A stretch of 64,000 bases of DNA from Lactobacillus sp. CBA3606 (GTDB lineage Bacteria; Bacillota; Bacilli; Lactobacillales; Lactobacillaceae): positions 124,001-188,000 of the forward strand of contig NZ_CP027194.1 of the NCBI RefSeq assembly GCF_002970935.1. Direction: 5' to 3'. Of the stretch, positions 1-64,000 are shown one piece after another. The translations under genes and the position numbers were made by a program. Position 1 is the first letter of the stretch; every line of letters starts with the position of its first letter. Below the pieces are notes generated by a model. It saw only the letters and a list, made by a program, of their open reading frames with translations, was not told where the DNA came from and did no database searches.

Positions 1-319
1 AACATGGCGCCATCAACTTCATTTTCTGTGAGTAGCTTTGCCAACAATTCATCAGCATTAGAAACCATGGAGCGAAACTTGTACATTTTAAATGGTAATT
101 GGCCTTGGCCAGTCGAATCTGTGAGTAGAATACGCTCCCCTTAGGGTCTTCTACTTTAATGGCGATTGCGACGACTAGAAATAATGGTGATAAGAGCACT
201 AAGCCCACTAAACTGGCCACGAAGTCGAATAGTCGTTTTACTAGGCGATAGCCATAGCGATGGTGCTGACTTTCAACATCAATTGTAATTGGTCGAATTT
301 CCCGTTCTTTGTATTCCAT
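1..319 (-). pseudogene. Sugar transferase (undecaprenyl-phosphate sugar phosphotransferase type), 5' part, frameshifted, runs off the window
   Basis: The minus strand from ATG 319-317 encodes a basic N-terminus, a hydrophobic membrane segment (FDFVASLVGLVLLSPLF) and then IKVEDPKGSVFYSQIR. This is the start of the bacterial sugar transferase domain (WbaP/CpsE type) that begins exopolysaccharide repeat synthesis on undecaprenyl phosphate at the membrane. After the Arg codon at 115-113 the expected continuation GQGQLPFKMYKFRSM lies in another frame, so one base is missing near 110-112. An AGGGTG ribosome binding site lies 6 bases upstream of the ATG. The rest lies outside the window. It may be a broken gene or a sequencing error; the family assignment is firm. 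Confidence 0.75.
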
Positions 320-784
320 TAGTAACACCCTAGACTTCCTTCTGATTATTCCCCGATTACTACAAAAGTTCAAACTGTAATTAGAATGACATGTGTGCCC
401 AGCACACGCGGGGTGGCGTTTAAATGAAAAGTATAATGCGAACTTATACTAAAGTAAACACGATTTAATTCATGAATCCAAACTTCTAATTGACTACATT
501 ATACCAAAAATGACTTGTTTGGGAATACTATTTTTGTTTCCGGAATGTAAAAATGATGCGTAAAACGGCCAAATTGCTTGGTATATCTGTATTTTAAGGT
601 TATTAATAAAGCTTAATAACAATTTGTTTTTTGGTGATTTAAGTAAATTACTGCCAGTTCACGGATTAGAAATAGCTAAGGGGTCGAAGTCGCGGTTTCA
701 TTTTGGAGTGTTCTTTTCGCTTGGTTCACGGTACAATTGAACTAATGAATGAACGCGTGAAAAAACTTTAGCAAAAAGGATGTT
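320..784. other. Intergenic region between divergent genes, no gene seen
   Basis: This stretch is AT-rich and holds no convincing ORF. A minus-strand extended -10 element (TGGTATAAT, 506-498) could drive the sugar transferase. The + strand gene at 785 has no promoter I can name with confidence. Confidence 0.5.
498..506 (-). promoter_or_regulatory. Extended -10 promoter element for the sugar transferase
   Basis: On the minus strand this reads TGGTATAAT, a perfect extended -10. No good -35 is visible. It would give a leader of about 170 bases before the ATG at 319. Confidence 0.4.
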
Positions 785-1096
785 ATGAACATGAACGATG
801 ATGGTATCACAGTTTTTCCAGCGGATTTCAATTCCTCATATCATTTAATTCTTCAACGAGGAACGGCGCATTATGCCTATTATTATTTCAAAATTGATAA
901 ACTCGATCAGCGGGTTATTTTTTATGATGATTTGGAACGGAGTGGGATTTCAATCAAAACGCAGATTACGCGTCATTTTATGCGACGGTTGGTGAAAGCC
1001 ATTGATTGGCATCCGGTAGGGAATAGTATCATTGTTGAAATTTATAATGTCCAACGAGAGACCACGAAGGCGACTCGGTTGGCGTGTGATATTTAA
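785..1096 (+). CDS. Hypothetical protein, 103 aa
   Basis: The family is not recognised. The product is a soluble-looking 103-residue protein with an aromatic-rich segment (HYAYYYFKIDKLDQ, about residues 29-42) and a basic centre (RHFMRRLVKAI). It has no membrane segment or signal peptide. An AAAAAGGA ribosome binding site stands just upstream of the ATG. It is transcribed alone and ends at a strong shared terminator at 1156-1202. The intact frame and the flanking signals support a real gene, but the function is unknown. Confidence 0.65.
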   Translation: MNMNDDGITVFPADFNSSYHLILQRGTAHYAYYYFKIDKLDQRVIFYDDLERSGISIKTQITRHFMRRLVKAIDWHPVGNSIIVEIYNVQRETTKATRLACDI

Positions 1097-1155
1097 AAAA
1101 TAGGCGTTACTGGTAAACTGTAACTTTGTCAGTCAATATAAATGTGGCTTAAAAT

Positions 1156-1202
1156 AAATAGTCCGGTCCACACCCAAGTTTCAGGTGTGGACCGGACTAT
1201 TT
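1156..1202. terminator. Bidirectional terminator
   Basis: A perfect 19-bp inverted repeat (1156-1174 and 1184-1202) with a 9-base loop lies between convergent genes. A-rich and T-rich edges serve both directions. Confidence 0.85.
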
Positions 1203-1224
1203 CGTAGCAGTAATAGGGAGTTAA

Positions 1225-1452
1225 TTAAGCAGTTGGCGCATCAATAATGGGTGTCTCAAGGGTTTCAACATACTTAGCAGCAACTGGTTCCACAATCAGG
1301 TTTTCGCCGTCTTTGTTGAACAGGTTAGCGGCAACTAGATCAGCCATCGCTTTGGTGACCACTTCTTTAGTCAAACCATCACTGGCGTAGTGTAACTTTA
1401 AGTGATGAATCTTATTGGTACTCGTTTTGAAGCTCATATCTAAGATTTTCAT
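1225..1452 (-). CDS. DUF2922-like small protein, 75 aa
   Basis: The 75-residue product has the pattern of DUF2922 proteins: a beta-rich start (LDMSFKTSTNKIHHLKLHYA), then a helix (TKEVVTKAMADLVAANLF) and a short strand. DUF2922 and DUF1659 proteins are commonly encoded side by side in Firmicutes and have no established function. It is the last gene of a minus-strand run beginning with a sigma-like factor at 2581, 17 bases after the preceding gene, with an AGGAGG-type site (AGGAGGACTTAATTA) before its ATG. The family call is from pattern only. Confidence 0.7.
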   Translation of the reverse strand: MKILDMSFKTSTNKIHHLKLHYASDGLTKEVVTKAMADLVAANLFNKDGENLIVEPVAAKYVETLETPIIDAPTA

Positions 1453-1469
1453 TAATTAAGTCCTCCTAA

Positions 1470-1682
1470 TTAGACGGTCGTAGCGGCGTTATAGTCGTAA
1501 TAAGCAATTACTTCAGCGTTGACAAATTGATGAGCCGTTAAGGTTTCCAAGGCCTTACTAAAGGTGGTCAATTGGGCATCCGTCGCGTCTTGCGCAATGG
1601 CCGTAAACAGTTGTTTATGCGTTTCACCGGCGGCATTTTGCAATTCAACGGCTAAAGCCGATTTTTTCCAAATCTTATTCAT
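1470..1682 (-). CDS. DUF1659-like small protein, 70 aa
   Basis: A small soluble protein of 70 residues with the DUF1659 layout: an N-terminal strand (KSALAVELQNAAG), then a segment like ATDAQLTTFSKALETLTAH and a final strand. AGGAGGACTCACCT precedes the ATG, an unusually strong ribosome binding site that suggests high expression. It lies in the same direction and close spacing as the DUF2922-like gene and its 65-aa relative at 1765-1962. The function is unknown; co-regulation with the upstream sigma-like gene is inferred. Confidence 0.7.
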   Translation of the reverse strand: MNKIWKKSALAVELQNAAGETHKQLFTAIAQDATDAQLTTFSKALETLTAHQFVNAEVIAYYDYNAATTV

Positions 1683-1764
1683 AGGTGAGTCCTCCTAGCG
1701 TTTTTAGTAGGCTGGCCAGCTTACATAGATAGAAACGGTTAGCTGGCAATAAAAGTGCAGGTGA

Positions 1765-1962
1765 TTAGAAAGTAAATTGGCGGGTCGTTTTTAGGGTGGC
1801 ACCAGTAAACGGTGCGGCAACTAGGGTGGCGACTAATTGACCTAAATCGGTAACTTGTGCAACCGTGATTGCTTCGTTCAAGTTATTGAAAGTTCGCTTA
1901 ATGGCTTTGGGGTTGTCCGCGGCCACTGAAATGGTTAATTGATTTGCACGCCAATTCTGCAT
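1765..1962 (-). CDS. DUF1659-like small protein, 65 aa
   Basis: This 65-residue product resembles its neighbour at 1470-1682: a strand, the segment KRTFNNLNEAITVAQVTDLGQLVATL, then a strand ending in TTRQFTF. It is probably a diverged duplicate of the same DUF1659-like family. AAAGGAGCTGACCCTC precedes the ATG. It sits 76 bases after the sigma-like gene and 82 bases before the next small gene, so an internal promoter cannot be excluded. The function is unknown. Confidence 0.65.
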   Translation of the reverse strand: MQNWRANQLTISVAADNPKAIKRTFNNLNEAITVAQVTDLGQLVATLVAAPFTGATLKTTRQFTF

Positions 1963-2038
1963 GAGGGTCAGCTCCTTTCAGTTGTCTGTTTTTGTAAGCT
2001 TACGGGATACTAACGGTTAGGTCATCGTAAAAGTGCAC

Positions 2039-2581
2039 TTAGCGGGCTTGTGCATAGATAGCTCGGGCTTTGACGAGGAGGCTCGCGCGCCAATTATAGA
2101 CGGTCCGGCGACTAACGCCATGGGTCCGCATGATCATCGGAACGGTCTGTTCAGCTAAGAAGAATTCCACTAAATAAATTCGTTCCCCAGGGCGACATTG
2201 TGCGAGTAGCTGTGTTAATAAGTCGGTCAATTGCCAAGCTTGTTCGCACTGCGTCATTGGCGTGATGCTTAATTCAGCGGCTTTTTCCAGTGGTACTTGT
2301 GCTTGGGTCCGTAAGGTTTGTTTGCGAAGATAATCGACCGTGCGCCATTTAATTCGGCGAAAGGCAAATTTACGAAAGTCTGGTAAGTTTTCTGGTAAAG
2401 CAGGCGCGTAATTTTGATAAGCTGCGAGCCAAGTTAAATGAGCGACAGTCACACAATCCTCAAATTGAGGATGGCCCTTGGTCACATTGGCGGCTTTTAA
2501 AGCACCATATAGGAGGCGTTGATGAGCTGGTTCAGCTAATAAGTTAAAGGCAGTTTCGTTTTCAAAACGATCAGTGTGCAT
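2039..2581 (-). CDS. RNA polymerase sigma-70-like factor (SigH/ComX-like), 180 aa
   Basis: The protein has the size and layout of small alternative sigma factors. A region-2-like part spans roughly residues 25-95 (FEDCVTVAHLTWLAAYQ, then RKFAFRRIKWRTVDYLRKQ). A C-terminal helix-turn-helix lies near residues 145-178 (VPMIMRTHGVSRRTVYNWRAS), expected to bind the -35 region. Lactobacilli carry one sigma-H/ComX-type factor of this kind linked to competence genes, but the exact subgroup cannot be settled by eye. It is divergent from a possible ComK-like gene and heads the DUF1659/DUF2922 cluster, which suggests a regulatory locus. The start is ATG 2581, with GAAATGAGGACTTAATC before it. Confidence 0.7.
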   Translation of the reverse strand: MHTDRFENETAFNLLAEPAHQRLLYGALKAANVTKGHPQFEDCVTVAHLTWLAAYQNYAPALPENLPDFRKFAFRRIKWRTVDYLRKQTLRTQAQVPLEKAAELSITPMTQCEQAWQLTDLLTQLLAQCRPGERIYLVEFFLAEQTVPMIMRTHGVSRRTVYNWRASLLVKARAIYAQAR

Positions 2582-2763
2582 GATTAAGTCCTCATTTCTT
2601 AAGTGCCCTTGGCCAAGGTTGTGCTTAGTATAACCAGCCGGTCGTGATGCTGGCGACTTGAAAAAATACGGCTAAAAACGCAATTAACGAACGCTTTTAT
2701 GGTAGTACCCTAAGAATGTAAAGAGAACTCAATTAAGTTATCGCTTGTTGCGTACAAAACAGG

Positions 2764-2769
2764 TATAGT
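2764..2769 (+). promoter_or_regulatory. Possible -10 element for the ComK-like gene
   Basis: TATAGT stands at 2764-2769 without a clear -35. If used, transcription would begin near 2776, which fits the downstream TTG start at 2866 and argues against an ATG at 2770. Confidence 0.3.
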
Positions 2770-2865
2770 ATGGGTAACTTGATGAAAGCGGCTGTTACGG
2801 TTATCACAACTGCACGCCCATCTGGTGTTAATGTCGGCTTAATCGGCAATTGGAGGAATTATCCA

Positions 2866-3606
2866 TTGAATGTCATCAAGCATAATCAGTTCAATTATAA
2901 CGATTTAGTGTGGTCGAAATTACCAGACGTCTTTGATCTTAACCACCCGCTGGCGATTGTTGCCTGGGCGCAACCGGTTGAGAGTGTGCAACTTAGCTTT
3001 TTAAATACTTTTTTTGTCCTTGACGTCAGTCAGGAAAACTGTACCGCCAATACGGTTATTTTTGATACGCAGCGTGGTCTCCTTAAAACCGACAAAACGA
3101 GTCGCCGCTGTCTCCAAGCAGTTTGGCTACGAGCTGATTTTGGCTTGAAGCAAGACATCGAACGCTTGGCCTTGTATCTTAACCAAACCCAACGTAAGCT
3201 GCCATTTATTAAAGGCGATGTGCGGTTATTACCGTTAGGCGCTGTGACACGGGCCTCAACCAGTTGGTTAGGCGCGCATCAGTTAACGGATCAGTTGGCC
3301 TTGCCAGCCCGGCGGACAGAGTTGGTATTTTGCCGCCGCATTCATCTAAAAACGCCAGTTAACTTTAAAATGTTGATGGGGCAGTTGGAACGGGCCCAAG
3401 CCCTCCAAATGTTGCTCTTAGCCGAACGAGCCGGGGAGCATCCCTTTTATTTTGAACAGCCAGTGGTCATGACGCAACCGATTTTTTCTCGTGAGCTGGC
3501 GCGAGATCGATTCCGACAATTTGCGATTGACCTGATGCTTCAGACCCAGCATCCAACGACTGCGCAAGATATTGAAGGTTATCTAAACAGTTACTTTGGT
3601 AAATGA
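2866..3606 (+). CDS. Possible ComK-like competence regulator
   Basis: The frame is open from 2770, but no ribosome binding site precedes that ATG. A GGAGG at 2852-2856 stands 9 bases before TTG 2866, giving 246 residues. The central part ([31 protein letters not shown] is split here as [16 protein letters not shown] and [14 protein letters not shown]) recalls the ComK block in which a conserved PI segment precedes a phenylalanine/proline/serine stretch and a WI motif. B. subtilis ComK, about 190 residues, activates DNA-uptake genes by binding promoter DNA. This protein is longer, and the match is by eye. The divergent sigma-like gene and the downstream recX fit a DNA-uptake theme. It could equally be an unrelated family. 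Confidence 0.5.
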
Positions 3607-3662
3607 CGTCAAATTTGGTAAATTATAGAAGCAGAGTAATTTACGGAGGCATCAAAACAACC

Positions 3663-4466
3663 ATGGTAAAAAAGATTACAAAAATTATGGCGCAAAAGCG
3701 TCCTGGACGTTTTAACGTTTACTTAGACGATAAATACGCATTTCCAATGAGTGAAACGGTTATGATTAAGTTTCGCGTTTTCAAGGGGATGGAAGTTGAC
3801 GAGGCGCTGCAAGCAGAACTAATCGCCGCTGATGACATCTCTAAAGCTTATTCACGGGCATTGGATTACCTCTCAAGCCAGTTACGAACGGAAAAAGAAG
3901 TGCATGATAAGCTACGTGATGAGGACTTGGATGAAGGGGTCATTGCGACGACCATGCAACAACTGCGCGAGCTGAACTTGTTAGACGATGCCCAGTATGC
4001 GGCCGCCTATGTGCGGACAGTTAAGGCGACGGCGGATAAGGGGCCCTATGTGATTCGGCAAAAGTTACGCCTTAAAGGGGTGGGCGAGCAATTGATTGAC
4101 GATGCCTTAGCGACGCAATTTAGCACGGATGATCGGCTTGAGAATGCCACTGCGGCTGCCCAAAAGCTGGTTAAACGTTATCAACGGCAAGCGTTTAAAA
4201 CGATGCAACAAAAAGTCCGGCAAGGCTTGATGACCAAAGGCTTTGATGGCGAGACAATCACAGCTGCCATTGCGGCATTAGCTTTAACCCCGGATGCGGA
4301 CGCCCAATGGGATGCCCTGGTGGCGCAAGGTGAGAAGTTATGGCGTCGTAATCGGAAGTATCCATTTTCAGAACGACGGCAGCGTACTAAGCGTAATCTG
4401 TATCAAAAAGGTTTCTTAATGGATGATATTAATAAATTTATTGATGAACAGGTTGATGGTGAGTGA
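3663..4466 (+). CDS. recX: Recombination regulator RecX
   Basis: RecX binds RecA filaments in the cytoplasm and limits recombination and SOS activity. The 267-residue product from ATG 3663 shows the three-helix repeats of the family: [19 protein letters not shown], then [14 protein letters not shown] and [15 protein letters not shown], with a second repeat set near the C-terminus ending in [14 protein letters not shown]. The frame extends 20 codons upstream, but GGAGG at 3645-3649 supports ATG 3663, and homologues begin near the [15 protein letters not shown] segment. It follows the possible ComK-like gene after a 56-base gap and may be co-transcribed with it. RecX length in lactobacilli is about 265 residues, matching well. 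Confidence 0.92.
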
Positions 4467-4502
4467 AAAGCGACAAATAGCTACACGCAGCCCATTAAAA
4501 TC

Positions 4503-4511
4503 TGGTATAAT
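4503..4511 (+). promoter_or_regulatory. Extended -10 promoter for the DUF402 gene
   Basis: TGGTATAAT is a perfect extended -10. The predicted start of transcription near 4518 supports translation from ATG 4569 rather than the earlier 4527. Confidence 0.65.
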
Positions 4512-4568
4512 GTTTATTGAAATTCGATGAATTTTTACCCTATTTTTTGGAAAGTTGGGCTAAACAAC

Positions 4569-5117
4569 ATGACGCGCGAAGCTAAAGGACCTAAGGAAGG
4601 CGACTTCATTACGATCAAAAGCTATAAGCACGACGGGAGTTTACATCGAACTTGGCGCGATACAATGGTACTCAAAACAAGCGAAAATGTCTTAATTGGT
4701 TGTAACGATCACACGCTGGTCACCGAAGATGATGGCCGTCGGTGGGTGACCCGCGAACCGGCAATCGTTTATTTTCATAAGCATTATTGGTTTAATATCG
4801 TGGCGATGATTCGCGATAACGGCGTTTCGTATTATTGCAACTTAGCGTCACCATACGTTTTAGATAAAGAAGCCTTGAAGTACATCGACTATGACTTGGA
4901 CGTCAAGGTCTTTCCGGATGGTGAACGTCGCTTATTGGACGTTGATGAGTATGAGGAACATGGGGCTAAGTGGCAATATCCAACTGAAACCGATCAAATT
5001 CTAAAGGCTAATGTGAAGGTGCTCGTTGATTGGATTAAACATAAAAAAGGGCCTTTTTCACAAGAATATATTGATATTTGGTATAGCCGTTATCAGGAAT
5101 TATCACGTCGGCAATAG
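4569..5117 (+). CDS. Nucleoside tri/diphosphate phosphatase, DUF402 family (Ntdp/YgaC-like)
   Basis: The 182-residue protein follows B. subtilis YgaC closely: [20 protein letters not shown] at the start, then [36 protein letters not shown] and [18 protein letters not shown]. The characterised staphylococcal member hydrolyses nucleoside tri- and diphosphates with divalent metal; the acidic and Tyr/Lys residues of those motifs form the active site. It acts in the cytoplasm. ATG 4569 is chosen because the homologous region begins there and the promoter lies at 4503-4511. It has its own promoter and terminator, so it is a single-gene unit. The name is by family resemblance; the in vivo substrate is unknown. 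Confidence 0.88.
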
Positions 5118-5153
5118 CTCTGCTGGCGGTTAGCCAGTGGCGTAATTGAATAC

Positions 5154-5183
5154 TAAAAAGACATCCAGTGGGTGTCTTTTTTT
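5154..5183 (+). terminator. Rho-independent terminator of the DUF402 gene
   Basis: AAAAAGACATCC and GGTGTCTTTTTTT form a stem with a 4-base loop (AGTG) and a T run. Confidence 0.85.
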
Positions 5184-5296
5184 GAAATTAGGCGAGGAAA
5201 CACGTTCTTTTAAGGACGTGATGAATCGCTTTTTAGTTTGTAAGTAGCGTATATTTAATAGAAATCGTTTCAAAATGCGTATTTAGTATTGAATAG

Positions 5297-5505
5297 ATGG
5301 AAATTGGTCCGGACGATCATAGCCACTTATTAGTTAGTGCGCTGCCGAAGCTATTGGTGACCAACATTGTCTGTTGGCTAGAAGGAATTAGTGTTTGGCG
5401 GTTGTTTCGAGAATGTCTAGAACTTCAAAATAGTTATTGGCACTACTGACCAGCAAGCAGTTGCTAAGTATGTCGATGACCAACGAATAAAAGAGGTGCT
5501 TATAG
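5297..5505 (+). pseudogene. tnpA: IS200-type TnpA (Y1 transposase) remnant
   Basis: From ATG 5297, 50 codons read MEIGPDDHSHLLVSALPKLL and onward to SVWRLFRECLELQNSYW. This is the HxH-bearing core (here HSH) of the Y1 HUH transposase family, which cuts single-stranded DNA. A stop at 5447-5449 follows. Just after it, another frame encodes TDQQAVAKYVDDQRIKEVLI, which resembles the C-terminal helix with the family's QxxxVxxYVxxQ pattern. The segment that should carry the catalytic tyrosine between these two pieces is missing. The gene therefore lacks its N-terminus and an internal part and should be inactive. Confidence 0.75.
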
Positions 5506-6645
5506 ATGACACTGCGGGCAATAAAAACAAGGATCTATCCCCAAATTAATCAACAAGAAAAAATCATTAACAATTTTGGTTGCTGTCGTTTCGTTTGGAA
5601 CCAGTTATTAAGTATGCAAATTGAGCGCCATAATAACGGTGGATCCTACGTCAACGAGTTTGGCATGAATTATCTGATTAAGTGTCTTAAACAGGAATAT
5701 CCATTCCTCAAGCAAGCGGAATCAACTAGTCTTTTACATGTTAGTCGTGACTTGCATCATGCTTTTCAGAAGTTATTTAAGACGCATGTTGGTTTTCCGA
5801 AGTTCAAATCACGAAAATTCCCCAAACAGAGCTATCAATCTAATGCTGTCAATCACAATGTTATTCAAATTAATCAACATTATATCAAATTGCCAAAATT
5901 AGGCCGTATCGTATTTAAATCCGGCCGACAACTCACTGGTAAGATTAAAAATGTCACAATTCGGCTATCCGCTACCGGTAAATACTATGCTGTTTTGTTA
6001 GTCGATAATGATGTGCGAGAACTGCCGAAAACTAAGCAAGCGGTGGGAATTGATATGGGTGTAACGGATCTAATGATTACCAGTGATGGTGTCAAATATC
6101 CCACCATTCGTTTTGACAAGGCCCTATCGCAAAAGAAACACTATTGGGAAAAACGGTTAGCTCGTCGAAGATTACAAGCCATGAGAGAAATTGCGTGGGA
6201 TAAACACAATCAAGTCTTAGAACCACGTGAACTGAATGACTTCAGCAATTATCGTAAGGCGCGTCTCATGGTTGCCAAATATAACGAAAAAATCGCTAAC
6301 CGGCGAAATAATTATTTACATCAGCTCACTAAGAAACTAGTAATGCTGTACGATGTGATTAAAATCGAAGATTTGAAAACCAAAAATCTTCTTAGGAATC
6401 ATAAGCTCGCTCGCGCAATTGCCAATCAAGCTTGGCGGGAATTACGCACTCAGCTTGAATATAAATGTGCTTGGTATGGTAAACAGCTGGTCACTGTGAA
6501 CCCCAGGAAAACTAGTCAAATCTGTGCTGACTGTGGTTACGATGACGGCAAACATGGGCTAGCTATCCGGCAATGGACATGTCCGAAATGTGGCATTAAC
6601 CATGATCGGGACATTAACGCCGCCAAAAACATATTGCATGCTTAA
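5506..6645 (+). CDS. tnpB: RNA-guided endonuclease TnpB (IS200/IS605 family)
   Basis: The 379-residue protein is full length for TnpB, the transposon-encoded ancestor of Cas12 nucleases. It has the N-terminal helix-turn-helix (TRIYPQINQQEKIINNFGCCRF), a beta-rich middle and a split RuvC domain. The catalytic acidic residues are all present: Asp183 in GIDMGVTDL, Glu288 in IKIEDLKTKNLL and Asp369 in HDRDINAAKNIL. A four-cysteine zinc ribbon (CADCG and CPKCG) lies near residues 342-361. Characterised TnpB proteins use an RNA from the element's 3' end to cut DNA at the donor site, which favours element retention. AAAGAGGTG precedes ATG 5506. Activity is inferred from intact residues. Confidence 0.93.
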   Translation: MTLRAIKTRIYPQINQQEKIINNFGCCRFVWNQLLSMQIERHNNGGSYVNEFGMNYLIKCLKQEYPFLKQAESTSLLHVSRDLHHAFQKLFKTHVGFPKFKSRKFPKQSYQSNAVNHNVIQINQHYIKLPKLGRIVFKSGRQLTGKIKNVTIRLSATGKYYAVLLVDNDVRELPKTKQAVGIDMGVTDLMITSDGVKYPTIRFDKALSQKKHYWEKRLARRRLQAMREIAWDKHNQVLEPRELNDFSNYRKARLMVAKYNEKIANRRNNYLHQLTKKLVMLYDVIKIEDLKTKNLLRNHKLARAIANQAWRELRTQLEYKCAWYGKQLVTVNPRKTSQICADCGYDDGKHGLAIRQWTCPKCGINHDRDINAAKNILHA

Positions 6646-6800
6646 AGAAAAGACTAACCAGGCTCGGAACGAGCCGTGATAAATAGCTGTAACCGCTGGG
6701 CATAGTGTTCGCACTATTGTGTAAGTTGGCAGTGTTCTCAGAAGCGCGGTCATTTATGGCCGAGTAGTTCACAGCGGCTGTGGTCATTTTAATCATGGCA
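6600..6800 (+). ncRNA. Candidate TnpB guide RNA (omega/reRNA) and element right end
   Basis: In IS200/IS605 elements the guide RNA overlaps the tnpB 3' end and runs to the right end. This region has hairpins GGCTCGGAACGAGCC (6660-6674) and CATAGTGTTCGCACTATTG (near 6701-6719). It also carries further imperfect repeats around GCGGTCATTTATGGCCG, and ends near the AGCGGCTGTGGTC segment. Location and structure fit; the exact ends and guide are not determined. Confidence 0.4.
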
Positions 6801-6862
6801 CTTGCTTTTTAATCAGTTTCTGCGTATATTGCATTAAGATAGATAGAAACGGAGGAACTCGG

Positions 6863-7228
6863 ATGGCCTTCATGAAGCTAGATAATGGCGAATTATTAAA
6901 AAATATTCGGCGGTTTGCGAAAAAAAACGGCTTAACTTTAGCTGAGGTTGCGACGCTAGCTGGTCTAAGCGTCAGCGCGATATATAGTTGGAAGCAACAT
7001 ACGCCTTCAAAAGGGACTTTGAAAGAAGTTGCCCAAGTTCTCGGGACGAGCTATGCCAAGTTAGTGGGTAAAGGGTCGCGGAATGATCAAGTGACGGCAG
7101 TTGATTTAAAAAAGGTCATTGAAAATCAGAAAAATGAGTTTGAATATAATGGGCAACCGGTCTCACCAGCGCAACTTAAAATTATCCGAAATGTGTTAAA
7201 AACGATGTTTGAGCGGCGACAATCTTAA
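6863..7228 (+). CDS. XRE-family helix-turn-helix regulator, 121 aa
   Basis: Residues about 8-60 form an XRE/Cro-type DNA-binding domain: LLKNIRRFAKKNGLTLAEVA, then LAGLSVSAIYSWKQ and PSKGTLKEVAQVLGTSYAKL. The C-terminal half (about 70-121) is a short helical tail of unknown role. GGAGG at 6851-6855 stands 7 bases before ATG 6863. The gene sits directly after the right end of the TnpB element. No partner gene is obvious, although an antitoxin-like gene follows at 7403. The target is unknown. Confidence 0.85.
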   Translation: MAFMKLDNGELLKNIRRFAKKNGLTLAEVATLAGLSVSAIYSWKQHTPSKGTLKEVAQVLGTSYAKLVGKGSRNDQVTAVDLKKVIENQKNEFEYNGQPVSPAQLKIIRNVLKTMFERRQS

Positions 7229-7336
7229 TTTCTTCTTTAATTGCGACCAGATTAAGTGCAACCCGGGAATAGTTAGTGTAAAATTGTCATCAGTTATTCA
7301 AGTCATTTTCCAGTCGTCAAAAAGCTTTCGAAAATG

Positions 7337-7365
7337 CTTGACGTGTCTATTAGATTGAGGCACAA
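7337..7365 (+). promoter_or_regulatory. Possible promoter of the Phd-like antitoxin gene
   Basis: TTGACG is followed after 17 bases by CACAAT, a weak -10. It would start transcription near 7371 and exclude the upstream in-frame ATG 7334 as a start. Confidence 0.35.
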
Positions 7366-7402
7366 TATCCTCAATCAGTCAACAAGTTGGGAGATGGCGC
7401 AG

Positions 7403-7597
7403 ATGAAAAAAGTCACAAGTACCTTGGCAAAGAAAAATATCAACCAGCTGTTAACAATCGTTAACCAAGGCCATGATACGATCGAGGTTGAGAATCCTAA
7501 TACGCAGGATTCGGCTGTGATGGTTAGTATGAAAGATTGGCTACAGATTGTCGCAACCTTAGCCAAACAAAATAATCATGATATGGAATTTAGCTAA
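7403..7597 (+). CDS. Phd/YefM-like antitoxin, solitary, 64 aa
   Basis: From ATG 7403 the product begins MKKVTSTLAKKNINQLLTIV and continues GHDTIEVENPNTQDSAVMVS and MKDWLQI. This matches the Phd/YefM fold, in which an N-terminal DNA-binding region is followed by a beta hairpin ending in a (V/A)(V/L)(M/I)(S/P)xxD(Y/W)-type motif. The family normally represses its own operon and neutralises a RelE or Doc toxin. GGGAGATGGCGC precedes the start. No toxin gene follows: the next element is a terminator and then hicD on the other strand. It is an orphan antitoxin, or a relative with another regulatory job. Confidence 0.65.
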   Translation: MKKVTSTLAKKNINQLLTIVNQGHDTIEVENPNTQDSAVMVSMKDWLQIVATLAKQNNHDMEFS

Positions 7598-7620
7598 CGC
7601 ATTGACTTGAAAATAAACCA

Positions 7621-7652
7621 ACGAGCTTGGGGTTAACCCTAGGCTCGTTTTT
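7621..7652 (+). terminator. Terminator of the antitoxin-like gene
   Basis: ACGAGC(TTGGGG)TTAA(CCCTAG)GCTCGTTTTT forms a stem with a T run. It shares its CGAGC core with terminators at 13475 and 35692. Confidence 0.8.
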
Positions 7653-7659
7653 GTGGCCT

Positions 7660-7708
7660 AAAAATCCCTTACACAGCAAGCCTTAAGTTGCCGGTGTAAG
7701 GGATTTTT
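7660..7708 (-). terminator. Terminator of hicD (works on both strands)
   Basis: Perfect 15-bp inverted repeat AAAAATCCCTTACAC (7660-7674) and GTGTAAGGGATTTTT (7694-7708), placed directly after the hicD stop. Confidence 0.85.
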
Positions 7709-7711
7709 GCA

Positions 7712-8638
7712 TTAATCAGTTTGGCTTTCAGCAAACTTTGTTTTGATGTAGTCCGCTGAAACTTGTAGTTTTTGTAACTCTTCAGGAGTGAGGTCGAGCT
7801 GAACCTGTTCGACAATCCCGTTACGGCCGACAATGGCTGGATAGGAGAGGTAGACACCGTATTCGTCACGATAGTTAGAGACTGGTAATTCAGTTAGGGC
7901 ATCGTTTAAAATAATATTGGTGAGGCGTACTGCGGCGGTCGCAACCCCATAACTCGTGTACTTCTTACCATGGAAGATGGTGAAGCCACCCCGACGAGCT
8001 TCCGTATCTAATTCCGCTAAATCCAACCCACGGTCAGCGGCTAGCGTTGTAATCGGTTGGTCGAAGACGCGAACCGTTGACCAAGCGGTAAATTGAGAGT
8101 TCCCGTGTTCACCTAAGTTATAACCAGTCACGGAGCGGGGATCCAAGTGGAGGCGGTCAGCGACGGCTCGTTTCATCCGTGCTGAGTCTAATAAAGTTCC
8201 CGTGCCAATCACGTGGGCTTTAGGTAGTCCAGTGACGGCTTGATAGATGGACGTGGTGACATCGACTGGATTCGTGATGGCAACAATGATGCCGTTAAAC
8301 CCGCTGGCCTTAATCTTAGTAGCGACTGCTTTGACTTGTTGGCTGGTAAAAGGAAGCTCGGCGAAGCGGTCATCGGTTGGGTTATCTTGAAGCTTAATAT
8401 TCCCTAGCGCAGAAATGATGACGTCGGCGTCTTTTAAGGCGGCGTAATCGTTAACAATGAGATTGGTGTGGGTCGGTAAGTTGGACATGGCATCCTTGAA
8501 ATCCAAGGCATCTGCTTCAACTTTACCCGTATTAGGGTCAATCAGGACTAAATCATCGGCAAAACCGTTGGCAACGATGTAATGGGCAGCGGTCGAACCA
8601 ACATGGCCCATTCCAATAATGGCAATTTTTCGTGACAT
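7712..8638 (-). CDS. hicD: L-2-hydroxyisocaproate dehydrogenase
   Basis: An NAD-dependent dehydrogenase of the lactate/malate dehydrogenase family, 308 residues. It reduces branched 2-keto acids such as 2-ketoisocaproate to L-2-hydroxy acids in the cytoplasm, linking amino acid catabolism to NAD regeneration. The Rossmann motif IGMGHVGS is at residues 8-15. The family signatures [26 protein letters not shown] and the catalytic-histidine motif [11 protein letters not shown] follow. The loop after SALGNIKLQ matches L-HicDH of Weissella/Lactobacillus rather than ordinary LDH. ATG 8638 is preferred over the frame's 8668 because AAAAGGAGTG stands 8 bases upstream of it. It is a single gene with a strong terminator. 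Confidence 0.9.
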
Positions 8639-8804
8639 ATGAGTAACACTCCTTTTGATTTTTAACACTTCTTAACTAAACTACCATTATTCTCATTAAA
8701 TATAAATACTTTTCGTGATAATGGAGTGGCATGGGTCCCACTAAAAGTAAAATTAGGTTATAATTAAAACCATTATTATGGGTTATTTTAAAGGAGGGGC
8801 AGCT

Positions 8805-9989
8805 TTGCTTAAGCGCCTAAGAGAGTCTTCACTAATGTTTTGGTCGCTCGAAATTTTGATTGTAGCGGCTTTGATTTGGGTTTGTACGAAACTTGGCTTT
8901 TTATTTCAGCCGATTGGCACTTTTTTGAATGTGGTTTTCATGCCCATTGTTATTTCGGGATTTTTATTTTATATGCTCAATCCGCTCGTGAAAATGTTAA
9001 CCAAGGTCCATTATAAGCGGTTTCGAATTTCTCGAACGGGGGCAGTTACCATTGTCTTTGTGCTGCTAGTAGGGGTACTTGCTTATGGCGCCGTATCATT
9101 AATCCCGCGGCTGGTGACACAGGTCACACAGTTAATTTATAATTTGCCAAGTTTGACGACGGAGATTCAAAAGGCCGCCACTAAAATGATTAATAATAGT
9201 AGTATTTTGAAAAAAGTTGATTTGAGTGCTTATGTGAGTCAATTCAATGGCGAAATTAGTAAGTACGCGCAAAACTTTTTAGCCTCATTATCGACTAGTA
9301 TCGTGACCGTCATTTCAACGATTACTAGTGTGACCATCATGGCAATCACGATTCCAGTCGTGTTGTTTTACATGCTAAAAGATGGCGAGAAGTTCATTCC
9401 GGCCATCAGTCGTTTTTTGCCACGGAAACAACGGCCGGAAATCGTCGGCCTCATCCAAAAAATGGGCGATACGATTTCTAGTTATATTGGTGGTCAAGTG
9501 ATTGAATGTATCTTCGTTGGTACCTTTACTGCGATTGGCTACATGCTGATTTCACAACCATATGGCTTATTACTTGGGGTAGTCGCGGGGTTAGCGAATA
9601 TCATTCCTTATCTGGGACCGTATATTGGGATTGCGCCATCGTTAATTGTTGCGTTTACGCAATCACCGATGCAAGTCGTCTATGTGGTGATTATTGTGGT
9701 CATCGTGCAACAAGTTGATGGGAACTTAATCTACCCGAACATTATTGGGCGGACCCTGAAAATTCATCCATTGACCATTATCATCCTCTTATTAGCGGCG
9801 GGCAATATTGCAGGGATTTTAGGGATGATTTTAGCGATTCCATTCTACGCAGTGGTACGGACAGTCGTTGTTTATCTGTTTAATATTGTCCAATTGCGAA
9901 ATGCGGAAAACTTACGGATGCAGACCACCGTGTATCAACCACAACGAGCTAAAGCCACGCAACCGGCCACTAAAAAGACCAAAGCATAA
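8805..9989 (+). CDS. AI-2E family transporter (PerM/YdbI-like)
   Basis: A multi-spanning membrane protein of the AI-2E exporter superfamily, 394 residues. The pattern is typical: two N-terminal membrane helices, a soluble stretch (about residues 100-150), then paired helices with the signatures GYMLISQPYGLLLGVVAGLA and NIIPYLGPYIG near residues 250-275. The tail is basic and Ala/Thr/Lys-rich. Members export small molecules or ions; the substrate here is unknown. An AAAGGAGGGG site (8790-8799) lies inside the frame opened by ATG 8778, 7 bases before TTG 8805, so the TTG is taken as the start. Confidence 0.85.
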   Translation: MLKRLRESSLMFWSLEILIVAALIWVCTKLGFLFQPIGTFLNVVFMPIVISGFLFYMLNPLVKMLTKVHYKRFRISRTGAVTIVFVLLVGVLAYGAVSLIPRLVTQVTQLIYNLPSLTTEIQKAATKMINNSSILKKVDLSAYVSQFNGEISKYAQNFLASLSTSIVTVISTITSVTIMAITIPVVLFYMLKDGEKFIPAISRFLPRKQRPEIVGLIQKMGDTISSYIGGQVIECIFVGTFTAIGYMLISQPYGLLLGVVAGLANIIPYLGPYIGIAPSLIVAFTQSPMQVVYVVIIVVIVQQVDGNLIYPNIIGRTLKIHPLTIIILLLAAGNIAGILGMILAIPFYAVVRTVVVYLFNIVQLRNAENLRMQTTVYQPQRAKATQPATKKTKA

Positions 9990-10024
9990 ATATCTGAATC
10001 TGTGATTAACCGATGGAATGGCTA

Positions 10025-10033
10025 TGCTATAAT
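10025..10033 (+). promoter_or_regulatory. Extended -10 promoter for tagD
   Basis: TGCTATAAT is a perfect extended -10, about 48 bases before the tagD start. Confidence 0.65.
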
Positions 10034-10080
10034 GAATACTAACGATCAACATCCTGGCGATGTAGCAGGGAGTGAGTTTT

Positions 10081-10473
10081 TTGAAAAAAGTAATTACGTA
10101 TGGCACCTTTGACCTATTGCATAAGGGTCATATTCGACTTTTAAAACGGGCTAAAGCGCTGGGTGACCATCTTACCGTTTGTGTTTCGACGGATGAGTTC
10201 AATGCGCAAAAAGGCAAACATGCGTATACCTCCTTTGAGGATCGCAAGTATATTTTAGAAGCCATTAAATACGTTGATGAAGTGATTCCAGAAACATCGT
10301 GGGATCAAAAAATTAGTGACGTGGTGGATCATCAGATTGATGTTTTTGTAATGGGGGACGATTGGGAAGGTAAGTTTGATTTCCTAAAGGATTACTGCGA
10401 AGTCGTTTATCTCCCGCGTACAGCGGGCATCTCAACCTCCAAAATCAAAAAAGATCTCGGTGTTCCAGATTGA
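10081..10473 (+). CDS. tagD: Glycerol-3-phosphate cytidylyltransferase
   Basis: Converts CTP and glycerol 3-phosphate to CDP-glycerol, the donor for poly(glycerol phosphate) wall teichoic acid. At 130 residues it is nearly collinear with B. subtilis TagD: KKVITYGTFDLLHKGHIRLL with the catalytic HxGH, then STDEFNAQKGK, VFVMGDDWEGKFDFLKDYCE and the nucleotide-binding PRTAGISTSKIKK. GTG 10072 is also in frame, but GGGAGTGAG lies well placed before TTG 10081, and the homologues start at KKVITYG. It has its own promoter and terminator and is not next to other tag genes here. Function is well supported. Confidence 0.95.
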   Translation: MKKVITYGTFDLLHKGHIRLLKRAKALGDHLTVCVSTDEFNAQKGKHAYTSFEDRKYILEAIKYVDEVIPETSWDQKISDVVDHQIDVFVMGDDWEGKFDFLKDYCEVVYLPRTAGISTSKIKKDLGVPD

Positions 10474-10495
10474 ACTGAATAGGTCACCAACTTAA

Positions 10496-10526
10496 GATCC
10501 AGTGTGGGTAGCATTGGATTTTTTTG
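10496..10526 (+). terminator. tagD terminator
   Basis: GATCCAGTG and GCATTGGATTTTTTT form a hairpin with one wobble pair and a T run. Confidence 0.75.
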
Positions 10527-10591
10527 GGGCAATCAGACCGATGACGAATTAAGTAAGTGAATAAAAGACAGTTTTTTTGAAAGGAATTTTT

Positions 10592-12169
10592 ATGAATAAA
10601 TCAGAATTAGCAGCGGCAGTTGACACCCGCCGGACGTTTGCAATTATCTCTCATCCGGATGCTGGGAAAACAACGATTACTGAACAGATGCTGTTGTTTG
10701 GGGGCGTTGTGCGCCAAGCTGGGACGGTTAAAGCCCGTAAAAGTGGCAGTTTTGCCAAATCTGACTGGATGGAAATCGAAAAGAAGCGGGGCATTTCTGT
10801 CACGAGTTCGGTGATGCAGTTTGATTACGATGGCAAACGCATCAATATTTTGGATACCCCTGGACATGAGGACTTTTCAGAAGATACTTATCGGACGTTA
10901 ATGGCCGTTGATTCAGCGATCATGGTCATTGATTCAGCCAAAGGGATTGAACCACAAACGAAAAAACTCTTCCAAATTTGTAAAATGCGGGGGATTCCGA
11001 TTTTTACCTTCATGAATAAGTTAGATCGCGATGGCCGTGAACCGTTAGACCTCTTAAATGAAGTCGAAGAAGTCTTGGGCATTGAAACGTATCCAATGAA
11101 TTGGCCGATTGGGATGGGTAAAGGGTTAAAAGGCTTATACGACCGGTATAATCATCGGATTGAACTCTACCATAACGAAGCCCATGGGCGGACGTTCTTA
11201 CCATTGAATGAAGCGGGCGAAGTCACGGTTGAAAATGACCTGACGAAGGATAGTATTTATCGAGATGTCTTGGATGAGATGGAACTTATTGAAGCCGCCG
11301 GTAATGAATTCGATGAACAAAAAATCGCTGATGGGGATATGACCCCCGTCTTCTTCGGATCGGCCTTAACTAACTTTGGGGTTGAAACCTTCTTGAAGAC
11401 TTATTTAAAATATGCGCCGAAGCCAAATGTGCATAAGACACGCGCCGATACGATTATTAAGCCAACTGATGATGAATTTTCAGCATTTGTGTTCAAAATT
11501 CAGGCTAATATGAATCCTAATCACCGTGATCGGATTGCATTTGTTCGGATTTGTTCCGGTGAATTTGATCGTGGCATGGACGTCTTCTTACAACGAACCG
11601 GGAAGAAGATGCGGTTGAATAATTCGACACAATTCATGGCTGATACCCGTGAGACGGTTGAAACTGCGGTTGCGGGAGATATTGTCGGGTTATATGATAC
11701 TGGGAATTTCCAAATTGGCGATACCATTTATGATGGTAAACAAGCGATTCAGTTTGAAAAGTTGCCACAATTTACACCGGAACTCTTTATGCGCGTCACT
11801 GCGAAGAACGTCATGAAACAAAAGTCCTTCCATAAAGGGATTGAACAGTTGGTTCAAGAAGGGGCTGTCCAATTGTATACCTCGTATTCAACGGGCGACT
11901 ATGTGTTAGGGGCTGTTGGTCAACTTCAATTTGAAGTCTTCAAGTTCCGGATGCAAAATGAATATAATTCAGAAGTTGTCATGGAACCGATGGGGAATAA
12001 GACGGCACGCTGGATTGATCCGGCCCAACTAGATGAAAAGATGTCTAGTTCACGTAACTTACTTGTGAAGGATCAAGCTGGCGCCCCACTGTTCTTATTT
12101 GAAAATGCGTTTGCCGAACGTTGGTTCAGTGAGAAGTATCCAGACGTGAAGTTAACGGCTAAATTATAA
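10592..12169 (+). CDS. prfC: Peptide chain release factor 3
   Basis: A translational GTPase that recycles RF1/RF2 from ribosomes after termination. The 525-residue protein has the P-loop SHPDAGKTT near residue 24, the class-II switch segment [28 protein letters not shown], the [10 protein letters not shown] base-recognition motif, and the long C-terminal domains typical of RF3 ([40 protein letters not shown]). AAAGGA stands 6 bases before ATG 10592. The frame also opens at TTG 10577, but that overlaps the ribosome binding site. It is a single-gene unit. Identification is secure. Confidence 0.96.
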
Positions 12170-12304
12170 ATTAACGGCTTAAATGGGGATTACAGCAATT
12201 GATTGCGGTAAGCTCCGTTTTTATTTAGTTAAGCTTTTGGTTGGATAATGTTAAACTAGTTAAGATAACTTTTTTGATTACCATGATTGTAGGAGGCTAT
12301 TTTT

Positions 12305-13156
12305 TTGAATATTTTGATTGCGCTCATCCCGGCATTAGGTTGGGGATTAAATCCATTGTTATTATCGAAGATTGGCGGGAAGCCTGCCAATCAAACGCTT
12401 GGAACTGGAATTGGGGCGGTGATCGTTGGGATTATTGTCCAACTCATCTTTCAACCCACGGTGTCAACGACCACTTTCTGGCTAAGTGCCTTGTCAGGGG
12501 CTTTTTGGGTGCTCGGTCAAATTGGCCAGTATACGTCGTATTCACGAATGGGTGTTAGTTCGACGATGCCAATTTCAACCGGACTTCAATTAGTCGGGAC
12601 TTCCGTAATCGGGGTTTTGATGTTTGGCGAATGGTCAGGGGTGACAGCGAAGTTAGTTGGTTTTGCGGCGATTATTATTATGATTGTTGGGGTGGCCTTA
12701 ACCGCGGTCACTGATAACTCAGATAGTCGGGCCGGGTTAGCCAGCGGATTAATGATCCTAGTGCCAACGACGATTGGTTATTGGATTTACAGTGCGTTAC
12801 CAAAAGCAGTTTCGGCGTCTGGCGTCGCTATTTTCTTCCCGCAGATGGTCGGGATGTGTTTGGCCGCCGTCTTGTACGTGCTTTTGAGTCATCACGTGGT
12901 GGCATTTAAGCAACGGACCAGCTGGTTGAATGTGTTTGCCGGGTTAATCTTTGGGTTATCTGCTTTAGCGTATATCTTCTCAGCTAAAGCCAATGGTGTG
13001 GCAACGGCCTTTGTGATTACCCAGTTGAGTGTGGTTATTTCGACCTTAGGTGGCATGCTAGTGTTACATGAGACGAAATCACGGCGAGAATTACGGCTGA
13101 CTATTATTGGGTTGGCTTTGATCGTAGTCGGCAGTGTGATGACGGCTTTCTTATAA
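12305..13156 (+). CDS. GRP-family sugar uptake protein (GlcU/RbsU-like)
   Basis: A ten-helix membrane protein of the glucose/ribose porter family in the drug/metabolite transporter superfamily, 283 residues. The opening NILIALIPALGWGLNPLLLSK and ANQTLGTGIGA, then TYSRMGVSSTMPISTGLQLV, are family hallmarks. It should bring glucose or ribose across the membrane without phosphorylation. AGGAGG at 12291-12296 lies 8 bases before TTG 12305. The substrate cannot be told from sequence: related lactobacillus proteins are annotated as either ribose or glucose uptake. It is followed by a terminator and has no sugar-pathway neighbours. Confidence 0.85.
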   Translation: MNILIALIPALGWGLNPLLLSKIGGKPANQTLGTGIGAVIVGIIVQLIFQPTVSTTTFWLSALSGAFWVLGQIGQYTSYSRMGVSSTMPISTGLQLVGTSVIGVLMFGEWSGVTAKLVGFAAIIIMIVGVALTAVTDNSDSRAGLASGLMILVPTTIGYWIYSALPKAVSASGVAIFFPQMVGMCLAAVLYVLLSHHVVAFKQRTSWLNVFAGLIFGLSALAYIFSAKANGVATAFVITQLSVVISTLGGMLVLHETKSRRELRLTIIGLALIVVGSVMTAFL

Positions 13157-13165
13157 AAAAATTTT

Positions 13166-13203
13166 TCGAGGCGTTTGGGCTAAAAACTCAAGCGGCTTTT
13201 TTT
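13166..13203 (+). terminator. Terminator after the sugar transporter
   Basis: GAGGCGTTTGGG and CTCAAGCGGC form a stem with G-T pairs, followed by TTTTTTT. Confidence 0.65.
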
Positions 13204-13307
13204 GTTGGCATAAATTAATTGTCTAAACAATGGTCATGACGTGAAAAAAACGGTGGACCTGAACTAAACTAGCCCTTGAGATGAGCTTTTTGATTTGGGG
13301 GATGCGG

Positions 13308-13436
13308 ATGACAAAATGGCAGTGGCAAGTGGTACTCATTATTATTAGTAGTATTATTTTATTAATGCCGGCGCACGTGCGGGTGTTTTCGACGCCAGTG
13401 GTCGGGCAAGCGAGTAGGATCGTCGCGCCTGATTAA
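13308..13436 (+). CDS. Small membrane protein, 42 aa, unrecognised
   Basis: A short frame starts at ATG 13308, seven bases after a GGGG ribosome binding site (13297-13301). It encodes a 42-residue peptide: MTKWQWQVVLIIISSIILLM at the start forms one membrane helix, then PAHVRVFSTPVVGQASRIVA and a short end. A shared terminator follows at 13475-13509. This could be a small regulatory membrane peptide, a secreted peptide precursor, or chance. The good ribosome binding site and the terminator favour expression. No family is recognised. Confidence 0.45.
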   Translation: MTKWQWQVVLIIISSIILLMPAHVRVFSTPVVGQASRIVAPD

Positions 13437-13474
13437 ATCAGAGCACGGTTTGTTAACCAGCAATGATGATGAAA

Positions 13475-13509
13475 AAACGAGCTTGGGGGAAAAATCCTCA
13501 AGCTCGTTT
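13475..13509. terminator. Bidirectional terminator
   Basis: AAACGAGCTTGGGG (13475-13488) pairs with CCTCAAGCTCGTTT (13496-13509), with T runs on both sides. It serves the small ORF and the MucBP gene. Confidence 0.85.
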
Positions 13510-13516
13510 GGCGTTA

Positions 13517-14569
13517 TTAATAAATAAAATCAGCGGGATCTAAATCGGTTAAATAACGACCGGGTAAGTACCCACGGTCTTGAATCTGATACCACACCAC
13601 GCCGTTGTCATCAACTAGGCGTTCAGTTAATGCGACCCGCTCACCGTGAGTGACCGTGGTTAGGTAACGCCCATAAGGTTCCAAATAAGTATGCACCTGC
13701 TTATTTGGAACAAAGCTGACGCGACCAGTTTGGCGAACTTGACGTTTATTGCGCGCCCGATAACTCACGGGGAGCTTTGGTAATAATTGTTGACTATTAG
13801 TTAATTGTAAATGACTTTCAGGAATCCACTGATTATCACCAATCATGTACCAAATCGTCTGATCAGTGAGTTGTACCCGCATATACGTTTTATAAATACT
13901 CCCAGGTTGTAACGCCGTTAAATAAGTAGTCGTCGTGGCTCCTGGGGTTGGCAAAACTGGGGTGGTCGTTTTTATTTGAATAAAGCCGGTGCTTAAATCG
14001 GTTTTAAGCCAAGTCTGATTGCGATAAAAAAAGAGCACGGTTTTTGAATGGGTCGTATATTCACCGTTCAAGTCCCCGACGGAGCGTAGTAGTTTAAAGC
14101 CAGCGACAGTGGGTGCCGTGACTTGGTAAGGCTGGCCTAATTTGCCCCGGGTCATGGTAGGGAGTCCAATGAGTTGACGTTGGTCAATATCATAGGCATA
14201 AACCCACACCGGTTGTCCGGCTTGGCGCTCATAGGTTAAAATGATTTGGGCTTGCGGTGCGGTGAACCACCGGGTTAGGCCAGCAATGTTGACGAGATGA
14301 TAGCCAGCAATGGTAACTTCAGGCAGGTGAATCTCGGCGCCGACAAAACCGGCAATCATTTCAGTGGGTTGTAATTCATGACCAGCGGCATCCAAGTGAT
14401 GGACTAGGATTAAGGCATCCGTGTGTTGGACAGCAGGTGTCGCAGCTTGGTCGCTAGCTGGGACTGTTGTGGTCGTTTCGGCAGCTGTCGCAGCGACCAC
14501 TTTAGGTCCGGCGCCGACCGGATTATTGAGGTCGTGCAACATTGATTTTAAACGATCGAGAAAATGCAC
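13517..14569 (-). CDS. MucBP-domain protein with SH3-like repeats, no export signal
   Basis: GAAAGGAG precedes GTG 14569 by 7 bases, giving 350 residues; the frame extends further upstream without a better site. After a short N-terminus and a Thr/Ala-rich linker come two MucBP-like repeats. The first is near residues 50-115 (GFVGAEIHLPEVTIAGYHLV), the second near 120-190 (GKLGQPYQVTAPTVAGFKLL). Two SH3-like blocks follow, one around IWYMIGDNQWIPESHL and one ending in VWYQIQDRGYLPGRYLTDLD. Such domains normally bind mucin or cell wall outside the cell. There is no signal peptide or LPXTG anchor, so export is unexplained. It may be non-classically secreted, or the true N-terminus may have been lost. 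Confidence 0.75.
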   Translation of the reverse strand: MHFLDRLKSMLHDLNNPVGAGPKVVAATAAETTTTVPASDQAATPAVQHTDALILVHHLDAAGHELQPTEMIAGFVGAEIHLPEVTIAGYHLVNIAGLTRWFTAPQAQIILTYERQAGQPVWVYAYDIDQRQLIGLPTMTRGKLGQPYQVTAPTVAGFKLLRSVGDLNGEYTTHSKTVLFFYRNQTWLKTDLSTGFIQIKTTTPVLPTPGATTTTYLTALQPGSIYKTYMRVQLTDQTIWYMIGDNQWIPESHLQLTNSQQLLPKLPVSYRARNKRQVRQTGRVSFVPNKQVHTYLEPYGRYLTTVTHGERVALTERLVDDNGVVWYQIQDRGYLPGRYLTDLDPADFIY

Positions 14570-14706
14570 AAGACCACTCCTTTCATAAAAAAGTTTATTA
14601 AGTATAGTATAACGCAATCATTACCGTTCTGGCATGGTTTAAGTGAATTGTAAAAAGTGCGTCGTCAATCTCGTGTATACTAAGATCAAATAGGGGGAAG
14701 TTGGCA

Positions 14707-15588
14707 ATGAATTTAAAACAGTTACGGTATTTTTTAGCAGTGGCTGAAGAGGGCCAGATGACAGCTGCCGCGAAGCGTTTGCACGTGGCACAACCACCCT
14801 TGAGCTATCAGATTAAACAACTAGAGTTGGAACTCGGTGTAGTCTTATTTAAGCGACTACCCCAAGGTGTTACGGTGACGGCGGCTGGGCAATTATTAGT
14901 TGGCTACGCCCAGCAGCTGACGCAGTTGTCGGCGACCGCTGAAAATAAGGTCCGGGCGTTGGCGCAGGGGATTACGGGCACTTTGAATTTAGGGACGGTC
15001 TCATCATCGGCGGGCGTCATGCCGAATCAGGCACTGTTGCAGTGGTTGAAACAACATCCAGATGTTCAGTTAGACTTAACCGAGGGGAATACATATGAAT
15101 TATTAGATGATCTCCATAAACGACTGTTAGATGTCGCTATCTTGCGAACGCCGTTTAATCAGCAACACTTAGTTTGTCGCTATTTTCCGGCGGAACGAAT
15201 GGTTGCGGTGTTGCCTCGCCGTTATTCGCAATTCGCACAGCGGCGGCAATTACGATTAAGCGACCTTGAGCAGTTACCCCTAATCAAATATCGGCGTTTT
15301 AATGAGCTATTTCATATGGCATTTTTGGAACAAGCGTTTGAACCAAGCTATGTGATGACTTGTGATGATGCACGGACAGCGATGCATTGGGCTGAACAAC
15401 AGATTGGGGTGGCCCTAGTACCCCGTACTTTAGCCGAAACGTATGACGGTGGTCAAGTGATGATTCGCTCGTTAGCTGACCGGCGATTCGATACACAATT
15501 AGTCTTAGCGACAACCCCAGAGTCACTGGCAACGCCTATGGTGGCTGGTTTGCTGGCCCAATTCCCCCAAGCTCAAGCGCTAGACTGA
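14707..15588 (+). CDS. LysR-family transcriptional regulator
   Basis: The 293-residue product opens with the LysR winged helix-turn-helix: MNLKQLRYFLAVAEEGQMTA, AAKRLHVAQPPLSYQIKQLE and the LGVVLFKRLPQGVTVTAAG wing. A periplasmic-binding-like effector domain spans about residues 90-290. GGGGGAAG at 14692-14699 places the start at ATG 14707; TTG 14701 is also in frame. It is divergent from the MucBP gene and lies 228 bases upstream of a TauE-type exporter that it may control, as LysR proteins often regulate a neighbour. The inducer is unknown. Confidence 0.9.
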   Translation: MNLKQLRYFLAVAEEGQMTAAAKRLHVAQPPLSYQIKQLELELGVVLFKRLPQGVTVTAAGQLLVGYAQQLTQLSATAENKVRALAQGITGTLNLGTVSSSAGVMPNQALLQWLKQHPDVQLDLTEGNTYELLDDLHKRLLDVAILRTPFNQQHLVCRYFPAERMVAVLPRRYSQFAQRRQLRLSDLEQLPLIKYRRFNELFHMAFLEQAFEPSYVMTCDDARTAMHWAEQQIGVALVPRTLAETYDGGQVMIRSLADRRFDTQLVLATTPESLATPMVAGLLAQFPQAQALD

Positions 15589-15816
15589 TTTTTTGAAATC
15601 GATATCTAATTTTTTAATGGCTATTCTGTCAGAAAAGCTGATTGATTAGGACTGTTGACGGTTACATCATCTTTTAAGCCCATCGTTTAATGAGCTTAGA
15701 AGATGGGGTAATTGCTTGATGTGACAAGGATTTGCTGATGTATTCTTAATCATTAGGTCGTCGTGAAATTAAATGGTACACTAACAATTGAAACTTAAAA
15801 GGTGAGGGTGACACAC

Positions 15817-16662
15817 GTGACATATTCATTATTATTATTGTTGGGCGTCGGCTTATTAGCTGGCATTTTTGGTGCAATTCTAGGGATTGGTGGGGGCTTA
15901 ATTATTACGCCGGTCCTGACGTTAGGGATGGGACTAGATATTAAATATGCGATTGGGGCCAGTATCATTGCCGTAATTGCGACTAGTTCAGGCGCGACAA
16001 TTGCGTATTTAAAAGACGACATGTTGAATTTAAGAGTGGCCATGTTCTTAGAGATTGCAACCACCGTGGGGGCAGTTTTGGGGGCCGTGTTGACGGGCCT
16101 TGTTCATGCGAACTTTCTTTATTTCTTATTTGGCGCACTATTAGTTTTCACAACTTACAATATGATTCGCAAGTTGCTCAGTAAAGCCAGCGATGCACAG
16201 AATGTGCAAGCGGATCAGTTAGCGACGAAGCTCAATTTAAATGGGACTTACTATGATAAGGCGCTTAAAGAACAAGTTGATTATCAAGTTCAAAACGTTC
16301 CGGGCGGATTTACCATGATGTTTGGTGCCGGCTTTGCGAGTGGGTTATTAGGTATCGGTAGTGGGGCCTTCAAGGTGTTAGCTATGGATACGATTATGCA
16401 TATGCCGCTCAAGCCATCATCCGCGACGTCCAACTTAATGATGGGCGTTACTGCAGCGGCCAGTGCGATGGTTTACTTCTTTAATGGGTCAATTAAACCT
16501 GGAATTGCGGCGCCGTTAGCGATTGGCATCTTAGTCGGGGCCTTAATTGGAACCCGGATTATGGAGCATTTAAAACCACGTTTAATTCGGATGATTTTCG
16601 TACCGGTCATGCTTTACTTAGGCATCCAAATGATTGCTAAAGGATTTGGGGTGACCATCTAA
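15817..16662 (+). CDS. TauE/SafE-family membrane exporter
   Basis: An eight-helix membrane protein of the TauE/SafE (DUF81) family, 281 residues. It carries the duplicated family motif GIFGAILGIGGGLIITPVL near residue 16 and GFASGLLGIGSGAFKVLAM near residue 175. Members move sulfonates, sulfite or other organic anions. AAGGTGAGG (15799-15807) is 9 bases before GTG 15817; in-frame GTG codons at 15802 and 15808 overlap that site. The stop overlaps the ATG of the DUF1634 gene by one base, so the pair is translationally coupled. The LysR gene upstream is a likely regulator. Confidence 0.88.
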   Translation: MTYSLLLLLGVGLLAGIFGAILGIGGGLIITPVLTLGMGLDIKYAIGASIIAVIATSSGATIAYLKDDMLNLRVAMFLEIATTVGAVLGAVLTGLVHANFLYFLFGALLVFTTYNMIRKLLSKASDAQNVQADQLATKLNLNGTYYDKALKEQVDYQVQNVPGGFTMMFGAGFASGLLGIGSGAFKVLAMDTIMHMPLKPSSATSNLMMGVTAAASAMVYFFNGSIKPGIAAPLAIGILVGALIGTRIMEHLKPRLIRMIFVPVMLYLGIQMIAKGFGVTI

Positions 16663-17039
16663 TGATTCAAAAAAACAGTAAAGCGGCTGAGATGCGGCAA
16701 GTCGAACGACTAATTGGCCGTATCTTACGTATTGGGGTCATTGTTTCGGCGTTAGTGATTGGTCTGGGCCTTATTTTGATGGTGATGCGCGGTAATGGTG
16801 GCTATCCCAATGGGATTCAACCGACCGGATTCCGAACTATTTTTAATGGTGTCATGGCTTTAAAACCCTATGCAGTTATTATGTTGGGCCTATTTTTACT
16901 GATTTTAACGCCTACCTTGCGGGTAGTGGTGTCAATCTATGCCTTTGCGATCGAAAAGGATCACCTCTACGTTTGGATTACGACGTTAGTCTTAGTCATT
17001 TTAATCATTGCGTCAGTCATCGGTTATTTAGGGCATTAA
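16662..17039 (+). CDS. DUF1634 membrane protein, TauE partner
   Basis: A 125-residue protein with three predicted membrane helices (RILRIGVIVSALVIGLGLIL, PYAVIMLGLFLLILTPTLRV, LYVWITTLVLVILIIASVIG) separated by a short extracytoplasmic loop. It fits DUF1634, which is often encoded right after a TauE/SafE exporter and is thought to be its partner. Its ATG overlaps the exporter's stop codon (TAATG), so the two are co-translated. The function of DUF1634 is not established. Confidence 0.85.
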   Translation: MIQKNSKAAEMRQVERLIGRILRIGVIVSALVIGLGLILMVMRGNGGYPNGIQPTGFRTIFNGVMALKPYAVIMLGLFLLILTPTLRVVVSIYAFAIEKDHLYVWITTLVLVILIIASVIGYLGH

Positions 17040-17052
17040 ATTTAATATAATA

Positions 17053-17088
17053 AGAGAACGCTGATAATTATTGTCGGCGTTCTCTTTT
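17053..17088 (+). terminator. Terminator of the TauE-DUF1634 operon
   Basis: AGAGAACGC (17053-17061) pairs with GCGTTCTCT (17077-17085), followed by a T run. Confidence 0.85.
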
Positions 17089-17423
17089 GTTTTGGCTTTT
17101 TAGTTGTTTTAACCAAGTCTTTTAACGGCTTTTTAGAGGGTATTTAAGTGATTTTGACTTATTTATTAAAAAAATTGGCAAATTATTTTACCGCGGATAG
17201 TAAAAAAACAAATCAAATTAAAAAGCTGATATTAAGGCGTTTGTAAGCGCAAAAAATGATTTTTAAATGCTGGTAATTCAAATTAACTAAGTGAATTATG
17301 ACGAAATGATGATAAAAATTAGAGTTTAGCATTGATTTTAATTTATTTATAATATACAATTACTTTAACTTTTCGAGGGAAAAGCACACACACGACATTA
17401 AAAGTCAGAGGGGTTGGGGTTTT
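17089..17423 (+). other. AT-rich leader region of the opp operon
   Basis: About 335 bases with no ORF and very high A+T. A TATAAT at 17348-17353 is a likely -10, but its -35 is weak. GAGGGGTTGGGG just before ATG 17424 provides ribosome binding. I see no clear CodY or other known operator. Confidence 0.45.
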
Positions 17424-19076
17424 ATGAATTTAAAGACAGCTGCTAAAGTAACTGTCGTTGCCGGGGCATCCTTGTTGTTCTTGGCAGCGTGCGGTTCAAA
17501 GAGTAACTCATCATCAACATCAAGTAAGCAGACCGCGACGATCACTGAATCGGCCGAATTGCCAACGATGGATTTATCAAAATCAACTGATGTGGTTAGT
17601 TCCAACATGTTGAATAACACCAATGAAGGGTTATACCGGTTGGGCAAAGATAGCAAGATCACACCTGGGATTGCTAAATCAACGACCGTTTCCAAAGATG
17701 GTAAAACATATACGTTCACGTTACGAAAGAACGCCAAATGGAGCAATGGCGAAAAAGTTACTGCCAAAGATTTCGTTTATGGTTGGCAACGAACTGTTAA
17801 TCCAAAAACTGCGTCACAATACGCATACTTATATTCAGGCATCAAGAATGCTGACCAAATCGTGGCCGGCAAAAAACCTGTTTCAACCTTGGGGATTAAA
17901 GCGGACGGCGATTACAAGTTAACTGTTACGTTGGATAAGCCAATCTCATACTTCAAGAAATTAATGGGCTTTGTTAACTTCTTCCCACAAAATGAAAAAG
18001 CCGTTAAGCAATATGGGTCTAAGTATGGGACGACGAGTTCAGCAATGGTCTACAACGGTCCTTACAAGATGACTGGTTGGAAAGGGACTAACTTAACTTG
18101 GACCTTGCAAAAGAACAAGGATTACTGGGATGCTAAGAACGTTAAGATGAGCAGCCTGAAGTTCCAAGTTGTTAAGGATGCTTCAACTGGTTTGAACTTG
18201 TTCAACTCAAACAAGGTTGATGATATTACCCTTTCTGGGACCCAAGTTAAGAGCTACAAGAACAACAAGAACTTTATTGCCCGTAAGAGTGCGTCAACCT
18301 TCTATGTTGAATTCAACCAAAACGATAGCAATAAAGCGTTAGCTAAGGCCTTCAAGAATAAGAAGATTCGTCAAGCCTTATCAATGGCAATCAGCCGGAA
18401 ACAATTCGTCAATGATGTCTTGGCTGATGGCTCAACCGCTGCTAAGGGTTATGTGTCATCTGATTTAGCTAAGAGTCCAACCAATAAGAAAGACTTTGCG
18501 GATGATGCCTACGTTGCTAGTGGTGTTGAATACAACATGACGAAGGCCCGTAAGTTACTTAATGAAGGGCTTAAAGAAGTCGGGGAATCTAGCTTAAACA
18601 TTAAATTACTTTCTGATGATACTGATGGTGGTAAGAAGTCGACTGAGTACTTACAAGGTCAATGGCAGAAGCTTTCATCTAAGATCAAGGTTACTAACCA
18701 AAACGTCCCATTCAAGACACGTTTACAACGGTCACAAAATGGCGACTTTGATACGGTAATTTCTGCATGGAATGCCGACTTTACTGATCCAATCTCATTC
18801 TTGTCACTCTTCACTTCTGACAACTCATACAACAATGGTCGCTACAACAGTGCTGCCTACGATACAGCGGTTAACAATGCTGAAGGCAAAGATGCTAACG
18901 ATACCACGACCCGTTGGAATGACATGGTCACTGCTGAAAAGCAATTAATGACGGATCAAGGGATTGCACCAATCTATCAAAAGACGGAAGCGCACTTGAT
19001 GCGGACCAATTTGAAGGGCATCATCTACAATACCGCGGGTTCACAATATAACTACAAGTACATGTACGTTAAGTAG
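17424..19076 (+). CDS. oppA: Oligopeptide ABC transporter, substrate-binding lipoprotein
   Basis: The extracellular lipoprotein that captures oligopeptides for OppBCDF. It has a 23-residue lipoprotein signal ending in the lipobox FLAAC (Cys23 lipidated), a Ser-rich linker, and the family 5 solute-binding fold of about 550 residues. The motifs TITESAELPTMDLSKSTDVV, TFTLRKNAKWSNGEKVTAKD and DFVYGWQRTVNPKT are characteristic of peptide-binding OppA proteins. It heads an operon of five genes, but a hairpin at 19137-19168 separates it from oppB, which should give an excess of OppA. Lactobacilli depend on peptide uptake for amino acids. Identification is secure; peptide size preference is unknown. 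Confidence 0.95.
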   Translation: MNLKTAAKVTVVAGASLLFLAACGSKSNSSSTSSKQTATITESAELPTMDLSKSTDVVSSNMLNNTNEGLYRLGKDSKITPGIAKSTTVSKDGKTYTFTLRKNAKWSNGEKVTAKDFVYGWQRTVNPKTASQYAYLYSGIKNADQIVAGKKPVSTLGIKADGDYKLTVTLDKPISYFKKLMGFVNFFPQNEKAVKQYGSKYGTTSSAMVYNGPYKMTGWKGTNLTWTLQKNKDYWDAKNVKMSSLKFQVVKDASTGLNLFNSNKVDDITLSGTQVKSYKNNKNFIARKSASTFYVEFNQNDSNKALAKAFKNKKIRQALSMAISRKQFVNDVLADGSTAAKGYVSSDLAKSPTNKKDFADDAYVASGVEYNMTKARKLLNEGLKEVGESSLNIKLLSDDTDGGKKSTEYLQGQWQKLSSKIKVTNQNVPFKTRLQRSQNGDFDTVISAWNADFTDPISFLSLFTSDNSYNNGRYNSAAYDTAVNNAEGKDANDTTTRWNDMVTAEKQLMTDQGIAPIYQKTEAHLMRTNLKGIIYNTAGSQYNYKYMYVK

Positions 19077-19136
19077 AACCAAAAGAGATTGTCAGTAGTG
19101 TGTGTGCTTTAACTTAACGAATGTGAAACGAAAGGG

Positions 19137-19175
19137 GTAAGGATTGACACATCATTGTTAATCCTTACCATTTTG
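19137..19175 (+). terminator. Terminator between oppA and oppB
   Basis: GTAAGGATT (19137-19145) pairs with AATCCTTAC (19160-19168), followed by CATTTTGTTTT. It probably stops part of the oppA transcripts. Confidence 0.65.
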
Positions 19176-19184
19176 TTTTATAAT
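19155..19184 (+). promoter_or_regulatory. Promoter for oppBCDF, overlapping the terminator
   Basis: TTGTTA (19155-19160), an 18-base spacer and TATAAT (19179-19184). The -35 lies in the 3' arm of the oppA terminator hairpin. Confidence 0.55.
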
Positions 19185-19236
19185 CAAACATGTCATTATT
19201 TTTTAAGGCTAATTTAATAGAATGCGAGGAATTTTA

Positions 19237-20166
19237 ATGAGAAAGTATCTCTTAAAGCGGATATTTTACTTGTTCCTGACATTATTCATTGTGGCTACGG
19301 CCACGTTCTTCCTGATGAAGCTAATGCCCGGAACGCCGCTACAAAATGAAGCCAAGTTGACTGCTAGTGAAAAAGCGTCGATTTTAGCGCAATATGGATT
19401 AGATAAACCGGTCTGGTTACAATATCTGGTTTATATTGGCGGTATCTTTAAAGGTAGTCTCGGGTTATCCTTCCAATTTAGCGATCAAGCCGTTAGTTAC
19501 TTGATTGGTAGTCGGATGGGGCCTTCCATGCAACTTGGTGGGCAAGCCATGGTCGTTGGGGTTGTCTTTGGGATTATCCTTGGTGCCATTGGCGCCATTC
19601 GGAAAGATACTTGGGCAGACCGTTTGGCGACGGTGGTGTCAATCTTAGGGATTGCGGTACCAAGTTTCGTTTTGGCGATTCTATTGCAATACTATCTTGG
19701 CTTGAAGCTCAGTTTGTTCCCAGTTGCTGGGTGGGAGGGCTTTGCGTATACCGTCTTGCCAACCTTAGCGTTAGCGGCCAGTCCGTTAGCCGAAACTGCC
19801 CGTTTCATTCGAACCGACATGGTGGATGTTTTGAGCTCAGATTATATTGAGTTAGCCAAGGCGAAAGGCCTGTCGAAGTTCGGGATTGTTTACCATCATG
19901 CGTTGCGGAACAGTTTGATTCCAATGGTGACCTTGATTGGACCACTCGCCGCCGCTTTGATGACGGGGTCGATGGTTGTTGAAAACATCTTCTCAGTTCC
20001 TGGGATTGGGGAACAATTTGTCAAATCAATCCTGGTCAATGACTACCCAACGATCATGGGTGTGACGATCTTCTATTCTGCTTTACTTTGCTTGTTATTA
20101 TTATTGACTGATATCGTCTACGGCATCATTGATCCGCGGATTCGTTTAAGTGGAAATGGGGACTAG
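19237..20166 (+). CDS. oppB: Oligopeptide ABC transporter, permease OppB
   Basis: One of two membrane channel subunits of the peptide importer, 309 residues with six predicted helices. The N-terminus (RKYLLKRIFYLFLTLFIVAT, then MPGTPLQNEAK) is typical of OppB, and the EAA loop that contacts the ATPases is near residues 200-225 (DYIELAKAKGLSKFGIVYHH). It starts at ATG 19237 after GCGAGGA; an ATG at 19222 is in frame but contains that site. It is followed 3 bases later by oppC. It can be expressed from its own promoter as well as from oppA read-through. Confidence 0.95.
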   Translation: MRKYLLKRIFYLFLTLFIVATATFFLMKLMPGTPLQNEAKLTASEKASILAQYGLDKPVWLQYLVYIGGIFKGSLGLSFQFSDQAVSYLIGSRMGPSMQLGGQAMVVGVVFGIILGAIGAIRKDTWADRLATVVSILGIAVPSFVLAILLQYYLGLKLSLFPVAGWEGFAYTVLPTLALAASPLAETARFIRTDMVDVLSSDYIELAKAKGLSKFGIVYHHALRNSLIPMVTLIGPLAAALMTGSMVVENIFSVPGIGEQFVKSILVNDYPTIMGVTIFYSALLCLLLLLTDIVYGIIDPRIRLSGNGD

Positions 20167-20169
20167 TTC

Positions 20170-21204
20170 ATGGCAGATAATGTAAATGATGTTGAAATTA
20201 AGCCCGGAGCTTTTGAACCATTAGATAAGCAGGCCGGGCCCGATAATGAAAAAATTGCCGCACCTTCCTTAACTTTCGGTCAAGATGTTTGGCGGCGGCT
20301 TAAGTCGAATAAAACGGCTTTTACCAGTTTTATCGTCTTAATTTTACTTTTCTTGATGGCCTTTGCTGGGCAAACGGTCTATCATCACAATCCAAATGAT
20401 CAATCACCGAAGTATGCGAACTTACCACCGAAGATTCCGGGTGTCGGTATTCATGGCTTGAATGGGCATATTACCCAATCGGGTGAAGATGTGGATGCTT
20501 ATAAGCAAGCCGGTGCGAGTTCCAACGTTCATTACCTCTTAGGGACCGACTATTTAGGTCGTGACTTATTGGCACGGATTATGTATGGGACCCGAGTTTC
20601 ATTAGAAATTGCTTTAATTGCGACGCTGATTGATTTGACCATTGGGGTCGGATTCGGGATATTCTCCGGTTGGCGTGGTGGGCGCGTGGATTTGTTTATG
20701 CAACGTATTATTGAAATCCTCTCGTCCATTCCCGCGCTAGTTGTGATGGTTTTGATGGCGACCGCTTTCCAAAAAACCGGGATGGCCTCAATCATTGCAG
20801 CGTTGGCTTTAATTAACTGGACCACGATGGCCCGCCTAACGCGAGCGCAGACGTTACAATTGAAAAACCAAGATTTTATTTTGGCAGCGCGAACGTTGGG
20901 TGAGTCTTCAACCAAGATTGCTTGGAAGCACTTGTTGCCAAACCTATCAAGTATCATCATTATCCAAACGATGTTCACGATTCCAAATGCGATCTTCTTT
21001 GAAGCGTTCTTGAGTTATATTGGGATTGGGATTAGTTCACCACAAGCGTCATTAGGGACTTTGATCTCCGATGGGCAAAAGAACTTCCAATTCTTACCAT
21101 ACCAAATGTGGTATCCAGCAATTGTCTTGATTGTCTTGATGCTGGCCTTTAACTTATTAGGCGATGGTATGCGGGATGCATTTGATCCGAAATCGAAACG
21201 ATAG
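20170..21204 (+). CDS. oppC: Oligopeptide ABC transporter, permease OppC
   Basis: The second membrane subunit, 344 residues, with an N-terminal cytoplasmic tail of about 50 residues followed by a first helix (FIVLILLFLMAFAG), an external domain with the LGTDYLGRDLLARIMYGTRV signature and five further helices. The EAA motif DFILAARTLGESSTKIAWKH contacts OppD/OppF. It lies 3 bases after oppB and 15 before oppD, so it is part of one transcript. The OppC C-terminal signature DGMRDAFDPKSKR is complete. Confidence 0.95.
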   Translation: MADNVNDVEIKPGAFEPLDKQAGPDNEKIAAPSLTFGQDVWRRLKSNKTAFTSFIVLILLFLMAFAGQTVYHHNPNDQSPKYANLPPKIPGVGIHGLNGHITQSGEDVDAYKQAGASSNVHYLLGTDYLGRDLLARIMYGTRVSLEIALIATLIDLTIGVGFGIFSGWRGGRVDLFMQRIIEILSSIPALVVMVLMATAFQKTGMASIIAALALINWTTMARLTRAQTLQLKNQDFILAARTLGESSTKIAWKHLLPNLSSIIIIQTMFTIPNAIFFEAFLSYIGIGISSPQASLGTLISDGQKNFQFLPYQMWYPAIVLIVLMLAFNLLGDGMRDAFDPKSKR

Positions 21205-21219
21205 GGGTGTGGCAACAAC

Positions 21220-22296
21220 ATGGAAAATCCTGAAAATGTCATTGAAGTTCGTCATTTAAAAATTGATTTCCACACCTATGCAGGTGAGGTTAAAGCGATT
21301 CGTGATGTCAGCTTTGATTTACGTAAAGGTGAAACATTAGCCATCGTTGGTGAATCCGGTTCTGGTAAGTCAGTTACCACCCGGTCATTAATGGGGTTAC
21401 TAGCACCAAATGCCGAAGTAAAAGGCGGCAGTATTATGTTTCACGGCGAAGATATTATTAAAAAGTCTGAAAAAGAAATGCAACATATTCGTGGTAAAGA
21501 TATCGCGATGATTTTCCAAGATCCAATGACGTCATTGGACCCAACGATGCGGATTGGGATGCAAATTGCAGAACCGCTAATGAAGCATAAAGGGTTGAAG
21601 AAAAAAGAAGCCATTGCGCAAGCTTTGGAAATGTTAAAGTTAGTCGGGATTACCAATCCAGAAGGTCGGATTAATGATTATCCGTATCAATTTTCCGGTG
21701 GGATGCGGCAACGGATTGTGATTGCTATCGCATTAGTTTGTTACCCCGAAGTCTTGATTGCTGATGAACCAACGACGGCTTTAGATGTTACCATTCAAGC
21801 GCAAATCTTGGATTTGATGAAAGATTTACAAAATCGAATTGATACGTCAATTATTTTCATCACCCATGATTTAGGGGTAGTTGCTGGGATGGCGGACCGC
21901 GTGGCAGTCATGTATGCCGGCAAGATTGTGGAATATGGGACGGTTGATGAAATCTTCTTCAATCCGCAACATCCTTATACTTGGGGCTTGTTGAACTCGA
22001 TGCCAACGTTGGATACGGACAGTGGCTCGTTACAAGCGATTCCTGGGACACCACCAGATTTATTGGAACCACCTGTGGGTGATGCCTTTGCGGCCCGGAG
22101 TGACTATGCGATGAAGATTGATACGGAACAAGAACCACCGTTCTTCAAAGTATCTGATACGCATTATGCGGCGACGTGGTTATTGCATCCCGATGCACCT
22201 AAAGTAACGCCACCAGCTGAAATTGTGCGGCGGCAAAAGAAATTTGCGACGATGCAACGACCAGAACCACCGATTAAAAAAGCAACGAAGGAGTAA
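21220..22296 (+). CDS. oppD: Oligopeptide ABC transporter, ATPase OppD
   Basis: A 358-residue ATP-binding subunit that powers peptide import with OppF. The Walker A GESGSGKSVTTR is near residues 43-54, the signature FSGGMRQRIVIAIAL near 156-170, and the Walker B VLIADEPTTALDV near 178-190. The C-terminal oligopeptide/dipeptide extension (TPPDLLEPPVGDAFAAR) is present and in this family carries a region for an iron-sulfur cluster in some members. Here the cysteines are not evident. It overlaps no gene; AGGGGTGTGGCAACAAC before the ATG is the ribosome binding site. The chain is intact. Confidence 0.95.
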   Translation: MENPENVIEVRHLKIDFHTYAGEVKAIRDVSFDLRKGETLAIVGESGSGKSVTTRSLMGLLAPNAEVKGGSIMFHGEDIIKKSEKEMQHIRGKDIAMIFQDPMTSLDPTMRIGMQIAEPLMKHKGLKKKEAIAQALEMLKLVGITNPEGRINDYPYQFSGGMRQRIVIAIALVCYPEVLIADEPTTALDVTIQAQILDLMKDLQNRIDTSIIFITHDLGVVAGMADRVAVMYAGKIVEYGTVDEIFFNPQHPYTWGLLNSMPTLDTDSGSLQAIPGTPPDLLEPPVGDAFAARSDYAMKIDTEQEPPFFKVSDTHYAATWLLHPDAPKVTPPAEIVRRQKKFATMQRPEPPIKKATKE

Positions 22297-22298
22297 TC

Positions 22299-23261
22299 AT
22301 GATGCCAGATGAACGTAAAAAAATTCTAGAAGTCCATCATTTAAAGCAATATTTTAATGTTGGCAAAAAAGACGAAGTTCGGGCGGTTGATGACGTCTCC
22401 TTTGATATTTATGAAGGCGAAACGTTCGGGTTGGTTGGTGAATCTGGTTCCGGTAAGACCACCACTGGTCGTTCTATCATCCACTTATATGAACCAACTG
22501 ATGGTCAGATTCTCTTTGATGGTCAAGATGTTTCTAAGTTGCATACTAAGGCGGAAAAGCATGCTTTTCGGCGTAACATGCAGATGATTTTCCAAGATCC
22601 ATATGCCTCCTTGAATCCTCGGATGAAGGTCAAAGATATCGTAGCCGAAGGGATAGATATTCATGGCCTGGCTAAAGATGATGCTGATCGGACGAAACAA
22701 GTAGAAGATTTGTTGGAAACCGTGGGCTTAAATAAGGACCATTCGAGCCGTTACCCACATGAATTCTCTGGTGGTCAACGACAACGAATCGGGATTGCCC
22801 GGGCTTTAGCGGTTGAACCGAAATTTATCATTGCGGATGAACCAATCTCGGCCTTAGACGTGTCGATCCAAGCCCAAGTGGTTAACTTGATGAAAGAACT
22901 ACAAGTGAAGCATAATTTGACTTACTTGTTTATTGCCCATGATTTATCCATGGTTAAATATATCAGTGATCGTATTGGGGTGATGCATTACGGGAAGATT
23001 CTCGAAATCGGTCCCGCGGATGAAGTCTATACCCATCCGTTACATGCCTATACCAAAAGCTTGATTTCAGCTGTTCCGGTGCCAGATCCTGAATTTGAAC
23101 GGAATCGGAAGCAAGTGCCATATGATGATTCCCGTGAAATGGATGATAAAAAGCGGCGGATGGTCGAAATTGCGCCAGGACACTTTGTTCGGGCCAGTGA
23201 AGATGAAATTCCAATGTATACTGAACGGGCGATTAAAGCCGGTTTAGTGACTTCTGATTAG
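22299..23261 (+). CDS. oppF: Oligopeptide ABC transporter, ATPase OppF
   Basis: The second ATPase of the importer, 320 residues. It has Walker A GESGSGKTTTGRS near residue 50, signature FSGGQRQRIGIARAL near 155, Walker B IIADEPISALDVSIQAQ near 175, and the OppF-type KHNLTYLFIAHDLSMVKYIS segment. The start lies 2 bases after the oppD stop, with AAGGAG inside the oppD end as its ribosome binding site, so translation is coupled. A second ATG follows immediately and could be used. It ends the operon, with a strong terminator. Confidence 0.95.
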   Translation: MMPDERKKILEVHHLKQYFNVGKKDEVRAVDDVSFDIYEGETFGLVGESGSGKTTTGRSIIHLYEPTDGQILFDGQDVSKLHTKAEKHAFRRNMQMIFQDPYASLNPRMKVKDIVAEGIDIHGLAKDDADRTKQVEDLLETVGLNKDHSSRYPHEFSGGQRQRIGIARALAVEPKFIIADEPISALDVSIQAQVVNLMKELQVKHNLTYLFIAHDLSMVKYISDRIGVMHYGKILEIGPADEVYTHPLHAYTKSLISAVPVPDPEFERNRKQVPYDDSREMDDKKRRMVEIAPGHFVRASEDEIPMYTERAIKAGLVTSD

Positions 23262-23276
23262 GGTGTGACTTTTCAA

Positions 23277-23310
23277 AAACCGTTGAGCAAATTAGCTCAG
23301 CGGTTTTTTT
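23277..23310 (+). terminator. opp operon terminator
   Basis: AACCGTTGAGC pairs with GCTCAGCGGTT with a 6-base loop, followed by TTTTTTT. Confidence 0.9.
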
Positions 23311-23427
23311 GTGAGGATGATTTATTTTTTGTATAACTTGTTTTTTTGAATAGCTGATGGGATGGATTGGCAGAGCGGGGTATAATGAATTATTGGAAAC
23401 CAGTTTCAAAAAGGAGTGAGTTAGATT

Positions 23428-24363
23428 ATGTCTAGATTGACGGAGAAAGATTTAACACCCAGCTATGATTTAAAACGGATTTTACTTGGTAATGATGAAA
23501 ACGGAAATTATGATGAGAATGAGCCTATAAAAAATATACTAATGGCAAAAGATAAAAAATATTATCTAGATACACCTGACAAAAAAGGTGTATCTAGTGA
23601 TTATTGTGGTGGTAACCGTGGTGATGTGGAAAACTATAAAGTGGTAGACGGTGCATTTAAAGAATTAACAGATAATAAGGCTACTACCCACAAGGATATA
23701 CTACACTCATTTTGGATGACATATAAAATCCTAATGCAAATAGAAAAACCAGAGTTGTTTAGACCCTTAGGTAGTTTGGAGGACGGAAAAGCTTTAAAAA
23801 AACCATTGAAAGATGAACTTCCAGCTTTAGATAAAGGTTATCCGCCATTTTACTCTGTTAAATATTTAACTATGGATGAAAAATATATAACTTACTTCAA
23901 GAATTATTTTTCAACGTATTTACCAGATTCGCTTCCTGACAAATATACATGGATCGACTTCTTGCTCTACAATAATGATGTGTTTGACAAAGAAGTGTAT
24001 TGTAAGTATCCTGATTTGAAAGAATTTGCAAAGTTAACGCATAGTATCGCAAATATTATTGTTGTTCCTAAGGGGTTTAATGAGAGCAGGGGTGGTTATG
24101 ATTATGGTGATTTTGCCTTGAATAGGTTAAAGGACTTTTTAGCATCATTTGATGCTTGGAATAAGTATGTTGAAACATTCCAGTTGCAATCTTTTTTAGA
24201 TAAAGATTACATGCCTACTTCATTATGGGATGGTCATTTAGCTACTGATGAAAGCTTGTTTGTTCAAAATCCAGCGGAAATTAGGTGTTTTTTGCAGACG
24301 ACGGTTAACTCTATTCAAGCAAGAGCAGCTGCTTTAAGCGAGTTAACTATTTTCAAACATTAG
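23428..24363 (+). CDS. Hypothetical protein, 311 aa, AT-rich, probably acquired
   Basis: The family is not recognised with confidence. The product is soluble, with a charged N-terminus (DENGNYDENEPIKN), a Gly-rich motif (SDYCGGNRGDVENY) and a long helical C-terminus (QTTVNSIQARAAALSEL). It resembles the general layout of uncharacterised lactobacillus proteins in which a hydrophilic N-terminal half ends in an IDFLLYNNDVFDKE-type segment. AAAGGAGTGAG before the ATG is strong. Its codon use (AAA, TTA, AGG, AGA) is more AT-rich than the flanking genes, pointing to horizontal transfer or to a variable locus. No toxin, phage or defence motif was found. Confidence 0.75.
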   Translation: MSRLTEKDLTPSYDLKRILLGNDENGNYDENEPIKNILMAKDKKYYLDTPDKKGVSSDYCGGNRGDVENYKVVDGAFKELTDNKATTHKDILHSFWMTYKILMQIEKPELFRPLGSLEDGKALKKPLKDELPALDKGYPPFYSVKYLTMDEKYITYFKNYFSTYLPDSLPDKYTWIDFLLYNNDVFDKEVYCKYPDLKEFAKLTHSIANIIVVPKGFNESRGGYDYGDFALNRLKDFLASFDAWNKYVETFQLQSFLDKDYMPTSLWDGHLATDESLFVQNPAEIRCFLQTTVNSIQARAAALSELTIFKH

Positions 24364-24397
24364 CTTTTAAATATTATATTAACGATAAGCATATCCT

Positions 24398-24426
24398 TTG
24401 AAATGTAGTGTTGGTTTTAGTATAGT
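24398..24426 (+). promoter_or_regulatory. Promoter of the 80-aa membrane protein
   Basis: TTGAAA (24398-24403), 17-base spacer, TATAGT (24421-24426). Confidence 0.65.
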
Positions 24427-24471
24427 AAATGACAAGCAAGTGATGTTACTAGCCAACTAGGAGGGCACCTC

Positions 24472-24714
24472 ATGAAGAAATTACTGATGTTTATTGTTTT
24501 AGTGTTAGGTGGTAGTGGGGTTTATTGGCTGTTTCGCAATAAGGAACGACTGGAAGCTCAAGCTCATGGCTTGGACGACGAGCTTTTAGGTAAAGCGGAA
24601 CAAGTTAAAGTTAGCCTGAATGGGGATACCAAAACTAAATTGCGTGGTAATTGGCGTGAAGGGCGCGGCCATGTCAAACAGCAATTGAGTCGTTGGCAAG
24701 CGGCGCAGCAGTAA
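24472..24714 (+). CDS. Small single-helix membrane protein, 80 aa
   Basis: One N-terminal membrane helix (MKKLLMFIVLVLGGSGVYWL) is followed by a charged cytoplasmic tail, roughly 58 residues, with a possible coiled segment (RLEAQAHGLDDELLGKAEQV) and a repeat-like KLRGNWREGRGHVKQQ. The tail faintly recalls CsbD stress proteins, but this is not enough to name it. It has its own promoter and a perfect terminator, with AGGAGGGCACCTC before the ATG. The function is unknown. Confidence 0.75.
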   Translation: MKKLLMFIVLVLGGSGVYWLFRNKERLEAQAHGLDDELLGKAEQVKVSLNGDTKTKLRGNWREGRGHVKQQLSRWQAAQQ

Positions 24715-24722
24715 TGTCAGCT

Positions 24723-24761
24723 ACGGTTAACATCTTTTTGTGATGTTAACCGTATTTTTTT
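24723..24761 (+). terminator. Terminator of the 80-aa gene
   Basis: Perfect 12-bp stem ACGGTTAACATC (24723-24734) and GATGTTAACCGT (24742-24753), then a T run. Confidence 0.9.
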
Positions 24762-24827
24762 GCCGCCTAATTAATGACGAATCGCGGTATAATAAAACCT
24801 ACTAGTTATCAGAAAGTTGAGATTATA

Positions 24828-25685
24828 ATGGCAAAAAAACAATTTTATGCGGTTCGCGCCGGTTATAAAACAGGGATTTATCAGACTTGGGCGGCGTGTC
24901 AGCAGCAGATTAATGGCTATAGTGGTGCTCAATATAAAGGATTTATGACTCGTACGGAAGCCGAAGCGTATCTGCACGGTCAAGCAAGGCCAACTAAGTC
25001 AGGTCAAACGGTTAGAACCAGTCCAAAAGTGAGTGCGGCTAAAGAAAGTGAGATTACTGTTTATACGGATGGCGGTAATCGAAATACTGGGAATGTCCAG
25101 GGGGGCCAAGTGCGGTCGACCGACAAATCAGCTTGGGCGTATCAGATTCAAACTGCCGATGAGCAATTAACGGGAACCGGTGGCGAGTGGGGGGCCACAA
25201 ATAACCGGATGGAAATCATGGCTTTGTTACAGGCACTTGATCGGTTAACTAAGTTAAATAAAACGACTGCAACAATTTTAGTGATTATGGACTCAAAATA
25301 CGTCTTGGATGCCATTCAAAAGGGGTGGTTAACAAGTTGGCGGCAACACGGCTGGCGGCGAGCTAAAGGTGAACTGATTAACGCCGAACTTTGGCAGGCC
25401 CTTTATCAGCAGTTACAGCCCTTTAAGCACTTGGACTTTAAATGGGTTAAGGGACATGCCAATACTAGTGGCAATAATGCCGTCGATCAGTTATTGAACA
25501 CGACGATGGACCAAATGAAAGCGGGACAACCGATTCCAGTTCAAAATGCGACGGCCAAGTTAGCCCCAACGCGCCCTCTAACCATGAGCAGGGGGATTTA
25601 CTTGCAAAGAAGGCCTCACAAGCAACGACTAAGTCGGCAGCGGCATCGCTGCCAGTTAATGACCAACAAAAACAACAGTCAGTAG
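24828..25685 (+). CDS. rnhA: Ribonuclease HI with RNA:DNA hybrid-binding domain; C-terminal tail frameshifted
   Basis: Cleaves the RNA strand of RNA:DNA hybrids. An N-terminal caulimovirus-type hybrid-binding domain (KKQFYAVRAGYKTGIYQTWA, then KGFMTRTEAEAYLHG) precedes the RNase H fold. The catalytic acids are visible: Asp in VYTDGGN, Glu in NNRMEIMALL, Asp in VIMDSKYVL and Asp in NNAVDQLL. The frame is open from 24774, but ATG 24828 fits the domain start. Near 25577 one base appears lost: the annotated frame ends at 25685 with a random-looking basic tail. In another frame, HEQGDLLAKKASQATT and then MTTIVDNWKAEQTKK continue to a stop at 25736-25738. The catalytic domain is unaffected. Confidence 0.88.
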   Translation: MAKKQFYAVRAGYKTGIYQTWAACQQQINGYSGAQYKGFMTRTEAEAYLHGQARPTKSGQTVRTSPKVSAAKESEITVYTDGGNRNTGNVQGGQVRSTDKSAWAYQIQTADEQLTGTGGEWGATNNRMEIMALLQALDRLTKLNKTTATILVIMDSKYVLDAIQKGWLTSWRQHGWRRAKGELINAELWQALYQQLQPFKHLDFKWVKGHANTSGNNAVDQLLNTTMDQMKAGQPIPVQNATAKLAPTRPLTMSRGIYLQRRPHKQRLSRQRHRCQLMTNKNNSQ

Positions 25686-25766
25686 CTGCAATGACAACCA
25701 TTGTCGACAATTGGAAAGCGGAACAAACTAAAAAGTAAGGTGTGCGTCGTAATTATCACCGCAACA

Positions 25767-25808
25767 AAAAACGCGCCATTGGCCTTAACGGCTAATGACG
25801 CGTTTTTA
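25767..25808. terminator. Bidirectional terminator between rnhA and clpE
   Basis: AAAAACGCG(C)CATTGGCC and GGCTAATG(A)CGCGTTTTT form a long stem between convergent genes. Confidence 0.85.
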
Positions 25809-25814
25809 ACTAGC

Positions 25815-28040
25815 TTATTTAGTGGCTTTGGGTTCTTCCGCCGCCAATGTAATCTTACCATCTTCAACTTTGGCAACCATGTTTTTAACATCGCTGTGAT
25901 CCAAGTAGAAGTCGGCAATCCGATCTTCAATCTGTTCTTGAATAACACGCCGTAATGGCCGTGCGCCCATTTGGGGGTTGTAGCCAAGATTGACTAGCTT
26001 TTCTTGCACTGGTTCAGTAACGTGGACATGTAAGTCCTGGTTGGCAAGCATGCCGTTGACATCATCAATCATCAAAGCTACAATCTTCATCAAGTTTTCC
26101 TTGGAAAGGGCATTGAATTGGATAATATCATCAAACCGGTTTAAGAATTCTGGCTTGAAGTATTGAGTTAAGCGGTCAATAATATCATGCGTCTTGCCTT
26201 GAGCAGCGGCACCGAAACCAACATTAGCTTCAGCATCGCCAGTCCCAGCGTTTGACGTCATAATGATAATGGTATCTTTGAAGCTGACCGTACGACCTTG
26301 TGAATCGGTCAAACGGCCATCATCTAAGATTTGTAAGAACATGTGCATGACATCCGGATGGGCTTTTTCAATTTCATCTAATAAAATCAAGCTATACGGA
26401 TGACGCCGAACTTGTTCGGTTAATTGGCCGGCTTCTTCATAGCCAACATAGCCAGGTGGTGACCCGATCAGCTTCGCCACTGAATGGGGTTCCATATACT
26501 CACTCATGTCAAAGCGAATCATCGCATCCGCTGAACCAAAGAGTTCATTAGCAAGCTGTTTGGCTAGTTCAGTCTTACCAACCCCAGTAGGGCCGACAAA
26601 CATGAAGGAGCCAATTGGCCGACCAGTGCCGTTCAAGCCGATTCGATTACGGCGAATAGCGCGAGAAACGGCTTCAACTGCTGGATTTTGACCAATTACG
26701 TTGGCCTCCAAATCAGCCGCTAAGGTCTTCATTTGAGCTTGTTCCTTCGCTTGTAGTTCGCCAACTGGAATATCGGTCTTTTCTTCGACGATTTGTTGCA
26801 TATCAGCCACGGTGACTACTGCTGCATCAGCACTGTCAGCCTTAGCATTAGCGTCTGGTTTGGCCTTTTCTAACTTGGCCACTTGATCACGATAATAAGC
26901 TGCTTTTTCGTAATCTTCCTTTTTCAAGGCGTCTTGCTTTTGCTTTTCAGCGGCATCGATCTTTTCTTGAATGGTTTGAGGATCAACCGTCTTCAAGGTT
27001 AAGTTCTTACGTGAGCCAGCTTCATCGAGCAAGTCAATCGCTTTATCCGGTAAGAAACGATCTTGAATATACCGGTTAGATAGCTTGACCGCCGCAACGA
27101 TTGCATCAGCGTTATAGGTCACGTGATGGTAGTCTTCATATTTCTTTTGAATCCCTTGTAAAATCTTGATGGATTCATCGACACTGGGTTCATCAACCGT
27201 TACTGGTTGGAACCGCCGGGCGAGGGCCGCATCTTTTTCGATGTCGCGGTATTCGTTTAAAGTCGTGGCCCCAACTAATTGGAAGTCACCACGGGCTAAT
27301 GCTGGCTTCAAAACGTTACCGGCGTCCATGCCACCTTCAGCGTTACCGGCGCCCATAATTTCGTGGATTTCATCAATGAAAAGCACGATATTCGGATTAG
27401 CCTGAACCTCTTTCATGAGTTGTTGCATCCGTTGTTCAAATTGGCCCCGAATACCGGTGCCTTGAACGAGTGATGCCACGTCTAACCGAATAATTTCTTT
27501 ATTTAATAGTTTTTGGGGAACTTGTCCTGAAACAATCTTCTGTGCGAGGCCTTCGACGACCGCCGTCTTACCAACCCCAGCTTCACCGATTAAGACCGGG
27601 TTGTTCTTTGTCCGCCGGTTTAAAATCTCAATGACGCGGTTGATTTCGTTATCCCGACCGATGACTGGATCGACTTTGCCTTGCTTGGCTTGTTCCGTCA
27701 AGTTGTAGCCGTATTGGCCGAGGAGGCCGCCGCCGTTATTGTTACCACGACGGTTACCACCATTAGTTGGCCCAGCTGGCTGCGTCGGCTGTTGCCGACT
27801 CGTCGTATCATCGGGGGTGACGCCACCGCCTTGCATTGCGCGGAAAATGTCGTCAAGACCGCCAAAACCAAATGGATCTTGTGCCATATCAGTACCTCCA
27901 ACTCCGTTATTTGGATGCTGTTCCTGATTCTTTAGTAGTTGATAGCAATTCTGACAAAGATTAATTTGTCGCCGCTGACCGTTGACGTTCGTATATAAAT
28001 GAATCGTCGCTTCGTTCTTATGGCAGTTGTCACAAAGCAT
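25815..28040 (-). CDS. clpE: ATP-dependent Clp protease ATPase subunit ClpE
   Basis: A 741-residue AAA+ unfoldase that feeds damaged proteins to ClpP. The N-terminal zinc finger ([14 protein letters not shown] then CQNCYQLL) identifies ClpE rather than ClpC. A Gly/Asn-rich linker (about residues 75-110) follows. The first AAA+ module carries [13 protein letters not shown], then comes a UVR motif ([19 protein letters not shown]), and the second module carries [14 protein letters not shown] with [14 protein letters not shown]. The chain is full length. An operator for the stress repressor CtsR lies upstream at 28113-28136, as is usual for clpE, so heat induction is expected. AAAGGTG precedes the ATG. 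Confidence 0.95.
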
Positions 28041-28112
28041 TTTGCTGTCACACCTTTCATATCAGAAATATAACTAAATTTAGGTTCAATTTAGCTAAAG
28101 GTTCAAAAGCTG

Positions 28113-28136
28113 TTTGACCTTTGCTGACCTTTGACT
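28113..28136 (-). promoter_or_regulatory. CtsR operator for clpE
   Basis: The minus strand reads AGTCAAA, GGTCAGC, AAA, GGTCAAA. The last two heptads with a 3-base spacer match the known CtsR site (GGTCAAANANGGTCAAA) except in the first heptad's end. A third AGTCAAA abuts it. CtsR represses class III heat-shock genes such as clpE. Confidence 0.75.
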
Positions 28137-28141
28137 ATTAG

Positions 28142-28421
28142 TATAATGATTTTTAACCGTGATGCAACTCAAAAGTCTTGACGAGCAAGACCGGCTTGCA
28201 ACCAGGCTTCGTAAGACTAATCAAGTCACTGCGCCAATCAATTTAATTATTTCTGAAGTCTTTTTACGTCCTAGTCAAAAGGCTTGTCATTCACAGAAAT
28301 CAGTTGTATATTAAACTTCTGATTAGACGAGCCGTTGAACTAGCAACCTAATTATATTATAGTACAAACCGTTAGTTTTGCATGGCAAAAGCCCGTGTTA
28401 GGCTAGTCTAAGGCAGATAAA
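28142..28421 (+). other. 280-base region between clpE and the next gene
   Basis: No ORF. It starts with a divergent TATAAT (28142-28147) next to the CtsR site, contains the promoter at 28335-28363 and a hairpin AAGCCCG..CGGGCTT (28388-28442) that runs into the next gene's leader. Otherwise nothing is recognised. Confidence 0.45.
28335..28363 (+). promoter_or_regulatory. Promoter upstream of the small gene at 28461
   Basis: TTGAAC (28335-28340), 17-base spacer, TATAGT (28358-28363). Confidence 0.7.
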
Positions 28422-28460
28422 TTGATCCCGATAACCGGGCTTGTAGAAGGGGGTAACTTA

Positions 28461-28658
28461 GTGGCACCAGATTTTGAACAGTTAATGGAAGACTTGCGGA
28501 CGGGAAAACGAGAAAATTTTAGCGTTGATCCGGACGACTTTATGGCGTTTCATGATGCTTATATGGGTTATGAATATCGCAAACGAATCATTGGTATGGC
28601 GGAATTAGACGGCCATATTGTTTACCACTTTGACAAGGATGGTAAGGCTACCAATTAA
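28461..28658 (+). CDS. Small hypothetical protein, 65 aa
   Basis: GAAGGGGG (28446-28453) stands 7 bases before GTG 28461, giving a 65-residue acidic soluble protein: APDFEQLMEDLRTGKRENFS, then VDPDDFMAFHDAYMGYEYRK and a strand-like end. The frame is open 13 codons upstream, but that part includes the ribosome binding site. It is transcribed in the same direction as ptsHI, which has its own promoter. The family is not recognised. Confidence 0.7.
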   Translation: MAPDFEQLMEDLRTGKRENFSVDPDDFMAFHDAYMGYEYRKRIIGMAELDGHIVYHFDKDGKATN

Positions 28659-28682
28659 TCGCAATTGAATGAATGAAAGGGC

Positions 28683-28711
28683 TTGTATTTCAATTGGATA
28701 ATTGCTATCAT
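28683..28711 (+). promoter_or_regulatory. ptsHI promoter
   Basis: TTGTAT (28683-28688), 17-base spacer, TATCAT (28706-28711) preceded by TGC, an extended -10. Confidence 0.7.
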
Positions 28712-28806
28712 CAATACTAAGGGCTCTAGAGCAAATGTGTTGGCGGCAACTCGGTTTGACTCAGAACCAATTTAAATTTTACATCTTTGAAGGAGATCGA
28801 ATAACT

Positions 28807-29073
28807 ATGGAAAAGAAAGAATTTCACGTAATCGCAGATACAGGTATCCACGCACGTCCAGCTACTTTATTGGTACAATCAGCAAGTAAGTTCAACTCAG
28901 AAGTTACGTTGCAATATCAAGACAAGTCAGTTAACTTGAAGTCTATCATGGGTGTAATGTCACTCGGTGTTGGTAAAGATGCAGATGTTACGATTTCTGC
29001 TGAAGGTGCTGACGAAGCTGACGCAATTGCAGCTTTAACTGATACGATGAAGAAAGAAGGCTTATCTGAATAA
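28807..29073 (+). CDS. ptsH: Phosphocarrier protein HPr
   Basis: HPr passes phosphate from Enzyme I to sugar-specific PTS components, and when phosphorylated on Ser46 acts with CcpA in carbon catabolite repression. The 88-residue product carries both sites: His15 in [11 protein letters not shown] and Ser46 in [19 protein letters not shown] at 28791-28796 precedes ATG 28807; the longer upstream frame is not homologous to HPr. The stop overlaps the ptsI ATG. Codon use is strongly biased, as for highly expressed genes. Confidence 0.97.
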
Positions 29074-30803
29074 TGGCTGAAAAGGTACTAAAAGGAATTG
29101 CTGCCAGTGATGGGATTGCAATTGCTAAGGCCTATATGCTAGTTGATCCAGATTTGTCATTCGAAAAAACGACGGTTTCCGACTTTGATGCCGAAATCCA
29201 ACGGTTACATGACGCTTTTGATGCTGCTAAAGCTGAGTTAAAAGTCATTAAGGACAAAGCAACTCAGAATTTAGGTGCCGAAGAAGCGGAAGTTTTTGAA
29301 GCTCATATCACAATTTTATCTGACCCCGAAATGTTAAGTCAAATTGAAGGTAAGATTAAGGATGATAAAGTCAATGCTGAAGAAGCTTTGAAGGAAGTTA
29401 CTGATACTTTCATCGCCATGTTTGAAGCAATGACGGACAACGCATATATGCAAGAACGAGCTGGCGACATTCGCGATGTAACTAAGCGCGTGATGAGTCA
29501 CTTGTTAGGGGTTACCCTACCAAGTCCTGCCTTAATCGATTCTGAAGTTATCGTAATTGCCCATGATTTAACGCCTAGTGACACGGCCCAACTTGATCGT
29601 AAGTTTGTCAAAGGGTTCATCACCGATATTGGTGGTCGGACAAGTCACTCTGCGATTATGTCACGGACGCTTGAAATTCCAGCCGTAGTAGGTTCTGAAA
29701 CTGCAACGACTGAAATTAAAGCCGATACGACGGTTATCCTTGATGGGATTAACGGGGAAGCTTTAGTCGCCCCAACCGATGCTGAAATCAGTGACTATCA
29801 ACAAAAAGCCAAAGATTTCGCTGCGCAAAAGGTTGAATGGGAGAAGCTTAAGAATGAAGCGACCGTTTCAAAAGACGGTAAGCATTTTGAATTAGCTTCT
29901 AACATTGGGACGCCAGACGATATGGATGGTGTCTTGGAAGCTGGTTCTGAAGCAGTTGGCTTATTCCGATCAGAATTCTTGTACATGAACAGTGCGGAAC
30001 TACCTGATGAAGATACGCAATTCGAAGCCTACAAGAAGGTTGTTGAAGGCATGCAAGGCAAGCCAGTGATTGTGCGGACCATGGATATCGGGGGCGACAA
30101 GCATTTACCATACTTGCCACTACCAGACGAAATGAACCCATTCTTGGGCTATCGGGCGATCCGGATTTCACTTGATCGTGACGATATCTTCCGGACACAA
30201 TTACGGGCATTACTACGGGCTTCACACTATGGTCAATTACGGATTATGTTCCCAATGATTGCTACCTTAGATGAATTCCGTCAAGCTAAAGCCATCTTTG
30301 AGGATGAAAAGGCGAAATTAGTTGCTGCCGGGACACCAGTTGCTGATGATATCAAGCTTGGTATCATGATTGAAATCCCTGCTGCTGCTATTTTAGCTGA
30401 CCAATTTGCTAAAGAAGTTGACTTCTTTAGTATTGGGACCAACGACTTGATTCAATATTCCTTTGCTGCTGATCGTGGTAATGAACGCGTTTCATACTTG
30501 TATCAACCATACAACCCATCGTTGTTACGGTTAATCAAGCATGTTATTGACGCAGCCCATGCCAATGGTCGGATTGCTGGGATGTGTGGTGAAGTTGCTG
30601 GGGACCAAATCGCGGTGCCATTATTAATGGGCTTAGGTTTGGATGAATTCTCAATGAGTTCAACTTCAGTGCTGAAGACGCGTTCATTGATGAAACGCAT
30701 TGATACGACTGAAATGGCTAAATTAGCTGATAAGGCCGTTAATGAATGTGTTACCAATGAAGAAGTTAAAGCATTAGTTGAAAAGAACGTTTTTAATAAA
30801 TAG
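29073..30803 (+). CDS. ptsI: PTS Enzyme I (phosphoenolpyruvate-protein phosphotransferase)
   Basis: The first enzyme of the sugar PTS; it autophosphorylates from phosphoenolpyruvate and phosphorylates HPr. The 576-residue chain has the HPr-binding helical domain, the active-site histidine in [14 protein letters not shown] near residue 190, and the PEP-binding C-terminal barrel with [31 protein letters not shown] and the cysteine of [16 protein letters not shown] overlap with ptsH means coupled translation. A terminator follows. The chain is intact and highly biased in codon use. Confidence 0.97.
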
Positions 30804-30820
30804 GCGCTTCTTTAAACGGG

Positions 30821-30847
30821 TGGATCATCATGATCCATCTTTTTTTA
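30821..30847 (+). terminator. ptsHI terminator
   Basis: TGGATCA and TGATCCA form a stem with a 3-base loop, followed by TCTTTTTTT. Confidence 0.8.
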
Positions 30848-30954
30848 TACATAAATAGGGTTTGTCATTTTTTTGTGAGCAGTCACGATTAGCCTAAAAT
30901 TAGGCCAGCCAGTGCTGGAATCCACAGGGAACTCTTAATTTATCTTAAGATTAT

Positions 30955-30983
30955 TTGCAACTCTGATACTGAACCAATATAAT
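30955..30983 (+). promoter_or_regulatory. Promoter of the glycolipid gene cluster
   Basis: TTGCAA (30955-30960), 17-base spacer, TATAAT (30978-30983). Confidence 0.75.
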
Positions 30984-31008
30984 TGTTATAATTAATTATT
31001 AAAAGTGA

Positions 31009-31087
31009 TCGAGAATGCTCAATCAAATGGACTTAAGGGCTGATTGAAGCAACGAAGACTAATTGGTTTTTTCAATTAGTTCTCGGA
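31009..31087 (+). promoter_or_regulatory. Structured leader of the glycolipid operon
   Basis: CGAGAA (start) pairs with TTCTCG (end). Inside, TCAATCA can pair with TGATTGA, and ACTAATTG with CAATTAGT around a T-rich loop. The last hairpin lacks a following T run, so it does not look like a simple terminator. Confidence 0.4.
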
Positions 31088-31105
31088 AATAAAGGGAGAA
31101 TCTAC

Positions 31106-32284
31106 GTGAATATCGGGATATTTACAGATACATACTATCCACAAGTTAGTGGGGTAGCAACGTCGATCAAGGTGCTGCGCAATCAACTTGAGCGGGCTGG
31201 TCATCAAGTGTATATCTTTACGACCACGGATCCCCATGTTGATAAGACTATCTATGAACGCAATATTTTTCGGTTTACCAGTATTCCGTTTGTGTCCTTT
31301 ACGGATCGGCGGATTGCTGTCCGTGGGTTATTCAAGGCCTATCAAGTTGCGAAAGATTTAGGTTTAGATATTGTGCATACCCAAACTGAATTTTCGATGG
31401 GCATGATTGGTAAGTTCGTCGCGAAACAGTTAAAGGTGCCCTGTATTCATACCTACCATACGATGTATGAGGACTATTTACACTATATTGCTAACGGTAA
31501 ATTATTGAAGCCTTACCACGTTAAAGAAGCGACACGGGCTTATTGTTACCATTTGAATGGCATTGTGGCGCCCAGTCAACGGGTAGCGAATACATTAAAA
31601 AAATATGGTGTGAAAACACCGAGTCGGATTATTCCGACCGGGATTGATATTAATCAATATGAACAGGCGCCAACTGCTGATTATCGGCAAAAATTAGGCT
31701 ATGCAGCGACAACACCGGTGCTATTATCGTTAAGTCGATTAGCCTATGAGAAGAATATCCATGAAGTCATTGCGGCCTTGCCAGCAGTATTGGAGCAAGT
31801 ACCAGCGACACAACTGGTGATTGTCGGTGACGGGCCAGCGCGTGAAACGTTGGAAAACCAAGTTAAGGCTGCCAATCTGAGCGAACATGTGCAATTTACT
31901 GGTGAGATTGATAATGATGAAGTTTATAACTACTATCAAATGGCTGATTTATTTGTGGCGGCCTCTAATTCGGAGTCACAAGGGTTAACTTATATCGAAG
32001 CCATGGCGGCAGGGCTTAAAATGGTGGTTGCTAGCAGCCCGTATACGGATCAATTGTTAGATGATCCTTCATTAGGGACAACGTTTACTAGTGCGTCAAC
32101 CCTAGTTCGTGACGTGGTTCGATATTTACAGCACCCGCATGCATTTGATGATCCAAAACCACGCCAAAAAAAGCTCTATCAGATTTCAGCCGAGTATTTT
32201 GGCAAGCAAGTAATTAATTACTATCAAGATGTTCAGTTGACCTATTCAGAATCAGCAGGGAAGTCAGCCGATATCAGTGACTAA
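31106..32284 (+). CDS. Glycosyltransferase family 4, diacylglycerol glucosyltransferase-like
   Basis: A 392-residue GT4 enzyme with the N-terminal donor-domain start NIGIFTDTYYPQVSGVATSI and the retaining-enzyme motif SNSESQGLTYIEAMAAG near residue 290. It resembles enterococcal BgsB and pneumococcal homologues that transfer glucose to diacylglycerol, the first step of glycolipid anchors for lipoteichoic acid. It sits beside a second glycosyltransferase of the kind that adds the next sugar. Together with ltaS downstream, this makes a membrane glycolipid/LTA role likely. It acts at the cytoplasmic face. The exact sugar is not shown. Confidence 0.85.
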   Translation: MNIGIFTDTYYPQVSGVATSIKVLRNQLERAGHQVYIFTTTDPHVDKTIYERNIFRFTSIPFVSFTDRRIAVRGLFKAYQVAKDLGLDIVHTQTEFSMGMIGKFVAKQLKVPCIHTYHTMYEDYLHYIANGKLLKPYHVKEATRAYCYHLNGIVAPSQRVANTLKKYGVKTPSRIIPTGIDINQYEQAPTADYRQKLGYAATTPVLLSLSRLAYEKNIHEVIAALPAVLEQVPATQLVIVGDGPARETLENQVKAANLSEHVQFTGEIDNDEVYNYYQMADLFVAASNSESQGLTYIEAMAAGLKMVVASSPYTDQLLDDPSLGTTFTSASTLVRDVVRYLQHPHAFDDPKPRQKKLYQISAEYFGKQVINYYQDVQLTYSESAGKSADISD

Positions 32285-32295
32285 GGGGACGAATT

Positions 32296-33318
32296 ATGCT
32301 AAACATTACGATGTTTTCGAAAGCTGACTCAGTTAAAGGTCAAGGGGTCGGGAGTGCGTACCAAGAATTAATGCGGTTATTGCAAACTCATTGGCAGGAC
32401 GAGTTCAAGCTTAAAGTGAATCGTTATGGTCGTTCGACGATTTCGCATTATCATACGGTTAATCCGCTGTTTTATTTGTCGACATTTATGCCTAACCGGG
32501 GACGTAAAATTGGTTACGTCCATTTTTTACCGGAAACTTTAGCCGGAAGTTTGAAGTTACCAAGGCCGTTGCAAGCGATTTTTAACCGTTATTTGATTTC
32601 ATTTTATAAACGCATGGATCATATTGTTGTCGTTAATCCGACGTTTATCCCTAAGCTGGAAGCCTACGATATCAAACGGGCGGATGTGACCTATATTCCA
32701 AACTTTGTTAGTAAACGTGAGTTCTATGAAATGACGCAACCAAAACAAACTAAATTGCGTCAAGCCTATGGTTATGACCAAAATAAATTTATGATTTTGG
32801 GGACCGGTCAGATTCAAGAACGTAAAGGCGTACCAGATTTTATTAAGTTAGCCCGTCAAAATCCAGATATTCAATTTGTCTGGGCCGGGGGCTTTTCGTT
32901 TGGGCGAATTACGGATGGTTATCAAGACTTAAAAAAAGTAGTCGATAATCCCCCTGCCAATCTGTCGTTTCCTGGCATTGTCGATCGAGAAAAATTAGTT
33001 GATTATTATAATATGGCGGATCTATTCCTCTTGCCATCGTACAATGAACTATTTCCCATGTCAGTACTAGAAGCATTTAGTTGTGGGACGCCCGTTTTGT
33101 TACGGGACTTAGACTTATACCGCGCAATCATTGATGGGTATTATCAAGCTGCGGCGGATGTTGATGAGATGCAACAGCAGATTTCACAGTTGCGTCAGAA
33201 TCCAGCTGGCTTACAATTTTTACATGATAAAGCGGTGTTGGCATCAGCAGACTATTCTGAACAGCGGTTAGCTAAAATCTGGCATGATTTTTACTTGCAG
33301 CAGGCAAAAGAGGGGTAG
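32296..33318 (+). CDS. Glycosyltransferase family 4, second glycolipid glycosyltransferase (BgsA/CpoA/LafB-like)
   Basis: A 340-residue GT4 enzyme: LNITMFSKADSVKGQGVGSA at the start, the acceptor-side segment HFLPETLAGSLKLP, and the EX7E motif NELFPMSVLEAFSCG near residue 247. The size and N-terminus match the BgsA/CpoA/LafB group, which adds a second hexose to monoglycosyl-diacylglycerol. It follows the first glycosyltransferase after 11 bases and is followed 2 bases later by the flippase-like gene, so the three form one operon. The sugar (glucose or galactose) cannot be read from sequence. Confidence 0.85.
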   Translation: MLNITMFSKADSVKGQGVGSAYQELMRLLQTHWQDEFKLKVNRYGRSTISHYHTVNPLFYLSTFMPNRGRKIGYVHFLPETLAGSLKLPRPLQAIFNRYLISFYKRMDHIVVVNPTFIPKLEAYDIKRADVTYIPNFVSKREFYEMTQPKQTKLRQAYGYDQNKFMILGTGQIQERKGVPDFIKLARQNPDIQFVWAGGFSFGRITDGYQDLKKVVDNPPANLSFPGIVDREKLVDYYNMADLFLLPSYNELFPMSVLEAFSCGTPVLLRDLDLYRAIIDGYYQAAADVDEMQQQISQLRQNPAGLQFLHDKAVLASADYSEQRLAKIWHDFYLQQAKEG

Positions 33319-33320
33319 CC

Positions 33321-34355
33321 ATGACTAGAAAAAATGTGTGGTCTTTACTAGCCATGATTTTAATTGGGGTCGCCATTTCGTGGTATTCACTACGTAATGT
33401 TCAACTCAGCCATTTAATGGCCGATATTCTCCAGTTAAATTGGTGGTGGTTATTGGTAGCACTGGGGTGTGTGGGACTCTACTATGGTTTAGAAGCGGTT
33501 GTGGTCCAAAAGTTTGTCCGTCATCGCTATCGGCACTATTCTTTTAAGAGTGCGTTGCGAGTTCCTTTAGCAGAACAGTTGTTTAATGGGATTACGCCGT
33601 TTTCATCCGGGGGCCAACCGGCGCAGATTTTTGTGATGGCCCAATCGGGTATTGATGCGGGGCGCGCGAGTTCCGTGGCGTTAATGAAGTTCGTGGTGTT
33701 TCAAGCGATGGTCGTCTTGAATTTCTTAGTCGCCATGCTGGTTGGGTTTCATTATTTAGCTGAAAAGTTAAGCTACTTATCGTTGTATGTGTTATTGGGC
33801 TTTTTGATTCATTTTGCCGTCATTGTCGGCCTGTTATTAGTGATGTATTGGTATAACTTCACTAAAAAAGCGGTGAAGATTGTTTTAATTCCCGTTGGCT
33901 GGTTCATGAATGACGACCGGTTTACCCGGTTACAAGCAACAATCAGTGAAAAAATCGATTCATTTTATGAAGAAAGTGTCCGCATGACGAAGGACTGGCG
34001 GATGTTAGTGGAAATTTCGTTGATTACGTTCTTTCAACTATTGTTTTACTATATGATTCCGTATTTTATTATGCGGGCCATGGGGTATCATGGCATTAAT
34101 ATTATTATGGTCACTAGTTTGAACGTTTTGATTTTCTTAGTAACCTCGTTATTTCCAATTCCTGGCGGTGCTGGCGGCGCTGAATTTGGGTTTACCGAGC
34201 TATTTGCCAAATTTATTCCTAGTCATAGTAAATTAATTTTGGCCATGCTTATCTGGCGGATTTTAACTTATTATTTGGGCTTGTTCCTAGGGATGTTTGC
34301 AATGGCCATGCGTCCAGAAAAAGCGGAAGAAATTAAAGATAGGCCGAATGAGTAA
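33321..34355 (+). CDS. Flippase-like membrane protein (UPF0104/LPG synthase TM domain)
   Basis: A 344-residue protein with about eight membrane helices, fitting the lysylphosphatidylglycerol synthase transmembrane (YbhN/UPF0104) family. Typical pieces are QFNGITPFSSGGQPAQIFVM-like sequence (here LFNGITPFSSGGQPAQIFVM) near residue 92 and SLFPIPGGAGGAEFGFTELF near residue 278. Such domains move lipids across the membrane. It lacks the catalytic domain of MprF. As the third gene of the glycolipid operon it may handle glycolipid transfer; this is inference from position. Confidence 0.85.
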   Translation: MTRKNVWSLLAMILIGVAISWYSLRNVQLSHLMADILQLNWWWLLVALGCVGLYYGLEAVVVQKFVRHRYRHYSFKSALRVPLAEQLFNGITPFSSGGQPAQIFVMAQSGIDAGRASSVALMKFVVFQAMVVLNFLVAMLVGFHYLAEKLSYLSLYVLLGFLIHFAVIVGLLLVMYWYNFTKKAVKIVLIPVGWFMNDDRFTRLQATISEKIDSFYEESVRMTKDWRMLVEISLITFFQLLFYYMIPYFIMRAMGYHGINIIMVTSLNVLIFLVTSLFPIPGGAGGAEFGFTELFAKFIPSHSKLILAMLIWRILTYYLGLFLGMFAMAMRPEKAEEIKDRPNE

Positions 34356-34360
34356 GGATG

Positions 34361-34388
34361 AAGCGCTAGCGACTTGCCAGCGCTTTTT
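34361..34388 (+). terminator. Glycolipid operon terminator
   Basis: AAGCGCT (34361-34367) pairs with AGCGCTT (34379-34385), followed by TTT. Confidence 0.7.
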
Positions 34389-34409
34389 GTCGATTAAAGG
34401 GGAGTCGGG

Positions 34410-35660
34410 ATGTTGAAGTTGAAAAAACGCCAACGGCTGTGTGTCTGGTTAATGTTAGGGTTGGGATTAAGTGGTGTGGGATTAATTACCCAGCCAGTCC
34501 ATGCCCAGAAAAGTCAAGCGGATGCGGTTAAGGCGGCGTATATTGTTGATGCCAAGTCTGGTCAGGCGGTCTACGCGCAAAATGCAGATCAAAAATTGCC
34601 GATTGCGTCGTTGAGTAAGCTGATGACCTTATATTTGGTCGAACAAGCGGTCAAACAAGGTAAAATTAGTTGGACAGATAATGTGCCAATCAGTAAACAG
34701 GTGCGTAAGATGGCCAGTAGTGCCACGTTATCCACGATGCCGATGGCGGCTAATGATCGGTTTACTGTCAAAGAGCTTGTTGCGGCGACTTTGGTGGGTT
34801 CGTCCAATAGTAGTGCGATTGCGCTGGGTGAATATCTAGGTGGCAGTAATACCAAATTTATTCAGTTAATGAATCAGCAGGCCCAAAAATGGCATTTAGC
34901 GGCTAACTTTGTGAGTGCATCGGGGTTAGATAATACGGATTTAACGACGTATCATTATAATTTACCGGGGACGAATGATCAGGCTCAAAATATGGTTTCA
35001 GCACGGGCAATTACGACGATTGCGCGCCATTTGGTCAATGAATTTCCAAGTATTGTGCAGGTTTCTAACCAGAGTGCGGTTAAAATCCATAAATATCGGG
35101 TTCCAACGTCGGTGTTAATTTTAAAGGGACAATCTTTCTATGATGGGCGCGTGCCCGTAGACGGCTTAAAAACGGGGTATACGGCGCAAGCTGGTGGGTG
35201 CTTAGTGGCGACGTTCCACCAAAATGGTCGACGGATGATTGCGACCACATTAGGGTCAACTTGGAAATTTACGGCGAATAACAATTTGCGGCTCAAGCTA
35301 AAACAGCAAGAGCAGTATCGCACGGTAGTCCCCAAAACGCTCAATTATCAGATTCCGGGGACACAAACAACCGTCAATTTAGTGGCGCAATCGGACGGCC
35401 ATCGTTGGACGAATCAGCAGCAGCCGATGCAAAAAACGACGGTGGCAGTTTGGCCGATGCATCGTGACCGGCCTAATTATTTAGCGGCACATACGACGGT
35501 GATGAAAGTCCGGTTAACGGATCCGTCATCAGGAGCTACCAGTACGGTTAAGTATCAAACACCGCAAGCTGTGACTTTGTTAGGACCGCTGCAATGGGCA
35601 ACAACGGACAATACTAAGTCAACTTTAAATTTGAACACCGCTTTTGCGTTGACCAAATAA
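34410..35660 (+). CDS. dacA: D-alanyl-D-alanine carboxypeptidase (PBP5/DacA family)
   Basis: A secreted penicillin-binding protein that trims the terminal D-Ala from peptidoglycan stems. It has a 30-residue signal peptide ending near VHAQKSQ. The S11 peptidase motifs are present: the nucleophile SLSKLM (SxxK) near residue 69, SSN in VGSSNSSAIALGE and KTG in DGLKTGYTAQAGG. A C-terminal beta-rich domain follows, but no strong amphipathic membrane anchor is obvious at the end (STLNLNTAFALTK). Length 416 residues is normal. GGGGAG is 6 bases before the ATG. Confidence 0.92.
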   Translation: MLKLKKRQRLCVWLMLGLGLSGVGLITQPVHAQKSQADAVKAAYIVDAKSGQAVYAQNADQKLPIASLSKLMTLYLVEQAVKQGKISWTDNVPISKQVRKMASSATLSTMPMAANDRFTVKELVAATLVGSSNSSAIALGEYLGGSNTKFIQLMNQQAQKWHLAANFVSASGLDNTDLTTYHYNLPGTNDQAQNMVSARAITTIARHLVNEFPSIVQVSNQSAVKIHKYRVPTSVLILKGQSFYDGRVPVDGLKTGYTAQAGGCLVATFHQNGRRMIATTLGSTWKFTANNNLRLKLKQQEQYRTVVPKTLNYQIPGTQTTVNLVAQSDGHRWTNQQQPMQKTTVAVWPMHRDRPNYLAAHTTVMKVRLTDPSSGATSTVKYQTPQAVTLLGPLQWATTDNTKSTLNLNTAFALTK

Positions 35661-35691
35661 AAAATAACGCCGCAATTAAATTTTGGCGATG

Positions 35692-35728
35692 AAAAAACGA
35701 GCTGGGAAATTTTCCCGAGCTCGTTTTT
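35692..35728. terminator. Bidirectional terminator between dacA and the aminotransferase
   Basis: AAAAACGAGCTGGGAAA pairs with TTTCCCGAGCTCGTTTTT with one mismatch. It shares the CGAGCT core with 7621 and 13475. Confidence 0.85.
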
Positions 35729-35737
35729 AGATTGTTG

Positions 35738-36925
35738 TTAAGCAGTTCGATTAGTCGGGTCTTGCATGTAGGCAGTTAGTCGGGCCATTGCTTTTTGCAA
35801 TTTTTCCATGCTAGCTGCATAGCTTAGGCGGACGTAACCTTCACCTTGAGTGCCAAAACCAGTCCCAGGAATAATAGCTAGCTTATTTTTGCGGGCTAGG
35901 TCGTTACAAAAGGCCATCGCATTTTGGTTGAAGCCAGCTGGGATTTTAGCAAAGATATAAAAGGCTCCCGTTGGTCGCGCAATTTTGAAGCCTAAGTCGG
36001 CCATTGTCTTGTAAACAAAATCCCGGCGCGCTTGATATTCGGTCCGCATCGGCAACGCATCATCAATGCCGTTAGTTAAAGCTTCGATCCCGGCCTTTTG
36101 GGCAATTGTGGTGGCGGCGGTAACGTAATATTGATGAACTTTCTTCATTTGGTCGGTCATTTCTTTTGACGCAAACAAGAAGCCAATCCGCCACCCAGTC
36201 ATCGCATGTGATTTTGACAACCCATTGATTAAAATAACTTCATCCGGAATGTATTTTGCAATTGAAACATGAGTACTCCCATAAGTTAATTCACTGTACA
36301 CTTCGTCAGAAACAACCCAGAGGTTATGGCGTTTGAAACAAGCGGCTAATGCTTTGATTTCATCTTCAACGTAAGTCACCCCGGTCGGATTATTAGGATA
36401 ATTCATAATAATACCTTTGAAGTGTTCATCAGGGTGTGCTGCAATAAAGTCGTCGACTAATTTTGGGGTAATCACAAAGTCATTGACACCAGTATCCATA
36501 AACAGGGGTGTTGCCCGCGCTTCTTGAATGATTGGAATATAAGCCGGGAAGATTGGTGAGGGGACGATAATGGCATCGCCAGGATTACAAATGGTCGTTA
36601 ATGCCGTGGCAATCGCTTCGGTTGCGCCTACTGTGACTAAGACTTGATCGGCCGCATTGTAATGGAGCCCATATTTTTTCGCTTGGAAATTAGCGGCAGC
36701 TTCACGTAGTTCTAGTAAACCGGCCATCCCAGTATAGTGTGAAAAATTATCATCAATGGCCTTTTTGGCGGCATTTTTCACGTGTTGAGGGGTATTAAAA
36801 TCGGGTTCCCCTAAAGTTAATTTAACCATATCAGGAATCGCACTGACTGCTTCGTCAAATTGACGAATGGTGGATACTTGAATTTGAGCAATGGTATCGT
36901 TGAGATCATCTCTAAACAATGTCAT
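35738..36925 (-). CDS. PLP-dependent class I aminotransferase (PatA/AraT-like)
   Basis: A 395-residue fold-type I aminotransferase. The PLP lysine is in LSKSHAMTGWRIGFLFASKE near residue 235, with NYPNNPTGVTY near 170 and the carboxylate-binding Arg in YVRLSYAASMEKLQ near 370. It resembles the N-acetyl-L,L-diaminopimelate/aromatic aminotransferase group. In lactobacilli such enzymes serve lysine/peptidoglycan precursor synthesis or aromatic amino acid breakdown, and the substrate cannot be fixed here. AAAGGAG is 8 bases before ATG 36925; the in-frame TTG 36931 is too close to it. Single-gene unit. Confidence 0.88.
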   Translation of the reverse strand: MTLFRDDLNDTIAQIQVSTIRQFDEAVSAIPDMVKLTLGEPDFNTPQHVKNAAKKAIDDNFSHYTGMAGLLELREAAANFQAKKYGLHYNAADQVLVTVGATEAIATALTTICNPGDAIIVPSPIFPAYIPIIQEARATPLFMDTGVNDFVITPKLVDDFIAAHPDEHFKGIIMNYPNNPTGVTYVEDEIKALAACFKRHNLWVVSDEVYSELTYGSTHVSIAKYIPDEVILINGLSKSHAMTGWRIGFLFASKEMTDQMKKVHQYYVTAATTIAQKAGIEALTNGIDDALPMRTEYQARRDFVYKTMADLGFKIARPTGAFYIFAKIPAGFNQNAMAFCNDLARKNKLAIIPGTGFGTQGEGYVRLSYAASMEKLQKAMARLTAYMQDPTNRTA

Positions 36926-37071
36926 GAACAAGACTCCTTTGTTTTATAAATTGTTTTAAGTTTATCACATCTTCACAAGGACAAACGGTTGCTTTGCGGT
37001 ATAATTAAATGTGATAATTTGCTTTGAAACGGGGCTACTCACTAAAAAGACGTGCCATTGGTCTCATTTTT

Positions 37072-37080
37072 TGCTAGAAT
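37072..37080 (+). promoter_or_regulatory. Extended -10 promoter for ykuJ
   Basis: TGCTAGAAT, 32 bases before the ykuJ start, preceded by a weak TTGGTC. Confidence 0.45.
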
Positions 37081-37112
37081 AAAAACAAAACTTAAGGAGC
37101 GAGATTATAATA

Positions 37113-37349
37113 ATGGAAAAATCTGAATTATCAGCAATTCTCAAACGATTAGAAGCAATGCGGACCTCGGAAGCAACAGAAGTTCAATCACGACGGTTCG
37201 AAAAGGAAGGTGTTGAACGCGGTCAGGTTGCTTATGACCCAGCAACATCAACGTATACGCTCCAAGAATTTAACCCTGATCAAACGTTCGAATTCGATAA
37301 CATCGACTTAGTTGCGATTGAACTATATGACTTGTTAACCGATAATTAA
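37113..37349 (+). CDS. YkuJ/DUF1797-family small protein
   Basis: A 78-residue cytoplasmic protein matching B. subtilis YkuJ: LSAILKRLEAMRTSEATEVQ, RRFEKEGVERGQVAY and the hallmark FEFDNIDLVAIELYDLL. The YkuJ structure is known but its function is not. AAGGAGCGAG precedes ATG 37113. It is a single small gene with its own promoter, upstream of ltaS. Confidence 0.85.
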   Translation: MEKSELSAILKRLEAMRTSEATEVQSRRFEKEGVERGQVAYDPATSTYTLQEFNPDQTFEFDNIDLVAIELYDLLTDN

Positions 37350-37496
37350 CATTTCCGCCAATTAGATATTTTAAAAGACTGATCCATATTATGCGTTGAA
37401 TAGTGAAGAATTGTTGAAGAAATCTTCAAGATATTGCTAACTAGCCCTCAACCGTTATAATATGGATTTGTTAATAGCAATGACGGAGGAATTATG

Positions 37497-39602
37497 ATGC
37501 CCAAATTTATAAAAAACACGGTTGGAAAGGTCAATACAACCCTTGGCTTCTTTATCCTAACGGTGGTCTTATTTTGGCTAAAGACGTATATCGCCTATCA
37601 AACTGAATTTACGCTCGGGGTAAAAGGCGCCGTGCAGCAATTTATTTTGATTCTTAATCCGTTTCCAACAGCGATTGTGCTGTTGGGGGTGGCGTTATAC
37701 TTTAGAGGTCGCTTAAAATATTGGATGATGATGATCATCGATGCTTTACAGACAACCTGGTTGTTTGCCAATATTTTGTATTATCGTGAGTTTTCTGATT
37801 TTATGTCGGCTGGTGTAATCAAGAGTTCAGGCGCTTCCAGCACTAATCTGGGCACTAGTTTAAGCCAGATTATCCGGGGCACTGACTTCTTAGTTTATGC
37901 CGATGTCGTGATACTCATTTTATTATTAGTATTTAAGGTAATTCGGATTGATCCTCGGCCATTCAAGCTTCGCTATGCAGCAACGCTAACGATGATTGGG
38001 GTCGCTTTGTTTGCAGTTGATTTGGGGATGTCAGAGCATGACCGTTCTGATTTACTAACCCGGACTTTTGATAATAATTACATCGTGAAGTATTTAGGGT
38101 TAAATACTTACGCGGGTTATAGCTTTTATCAGACTGAAAAAGAAAGTGCCACGCGAGCTCAGGCCAGCAGTAGTGATATGAAGAGTGTGCTTGCTTATCT
38201 AAAGAAGAATCAGGCTAGTGAGAATATCAAATACTTTGGTAAAGCTAAAGGTAAGAATGTCTTCGTGATTCATTTGGAGAGTTTCCAGCAATTTTTAATT
38301 GATTATAAGGTTGATGGTAAGGAAGTTACGCCGAACTTAAACAAGTTCTATCATAATAAGAACACGTTGAGTTTTGATAACTTTTATCATCAAGTGGCCC
38401 AAGGGAAGACTTCAGATGCAGAAATGATGATGGAAAACTCCTTATTCGGGTTACCAACTGGTTCAGCGATGACACAGTACGGGACGTCGAATACCTTCCA
38501 AGCAGCGCCGGCAATTTTAGCGCAAAAAGGCTATACGACGGCGGCCTTTCATGGGGATGTTGCCAGTTTCTGGAATCGCGACAATGCCTACAAATCATGG
38601 GGATATGATTACTTCTTCTATTCATCGTATTATAAAGAGAAGGCTAGTTATAATATTGGCTATGGGTTGAAGGATAAAATCTTCCTAAAAGACTCAGTGA
38701 AGTATTTGGAACAACTTCCGCAACCATTCTATGCGAAGCTGATTACATTGACTAACCACTATCCCTATACATTGGATAAACAAAATCAATCTATTGATAA
38801 GACGACGACCGGTGATTCTACCGTCGATGGCTATGTGCAAACCGCCCACTATTTAGATCAAGCCTTTGCTGAATTCATTAGTTATTTGAAGAAGGCTGGC
38901 TTATATAAGAATAGTATGATTGTCTTGTATGGGGACCATTACGGGATTTCGAATAATCATCGTGCGGCAATTGCGCAGTTATTGGGTAAGAAGTCCGTTA
39001 ACAATTTTGATTTAGCACAGTTCCAGAAGGTACCATTTATGATTCATGCTGATGGAATTAAGGGTGGGGTTAACCATACCTATGGTGGCGAAATCGATGC
39101 TTTGCCAACAATCTTTGATTTATTAGGGATTAAGAATAAAGGGTACATTCAGTTTGGAACTGACTTACTGTCGAAACAACACGATCAAACAGTTGCCTTT
39201 AGAAATGGTGATTTTGTGTCGCCAACTTATACGAAGCTCGGGGGGACGGTCTATGACACGAAGACTGGTGATCAGTTGAAAAATATGACCAGTACCCAAA
39301 AGCAGACAGTCAAGCAGATGCAGAACCACGTGACAACGGAACTGTCCTTGTCTGATCGTGTTATTCAAGGTGATTTGTTGCGTTTCTATACGCCGAAGGG
39401 CTTTAAGAAAGTCAATAAGTCTGATTACAGTTATAAGATTACGAAGACTTTGAAATCGTTGAAGGAACTTCAAGCTGAGAAGCAGACCAGTGTCTTGTCG
39501 AAGCACAAAGGCAAGTCGACGGTTGATCTGTATAAGACGGATGCACCAGAACTATCTAGTTCCAGTGCTGATTCAAGTTCAGATTCAAGCGTAAGTAATT
39601 AG
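37497..39602 (+). CDS. ltaS: Lipoteichoic acid synthase, sulfatase family
   Basis: LtaS polymerises glycerol phosphate from phosphatidylglycerol onto glycolipid anchors outside the membrane. Five N-terminal membrane helices (about residues 15-180) are followed by an extracellular sulfatase-type domain. The nucleophilic Thr lies in QGKTSDAEMM near residue 304, an Asp/His metal-binding motif in LYGDHYGISNNH near 480, and NVFVIHLESFQ opens the domain. A Ser-rich C-terminal tail ends the 701-residue protein. GGAGGAATT lies before ATG 37494, with a second ATG at 37497 (chosen because the spacing is better). With the glycosyltransferases and tagD it supports a teichoic acid theme. Confidence 0.93.
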   Translation: MPKFIKNTVGKVNTTLGFFILTVVLFWLKTYIAYQTEFTLGVKGAVQQFILILNPFPTAIVLLGVALYFRGRLKYWMMMIIDALQTTWLFANILYYREFSDFMSAGVIKSSGASSTNLGTSLSQIIRGTDFLVYADVVILILLLVFKVIRIDPRPFKLRYAATLTMIGVALFAVDLGMSEHDRSDLLTRTFDNNYIVKYLGLNTYAGYSFYQTEKESATRAQASSSDMKSVLAYLKKNQASENIKYFGKAKGKNVFVIHLESFQQFLIDYKVDGKEVTPNLNKFYHNKNTLSFDNFYHQVAQGKTSDAEMMMENSLFGLPTGSAMTQYGTSNTFQAAPAILAQKGYTTAAFHGDVASFWNRDNAYKSWGYDYFFYSSYYKEKASYNIGYGLKDKIFLKDSVKYLEQLPQPFYAKLITLTNHYPYTLDKQNQSIDKTTTGDSTVDGYVQTAHYLDQAFAEFISYLKKAGLYKNSMIVLYGDHYGISNNHRAAIAQLLGKKSVNNFDLAQFQKVPFMIHADGIKGGVNHTYGGEIDALPTIFDLLGIKNKGYIQFGTDLLSKQHDQTVAFRNGDFVSPTYTKLGGTVYDTKTGDQLKNMTSTQKQTVKQMQNHVTTELSLSDRVIQGDLLRFYTPKGFKKVNKSDYSYKITKTLKSLKELQAEKQTSVLSKHKGKSTVDLYKTDAPELSSSSADSSSDSSVSN

Positions 39603-39608
39603 TTGTTC

Positions 39609-39640
39609 AAAGAGATGTCGTTTATGCGGCATCTCTTTTT
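39609..39640 (+). terminator. ltaS terminator
   Basis: AAAGAGATGTCG and CGGCATCTCTTT pair with a 6-base loop, followed by T's. Confidence 0.85.
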
Positions 39641-39765
39641 GTATCTGTAAAGGGTTTTAAGCCTAAAAATGTGGCTTGCAGTTTGTCACTATTCGCCGTA
39701 GAATGATAGATATTGTCATGACTAAGGGCTTTTAAACTTTTTTCGCAATTAATTAGGAAAAAGGC

Positions 39766-39794
39766 TTGACCCGAGTCGTAATTATTGATATTAT
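39766..39794 (+). promoter_or_regulatory. rrn promoter P1
   Basis: TTGACC (39766-39771), 17-base spacer, TATTAT (39789-39794), upstream of an AT-rich leader. Confidence 0.75.
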
Positions 39795-39902
39795 ATTTCT
39801 TGTCGTTAAGAACGGCATGCAACAATACTCATTATTTTGAATATATCAGGGCGGTTTAACCGCTATCTTGAATTTTTATTCAAAATAAGTTATAAAAAGT
39901 TG

Positions 39903-39931
39903 TTGACATGTTCTTCTGATGATGATAAACT
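39903..39931 (+). promoter_or_regulatory. rrn promoter P2
   Basis: TTGACA (39903-39908), 17-base spacer, TAAACT (39926-39931). The 39932-40113 leader holds the 5' arm of the 16S processing stem (39978-39992). Confidence 0.75.
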
Positions 39932-40113
39932 TTAGTAGTTGTGTTGAGGTAATCAACCAACGAATTAGACCTTTGAAAACTGAACAAAGTTTCGACAAAT
40001 CAAATGTGTAGGGTCTATCAATTCTTGAATTGGTAGCAAACATTTGCGAAGTCAATTCGTAAACAAACAATTTTTAAATCAAGTACTAAATGAGCTTTTT
40101 TAGAACTCATCAT

Positions 40114-41694
<1,581 letters not shown>

Positions 41695-41774
41695 ATATTA
41701 CGGAAACCTTACACATGATTGTTGAAACTTTGTTTAGTTTTGAGAGGTCTAACTCTCAATTTAATAACGCTTTT

Positions 41775-41848
41775 GGGCCTATAGCTCAGTTGGTGAGAGC
41801 GCACGCCTGATAAGCGTGAGGTCGATGGTTCAAGTCCATTTAGGCCCA
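41775..41848 (+). tRNA. tRNA-Ile (GAT)
   Basis: Cloverleaf with acceptor GGGCCTA/TAGGCCC, anticodon GAT in CCTGATAAGC, in the 16S-23S spacer as usual. CCA is not encoded. Confidence 0.95.
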
Positions 41849-41877
41849 TCGAGGATTTTTTGTCCTTGCATCACTAT

Positions 41878-41950
41878 GGGGAATTAGCTCAGCTGGGAGA
41901 GCACCTGCTTTGCAAGCAGGAGGTCAACGGTTCGATCCCGTTATTCTCCA
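41878..41950 (+). tRNA. tRNA-Ala (TGC)
   Basis: Acceptor GGGGAAT/ATTCTCC, anticodon TGC in CTTTGCAAGC, second tRNA of the rRNA spacer. Confidence 0.95.
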
Positions 41951-42108
41951 TTGACAGCTTTGGTTGTCAATGAAACTTGTTCTTTGAAAACTAGATAATA
42001 TCAAATATAATTTTTCATAATTAAACCGAGAACACCGCGTTTTTTGAGTTTTTTAAAGAAGTTTTAAATCGCTAAACTCATTAATCGCATTTTCCGTTAG
42101 GAAAATGA

Positions 42109-45028
<2,920 letters not shown>

Positions 45029-45104
45029 AGTAATTGGTGTTCCGGTAAGATGAAAAATACAATTTGATATTAGCTAGTTTTGAGAGCACAAGTTTCTCAA
45101 TAGT

Positions 45105-45221
45105 GTGGCGACGATGGCAAGAAGGATACACCTGTTCCCATGTCGAACACAGAAGTTAAGCTTCTTAGCGCCGAGAGTAGTTGGGGGATCGCTCCCTGCG
45201 AGGGTAGGACGTTGCCATGCA
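45105..45221 (+). rRNA. rrf: 5S ribosomal RNA
   Basis: Begins TGTGGCGACGATGGCAAGAA and ends GGACGTTGCCATGC, with the conserved CCCATGTCGAACACAGAAGT loop. It is about 117 bases long and follows 23S by 76 bases. Confidence 0.95.
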
Positions 45222-45225
45222 ATAT

Positions 45226-45298
45226 TCCGACATAGCTCAGTTGGTAGAGCGCTTGACTGTTAATCAAGATGTCGACGGTTCGAGCCCGCCTGTCGGAG
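45226..45298 (+). tRNA. tRNA-Asn (GTT)
   Basis: Acceptor TCCGACA/TGTCGGA, anticodon GTT in CTGTTAATC. First of the array after 5S. Confidence 0.93.
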
Positions 45299-45315
45299 TT
45301 ATCTACGTAAGCCAT

Positions 45316-45405
45316 GGAGAGTTGTCCGAGTGGCTGAAGGAGCAGCATTGGAAATGCTGTAAACGGGTTATACCTGTTTCAAGGGTTCGAATCCCTTACT
45401 CTCCG
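45316..45405 (+). tRNA. tRNA-Ser (GGA)
   Basis: Acceptor GGAGAGT/ACTCTCC, long variable arm, anticodon GGA in ATTGGAAAT. Confidence 0.93.
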
Positions 45406-45426
45406 TTAGTTAGATATAATAAATAT

Positions 45427-45499
45427 GACCCCTTGGTCAAGTGGTTTAAGACACTGCCCTTTCACGGCAGTAACATGGGTTCGAATCCCGTAGGGGTCA
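45427..45499 (+). tRNA. tRNA-Glu (TTC)
   Basis: Acceptor GACCCCT/AGGGGTC, anticodon TTC in CCTTTCACGG. Confidence 0.93.
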
Positions 45500-45503
45500 T
45501 CAT

Positions 45504-45576
45504 GGAGGATTAGCTCAGTTGGGAGAGCGTCTGCCTTACAAGCAGAGGGTCACAGGTTCGAGCCCTGTATCCTCCA
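45504..45576 (+). tRNA. tRNA-Val (TAC)
   Basis: Acceptor GGAGGAT/ATCCTCC, anticodon TAC in CCTTACAAGC. Confidence 0.93.
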
Positions 45577-45631
45577 TTTAATGGCTTAGGCTGTTAGAAA
45601 AATTAAATAGACTTCATCATAATGATTATTT

Positions 45632-45704
45632 GGCTCGGTAGCTCAGTCGGTAGAGCAATGGATTGAAGCTCCATGTGTCGGCGGTTCGATTCCGTCCCGC
45701 GCCA
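45632..45704 (+). tRNA. tRNA-Phe (GAA)
   Basis: Anticodon GAA in the loop TTGAAGC. The acceptor GGCTCGG/CCGCGCC has a T.C mismatch at pair 4-69. It follows tRNA-Val after an unusual 55-base gap. Confidence 0.9.
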
Positions 45705-45709
45705 TTTAT

Positions 45710-45792
45710 GGAGGGGTAGCGAAGTCTGGCTAAACGCGGCGGACTGTAAATCCGCTCCTTCGGGTTCGGTGGTTCAAATCCACTTCCCTCCA
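45710..45792 (+). tRNA. tRNA-Tyr (GTA)
   Basis: Acceptor GGAGGGG/TCCCTCC, variable arm, anticodon GTA in GACTGTAAATC. Confidence 0.93.
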
Positions 45793-45801
45793 TTTTTTCA
45801 T

Positions 45802-45872
45802 AGGGATATAGTTTAATGGTAGAACAACGGTCTCCAAAACCGTCGGTGTGGGTTCAACTCCTACTATCCCTG
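45802..45872 (+). tRNA. tRNA-Trp (CCA)
   Basis: Acceptor AGGGATA/TATCCCT, anticodon CCA in GTCTCCAAAAC. Confidence 0.93.
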
Positions 45873-45879
45873 CCATGTT

Positions 45880-45954
45880 GGCGGTATTGGCGAAGTGGTT
45901 AACGCACCGGATTGTGGCTCCGGCACGCGTGGGTTCGATTCCCACATACCGCCC
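45880..45954 (+). tRNA. tRNA-His (GTG)
   Basis: Acceptor GGCGGTA/TACCGCC, anticodon GTG in GATTGTGGCTC; C discriminator as expected for His. Confidence 0.93.
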
Positions 45955-45960
45955 TTTGAT

Positions 45961-46032
45961 TGGGTTATAGCCAAGTGGTAAGGCAATGGACTTTGACTCC
46001 ATCATGCGCTGGTTCGAATCCAGCTAACCCAA
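45961..46032 (+). tRNA. tRNA-Gln (TTG)
   Basis: Acceptor TGGGTTA/TAACCCA, anticodon TTG in GACTTTGACTC. Confidence 0.93.
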
Positions 46033-46053
46033 TTGGGTTGGGCAAAAAATGAT

Positions 46054-46124
<71 letters not shown>

Positions 46125-46173
46125 TTCCTGAAAAGGTTATAATCCTGATCAGTTTCATATTTAGTTTCATTTT

Positions 46174-46258
46174 GCCGGCGTGGCGGAATTGGCAGACGCG
46201 CTGGACTCAAAATCCAGTTCCCGTTGAGGGAGTATCGGTTCGACCCCGATCGCCGGTA
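46174..46258 (+). tRNA. tRNA-Leu (CAA)
   Basis: Acceptor GCCGGCG/CGCCGGT, long variable arm, anticodon CAA in GGACTCAAAATCC. It closes the array and abuts the degenerate region. Confidence 0.93.
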
Positions 46259-46288
46259 CTAATAGCTATTCAGGTAGCTTTCGGTACC

Positions 46289-46360
46289 TTTGCATGGTCT
46301 TCATATCCTTGATATGGAGGCTTTTTTGTATTTTCAAAAGTCATGCGAGACCATGCAAAG
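46289..46360 (+). terminator. Terminator of the rrn-tRNA operon inside a 13-bp inverted repeat
   Basis: CTTCATATC/GATATGGAG with a TTTTTT run (about 46299-46327) is the terminator. Outside it, CTTTGCATGGTCT and AGACCATGCAAAG form a larger inverted repeat. Confidence 0.65.
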
Positions 46361-46384
46361 TGAAAGCCCGGAGCCGGCGTGACA

Positions 46385-46640
46385 CATCGTATGTCTCGTC
46401 CGGGAATACCTGGTGACAATAGGCCGATGGAAAGCCTGTGGAGCCATATGAAGACGGAATATTTTGACTTTGAGAGGCCATTAGTATTGAAAGCGATATT
46501 GGGTTAGTGGTGAATTTTATGGATTGGTATAACAATTCTCGCCGTCAAACAACACTAAACGGCATGACCCCAGTAGAATACCGAAAGCATGCCGTCAAGA
46601 AAATTGCATAATAATTTTAATTATTTGATTGTCTACTTGA
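46385..46640 (+). pseudogene. IS3-type transposase OrfB C-terminal fragment
   Basis: ATG 46391 opens MSRPGIPGDNRPMESLWSHM, then KTEYFDFERPLVLKAILG before an in-frame stop. The end of the protein (FMDWYNNSRRQTTLNGMTPV, EYRKHAVKKIA) continues in another frame to the stop at 46609-46611. These are the last two conserved blocks of the DDE integrase core of IS3-family OrfB, including the glutamate-bearing region (PMESLWSHMKTE). Both frame and stop changes show that it is dead. The adjacent GACGCGGAGCCGCGCC segment (near 46636) may be the element's end. Confidence 0.75.
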
Positions 46641-46673
46641 CGCGGAGCCGCGCCGGCTGACCTTTCATCGTAG

Positions 46674-47240
46674 TTATCTATTGTGAATTAAATAATTCAC
46701 GATTTTAGTGCTACCTATAACTATTACAACAGGAATAGAAAATATAAAGAGAATCCCATGTAAGGCCCAAATAACTAGCATGTTGGTTATATCATCGCGA
46801 AATTTTAGCTGATCGTGTAGTATCGTATGTCGTGGATAATTACTAATTTCCCGTGTAACATAGGATTGCATGTAAAGGGAATTATTGTTCAAGGCAGGTA
46901 ACTAATGCAGGGCCACCGGATAGGTTATCAAGTAGGAAAATAGAAGTAATAGATTGAGTGGATTCAAAATAAAAATAAAGTGACCGCTAGGCTGAGCTGT
47001 TACAAAGTAAAAACTAATTATGAAGATTGGTAAGCTAGATAAGTAGTCTTTAAATAACTGAAGTAGTTCATGCACATCGCTCACCATATTTCTTAAATTA
47101 ATAAAAAGTAAACGTATTAAAATGTAGATTTCATGACTATATCCTCCGTGTAAAATTAATTTGATGCTGGGAGTATAGGTCCAAATATTGATTAAGTAAC
47201 TATAGATTTTAGTGTTTTGGTAGCCGTGTGGATAGAACAC
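46674..47240 (-). pseudogene. Membrane protein gene interrupted by an in-frame TAG
   Basis: Two open stretches, 47240-46902 (112 codons) and 46901-46674, are in the same frame and separated only by TAG 46904-46902. Together they would encode a membrane protein of about 188 residues with hydrophobic segments FIISFYFVTAQPSGHFIFIL, NPLNLLLLFSYLITYPVAL and NMLVIWALHGILFIFSIPVV. The family is not recognised, and the N-terminus may lie upstream. Either the gene died by one point mutation or suppression is used. It lies in a degenerate region, so decay is more likely. Confidence 0.45.
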
Positions 47241-47244
47241 AAGA

Positions 47245-47276
47245 AACCTAAAATTAAGGGTGTTTAATTTTAGGTT
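47245..47276. repeat. Inverted repeat, possible terminator
   Basis: AACCTAAAATTAA (47245-47257) and TTAATTTTAGGTT (47264-47276) form a perfect 13-bp stem with a 6-base loop. A second pair, TTAAGTTAA (47304-47312) and TTAACTTAA (47328-47336), follows. Confidence 0.6.
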
Positions 47277-47405
47277 AGTAATGAAATAATTCCCTGAGCT
47301 TAATTAAGTTAATTCACAGAAGGCGTGTTAACTTAACTGACTTTTTTAGACAAAAATGGTAGTTGTGCGATATTAACTAAGTAAACGAGGCGTGAGAGTA
47401 GCTTC

Positions 47406-47659
47406 TTGACAGTGCTGACGAATGAACAAATTGAAGCAATTGCAATCCTAGGGGCCAACGCAGGAGTTAAGGCTTATCGTGATAGCCATAAACGTGCGCT
47501 GAAGTCCGAGTATCAAAAAACCGACGTCATACAAAGCTAGTGTTGACTAATTATCATTATTTGGAAGATAACGTGAACGTCGGTTTACCAGAGTTAATGG
47601 ATGATGATGTTGAATATGCAACGGCTTTGCCTAAAGATCAGTTGTCTATTCAGTCATGA
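47406..47659 (+). pseudogene. Phage ArpU-like protein remnant, frameshifted
   Basis: TTG 47406 opens TVLTNEQIEAIAILGANAGV and KAYRDSHKRALKSEYQKT before a stop at 47538-47540. A second frame continues KLVLTNYHYLEDNVNVGLPE and LMDDDVEYATALPKDQ to a stop at 47657-47659. The pattern of an N-terminal helix, a KRA..K linker and a TKLLLxNYxxLxxHV-type segment is that of ArpU, a late-gene regulator of lactobacillus and enterococcus phages. One frameshift near 47525 and an apparently missing C-terminal half mark it as a remnant. Confidence 0.5.
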
Positions 47660-47810
47660 CTAGGCTAGAGTGCCTTTATGATGTAGGTCGCCTAACGTGC
47701 GTGTCACGTTGACCACCCAAATCACCAGCTGGATGTTAAACACTAGCTAATTTAAGCGATAGATACACTTACCAAAAAAGAGGGGATAAATTGACCTTAA
47801 CGATATATGA

Positions 47811-48290
47811 TTCAGATCTACAACCTTACTACTATCACTACATCCAGAAAATACGCAAGCTATTATTAACCAGACGAAGATTATTGAGTATCGCCGGCGC
47901 TTCTATCAAAAACCGTTTCAAGCGTTCGTTTATACTACGGGCGCTGCAGGAGGGATCGAGCTGTTTATTAAGTGCAATCAGCCCATTACTGGAGATGCGG
48001 CTACTTTGGCACAGCTGGGGCAACAATTTCAGCATGATGACTATCATGAAATTAAAGCTTATTTTGCTGCTAAGAATACGGGTCTAATTATACCAATCAC
48101 AGCGTTTACTCAAATTCCTAAAATTAGCTTAGCGATGTTGAGGCATCGGTTTGAAAACTTTGTGGCGCCACGGCAGTATCTATTTTTGGATCAGCCAACT
48201 CGACAAGCTCAGTTGGCTTTTTTGTTGCAACAACCTGGGTTTAATCAGACCAACATCGACTGGCAATCCAAATACGAACACTTGGTTTAA
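47811..48290 (+). CDS. ASCH-domain-like phage-type protein, start lost
   Basis: The frame is open from 47811 to 48290 and encodes LLLSLHPENTQAIINQTKII, EYRRRFYQKPFQAFVYTTGA, GGIELFIKCNQPITGDAATL, then QHDDYHEIKAYFAAKNTGLI and the end QKYEHLV-like (QSKYEHLV). This is the ASCH-type protein found in lactobacillus phages and genomes: a beta-barrel fold related to PUA, expected to bind RNA or nucleotides. No start codon exists in this frame: a stop at 47808-47810 precedes it. The likely original start (ATG 47806 or TTG 47791) is in other frames. A small N-terminal frameshift is likely, so the gene may be inactive. Confidence 0.65.
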   Translation, partial: FRSTTLLLSLHPENTQAIINQTKIIEYRRRFYQKPFQAFVYTTGAAGGIELFIKCNQPITGDAATLAQLGQQFQHDDYHEIKAYFAAKNTGLIIPITAFTQIPKISLAMLRHRFENFVAPRQYLFLDQPTRQAQLAFLLQQPGFNQTNIDWQSKYEHLV

Positions 48291-48293
48291 AAA

Positions 48294-48341
48294 ACACCGA
48301 TTAATCTAACAGACGGACTGGTCTGAATGATTAATCGGTGT
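48294..48341. terminator. Bidirectional terminator
   Basis: ACACCGATTAATC and GATTAATCGGTGT form a perfect 13-bp stem, with inner pairing CAGAC/GTCTG. Confidence 0.85.
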
Positions 48342-48346
48342 CTATT

Positions 48347-48868
48347 TTACTTAATTAGCTTCTCATAGACGTAGCAGGTATCATCTTGATGGTAAACCCC
48401 AACCATCTCGCCAACGCGCTCAAATTGCATTTTAGCAATCAAATGCTGCATGGCTAAATTATCGGCATGGGTATCAATTCGGATACTTTTAATAGCCGGA
48501 TGTTCTTCGGTAATATGGGCAATGATTTTTTCAAAAAGTTGGGTGGCGTAACCATGACCCGCATGGCTAGAATGAATCGCCACACGGTGGATAACGACAT
48601 ATGGCGCCGTGGTGTTTAACCAAGTAGCATTAGCCGTGTCGTAGGTGGCGTCTGGTGACGGTACTACGGCGACGGCACCTACTGTGGCGTTATCATCCGC
48701 ATTGAATAAGTAGGCGGATCCTTGCATGATATCGGCGGTAATCTGATTGCGTGATGGGTAATCGCCTTGCCATTGGTTGACACCGGCCTCGGCTAATTGA
48801 TTACGCCCATCGCTTAAAATATCGATGATAGTGTCAATGTCATCAAGAGTTGCTTTTTTAAAATACAT
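48347..48868 (-). CDS. GNAT-family N-acetyltransferase
   Basis: A 173-residue acetyltransferase of the GNAT superfamily. The acetyl-CoA binding motif A is visible as VIHRVAIHSSHAGHGYATQLFE near residues 93-114 (given here in two parts: VIHRVAIHSSHAGHG and YATQLFEKII), followed by motif B. The substrate is unknown; it resembles uncharacterised GNAT proteins of lactobacilli with an N-terminal FKKATLDDIDTIIDILSDG. The start is ATG 48868 with AGAGGAGTC upstream. Single-gene unit, minus strand, with the terminator at 48294 shared. Confidence 0.88.
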   Translation of the reverse strand: MYFKKATLDDIDTIIDILSDGRNQLAEAGVNQWQGDYPSRNQITADIMQGSAYLFNADDNATVGAVAVVPSPDATYDTANATWLNTTAPYVVIHRVAIHSSHAGHGYATQLFEKIIAHITEEHPAIKSIRIDTHADNLAMQHLIAKMQFERVGEMVGVYHQDDTCYVYEKLIK

Positions 48869-48986
48869 TATCTGTGACTCCTCTCTTAACTGCCCAACGT
48901 TTGTGTTTAAAACGCTGACTTTAACAGTATACAGAAGTCACACGAGATTGGTACTATTTTAGCTTGTTTCTTAGTAATTTTTCAAT

Positions 48987-49820
48987 TTAATTGTTGGTTG
49001 CCAGAATGGCTTGTGCGCGGGCGGCCATTGCATGAGCATCATTATAGGCAGCCACGGCATCCGGGGTGTACTGGTAAGTATTCGTACGTAGTGTTCGGTC
49101 ATAGAAGTCTAAATAGGGTAGGGCATGGTCCTGTGCGATTTTGATGGCTTGTTGCCAGTCAAAAGCCACTTGTCGGTAGTCAATACTAGTTAGGCCCTGG
49201 TCGTCAAAGGTTAGCAATAAATACATGGCTCGTGGTGAGCGTAACGCCGGCCATGGTGCAGTCGGTAAGCCAATGGTTCCGGCATTTAAAATCAATTGGC
49301 CCGCCGTGGAATACCGCATTAAGGGTTGATGGGTATGGGCATAGATGACGATATCCGGCTGCCCGGTCGCGGCTTGGTCAAAGTTGGCTTGTTCAGCAGT
49401 CGGTGCTAAGGCATGACCACGAGCACGCTGTGGCAAGACATGTTGCAAACGAATCGTGAGCGGGCCGACGTGCTTAGTGACCGTTAAGGGTAAGTGTAAA
49501 AGTTGCGTAAAGTGTGCTGAAGTTAATTGTTGGCGATCGTAAGCGGTTAAGATGGTCGCCATAATTTGCTTGGGTTGATTAAAGTCAGTGGGAGTGGCGG
49601 CTAAAACTTTACCATAATTTTCTTCATGATTCCCACGAACGTAAGCGGTTGGCTGGACTTGATCGAGTAAAGCCATACACCGCTCGGCTTCAGGGCCACG
49701 AACGGTTATATCGCCAACGGTCCAGTATTCGGTTACCCCTTGTGCCTGAGCATCGGCTAAAACGGCAGCGAGGGCGGTCGCATTGCCGTGAATATCAGAT
49801 AAAACTGCAATTTTTTGCAT
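48987..49820 (-). CDS. Metallophosphoesterase, YfcE-like
   Basis: A 277-residue calcineurin-like phosphoesterase. The five metal-binding motifs are present: DIHGN at residue 9 (VLSDIHGNATAL), GDITVRGP near 37, GNHEEN near 63, and YAHTHQP near 160. It probably hydrolyses phosphodiesters or phosphomonoesters in the cytoplasm. The C-terminal tail of about 80 residues is helical and specific to this group. The ATG at 49820 follows GAAAGGATTG. The substrate is unknown. Confidence 0.88.
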   Translation of the reverse strand: MQKIAVLSDIHGNATALAAVLADAQAQGVTEYWTVGDITVRGPEAERCMALLDQVQPTAYVRGNHEENYGKVLAATPTDFNQPKQIMATILTAYDRQQLTSAHFTQLLHLPLTVTKHVGPLTIRLQHVLPQRARGHALAPTAEQANFDQAATGQPDIVIYAHTHQPLMRYSTAGQLILNAGTIGLPTAPWPALRSPRAMYLLLTFDDQGLTSIDYRQVAFDWQQAIKIAQDHALPYLDFYDRTLRTNTYQYTPDAVAAYNDAHAMAARAQAILATNN

Positions 49821-49927
49821 CTTAAAGCAATCCTTTCATGAATAACAGTTGTTGTGGTTAGTAAAGTTTACTATTCGTTAAAAATCGGTTAGCAACTCAC
49901 GCTGATAAATACAACGCCGCTTAAATC

Positions 49928-49936
49928 TGGTATACT
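49928..49936 (+). promoter_or_regulatory. Extended -10 promoter of the candidate small RNA
   Basis: TGGTATACT is a complete extended -10, followed 57 bases later by a terminator stem. Confidence 0.55.
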
Positions 49937-49942
49937 ATACTA

Positions 49943-50030
49943 CGGAACGAAGTAATATATTAGCACGTATATTCAAGCCAATTCGTTTCAAAGCCGTAGT
50001 TGTCCTCCGGGATAACGACGGTTTTTATTT
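49943..50030 (+). ncRNA. Candidate stand-alone small RNA, about 86 nt
   Basis: A promoter at 49928-49936 and a terminator hairpin at 49994-50021 (12 pairs, one mismatch, loop TCCG, then TTTTTATTTT) bound an RNA of about 86 bases. The next genes on both sides are on the minus strand, and no ORF of useful length lies between. No tRNA, riboswitch or known RNA family is recognised. The minus strand has no T run after the same stem, so the + strand is the likely template. Confidence is limited because only signals support it. Confidence 0.5.
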
Positions 50031-50108
50031 TAGCATAAAATGCAGTGTGACGGTGTCGTGTGGTTAGTTAGTCTAATGCTAGTAATAGTGGGGTTGTGTC
50101 CAAACTAA

Positions 50109-50135
50109 AAAAGCCTGACAATTTGTCAGACTTTT
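50109..50135 (-). terminator. Terminator of the permease gene
   Basis: AAAAGTCTGACA (minus strand) pairs with TGTCAGGCTTTTTT directly after the permease stop at 50139. Confidence 0.85.
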
Positions 50136-50138
50136 ACA

Positions 50139-51518
50139 TTAGTTTTGACGATGCTGTTTGATTTTTTGACTGAGATAATAGCCGAGATAGCAAATTGCAA
50201 TAAAGGGTAACGTGTAGTAGAGAGCAATACGCTGATTAGGGTCAAACCAAATCAGAATGCAGGACAGACCACTTAAAATAAAGGTCAGCCAAGGCACGAC
50301 CGGGTAGCCAGGCGTTTTATAGGTTAAGTCGGCCAGATTTTTGCCACTCTTAACGTAAGCTTTACGAAAATTAATTTCTGATAAGGCAATTGCCATCCAA
50401 ACAATGACCACTGCTAAACCGGAAATTGAGACTAAAACGAGATAAACGGAACCGGCCGCATACACACTAGACAGTAACGCGAGAATACCACCTAACATAC
50501 TCGTTATTAGGGCAATCAAAGGAACGTCACGGCGAGTGGTCCGTTTAAAGATTTTAGGAATTGTGCCTTCATTGGCGAGCGACCATAACATCCGCGTTGA
50601 GGCATATAGGCCGGAATTAGCGGCAGACATAATCGCAGTCAATACGACAAAGTTCATGAGGTCGGCTGCATACGGAATGCCAATTTCTTTGAAGACCAAG
50701 ACGAAAGGACTTTGCGTGACCCCGGCCTTTTGATAAGGAATTAAAGCAGCCATCACGAACATACTACCGACAAAGAAAATAATCAAACGCCATAACGTGG
50801 TCCGAATGGCAATTGGAATCGTATGGGCCGGATCTTTGGCTTCACCCGCGGTAATGCCGATGAGCTCGGTTCCTGAAAAGGCGAAATTAACGGTGAGCAT
50901 CGTCGTGAAGACCCCGCCAAAACCATTGGGAAACCAGCCATTTTTGTAATAGTTAGCCAGTAAGGGGGCACTCGAATGGCCCTGCAATGGGAGTAAGCCG
51001 ATAATTGCTAAGCTACCTAAAATAATAAAAACGATAATTGCAACGACCTTGATACTGGCAAACCAAAATTCGGCTTCAGCGAACCAGCGGACCGATAAGG
51101 CATTAACGGTAAAGATGACGACCATGAAAAGTAAGCTCCAAAGCCAGGTGGCAACGTGGGGAAACCAGTTCTGCATGATTAGCCCTGCGGCGGTGAATTC
51201 GGAACCTAGCGCAATCGTCCAAGTCAGCCAATATAGGATTGCGACTGTGAAACCAGTCCCAGGGCCGATATATTTTTTTGCATAGACATGAAATGCCCCG
51301 GTATAGGGCATGGCGACCGCTAGTTCACCCAGACACAACATCACTAGGTAGACTAAGACGGCACCGATGGTGTAAGCGAGTAGCGTTCCAATGGGGCCCG
51401 CTTCATGAATGGTATAACCAGAACTGAGAAATAGTCCAGTTCCAATGACCCCACCGAGTGAAATCATTAGGACATGCCGTGACTCCATTTGGCGATTAAG
51501 ATGAGTTTGTTTAGACAT
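50139..51518 (-). CDS. mmuP: Amino acid permease (APC family), probably S-methylmethionine permease MmuP-like
   Basis: A 12-helix APC superfamily permease of 459 residues, with the family start [20 protein letters not shown] and [20 protein letters not shown] and the later [20 protein letters not shown]. Homologous permeases carry lysine, S-methylmethionine or related amino acids. The divergent homocysteine S-methyltransferase uses S-methylmethionine as a methyl donor, and MmuP-MmuM is a known pair, so S-methylmethionine is the best guess. AAGGAGC precedes ATG 51518. The specificity is inferred from context alone. Confidence 0.8.
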
Positions 51519-51620
51519 AAATAAAGGCGCTCCTTGCAAGTTTAAAATAATTAGAATAAGATGAGTAAACTATTAATGCAATTAGAATACCATAATTTTG
51601 GGTCAGAAAGGAATATTAGT

Positions 51621-52556
51621 ATGGCAAAAAAATCATTGAAAGCGTTATTAAAAATGGGTCCTGTCGTCTTGGATGGTGCGATGGCAACTGAATTAGAAAA
51701 ACGAGGTGTTGCGACCGACAGCGCTTTATGGTCAGCGACGGCGATGCTCACTAAACCCGCAGCAATTACGGCGGTGCACCAGAGTTATTTTGCCGCTGGG
51801 GCGCAGATTGCGATTACGAATACGTATCAAGCTAATGTACCTGCCTTTGAAGCTGCTGGGATTCCAGCAGCGCAAGCGCGACAGTTAATTCAGTCAGCGG
51901 TCCAACTCGCAAATCAGGCGCGTGATGACTATGCGGAGCAACACGCTGATTTTACGGGGATTGTGGCCGGCAGTATCGGTTCTTATGGGGCCTATTTAGC
52001 GGATGGCAGTGAATACACCGGTCATTATCAGTTAACGGCGCAGGCCTATCAAGCGTTTCACCGAGAACGGCTGGAATTAATGATGGCGGTTGGGGTTGAT
52101 ACGCTGGCCTTAGAAACGATGCCAAACTTTAAAGAAGTTCAAGCGTTGGTGCGCTTAGTGACAACAACTTATCCCACCCAGCCTTACTGGGTTAGCTTCA
52201 GTATTCGTGATGCGCAAACGTTGTGTGATGGGACTAGCCTGGCTAAGGCCGCACGGTGGGTTGCTGCACAGCCCAATGTGGTGGCAGTTGGCGTGAACTG
52301 TACCACTTTGGAAAATATTGAACCAGCGCTGCAAACGTTGCGAGCAGCGGTGACAGTGCCATTGATTGTGTATCCAAATTCAGGCGATGAATATGATCCG
52401 ATGACAAAAACGTGGCAATCGACTACCTTAAGTCATCAATTTTCGTCATTTGTACCGGCTTGGTTGGCTGCTGGTGCCCAAATTATTGGTGGTTGTTGTC
52501 GGACGACCCCGACCGATATTCAGACCGTTGCTAGCTTGATTCATGAGTCAGCTTAA
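51621..52556 (+). CDS. mmuM: Homocysteine S-methyltransferase
   Basis: Transfers a methyl group from S-methylmethionine (or SAM) to homocysteine, giving methionine. The 311-residue protein has the MmuM layout: GPVVLDGAMATELEKRG at the start, SIGSYGAYLADGSEYTGHY near residue 115, and the zinc-binding cysteines in AVGVNCTTLENI and AQIIGGCCRTTPTDI. GAAAGGA lies 8 bases before ATG 51621. The frame opens earlier at 51561, but that part is not family-like. It is divergent from the permease gene and fits a small methionine salvage unit. Confidence 0.93.
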   Translation: MAKKSLKALLKMGPVVLDGAMATELEKRGVATDSALWSATAMLTKPAAITAVHQSYFAAGAQIAITNTYQANVPAFEAAGIPAAQARQLIQSAVQLANQARDDYAEQHADFTGIVAGSIGSYGAYLADGSEYTGHYQLTAQAYQAFHRERLELMMAVGVDTLALETMPNFKEVQALVRLVTTTYPTQPYWVSFSIRDAQTLCDGTSLAKAARWVAAQPNVVAVGVNCTTLENIEPALQTLRAAVTVPLIVYPNSGDEYDPMTKTWQSTTLSHQFSSFVPAWLAAGAQIIGGCCRTTPTDIQTVASLIHESA

Positions 52557-52568
52557 GGCCGCAAAAAA

Positions 52569-52623
52569 ATAAAAACAGGCTTTGCAAGCAGTTATGAACG
52601 ACTTGCAGGGCCTGTTTTTATTT
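52569..52623. terminator. Bidirectional terminator
   Basis: ATAAAAACAGGC..TGCAAG and CTTGCA..GCCTGTTTTTAT pair in a long stem between convergent genes. Confidence 0.85.
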
Positions 52624-52648
52624 GATTATCAGGAAGGTCAAACTGAAC

Positions 52649-53368
52649 TTAATAAAGTAAGAACATTAAAATTAGTTGAACGGCTGCATTAATTAGCAAA
52701 TGAAACCGCATCCGTCCGACCGATTGTTGACTAAACCAAACGGCGATTGTGACTAAGATTGCCAGGATAGTCTGCCAAGTCAAAGGTTGTAAAAAGATGA
52801 CGATCACTAATAAAAGACCGGTAATCGCCGAAATGAGCTGGTTGATCTGGCGTTGATGGCTAAAACTTGGCACGTATAAGAAAAGATAGCTTGCCATTAA
52901 CGGGGCTAATTTCCATAAAAAGGTCGTCGATAAATAATTATTTTGCAAATAAAAAACGGCCACTGGAATCGTATACGTCATGACAATGCTGAAGACGGTT
53001 AACCCGAAATAGTTTTGCATGCCAAAGCGGGGGATTGCCATAATTAGTAACCACGCGCTTCCGGTTAACAATAAATATAATAGTTCGGATTCCTTAGCAA
53101 TGATGCTTGTCAGAGCCAGAGCTACTGAAATCCCAATGGCGACTAAACTCCATTGGGGGGCAATCCGCCGGTCTAAAATAATAAAAATCGTTGCCGTAAT
53201 GGCTAACGTATACCCGATGAGCGGGAGTTGTGCGGATGAAAATTGTGCGGTTTGGAAGGAACGCCCGTAATCTAGCGCAGCCCACCAACAAATGATACTT
53301 TGAACAACCATGAAAAGGACCAGGTGAACATAGTCACGGTTTAATTTTATTTTTCCAATTCGAATCAT
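52649..53368 (-). CDS. Hypothetical polytopic membrane protein, 239 aa
   Basis: Eight hydrophobic segments and short loops fill nearly the whole protein (VLFMVVQSIICWWAAL; PLIGYTLAITATIFIILD; LVAIGISVALALTSI; QLISAITGLLLVIVIFLQPL and others). The family is not recognised. The N-terminus (MIRIGKIKLNRDY) is basic and likely cytoplasmic. It lies upstream of metK in the opposite direction, so a metK link is only positional. Confidence 0.75.
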   Translation of the reverse strand: MIRIGKIKLNRDYVHLVLFMVVQSIICWWAALDYGRSFQTAQFSSAQLPLIGYTLAITATIFIILDRRIAPQWSLVAIGISVALALTSIIAKESELLYLLLTGSAWLLIMAIPRFGMQNYFGLTVFSIVMTYTIPVAVFYLQNNYLSTTFLWKLAPLMASYLFLYVPSFSHQRQINQLISAITGLLLVIVIFLQPLTWQTILAILVTIAVWFSQQSVGRMRFHLLINAAVQLILMFLLY

Positions 53369-53486
53369 ATGGCCAACGTCTTTCTGTAGGTATTATTACA
53401 ATCCTAACGATAGACGGCGAGCCAGTCAATAATTTGGTAAGATTCTTTAAAAATTCTGTTGATTGTGATAGTGTAATATAGTTATG

Positions 53487-53615
53487 AGCCGTTCCCGAGA
53501 GGATAAGAGGTTGGGACTGGAAACGTCACAACGGACTAGCAATGGCTATGAAAACAGTCGTGGTAGTTACTCTTAGATGCCTTGTAACCGCAATTTTTCA
53601 AGGGGGAATTTTAAA
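53487..53615 (+). promoter_or_regulatory. SMK box (SAM-III) riboswitch controlling metK
   Basis: GTTCCCGAGAGGAT (53491-53504), AGATGCCTTGTAACC (53575-53589) and AGGGGGAATT (53601-53610) match the conserved parts of the SMK box. SAM makes TTCCC pair with the Shine-Dalgarno GGGAA and blocks translation. AAGAG (53505-53509) and CTCTT (53570-53574) close an inner stem. The variable insert between them, about 60 bases, is longer than in the crystallised E. faecalis RNA. Confidence 0.92.
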
Positions 53616-54803
53616 GTGAGTGAAAGACACCTATTTACATCTGAATCAGTTTCTGAGGGCCATCCCGATAAAATCGCGGATCAAATCAGTGATGCCATTT
53701 TAGATGCCATGTTAGAACAAGATCCACAAGCTCGGGTTGCTGTTGAAACTTCAGTAACTACGGGGTTAGTATTAGTCTTTGGTGAAGTATCGACCAAAGC
53801 CTATGTTGATATTCAAAAGGTTGTGCGTGACACGATTAAATCAATTGGCTATGTTGATGGTCAATATGGGTTTGATGGTGATAACTGTGCCGTTTTAGTT
53901 TCGTTGGATGAACAATCACCAGATATTGCCCAAGGTGTTGATGATTCTTTGGAAACTCGTGAAGGTGACGCGGACCCATTGGATCAAATTGGAGCCGGCG
54001 ATCAAGGGATGATGTTTGGCTATGCCATTAACGAAACACCTGAGTTAATGCCACTTCCAATCGCTCTAAGTCATCGGTTAATGCGCCAAATTGCAACTTT
54101 GCGCAAGACTGGGACCATCAACTGGTTGCGGCCAGATGCGAAAGCGCAAGTTACGGTTGAATATGATGCTCAGAATCAACCTAAGCGGATTGATACCGTC
54201 GTCTTATCAACGCAACATGATCCTGACGTTTCGTTAACCACGATTCGGCAAACGGTGATTGATCAAGTGATTAAGGCGGTTATTCCTGCTGATTTGTTGG
54301 ATGATCAAACCAAATACTTGGTCAACCCAACTGGCCGCTTTGTTATCGGTGGCCCCCAAGGGGATGCTGGCTTAACTGGGCGGAAAGTTATCGTTGACAC
54401 TTATGGTGGGTTCGCCCATCATGGCGGCGGGGCTTTCTCTGGTAAGGATGCGACCAAAGTGGACCGTTCAGCAAGTTATGCGGCGCGCTATATTGCGAAA
54501 AATTTAGTTGCTGCTGGCTTGGCTGATCAGGTTGAAGTCCAATTAGCGTATGCTATCGGAGTTGCTGAACCAGTATCAATTGCGGTTGATACGGCTGGTA
54601 CCGGTAAGGTCAGTGATGATGCCTTAATTACAGCGATTCGCCAAAACTTTGATTTGCGGCCCGCTGGAATTATTAAAATGTTAGACTTACAACGCCCAAT
54701 TTATCGGCAAACTGCTGCGTACGGTCATTTCGGTCGGACGGATGTTGACTTGCCTTGGGAACATACTGATAAAGTAGCGGCTTTAAAAGCTGAATTTAAC
54801 TAA
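53616..54803 (+). CDS. metK: S-adenosylmethionine synthetase
   Basis: Makes SAM from methionine and ATP. The 395-residue product has the MAT signatures [20 protein letters not shown] near residue 8, [20 protein letters not shown] near 118, [20 protein letters not shown] near 270 and [20 protein letters not shown] near 345. GTG 53616 is the start: it lies 9 bases after GGGGG of the SMK box, and the earlier ATG 53577 is part of the riboswitch. Regulation by SAM is therefore at translation. Secure identification. Confidence 0.97.
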
Positions 54804-54808
54804 ATAAA

Positions 54809-54884
54809 CGTAACGACTTTTCGTTACGGTCTGTAGGTACTCGACGCTAAAAGCGACCTTGTTTTAACAGGTCGCTTTTTTTGC
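54809..54884 (+). terminator. metK terminator region, two hairpins
   Basis: CGTAACGA/TCGTTACG (54809-54828) is followed by AAAAGCGACCT/AGGTCGCTTTTTTT (54849-54884), the true terminator. Confidence 0.85.
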
Positions 54885-54939
54885 GGTCTGCGTCGCCATT
54901 AAAGCGGGTCATTTTTCAAACATAGAAGGAGTAAATGAC

Positions 54940-56433
54940 ATGCAACAACGTAAAACCAACGTTATCGCAGTTACCATTGCGATATACGTGGCCACGTTCA
55001 TGAGCGCGATCGAAGGGACCATCGTGTCAACGGCCTTGCCGACAATTGTCGGTGACCTGCACGGGGTTGCTTTAATGAACTGGGTTTTTTCAATTTATTT
55101 ATTGACCAATGCCATGATGACGCCAATTTATGGCAAGTTAACGGACTTAATCGGTCGTAAACCGGTCATGCAAGCGGGGTTGATTATCTTTATTATCGGC
55201 TCGATGATGAGTGGCTTATCTGATTCCATGCCAGTCCTGATTTTCTGGCGCGCCGTCCAAGGGATTGGGGCTGGTGCACTGATGCCAGTCTCCATGACTA
55301 TTATTGCGGACATTTATTCATTTGAACGGCGAGCCAAAGTTCTGGGCTTTAATAGTTCGGCTTGGGGGATTGCCTCAGTCTTGGCGCCTTTAATTGGGGG
55401 CATCATTGTTGATAAGTTAAGTTGGCATTGGATCTTTTTCATCAATGTGCCCGTGGGCTTGATTACCTTAGTTTTATTTCAAGTTTATTTACGAGAACCT
55501 AAGCGCCAGCGACAAGGTAAAGTTGATTATCTGGGTAGTTTCTGGTTAATGCTATTTTTATTGTGTTTGATGTTGAGTTTCCAATTACTTGGAAATGCCA
55601 CAATTAGTTGGGCCACAGTTATCATGGCATGGGTATTAAGCGGCTTTAGCCTGTGGTTATTTATTCGCCGTGAGAGTCGAACCGCAGAACCCGTGATTTC
55701 GTTGGACTTATTCAAAAATCATACGTTTGTCATTCAAAATGCCGTGGCAGCGTTAGTGAGCGGGTTCTTGATGGCCGTCGAAGTATACATTCCCACGTGG
55801 ACGCAGGGAATTCTGGGTGTGCCAGCGTCATTAGCGGGCTTTGCAGTAACGCCAAGTTCGTTAATGTGGATTATTGGGTCCTTCGTGACGGGCCGATTAT
55901 TGGCTAAATGGGCGCCACGAAAAATTATCTATTTAAGTTTAATGTTTATTTTGATTACCAGTATTTGCCTGGCTCTCTTACCGGTTTCAACCGTCTTTGG
56001 TTGGTTCTTCTTGATTACCGCCATTGGAGGCGTTGGCTTTGGGATTACCATCACTGCAACGACAGTAACGTCACAGCATCTCGTCGCACCAGAAAATGTG
56101 GGTGTGGCGACGTCGTTTAATACATTGAGTCGGACAATCGGCCAGACCTTAATGATTTCGATTTTTGGGATTGCCCTAAACGTCGGGATGAATCAAGGCA
56201 TTCAACAGCATGCTGGCACTAATATGGCAATGATGAATAAACTGATTAATCCACAGACGGCAACGAGTTTGCCAGCTAAGCGCTTACCAACGCTACATGG
56301 AATTCTGTACACCGGGTTACATTGGGTCTATCTAATTGGCCTTGGTCTGGTGATTTTAGCGCTAATCGTGAATAGTTTTGACCGAGGCAAACAGATGACT
56401 GCGGCGCAACATGCAGCTAAGTTAAAAAAGTAA
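54940..56433 (+). CDS. MFS multidrug transporter, DHA2 (EmrB/QacA) family
   Basis: A 497-residue protein with 14 predicted membrane helices. The DHA2 motifs are clear: motif A GKLTDLIGRKP near residue 66, motif D1 at MSAIEGTIVSTALPTIVGDL near 21-40, and motif C-like GAGALMPVSMTIIADIYSFE near 110. Members export drugs, dyes or bile acids in exchange for protons. AGAAGGAGTAAATGAC precedes ATG 54940. The substrate is unknown and no regulator gene is adjacent. It is a single-gene unit with terminator. Confidence 0.88.
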   Translation: MQQRKTNVIAVTIAIYVATFMSAIEGTIVSTALPTIVGDLHGVALMNWVFSIYLLTNAMMTPIYGKLTDLIGRKPVMQAGLIIFIIGSMMSGLSDSMPVLIFWRAVQGIGAGALMPVSMTIIADIYSFERRAKVLGFNSSAWGIASVLAPLIGGIIVDKLSWHWIFFINVPVGLITLVLFQVYLREPKRQRQGKVDYLGSFWLMLFLLCLMLSFQLLGNATISWATVIMAWVLSGFSLWLFIRRESRTAEPVISLDLFKNHTFVIQNAVAALVSGFLMAVEVYIPTWTQGILGVPASLAGFAVTPSSLMWIIGSFVTGRLLAKWAPRKIIYLSLMFILITSICLALLPVSTVFGWFFLITAIGGVGFGITITATTVTSQHLVAPENVGVATSFNTLSRTIGQTLMISIFGIALNVGMNQGIQQHAGTNMAMMNKLINPQTATSLPAKRLPTLHGILYTGLHWVYLIGLGLVILALIVNSFDRGKQMTAAQHAAKLKK

Positions 56434-56475
56434 ATTAGGTGACCTAAAGCCGCGTAAAAAGCTTTGGAAAAAATA

Positions 56476-56526
56476 AAATAATTGTAGCAAGAAGTCACAC
56501 AATTCTTGCTGCAATTATTTTTTGTT
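56476..56526. terminator. Bidirectional terminator
   Basis: AATAATTGTAGCAAGAA and TTCTTGCTGCAATTATT pair, with A and T runs on both sides. Confidence 0.85.
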
Positions 56527-56554
56527 TTCAAGCATACCAAAATGGGTGCGTAAA

Positions 56555-57211
56555 CTAGTCGACTTTTTTAGGGGTTAAGGGGCCAATTCGTTGGCCCTGG
56601 CTCAGGCGGGTACTCAAATATAAGAGACAGCTCCCAAGTAGAACGCCCCCCACAGTATCACTGGGGTAATGGACGCCGACGACGATGCGACTGATCATCA
56701 TTAGTAAAATCAGGGCGCAACCACCGACTAATAGGCCACGTTTTAACGAGCGGTGCTGTAGCTGATCATAGGCGATAACTAATAAACTACCGACTAATAC
56801 GGTCGCTGTTGTGGAATGTCCGCTGGGATAACTATAGCCCCCAATCTCAATAAGCCGCCATGCCGTTGGGCGAGGTCGTTGAATCAATTGTTTGATAAAA
56901 TAATTGCCATAAGCAGCTAAGCCCCAAGTATTAACCCAAAAAAACAACGTGGCTCGTTGTTGTTGGCGCCAAACTAATAGCAAACCAATGACGACGGTAA
57001 TGCCAGTCACTGGCACTGAATTCCCCAACTGTGTATAGGCCACTAGTCCAGTTTGTAACCAGGCCGGACTTTGATGCAGCGGCCATGCGATGTGCGTATC
57101 GAAAGTTTTAATAAACGGGGCTTGGCGCCAAACCGCCCAGGTCCAACCGAGCCACAGTAAAAATACCAGTAACATTGCCCAGTCACGCCGGCGCCAATGA
57201 ATTTTAGCCAT
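56555..57211 (-). CDS. PAP2-family membrane phosphatase
   Basis: A 218-residue membrane phosphatase of the PAP2 family with the three active-site motifs: KQLIQRPRPTAW, SYPSGHSTTATVL and SRIVVGVHYPSDTVGG. It should remove phosphate from lipid phosphates such as undecaprenyl pyrophosphate or phosphatidate on the outer membrane face, with five to six helices. GGAGGACTCCG places the start at ATG 57211; the frame extends further upstream. It lies opposite leuS, and no operon partners are present. The exact lipid substrate is unknown. Confidence 0.88.
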   Translation of the reverse strand: MAKIHWRRRDWAMLLVFLLWLGWTWAVWRQAPFIKTFDTHIAWPLHQSPAWLQTGLVAYTQLGNSVPVTGITVVIGLLLVWRQQQRATLFFWVNTWGLAAYGNYFIKQLIQRPRPTAWRLIEIGGYSYPSGHSTTATVLVGSLLVIAYDQLQHRSLKRGLLVGGCALILLMMISRIVVGVHYPSDTVGGVLLGSCLLYLSTRLSQGQRIGPLTPKKVD

Positions 57212-57312
57212 CGGAGTCCTCCAATCAAGATTTCTTGTCCTGATTATAGCATGTTTAACAATTTCAACCGGGCCCAGTGCATGAAAAGCCACGTTTTTGA
57301 GCGTGTTCGCTC

Positions 57313-57341
57313 TTGAAAAAGTAAGCCGAATTTGCTAACAT
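57313..57341 (+). promoter_or_regulatory. leuS promoter
   Basis: TTGAAA (57313-57318), 17-base spacer, TAACAT (57336-57341), directly before the T-box leader. Confidence 0.75.
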
Positions 57342-57344
57342 AGG

Positions 57345-57590
57345 TAGCAATAACTTTACGACTCTGACAAGGACTAGTAAGCCAAGCTGATTTTCAGAAA
57401 CCTCGTGGGCGCTGAAAACGAGGAATTAGCGACGCTGAACTTACCTTCGAGTCTTCCGGCTCAACTTACAAGACGGACGTGGTTTCGCGTTAAGATTCCC
57501 AAGAGGCCACGGAAACGTGGAATCATAGGTGGTACCGCGGAACCTGTTTTCGTCCTATAAGCGCTTTTTGCTTATAGGCTTTTTTTGTAA
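57345..57590 (+). promoter_or_regulatory. T-box riboswitch for leuS, specifier CTT (Leu)
   Basis: The base of stem I is GACTC (57360-57364) with GAGTC (57449-57453). The AGTA element (57376-57379) faces GAA (57437-57439), followed by the specifier CTT (57440-57442), a leucine codon matching leuS. The T-box TGGTACCGCGG is at 57530-57540. The terminator CCTATAAGC/GCTTATAGG with a T run (57553-57590) follows. Uncharged tRNA-Leu would keep leuS on. Confidence 0.93.
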
Positions 57591-57648
57591 CTTGAGCCGG
57601 TAACTGATACTTAGTTACATAAACCAGTACCAAGAGAGGGGCACTAGC

Positions 57649-60072
57649 ATGGCATATAATCATCAGATTATTGAACGCAAGTGGCAACATTATTGGAAAG
57701 CTAACAAAACGTTCAAGACGTTAGATACAACGGATAAAAAGAAATATTACGCTTTGGATATGTTCCCATATCCATCTGGTCAAGGCTTACACGTCGGTCA
57801 TCCAGAAGGCTACACTGCGACGGATATCATGTCACGGTTGAAACGGATGCAAGGGTATAACGTGTTACATCCAATGGGGTGGGATGCGTTTGGGTTACCA
57901 GCTGAACAGTATGCGTTAAAGACGGGCCACAACCCGAAGGACTTTACAGCGCAAAATATTAAGAACTTTAAACGTCAAATTCGGTCATTGGGCTTTTCCT
58001 ATGATTGGGATCGTGAAGTTAATACCACGGACCCGACATTCTACAAATGGACTCAATGGATTTTTGAACAATTATACAAACGAGGCTTGGCCTATGAATC
58101 TGAAACGCTAGTTAACTGGGCACCAGATATGATGGGCGGGACTGTGGTCTCAAACGAAGAAGTCATTGATGGCAAGACTGAACGGGGCGGCTACGACGTT
58201 TATCGGGTGCCAATGAAACAATGGAGCTTAAAGATTACGGCGTATGCTGATCGATTGATTGATGATTTAGATGATATTGATTGGCCTGAAAATATTAAAG
58301 AACAACAACGGAATTGGATTGGTCGTTCGGTCGGAGCTGCGATTAAGTTTAAAGTTGCGGACCATGACGATCAGGTCATCGAAGTCTTCTCAACTCGGCC
58401 AGATACGCTATACGGCGCTAGTTACATGGTGTTAGCACCAGAACATGCCCTCGTTGAAAGCTTAACCACGCCAGCGCAAGCGGCTGCGATTAAAGCTTAT
58501 AAAGCTAAGATTGCGACTAAGTCTGATTTGGAACGGACCGATCTTAACAAAGATAAGACCGGGGTCTTTACTGGGAGCTATGGCATCAACCCAGTTAATG
58601 GCGAAAAGTTGCCCATCTGGATTGCTGATTATGTTTTAGCTTCTTATGGGACCGGGGCCATTATGGCTGTACCAGCGCATGATGACCGTGATTTCGAGTT
58701 CGCCCAGAAGTTCGACTTACCCATCAAACCCGTTATTGCCGGTGAGAATGACTATGCTAGCCAGTCTTACACGGGTGATGGCGTTCATATCAATTCTGGC
58801 ATTGTCGATGGTCTCGAAAAACAACCCGCGATTGATAAAATGATCGACTGGTTAGTTGCCCATAACTGTGGTGAAAAGAAAGTCAATTATCGGTTACGAG
58901 ATTGGATTTTCTCACGGCAACGCTATTGGGGCGAACCGATTCCGGTGATTCATTGGGAAGATGGCGAAACCACATTAGTGCCAGAAGATGAATTGCCGTT
59001 ACGCTTACCCGCAACTAAGAACTTGGAACCTTCCGGAACCGGTGAAAGTCCATTAGCTAACATTGACGATTGGGTTAATGTGGTCGATGAAAATGGCCGT
59101 AAAGGGAAGCGTGAAACGAACACGATGCCACAATGGGCAGGGAGTTCGTGGTACTTCTTACGTTACGTTGATCCACACAATCCAGATGCCTTGGCCGATT
59201 ATGACAAGCTCAAGTATTGGTCACCTGTGGACTTGTATGTTGGCGGGGCTGAACATGCAGTGCTCCATTTATTGTATGCACGGTTCTGGCACAAGTTCTT
59301 ATATGATTTGGGTGTGGTTCCAAACAAAGAACCTTTCCAAAAGCTCGTTAACCAAGGAATGATTTTAGGCGATAACCATGAAAAAATGTCTAAGTCACGT
59401 GGCAACGTCGTTAATCCAGATGATATTGTGGACCAATATGGGGCCGATACGTTACGTCTCTATGAAATGTTCATGGGACCATTGGAAGCGTCAATTCCAT
59501 GGAGTACGGATGGCTTACATGGTGCTAACAAGTGGATTGAACGGGTTTGGCGGTTAATTGTGGATGAAAATAATCGTGTCCGTGACCGGGTAACGACTTT
59601 TAACGACGGTAAGTTGACGAAAGTCTATAACGAAACAGTTAAAAAAGTGACGGCCGACTATGAAGCAATGCGGTTTAATATTGCCATTTCACAAATGATG
59701 GTCTTTGTTAACGAAGCTTACAAAGTAGATGATTTACCGATTATTTACATTGAAGGACTCGTCAAGTTAATTGCGCCAATCATGCCGCATTTGGCTGAAG
59801 AACTCTGGTCATTGTTAGGTCATGAAAAGACGATTACGTATGCGATGTGGCCAACTTATGATGAATCTAAGCTCGTCGAAGCAACGGTGCAAATTGTCTT
59901 GCAAGTCAATGGTAAAGTCCGTTCACATGCGGAAGTTAGCAAGGATCTCGGCCAAGCTGAACTTGAAAAACTAGCTTTAGCGGATGCCAAGGTACAAGAA
60001 TTTACAGCGGGTAAAACGATTCGCAAAGTGATTGCGATTCCTGGTAAATTAGTTAATATTGTCGCTAATTAA
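57649..60072 (+). CDS. leuS: Leucyl-tRNA synthetase
   Basis: Charges tRNA-Leu. The 807-residue class I synthetase has the HIGH motif (LHVGHPEGY) near residue 51, the CP1 editing domain ([20 protein letters not shown] near 335), KMSKS in [14 protein letters not shown] near residue 580, and the anticodon-binding end. Expression is controlled by the upstream T-box. AGAGAGGGGC precedes the ATG. The chain is intact and normal in length. Confidence 0.97.
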
Positions 60073-60088
60073 AGGTGATAATAACGCG

Positions 60089-60119
60089 AAAAGTCTGAGG
60101 CGAAGTCTCAGGCTTTTTT
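60089..60119 (+). terminator. leuS terminator
   Basis: AAGTCTGAG and CTCAGGCTTTTTT pair with a short loop. Confidence 0.85.
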
Positions 60120-60181
60120 GGTCTAGTCAGATTGCGGTTCGTTAAGGTTCGATTAAAGTCGTCCAGAAGTTTAGAATTAAA

Positions 60182-60210
60182 TTGCAAGTTCACTATATTT
60201 CATCTAAAAT
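60182..60210 (+). promoter_or_regulatory. Promoter of the flippase-rsuA operon
   Basis: TTGCAA (60182-60187), 17-base spacer, TAAAAT (60205-60210). Confidence 0.7.
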
Positions 60211-60245
60211 AGTTAAGATTGAACTAAGAAAGTGGGTTACAAAAC

Positions 60246-61916
60246 ATGTCTGAGGAACCAAAAGCCGATCAACCGCAAAGTGGCCACGTTAATTCCGAAG
60301 CTGACGCACATCAAAAAATGGTGCGCGGGTCAGCTTGGATGACGGCGGGCAGTCTTTTCTCACGAATTCTTGGCGCCATTTATATTATTCCATGGGTCAT
60401 GTGGTTAGGTAGCAATTCGATGCAAGGTAATGCGCTATATGCCAAAGGCTATAATATTTATAGCTTCTTCTTGTTGGTGGCCATCGGTGGCATTCCTTCG
60501 GCCATTTCTAAACAAATTTCTGAATATAATGCGATTAATGAATATGGTGTCGGCCAACGGCTCTTTAAACGCGGGCTATTATTAGCTGGTGCGATGGGGA
60601 TTGCCTCTGGAGCCATTCTTTGGTTTGGCGCACAACCGATTGCTTTGATCTTTGGCGGTGGCGATCCGCATGTGATTCCGGTGTTACGGGCTTTGGCGAT
60701 TGCCTTGGTGATTATTCCACCGATGGCTTTAATGCGAGGCTTTTTTCAAGGCTACCAGCAAATGGCACCGTCTGCGGTTTCTCAGTTTGTTGAACAGGTT
60801 TTTCGGGTCGTCTACATGTTGGCGGCCACCTATTTTATCATGCGTATTCAAAATGGTAACTGGGTTAATGCAATTACGCAATCGACCTTTGCGGCCTTTA
60901 TTGGGGCCGCTGCCAGTTGTTTACTGCTAGGGTGGTATTATTACCGCCAACGTCCTGAACTCAATCGGTTGGCGGCTCAGAGTGAAGCTAAGCTGGTTAT
61001 TCCGGTATGGCAGTTATTTAAAGATATCATTGTGCAAGCCATTCCGTTCATTGTGATTGATACGGCTACGACGGTCTTTAACTTGTTAGATCAAGCGACT
61101 TTCCAGCCAATTATGCAGGCAACTTTTCATATTAAGGTGGAAAGTATCAATACGCTTTATGCGTTATTTGCCTTTAATTCCAATAAATTAGTGATGATTA
61201 TTGTCTCGTTAGCTTCCGCGATTGCAATTACCGTGGTGCCATTATTATCAGAATCATTAGCAGCGCAAAATTTACGCAATATTCGCCAACAATTAGAAGA
61301 TGCGATTATTTTGTTCCTGTTCATTATGATTCCGGGCGCCTTAGGGATGGCAGCGGTCGCGCAACCGTTGAATACGTTATTTTATGGTTACGATCAAACG
61401 GGGGCCGTGATTTTACAAATTGCCGCTTTTACGGCGATTATTCTCGGGCTCTTTACTGTCGTTTCAGCGTTAATGCAAGGGTTGTCGCGCAATCGAGATG
61501 TTATTCGATTTTATTTGATTGGTCTAGGAGTCAAGCTAGTTCTACAATGGCCTTGTATTGTGTTACTTTCAGCGGCCGGTCCATTAGTAGCGACAGCAAT
61601 TGGGATGTTGGTAGCGAGTCTTTTAATCTTGCATGACTTAGAGGTTAACTTTGGCGTTCGTTATGTGAAATTATTGCCTAAAATCAATCGGATTCTCATG
61701 TATTCGATTGTGACTTATGTGGCTGCTAAAGTTGCCGTATATGGGCTAAATTTAATATTTAACGAACAACGTCAGACGCAAGCATTAATTATTTTATTAA
61801 TAGCGGTGGCAATTGGTGGCGGCGTGTACGTATACTTTGCTTTGCGGTCTCGTTTGGCAGATATAATGATTGGAGCTAAGGCCGATGGATTGCGGCGCAA
61901 GCTCCGGATTAAGTAG
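60246..61916 (+). CDS. MOP-superfamily lipid flippase (SpoVB/MurJ-like)
   Basis: A 556-residue polysaccharide-biosynthesis-type transporter with about 14 membrane helices. It starts with a hydrophilic tail of about 30 residues and the family opening RGSAWMTAGSLFSRILGAIY, then GGIPSAISKQISEYNAINEY near residue 80. Related Firmicutes proteins (SpoVB, MurJ/Amj-group) flip lipid-linked cell wall precursors. It ends 4 bases before the pseudouridine synthase gene, so they are co-transcribed. The precise lipid substrate is not shown. Confidence 0.88.
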   Translation: MSEEPKADQPQSGHVNSEADAHQKMVRGSAWMTAGSLFSRILGAIYIIPWVMWLGSNSMQGNALYAKGYNIYSFFLLVAIGGIPSAISKQISEYNAINEYGVGQRLFKRGLLLAGAMGIASGAILWFGAQPIALIFGGGDPHVIPVLRALAIALVIIPPMALMRGFFQGYQQMAPSAVSQFVEQVFRVVYMLAATYFIMRIQNGNWVNAITQSTFAAFIGAAASCLLLGWYYYRQRPELNRLAAQSEAKLVIPVWQLFKDIIVQAIPFIVIDTATTVFNLLDQATFQPIMQATFHIKVESINTLYALFAFNSNKLVMIIVSLASAIAITVVPLLSESLAAQNLRNIRQQLEDAIILFLFIMIPGALGMAAVAQPLNTLFYGYDQTGAVILQIAAFTAIILGLFTVVSALMQGLSRNRDVIRFYLIGLGVKLVLQWPCIVLLSAAGPLVATAIGMLVASLLILHDLEVNFGVRYVKLLPKINRILMYSIVTYVAAKVAVYGLNLIFNEQRQTQALIILLIAVAIGGGVYVYFALRSRLADIMIGAKADGLRRKLRIK

Positions 61917-61920
61917 GTGA

Positions 61921-62664
61921 ATGATGCGAATTGATAAATTTTTACATGCGATGCGAATTGGGACCCGAACCCAAGTCCGCCGTTTGATTAAAGACGGTCA
62001 TATTACGGCCAATGGTGAGCGCGTTTTATCGGGGAAGCAACAAGTTAATCCGGTCAATGATGTGGTTAGCTTAGATGAGCAGCCTGTCAGTTATCAACAG
62101 TATTTTTATTATGTGATGAATAAACCAGTTGGGGTTATCACCGCAACGGTTGATGATCAAGCGAAGACGGTCTTGGATTTATTTAATACGACGGATTATC
62201 GTGACGACTTGTTTCCAATTGGTCGCTTAGATAAGGATACGGAAGGTGTATTGGTGATTACCAATGATGGGGCGTTGTCCCATGCCTTGTTGGCACCAGC
62301 CCATCATGTTACTAAGGTATATGAAGCTGAAGTAACTGGTGAAATTACGGCTGCGCAAGTGGCTGGTTTTAATGATGGCATTACTTTAAAAGACGGGACG
62401 CAATTGCAACCCGCAGCCGCTGAAATTGTTGCTTTTCATGAGATTGAAAACTTTACGACATTACGGATTAAAATCCATGAAGGTAAGTATCATCAAGTTA
62501 AACGGATGGTCGGGACTTTAGGCGAGCGTGTCGTGCAGTTGCGACGGATTGCCTTTGGTTCTTTAGAATTACCGGTTGGGTTACTTGCAGGTAATTACCG
62601 AGCGTTAACGGATGCTGAACTAGTGGCGTTAAAGGCGGATGCTGGGCATCCTGATGAAGATTAA
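61921..62664 (+). CDS. rRNA pseudouridine synthase, RsuA/RluB family
   Basis: A 247-residue synthase. An S4 RNA-binding domain covers residues 1-60 (RIDKFLHAMRIGTRTQVRRL, then IKDGHITANGERVLSG). The catalytic domain carries the active-site Asp in GRLDKDTEGVLVITNDGAL near residue 105. RsuA-group enzymes make pseudouridine in rRNA. It is the second gene of the flippase operon; AGGTGA overlaps its start at ATG 61921, with another ATG at 61924. The target site (16S U516 or other) is not determined. Confidence 0.9.
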   Translation: MMRIDKFLHAMRIGTRTQVRRLIKDGHITANGERVLSGKQQVNPVNDVVSLDEQPVSYQQYFYYVMNKPVGVITATVDDQAKTVLDLFNTTDYRDDLFPIGRLDKDTEGVLVITNDGALSHALLAPAHHVTKVYEAEVTGEITAAQVAGFNDGITLKDGTQLQPAAAEIVAFHEIENFTTLRIKIHEGKYHQVKRMVGTLGERVVQLRRIAFGSLELPVGLLAGNYRALTDAELVALKADAGHPDED

Positions 62665-62674
62665 GGCGTCAAAA

Positions 62675-62706
62675 AGTCTGAGTGTGACAGCTTAGGCTTT
62701 TTTTGT
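62675..62706 (+). terminator. Terminator of the flippase-rsuA operon
   Basis: AAAGTCTGAG and CTTAGGCTTT pair, followed by TTTT. Confidence 0.75.
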
Positions 62707-62714
62707 TCGATTAT

Positions 62715-62818
62715 GTGTTGCACTTCAATTGTAAATTCGTCCTTCAAACAAGTGAAAGATTACATAGATAATTAGTAGCTGTAAGATTACAGTTTTAATT
62801 CGACAAAGTGTTGCACTT
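62715..62818 (+). repeat. Direct repeat GTGTTGCACTT and palindrome upstream of the attenuator
   Basis: GTGTTGCACTT occurs at 62715-62725 and 62808-62818, 93 bases apart. Between them lies the palindrome CTGTAAGATTACAG (62779-62792). These may be regulator sites for the transporter promoter. Confidence 0.4.
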
Positions 62819-62821
62819 GGT

Positions 62822-62850
62822 TTGACAAGTCGTCACCCGTTAAATTAAAT
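62822..62850 (+). promoter_or_regulatory. Upstream promoter candidate
   Basis: TTGACA (62822-62827), 17-base spacer, TTAAAT (62845-62850). It directly follows the second GTGTTGCACTT repeat. Confidence 0.55.
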
Positions 62851-62861
62851 TTTAATTAGTA

Positions 62862-62890
62862 TTGACTTTGTAAAATGAGAATGATTTAAT
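62862..62890 (+). promoter_or_regulatory. Promoter for the leader peptide and transporter
   Basis: TTGACT (62862-62867), 17-base spacer, TTTAAT (62885-62890), 35 bases before the leader-peptide ATG. Confidence 0.65.
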
Positions 62891-62924
62891 GTAAACAACA
62901 ACAAAACGGAAAGGATCGATCGCA

Positions 62925-62981
62925 ATGACGAAACTATTACCAACTAATGCTTATTATTTTGGCTTTTATTACTTTAGGTAG
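62925..62981 (+). CDS. Aromatic-rich leader peptide, 18 aa
   Basis: ATG 62925 opens an 18-codon peptide: MTKLLPTNAYYFGFYYFR and stop TAG at 62979-62981. Seven of the last nine residues before the final Arg region are Tyr or Phe (codons 10-17: Tyr, Tyr, Phe, Gly, Phe, Tyr, Tyr, Phe). AAAGGA is about 9 bases upstream. It lies 35 bases after a promoter and is followed within one base by competing hairpins and a terminator. This is the classic layout of an attenuation leader that senses charged tRNA-Tyr/Phe. The downstream gene is an MFS transporter. That the peptide is translated is inferred. Confidence 0.75.
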   Translation: MTKLLPTNAYYFGFYYFR

Positions 62982-63157
62982 CGTTCGTATTGGTTCCTTA
63001 GATACGAACGTCACGCACGTTCGTGTCTAAGGTTAGCGAAGTCAGATTTGTCTTGGCCAGCTAGACACGGGAAGTCTAGCTGGTAATAATAGTCACTTGC
63101 ATCGTTTTTGATGAGGTGTCGCCTGCTAGATTTCTAAAATCTAGCAGGCTTTTTTTA
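62982..63157 (+). promoter_or_regulatory. Attenuator with mutually exclusive hairpins and terminator
   Basis: CGTTCGTAT (62982-62990) can pair with ATACGAACG (63002-63010). Alternatively CCTTAGATACGAACGT (62996-63011) pairs with ACGTTCGTGTCTAAGG (63017-63032) in a 16-bp stem. A second hairpin, CCAGCTAGAC/GTCTAGCTGG (63057-63083), is followed by the terminator GCCTGCTAGATTT/AAATCTAGCAGGC (63121-63149) with TTTTTTT. CCAGCTAGA can also pair with TCTAGCAGG of the terminator with one mismatch, giving an antiterminator. Confidence 0.75.
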
Positions 63158-63187
63158 TATTGTTGGACCTTTGAAGGAGGAAATGCT

Positions 63188-64000
63188 ATGACTAAGCGCC
63201 ATCGTAAAACGTTATCACTAAGCTTGTATTTAAATTACTTTGTCCACGGGTTGGGATTGATTATTTTAACGCAGAATATGCAAGCACTGAGCCATCATTG
63301 GCAAACCCCAATCGAAACGGTTTCTTATGTTATTTCAGGAATTGGGATTGGTCGGTTATTAGCTTATTTCATATTTGGGCAATTATCTGATCGATACGGT
63401 CGCAAAGTTTTCGTTAATTTAGGGATGTTAAGTTATTTTATCTTTTTCTTAGGAATGGCCTTTGTGCGCGATAGTCAAGTGGCCTATGGCTTAGCGATAT
63501 TGGCTGGGATTGCTAATTCGGCCCTTGATGCCGGTACTTATCCGACCTTCATGGAATTGAATGGCAATCAAGGTGCATCCAATGTGTTGTTAAAAGCATT
63601 CATGTCGGCCGGTGAATTTTTATTACCGCTGTTGATTGCGTCATTGGAAACGGCTCATTTATGGTATGGCTGGTCTTTCATGGTTGCCGCATTTATTTTG
63701 AGCCTTAATTTTTGGCAGTTAAATCGACAAAAATTTCCGCCAAAGAATCAAGCCTCAGCAGCAGTCGTTAAGACTAGTGCACCGTTATCAAGATTACGCC
63801 GTTGGCTAGCAACTATCGGTTTAGCTGGCTATGGTTACACCTCGATGGCATTAATGATTTTATATACGCAATGGATTAGCTTGTTTGTGACTCGTGAACT
63901 GAACTATTCGTCAATTACCGCGCACTTATTGTTGTCGCTTTATAGTATTGGGTCAATCAGTGGGGTTGTGCTCATCTTTATGAGTTTACGTTGGGGTGTC
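63188..64000 (+). CDS. MFS transporter, partial (3' end outside the window)
   Basis: From ATG 63188, with AAGGAGG 7 bases upstream, at least 271 residues are encoded. The N-terminus (LSLYLNYFVHGLGLIILTQN), the MFS signature GQLSDRYGRKVFVNLGML near residue 63 and NSALDAGTYPTFMELNG near 115 fit a 12-helix major facilitator. The substrate family is not evident. Placed after an aromatic leader peptide, it could carry an aromatic amino acid or a related precursor such as shikimate; this is inference from the leader. The frame runs past 64000. Confidence 0.85.
   Translation, partial: MTKRHRKTLSLSLYLNYFVHGLGLIILTQNMQALSHHWQTPIETVSYVISGIGIGRLLAYFIFGQLSDRYGRKVFVNLGMLSYFIFFLGMAFVRDSQVAYGLAILAGIANSALDAGTYPTFMELNGNQGASNVLLKAFMSAGEFLLPLLIASLETAHLWYGWSFMVAAFILSLNFWQLNRQKFPPKNQASAAVVKTSAPLSRLRRWLATIGLAGYGYTSMALMILYTQWISLFVTRELNYSSITAHLLLSLYSIGSISGVVLIFMSLRWGV

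What the first reader, a model, noticed from the sequence alone, without database searches (positions are those of the whole stretch)
62925..63187. Tyr/Phe-rich leader peptide with competing hairpins before an MFS transporter
Seen directly: an 18-codon peptide MTKLLPTNAYYFGFYYFR, a ribosome binding site, a promoter 35 bases upstream, then two alternative pairings of one segment (CGTTCGTAT or ACGTTCGTGTCTAAGG competing for ATACGAACG) and a perfect 13-bp terminator stem. A further pair of hairpins shares similar arms (CCAGCTAGA with TCTAGCTGG or TCTAGCAGG), which suggests a second layer of choice. In proteobacteria such layouts (pheA, trp, his) sense charged tRNA; Firmicutes usually use T-boxes for this. 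I know of no described Tyr/Phe leader of this kind for a lactobacillus MFS gene. Inference: the transporter is induced when Tyr or Phe is scarce.
Basis: partly seen in the sequence, partly recalled or inferred. Interest (0 to 1): 0.88.

Follow-up and report, generated by a model that had tools for sequence, protein, structure and literature searches.

The report
Codon-programmed leader switch for amino-acid genes
A short Tyr/Phe-rich leader peptide and a chain of competing RNA hairpins very probably switch on an aromatic amino-acid operon when tyrosine or phenylalanine runs short, and the same RNA design, with other codons swapped in, recurs across lactic acid bacteria and their relatives before genes for other amino acids.

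The parts
62862..62890 (+). promoter: TTGACT, 17 nt, TTTAAT
   Evidence: read by eye; kept in the genus sequences shown; not in the list of the consensus scan
62908..62915 (+). ribosome binding site GGAAAGGA of the leader peptide
   Evidence: kept in relatives
62925..62981 (+). leader peptide ORF MTKLLPTNAYYFGFYYFR, sensor codons Tyr10, Tyr11, Phe12, Phe14, Tyr15, Tyr16, Phe17
62957..62976 (+). [not shown]
   Evidence: duplex; partner swap; codon/K association
62982..62990 (+). segment A, starts at the base after the stop codon; pairs with B
   Evidence: shuffling it lowers computed C:D in the stalled state
62996..63011 (+). segment B; pairs with A or C
63017..63032 (+). segment C; pairs with B or D
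63029..63047 (+). segment K (end of C and linker); pairs with Z
63056..63069 (+). segment D; pairs with C or E
63074..63084 (+). segment E; pairs with D or F
63121..63133 (+). segment F, 5' arm of the terminator; pairs with E or G
63137..63156 (+). segment G, 3' arm of the terminator, and T tail
   Evidence: the script finds a terminator-like hairpin after 167 of 167 distinct leaders
63188..64000 (+). start of the regulated gene: MFS transporter fused to chorismate mutase (489 aa, runs on past the window); operon continues aroC, PDT-like, aroA, tyrA

Best explanation
[not shown]
Against: No expression or termination data. At equilibrium the complete leader folds into the terminator in every ribosome state, and in the window's leader, once E is made but F is not (RNA ends 63090 and 63125), A:B plus C:D costs 9.6 to 12.7 kcal/mol even with a stalled ribosome; switching must be kinetic. 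A:B plus C:D is the computed minimum, or within 0.8, only for stalls at Tyr10 or Tyr11 at ends 63072, 63135 and 63143; for Tyr16 or Phe17 it costs 5.0 to 6.9 there with the footprint assumed. In one search a minority of leaders go the other way or do not change (C:D lower with a stalled ribosome than at stop in 6 of 80 and 0 of 87). C:D outside the family is little better than swapped (-7.5 against -7.1). Two further pairings I proposed were not better or hardly better than swapped. Leaders are related by descent, so counts, the codon/K association included, are not independent.
Confidence: 0.85

Rival explanations
1. Nascent-peptide stalling: the conserved C-terminal peptide, like those of drug-inducible leaders, arrests the ribosome in response to an antibiotic or metabolite, and the MFS gene is a drug exporter.
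For: The peptide end YY[FY]GFxYFR is well conserved within the genus, and MFS models of drug exporters match weakly, far below cut-off.
Against: The gene is fused to chorismate mutase and heads an aromatic operon. Sensor residues change with gene function, to IIISIIIR or LLISVIR. The conserved Gly/Ser codon is associated with its RNA partner K.
Confidence: 0.06
2. A riboswitch or protein-binding leader: the hairpins sense an aromatic compound or a protein directly and the small ORF is incidental.
For: The structured RNA is recognised without its coding part.
Against: A loose script finds an ORF ending just before A in 176 of 176 records, a few evidently misparsed, and its codons follow the gene's amino acid. 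The same scaffold serves Tyr, Phe and Ile/Leu/Val genes, which one ligand pocket would hardly do.
Confidence: 0.04
3. The terminated leader is mainly a trans-acting small RNA, as Rfam RF02863 (Enterococcus sRNA 2410) is filed.
For: RF02863 covers the element in 6 of 29 loci scanned. PMC5593968 (passages) reports sRNA_2410, 195 nt, seen on Northern blots as two transcripts and 2.3/4.1-fold (RNA-seq/qPCR) higher with daptomycin.
Against: The elements inspected lie upstream of amino-acid genes with matching codons. A terminated leader of this length is what attenuation yields. A word search of that paper's main text finds no 'attenuat' and no 'leader'.
Confidence: 0.04

Closest known systems
Classical leader-peptide attenuators of proteobacteria (pheA, trp, his; recalled)
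   Same: Short peptide rich in the regulated amino acid, intrinsic terminator, exclusive hairpins, coupling to the ribosome's position.
   Different: Other phylum; here segments A to G, a linker K and a coding segment Z make a longer relay (the his leader has six lettered segments, recalled), and one conserved RNA scaffold serves several amino acids. No sequence relation was tested.
Leader peptides predicted or shown in Firmicutes: S. aureus ilvD Leu/Ile attenuator (PMC5794164, passages), bacilli hisS leaders (PMC2965389, passages), L. lactis branched-chain genes (Godon 1992, seen only as cited there)
   Same: Ribosome-mediated attenuation of amino-acid genes in Firmicutes.
   Different: Each described for one gene or group in what I saw. 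I did not test whether they share this RNA scaffold, so some may be members.
Rfam RF02863, Enterococcus sRNA 2410
   Same: Overlaps the element in 6 of 29 related loci scanned.
   Different: Filed as a small RNA gene; the model does not reach the window's leader.
T-box leaders
   Same: Respond to amino-acid starvation in the same organisms; several specificities on one scaffold (recalled).
   Different: Bind uncharged tRNA directly, without translation (recalled). The leader has no T-box match, although the window holds one at 57355-57560.
uORFC-13-1 of Acholeplasma aroF (PMC8632094, passages)
   Same: uORF with Phe before a terminator and a shikimate-pathway gene.
   Different: Reported only from Acholeplasma and environmental sequences; no structural comparison made here.

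Membership tests
Ribosome-mediated transcription attenuator | short ORF with RBS, ending just before the competing hairpins | tested here: met
Ribosome-mediated transcription attenuator | codons of the amino acid that the regulated genes make or import | tested here: met
Ribosome-mediated transcription attenuator | intrinsic terminator before the first gene | tested here: met
   167 of 167 distinct leaders by script
Ribosome-mediated transcription attenuator | mutually exclusive pairings supported by covariation | tested here: met
Ribosome-mediated transcription attenuator | ribosome position decides the fold | tested here: inconclusive
   supported by computed ensembles in most leaders, not by experiment; mixed in the window's own leader
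Ribosome-mediated transcription attenuator | read-through rises on starvation for the amino acid | not testable with these tools
   needs an expression assay
T-box | match to the T-box covariance model at the leader | tested here: not met
   one search finds a T-box only at 57355-57560; none at 62600-63400 up to E 5
Drug-inducible stalling leader | fixed arrest peptide before a resistance gene | tested here: not met
   residues change with gene; genes are amino-acid genes
Rfam RF02863 sRNA_2410 | gathering-score match of the window's leader | tested here: not met
   (L013); related loci do match, 6 of 29 scanned
Rfam RF02863 sRNA_2410 | acts in trans as an sRNA | not tested
   no target analysis done

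The most novel reading that the evidence does not exclude
One ancient, codon-programmed RNA scaffold, until now filed only in pieces (Enterococcus sRNA 2410), serves Lactobacillales and a few neighbours as a second, translation-based counterpart of the T-box: copies were duplicated and retargeted between Tyr, Phe, Trp, Ile, Leu and Val genes by swapping sensor codons, and the coding RNA itself is a switch segment, so that read-through needs a ribosome that is both present and stalled.
Probability: 0.72. Interest if true: 0.85.

Novelty: new variant of a known kind. Interest (0 to 1): 0.78.

Why it matters
Starvation control of amino-acid genes in Firmicutes is mainly assigned to T-boxes and leader peptides to proteobacteria (recalled; PMC2965389 calls regular leader peptides in Firmicutes a noticeable finding, passage). 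Here one leader-peptide scaffold is found in 62 of 80 sampled genera of one order, with up to five copies per genome. It gives predictions that can be checked codon by codon: specificity of TrpX-like ABC transporters, of a divergent prephenate-dehydratase-like protein, and of many unannotated leaders. It would explain an Rfam sRNA family as an attenuator, and the codons could serve as a natural, reprogrammable amino-acid sensor in food bacteria.

Tried and rejected
Pairing of the last codons plus stop with C: own -4.7, swapped -4.7, shuffled -3.1, not supported. A small hairpin inside the C-D linker: own -3.0, swapped -2.6, shuffled -2.8, not supported. D:G pairs too (own -10.1, swapped -7.9), but would follow from D and F being alike. 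The match in G037 (L032) lies in a long reading frame without a leader and was dropped; L033 is the terminator read on the other strand and was dropped; so 19 of the 21 loci went into the alignments. L121/L132 (one locus fetched twice) has no convincing leader start and an unclear first gene; it was kept in the counts as read by the script. L209 and L255 were read with a later stop than in relatives, and L229, L249 and L267 end earlier as read (may be real); all were kept. Identical peptides were counted once (176 records, 167 distinct). R2's recovery of 89 of 90 loci is not independent: 20 of the 90 had gone into R2, and all had been found with R1. Weak class-level matches in family f24 (E 0.003, 78-81 bases) were not inspected and are not claimed. 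The model searches over many genomes use stricter filters that lose weak matches, so counts are lower bounds. No match of the leader was found in the phage collection; one in the plasmid collection.

Literature: ten searches (one search returned no paper) listed nothing that I recognised as a description of this family. Word searches in PMC3166299, PMC7724050 (no hits) and PMC4438229 (two unrelated passages) added nothing; PMC2494555 (passages) deals with T-boxes. Only open-licence PMC papers are searchable, so an earlier description, for instance in comparative work on aromatic amino-acid regulation in low-GC Gram-positives (recalled, not seen), cannot be excluded.

Full report
WHAT IS IN THE WINDOW. 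The leader ORF at 62925-62981 encodes MTKLLPTNAYYFGFYYFR, with four Tyr and three Phe codons among its last nine. Directly after the stop codon come segments A (62982-62990), B (62996-63011), C (63017-63032), D (63056-63069), E (63074-63084), and the terminator arms F (63121-63133) and G (63137-63149). Computed duplex energies are A:B -11.3, B:C -24.6, C:D -11.2, D:E -20.6, E:F -13.4 and F:G -21.9 kcal/mol, against -0.4 to -5.3 for the other pairs except D:G (-14.3) and E:G (-10.8), because D resembles F and E resembles G. The minimum-energy fold is B:C, D:E, F:G with z = -8.3 against shuffles. Rfam has no gathering-score match here and only two sub-threshold ones to unrelated families.

WHAT IT CONTROLS. 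The gene at 63188 continues beyond the window. Its product is an MFS protein (PF07690) with a C-terminal chorismate mutase domain (PF01817, E 2.3e-18). It is followed by chorismate synthase, a weak prephenate-dehydratase match (E 0.00078, below cut-off), EPSP synthase and prephenate dehydrogenase. The leader is found in 16 of 20 congeneric genomes. The four without it lack the fusion protein: three have only paralogues of 39-43% identity that end before the mutase part and one has no match. The family of the window's genome is Lactobacillaceae by matching contig lengths (G251 and G370 equal Lacticaseibacillus records); the species itself was not named.

FAMILY. A covariance model of 19 leaders (R1) matches 188 of 397 genomes of the family, 26 of 40 genera. 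A model without the coding part (R2) finds 89 of 90 loci that R1 had found, 20 of which were in its seed. The broad model R3 matches 245 of 395 genomes of the order, 62 of 80 genera, up to five copies per genome; 28 of 299 in a class sample, of which 7 lie outside the order; and 3 of 249 in a phylum sample: the own genome, one of the order, one marginal at E 0.008. The last is a useful negative control. They include Streptococcus, Sporolactobacillus, Aerococcaceae such as Ruoffia and Eremococcus, Vagococcus, Jeotgalicoccus and Aliicoccus, lactobacilli, and three Clostridium or Eubacterium records. Of the 15 without a match 10 are from other phyla (for example Chitinophagaceae, Pseudoalteromonas), and 5 are Firmicutes, one of them Ligilactobacillus.

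SENSOR CODONS FOLLOW THE GENE. In 88 family loci the first gene was clustered and representatives identified: 61 MFS and/or chorismate mutase, 6 aroE, 1 aroA, 1 aroK, 11 TrpX-like ABC substrate-binding protein (below NCBIfam's TrpX cut-off), 7 PDT-like, 1 unclear. In the last 11 residues no Tyr occurs in 18 of 18 leaders of the TrpX-like and PDT-like classes, and Tyr occurs in 70 of 70 others (Fisher 4e-19, not corrected for descent). In the order and class loci the endings change to Ile or Leu/Ile/Val types such as IISIIR, IIISIIIR, NLLISVIR and NLLLISVIR in 13 loci (12 by a strict rule, plus L237). Their genes: PALP or threonine ammonia-lyase (L156, L241, L248; L241 above the cut-off of TIGR01127), LivJ-like binding proteins as first gene (L159, L236, L239, L247, L252, L253), a branched-chain aminotransferase (L235; L237 has a LivJ-like third gene, its first gene was not scanned), acetolactate synthase (L242 both subunits; L244 small subunit scanned). 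So 13 of 13 have a branched-chain gene among the first three. Other cases fit the pathway: YYYFGWFS before transketolase (L266), FFFSDFR before a canonical prephenate dehydratase (L268), NYYFSYFR before aroE, DAHP synthase and aroB (L154). TrpX-like genes outside the family mostly carry Tyr plus Phe (by inspection), so the Phe-only rule for them holds within the family only. Among the genes identified I saw no aromatic leader before a branched-chain gene; several genes in those tables stayed unidentified.

HOW IT MOST LIKELY WORKS. The ORF ends directly before A, so a ribosome at the stop codon covers A, while one stalled on the sensor codons covers Z and leaves A mostly free (inference from assumed footprints). 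For the window's leader, with the RNA ending at 63072, 63135 or 63143, A:B plus C:D is the minimum or within 0.8 kcal/mol with a ribosome at Tyr10 or Tyr11, 3.8 to 5.0 unfavourable without a ribosome, and 5.0 to 6.9 unfavourable with one at Tyr16 or Phe17. At ends 63040, 63060, 63090 and 63125 and for the complete leader it is unfavourable in every state. Across 167 leaders, partition functions up to the terminator loop show more C:D with a stalled ribosome than with one at stop (133 of 167) or none (122 of 167), more E:F (117 of 167 in each comparison), and less D:E (114 and 113 of 167). Scrambling A in the stalled state lowers C:D in 129 of 167 and raises it in 6; scrambling Z without a ribosome raises it in 81 and lowers it in 27. 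These are equilibrium computations; the real switch must be kinetic.

COMPARISON. It works like a classical attenuator and meets the features of that kind that could be tested by sequence; the coupling to ribosome position is computed, not shown. It is not a T-box. Rfam RF02863 (Enterococcus sRNA 2410) overlaps the element in 6 of 29 loci scanned. The likely source paper, PMC5593968 (passages only), lists sRNA_2410 as 195 nt, seen by Northern blot as two transcripts; that Rfam took the family from it is my inference from name and length. A transcript of this length is what a terminated leader would give, so it is indirect support. PMC2965389 (passages) and PMC5794164 (passages) show that leader peptides in Firmicutes are known for single genes or groups. 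I found no account of a shared scaffold, within an open-licence library.

Noticed in passing
beyond the window, L007:3320-3844 (third gene of the operon): Short (175 aa) divergent prephenate-dehydratase-like protein without an ACT match; no canonical PDT found in the genome. The predicted fold of a relative resembles PDT.
   Followed up: partly
63188 onward, L007:689-2155: MFS transporter fused to chorismate mutase; two neighbouring MFS paralogues that lack the mutase part lie at G000:C1:1582727-1587119. Possibly shikimate or quinate transporters (guess).
   Followed up: partly
62697-62742 and 62791-62835: An imperfect intergenic repeat of roughly 40 bases (around TGTTGCACTT) occurs twice upstream of the leader and matches five more places in the genome.
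   Followed up: no
L289, L313, L345: Clostridium and Eubacterium records carry the element with FFSYFR-type ends (L345 read by eye) before a gene whose N-terminus looks like a sodium-dependent amino-acid symporter (recalled, not scanned).
   Followed up: no
L071 (G075:C1): A copy before aroE lies on a 343,860-base contig equal in length to a plasmid record of Nicoliella spurrieriana, which matches at the same place.
   Followed up: no
L249, L343: Two elements in one locus, each before its own gene: TrpX-like in L249; not identified in L343, where the endings differ (YYYGYFR and FFNNYFR).
   Followed up: no
57355-57560 and 53477-53618: Ordinary T-box and SAM-III riboswitch elsewhere in the window.
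   Followed up: no
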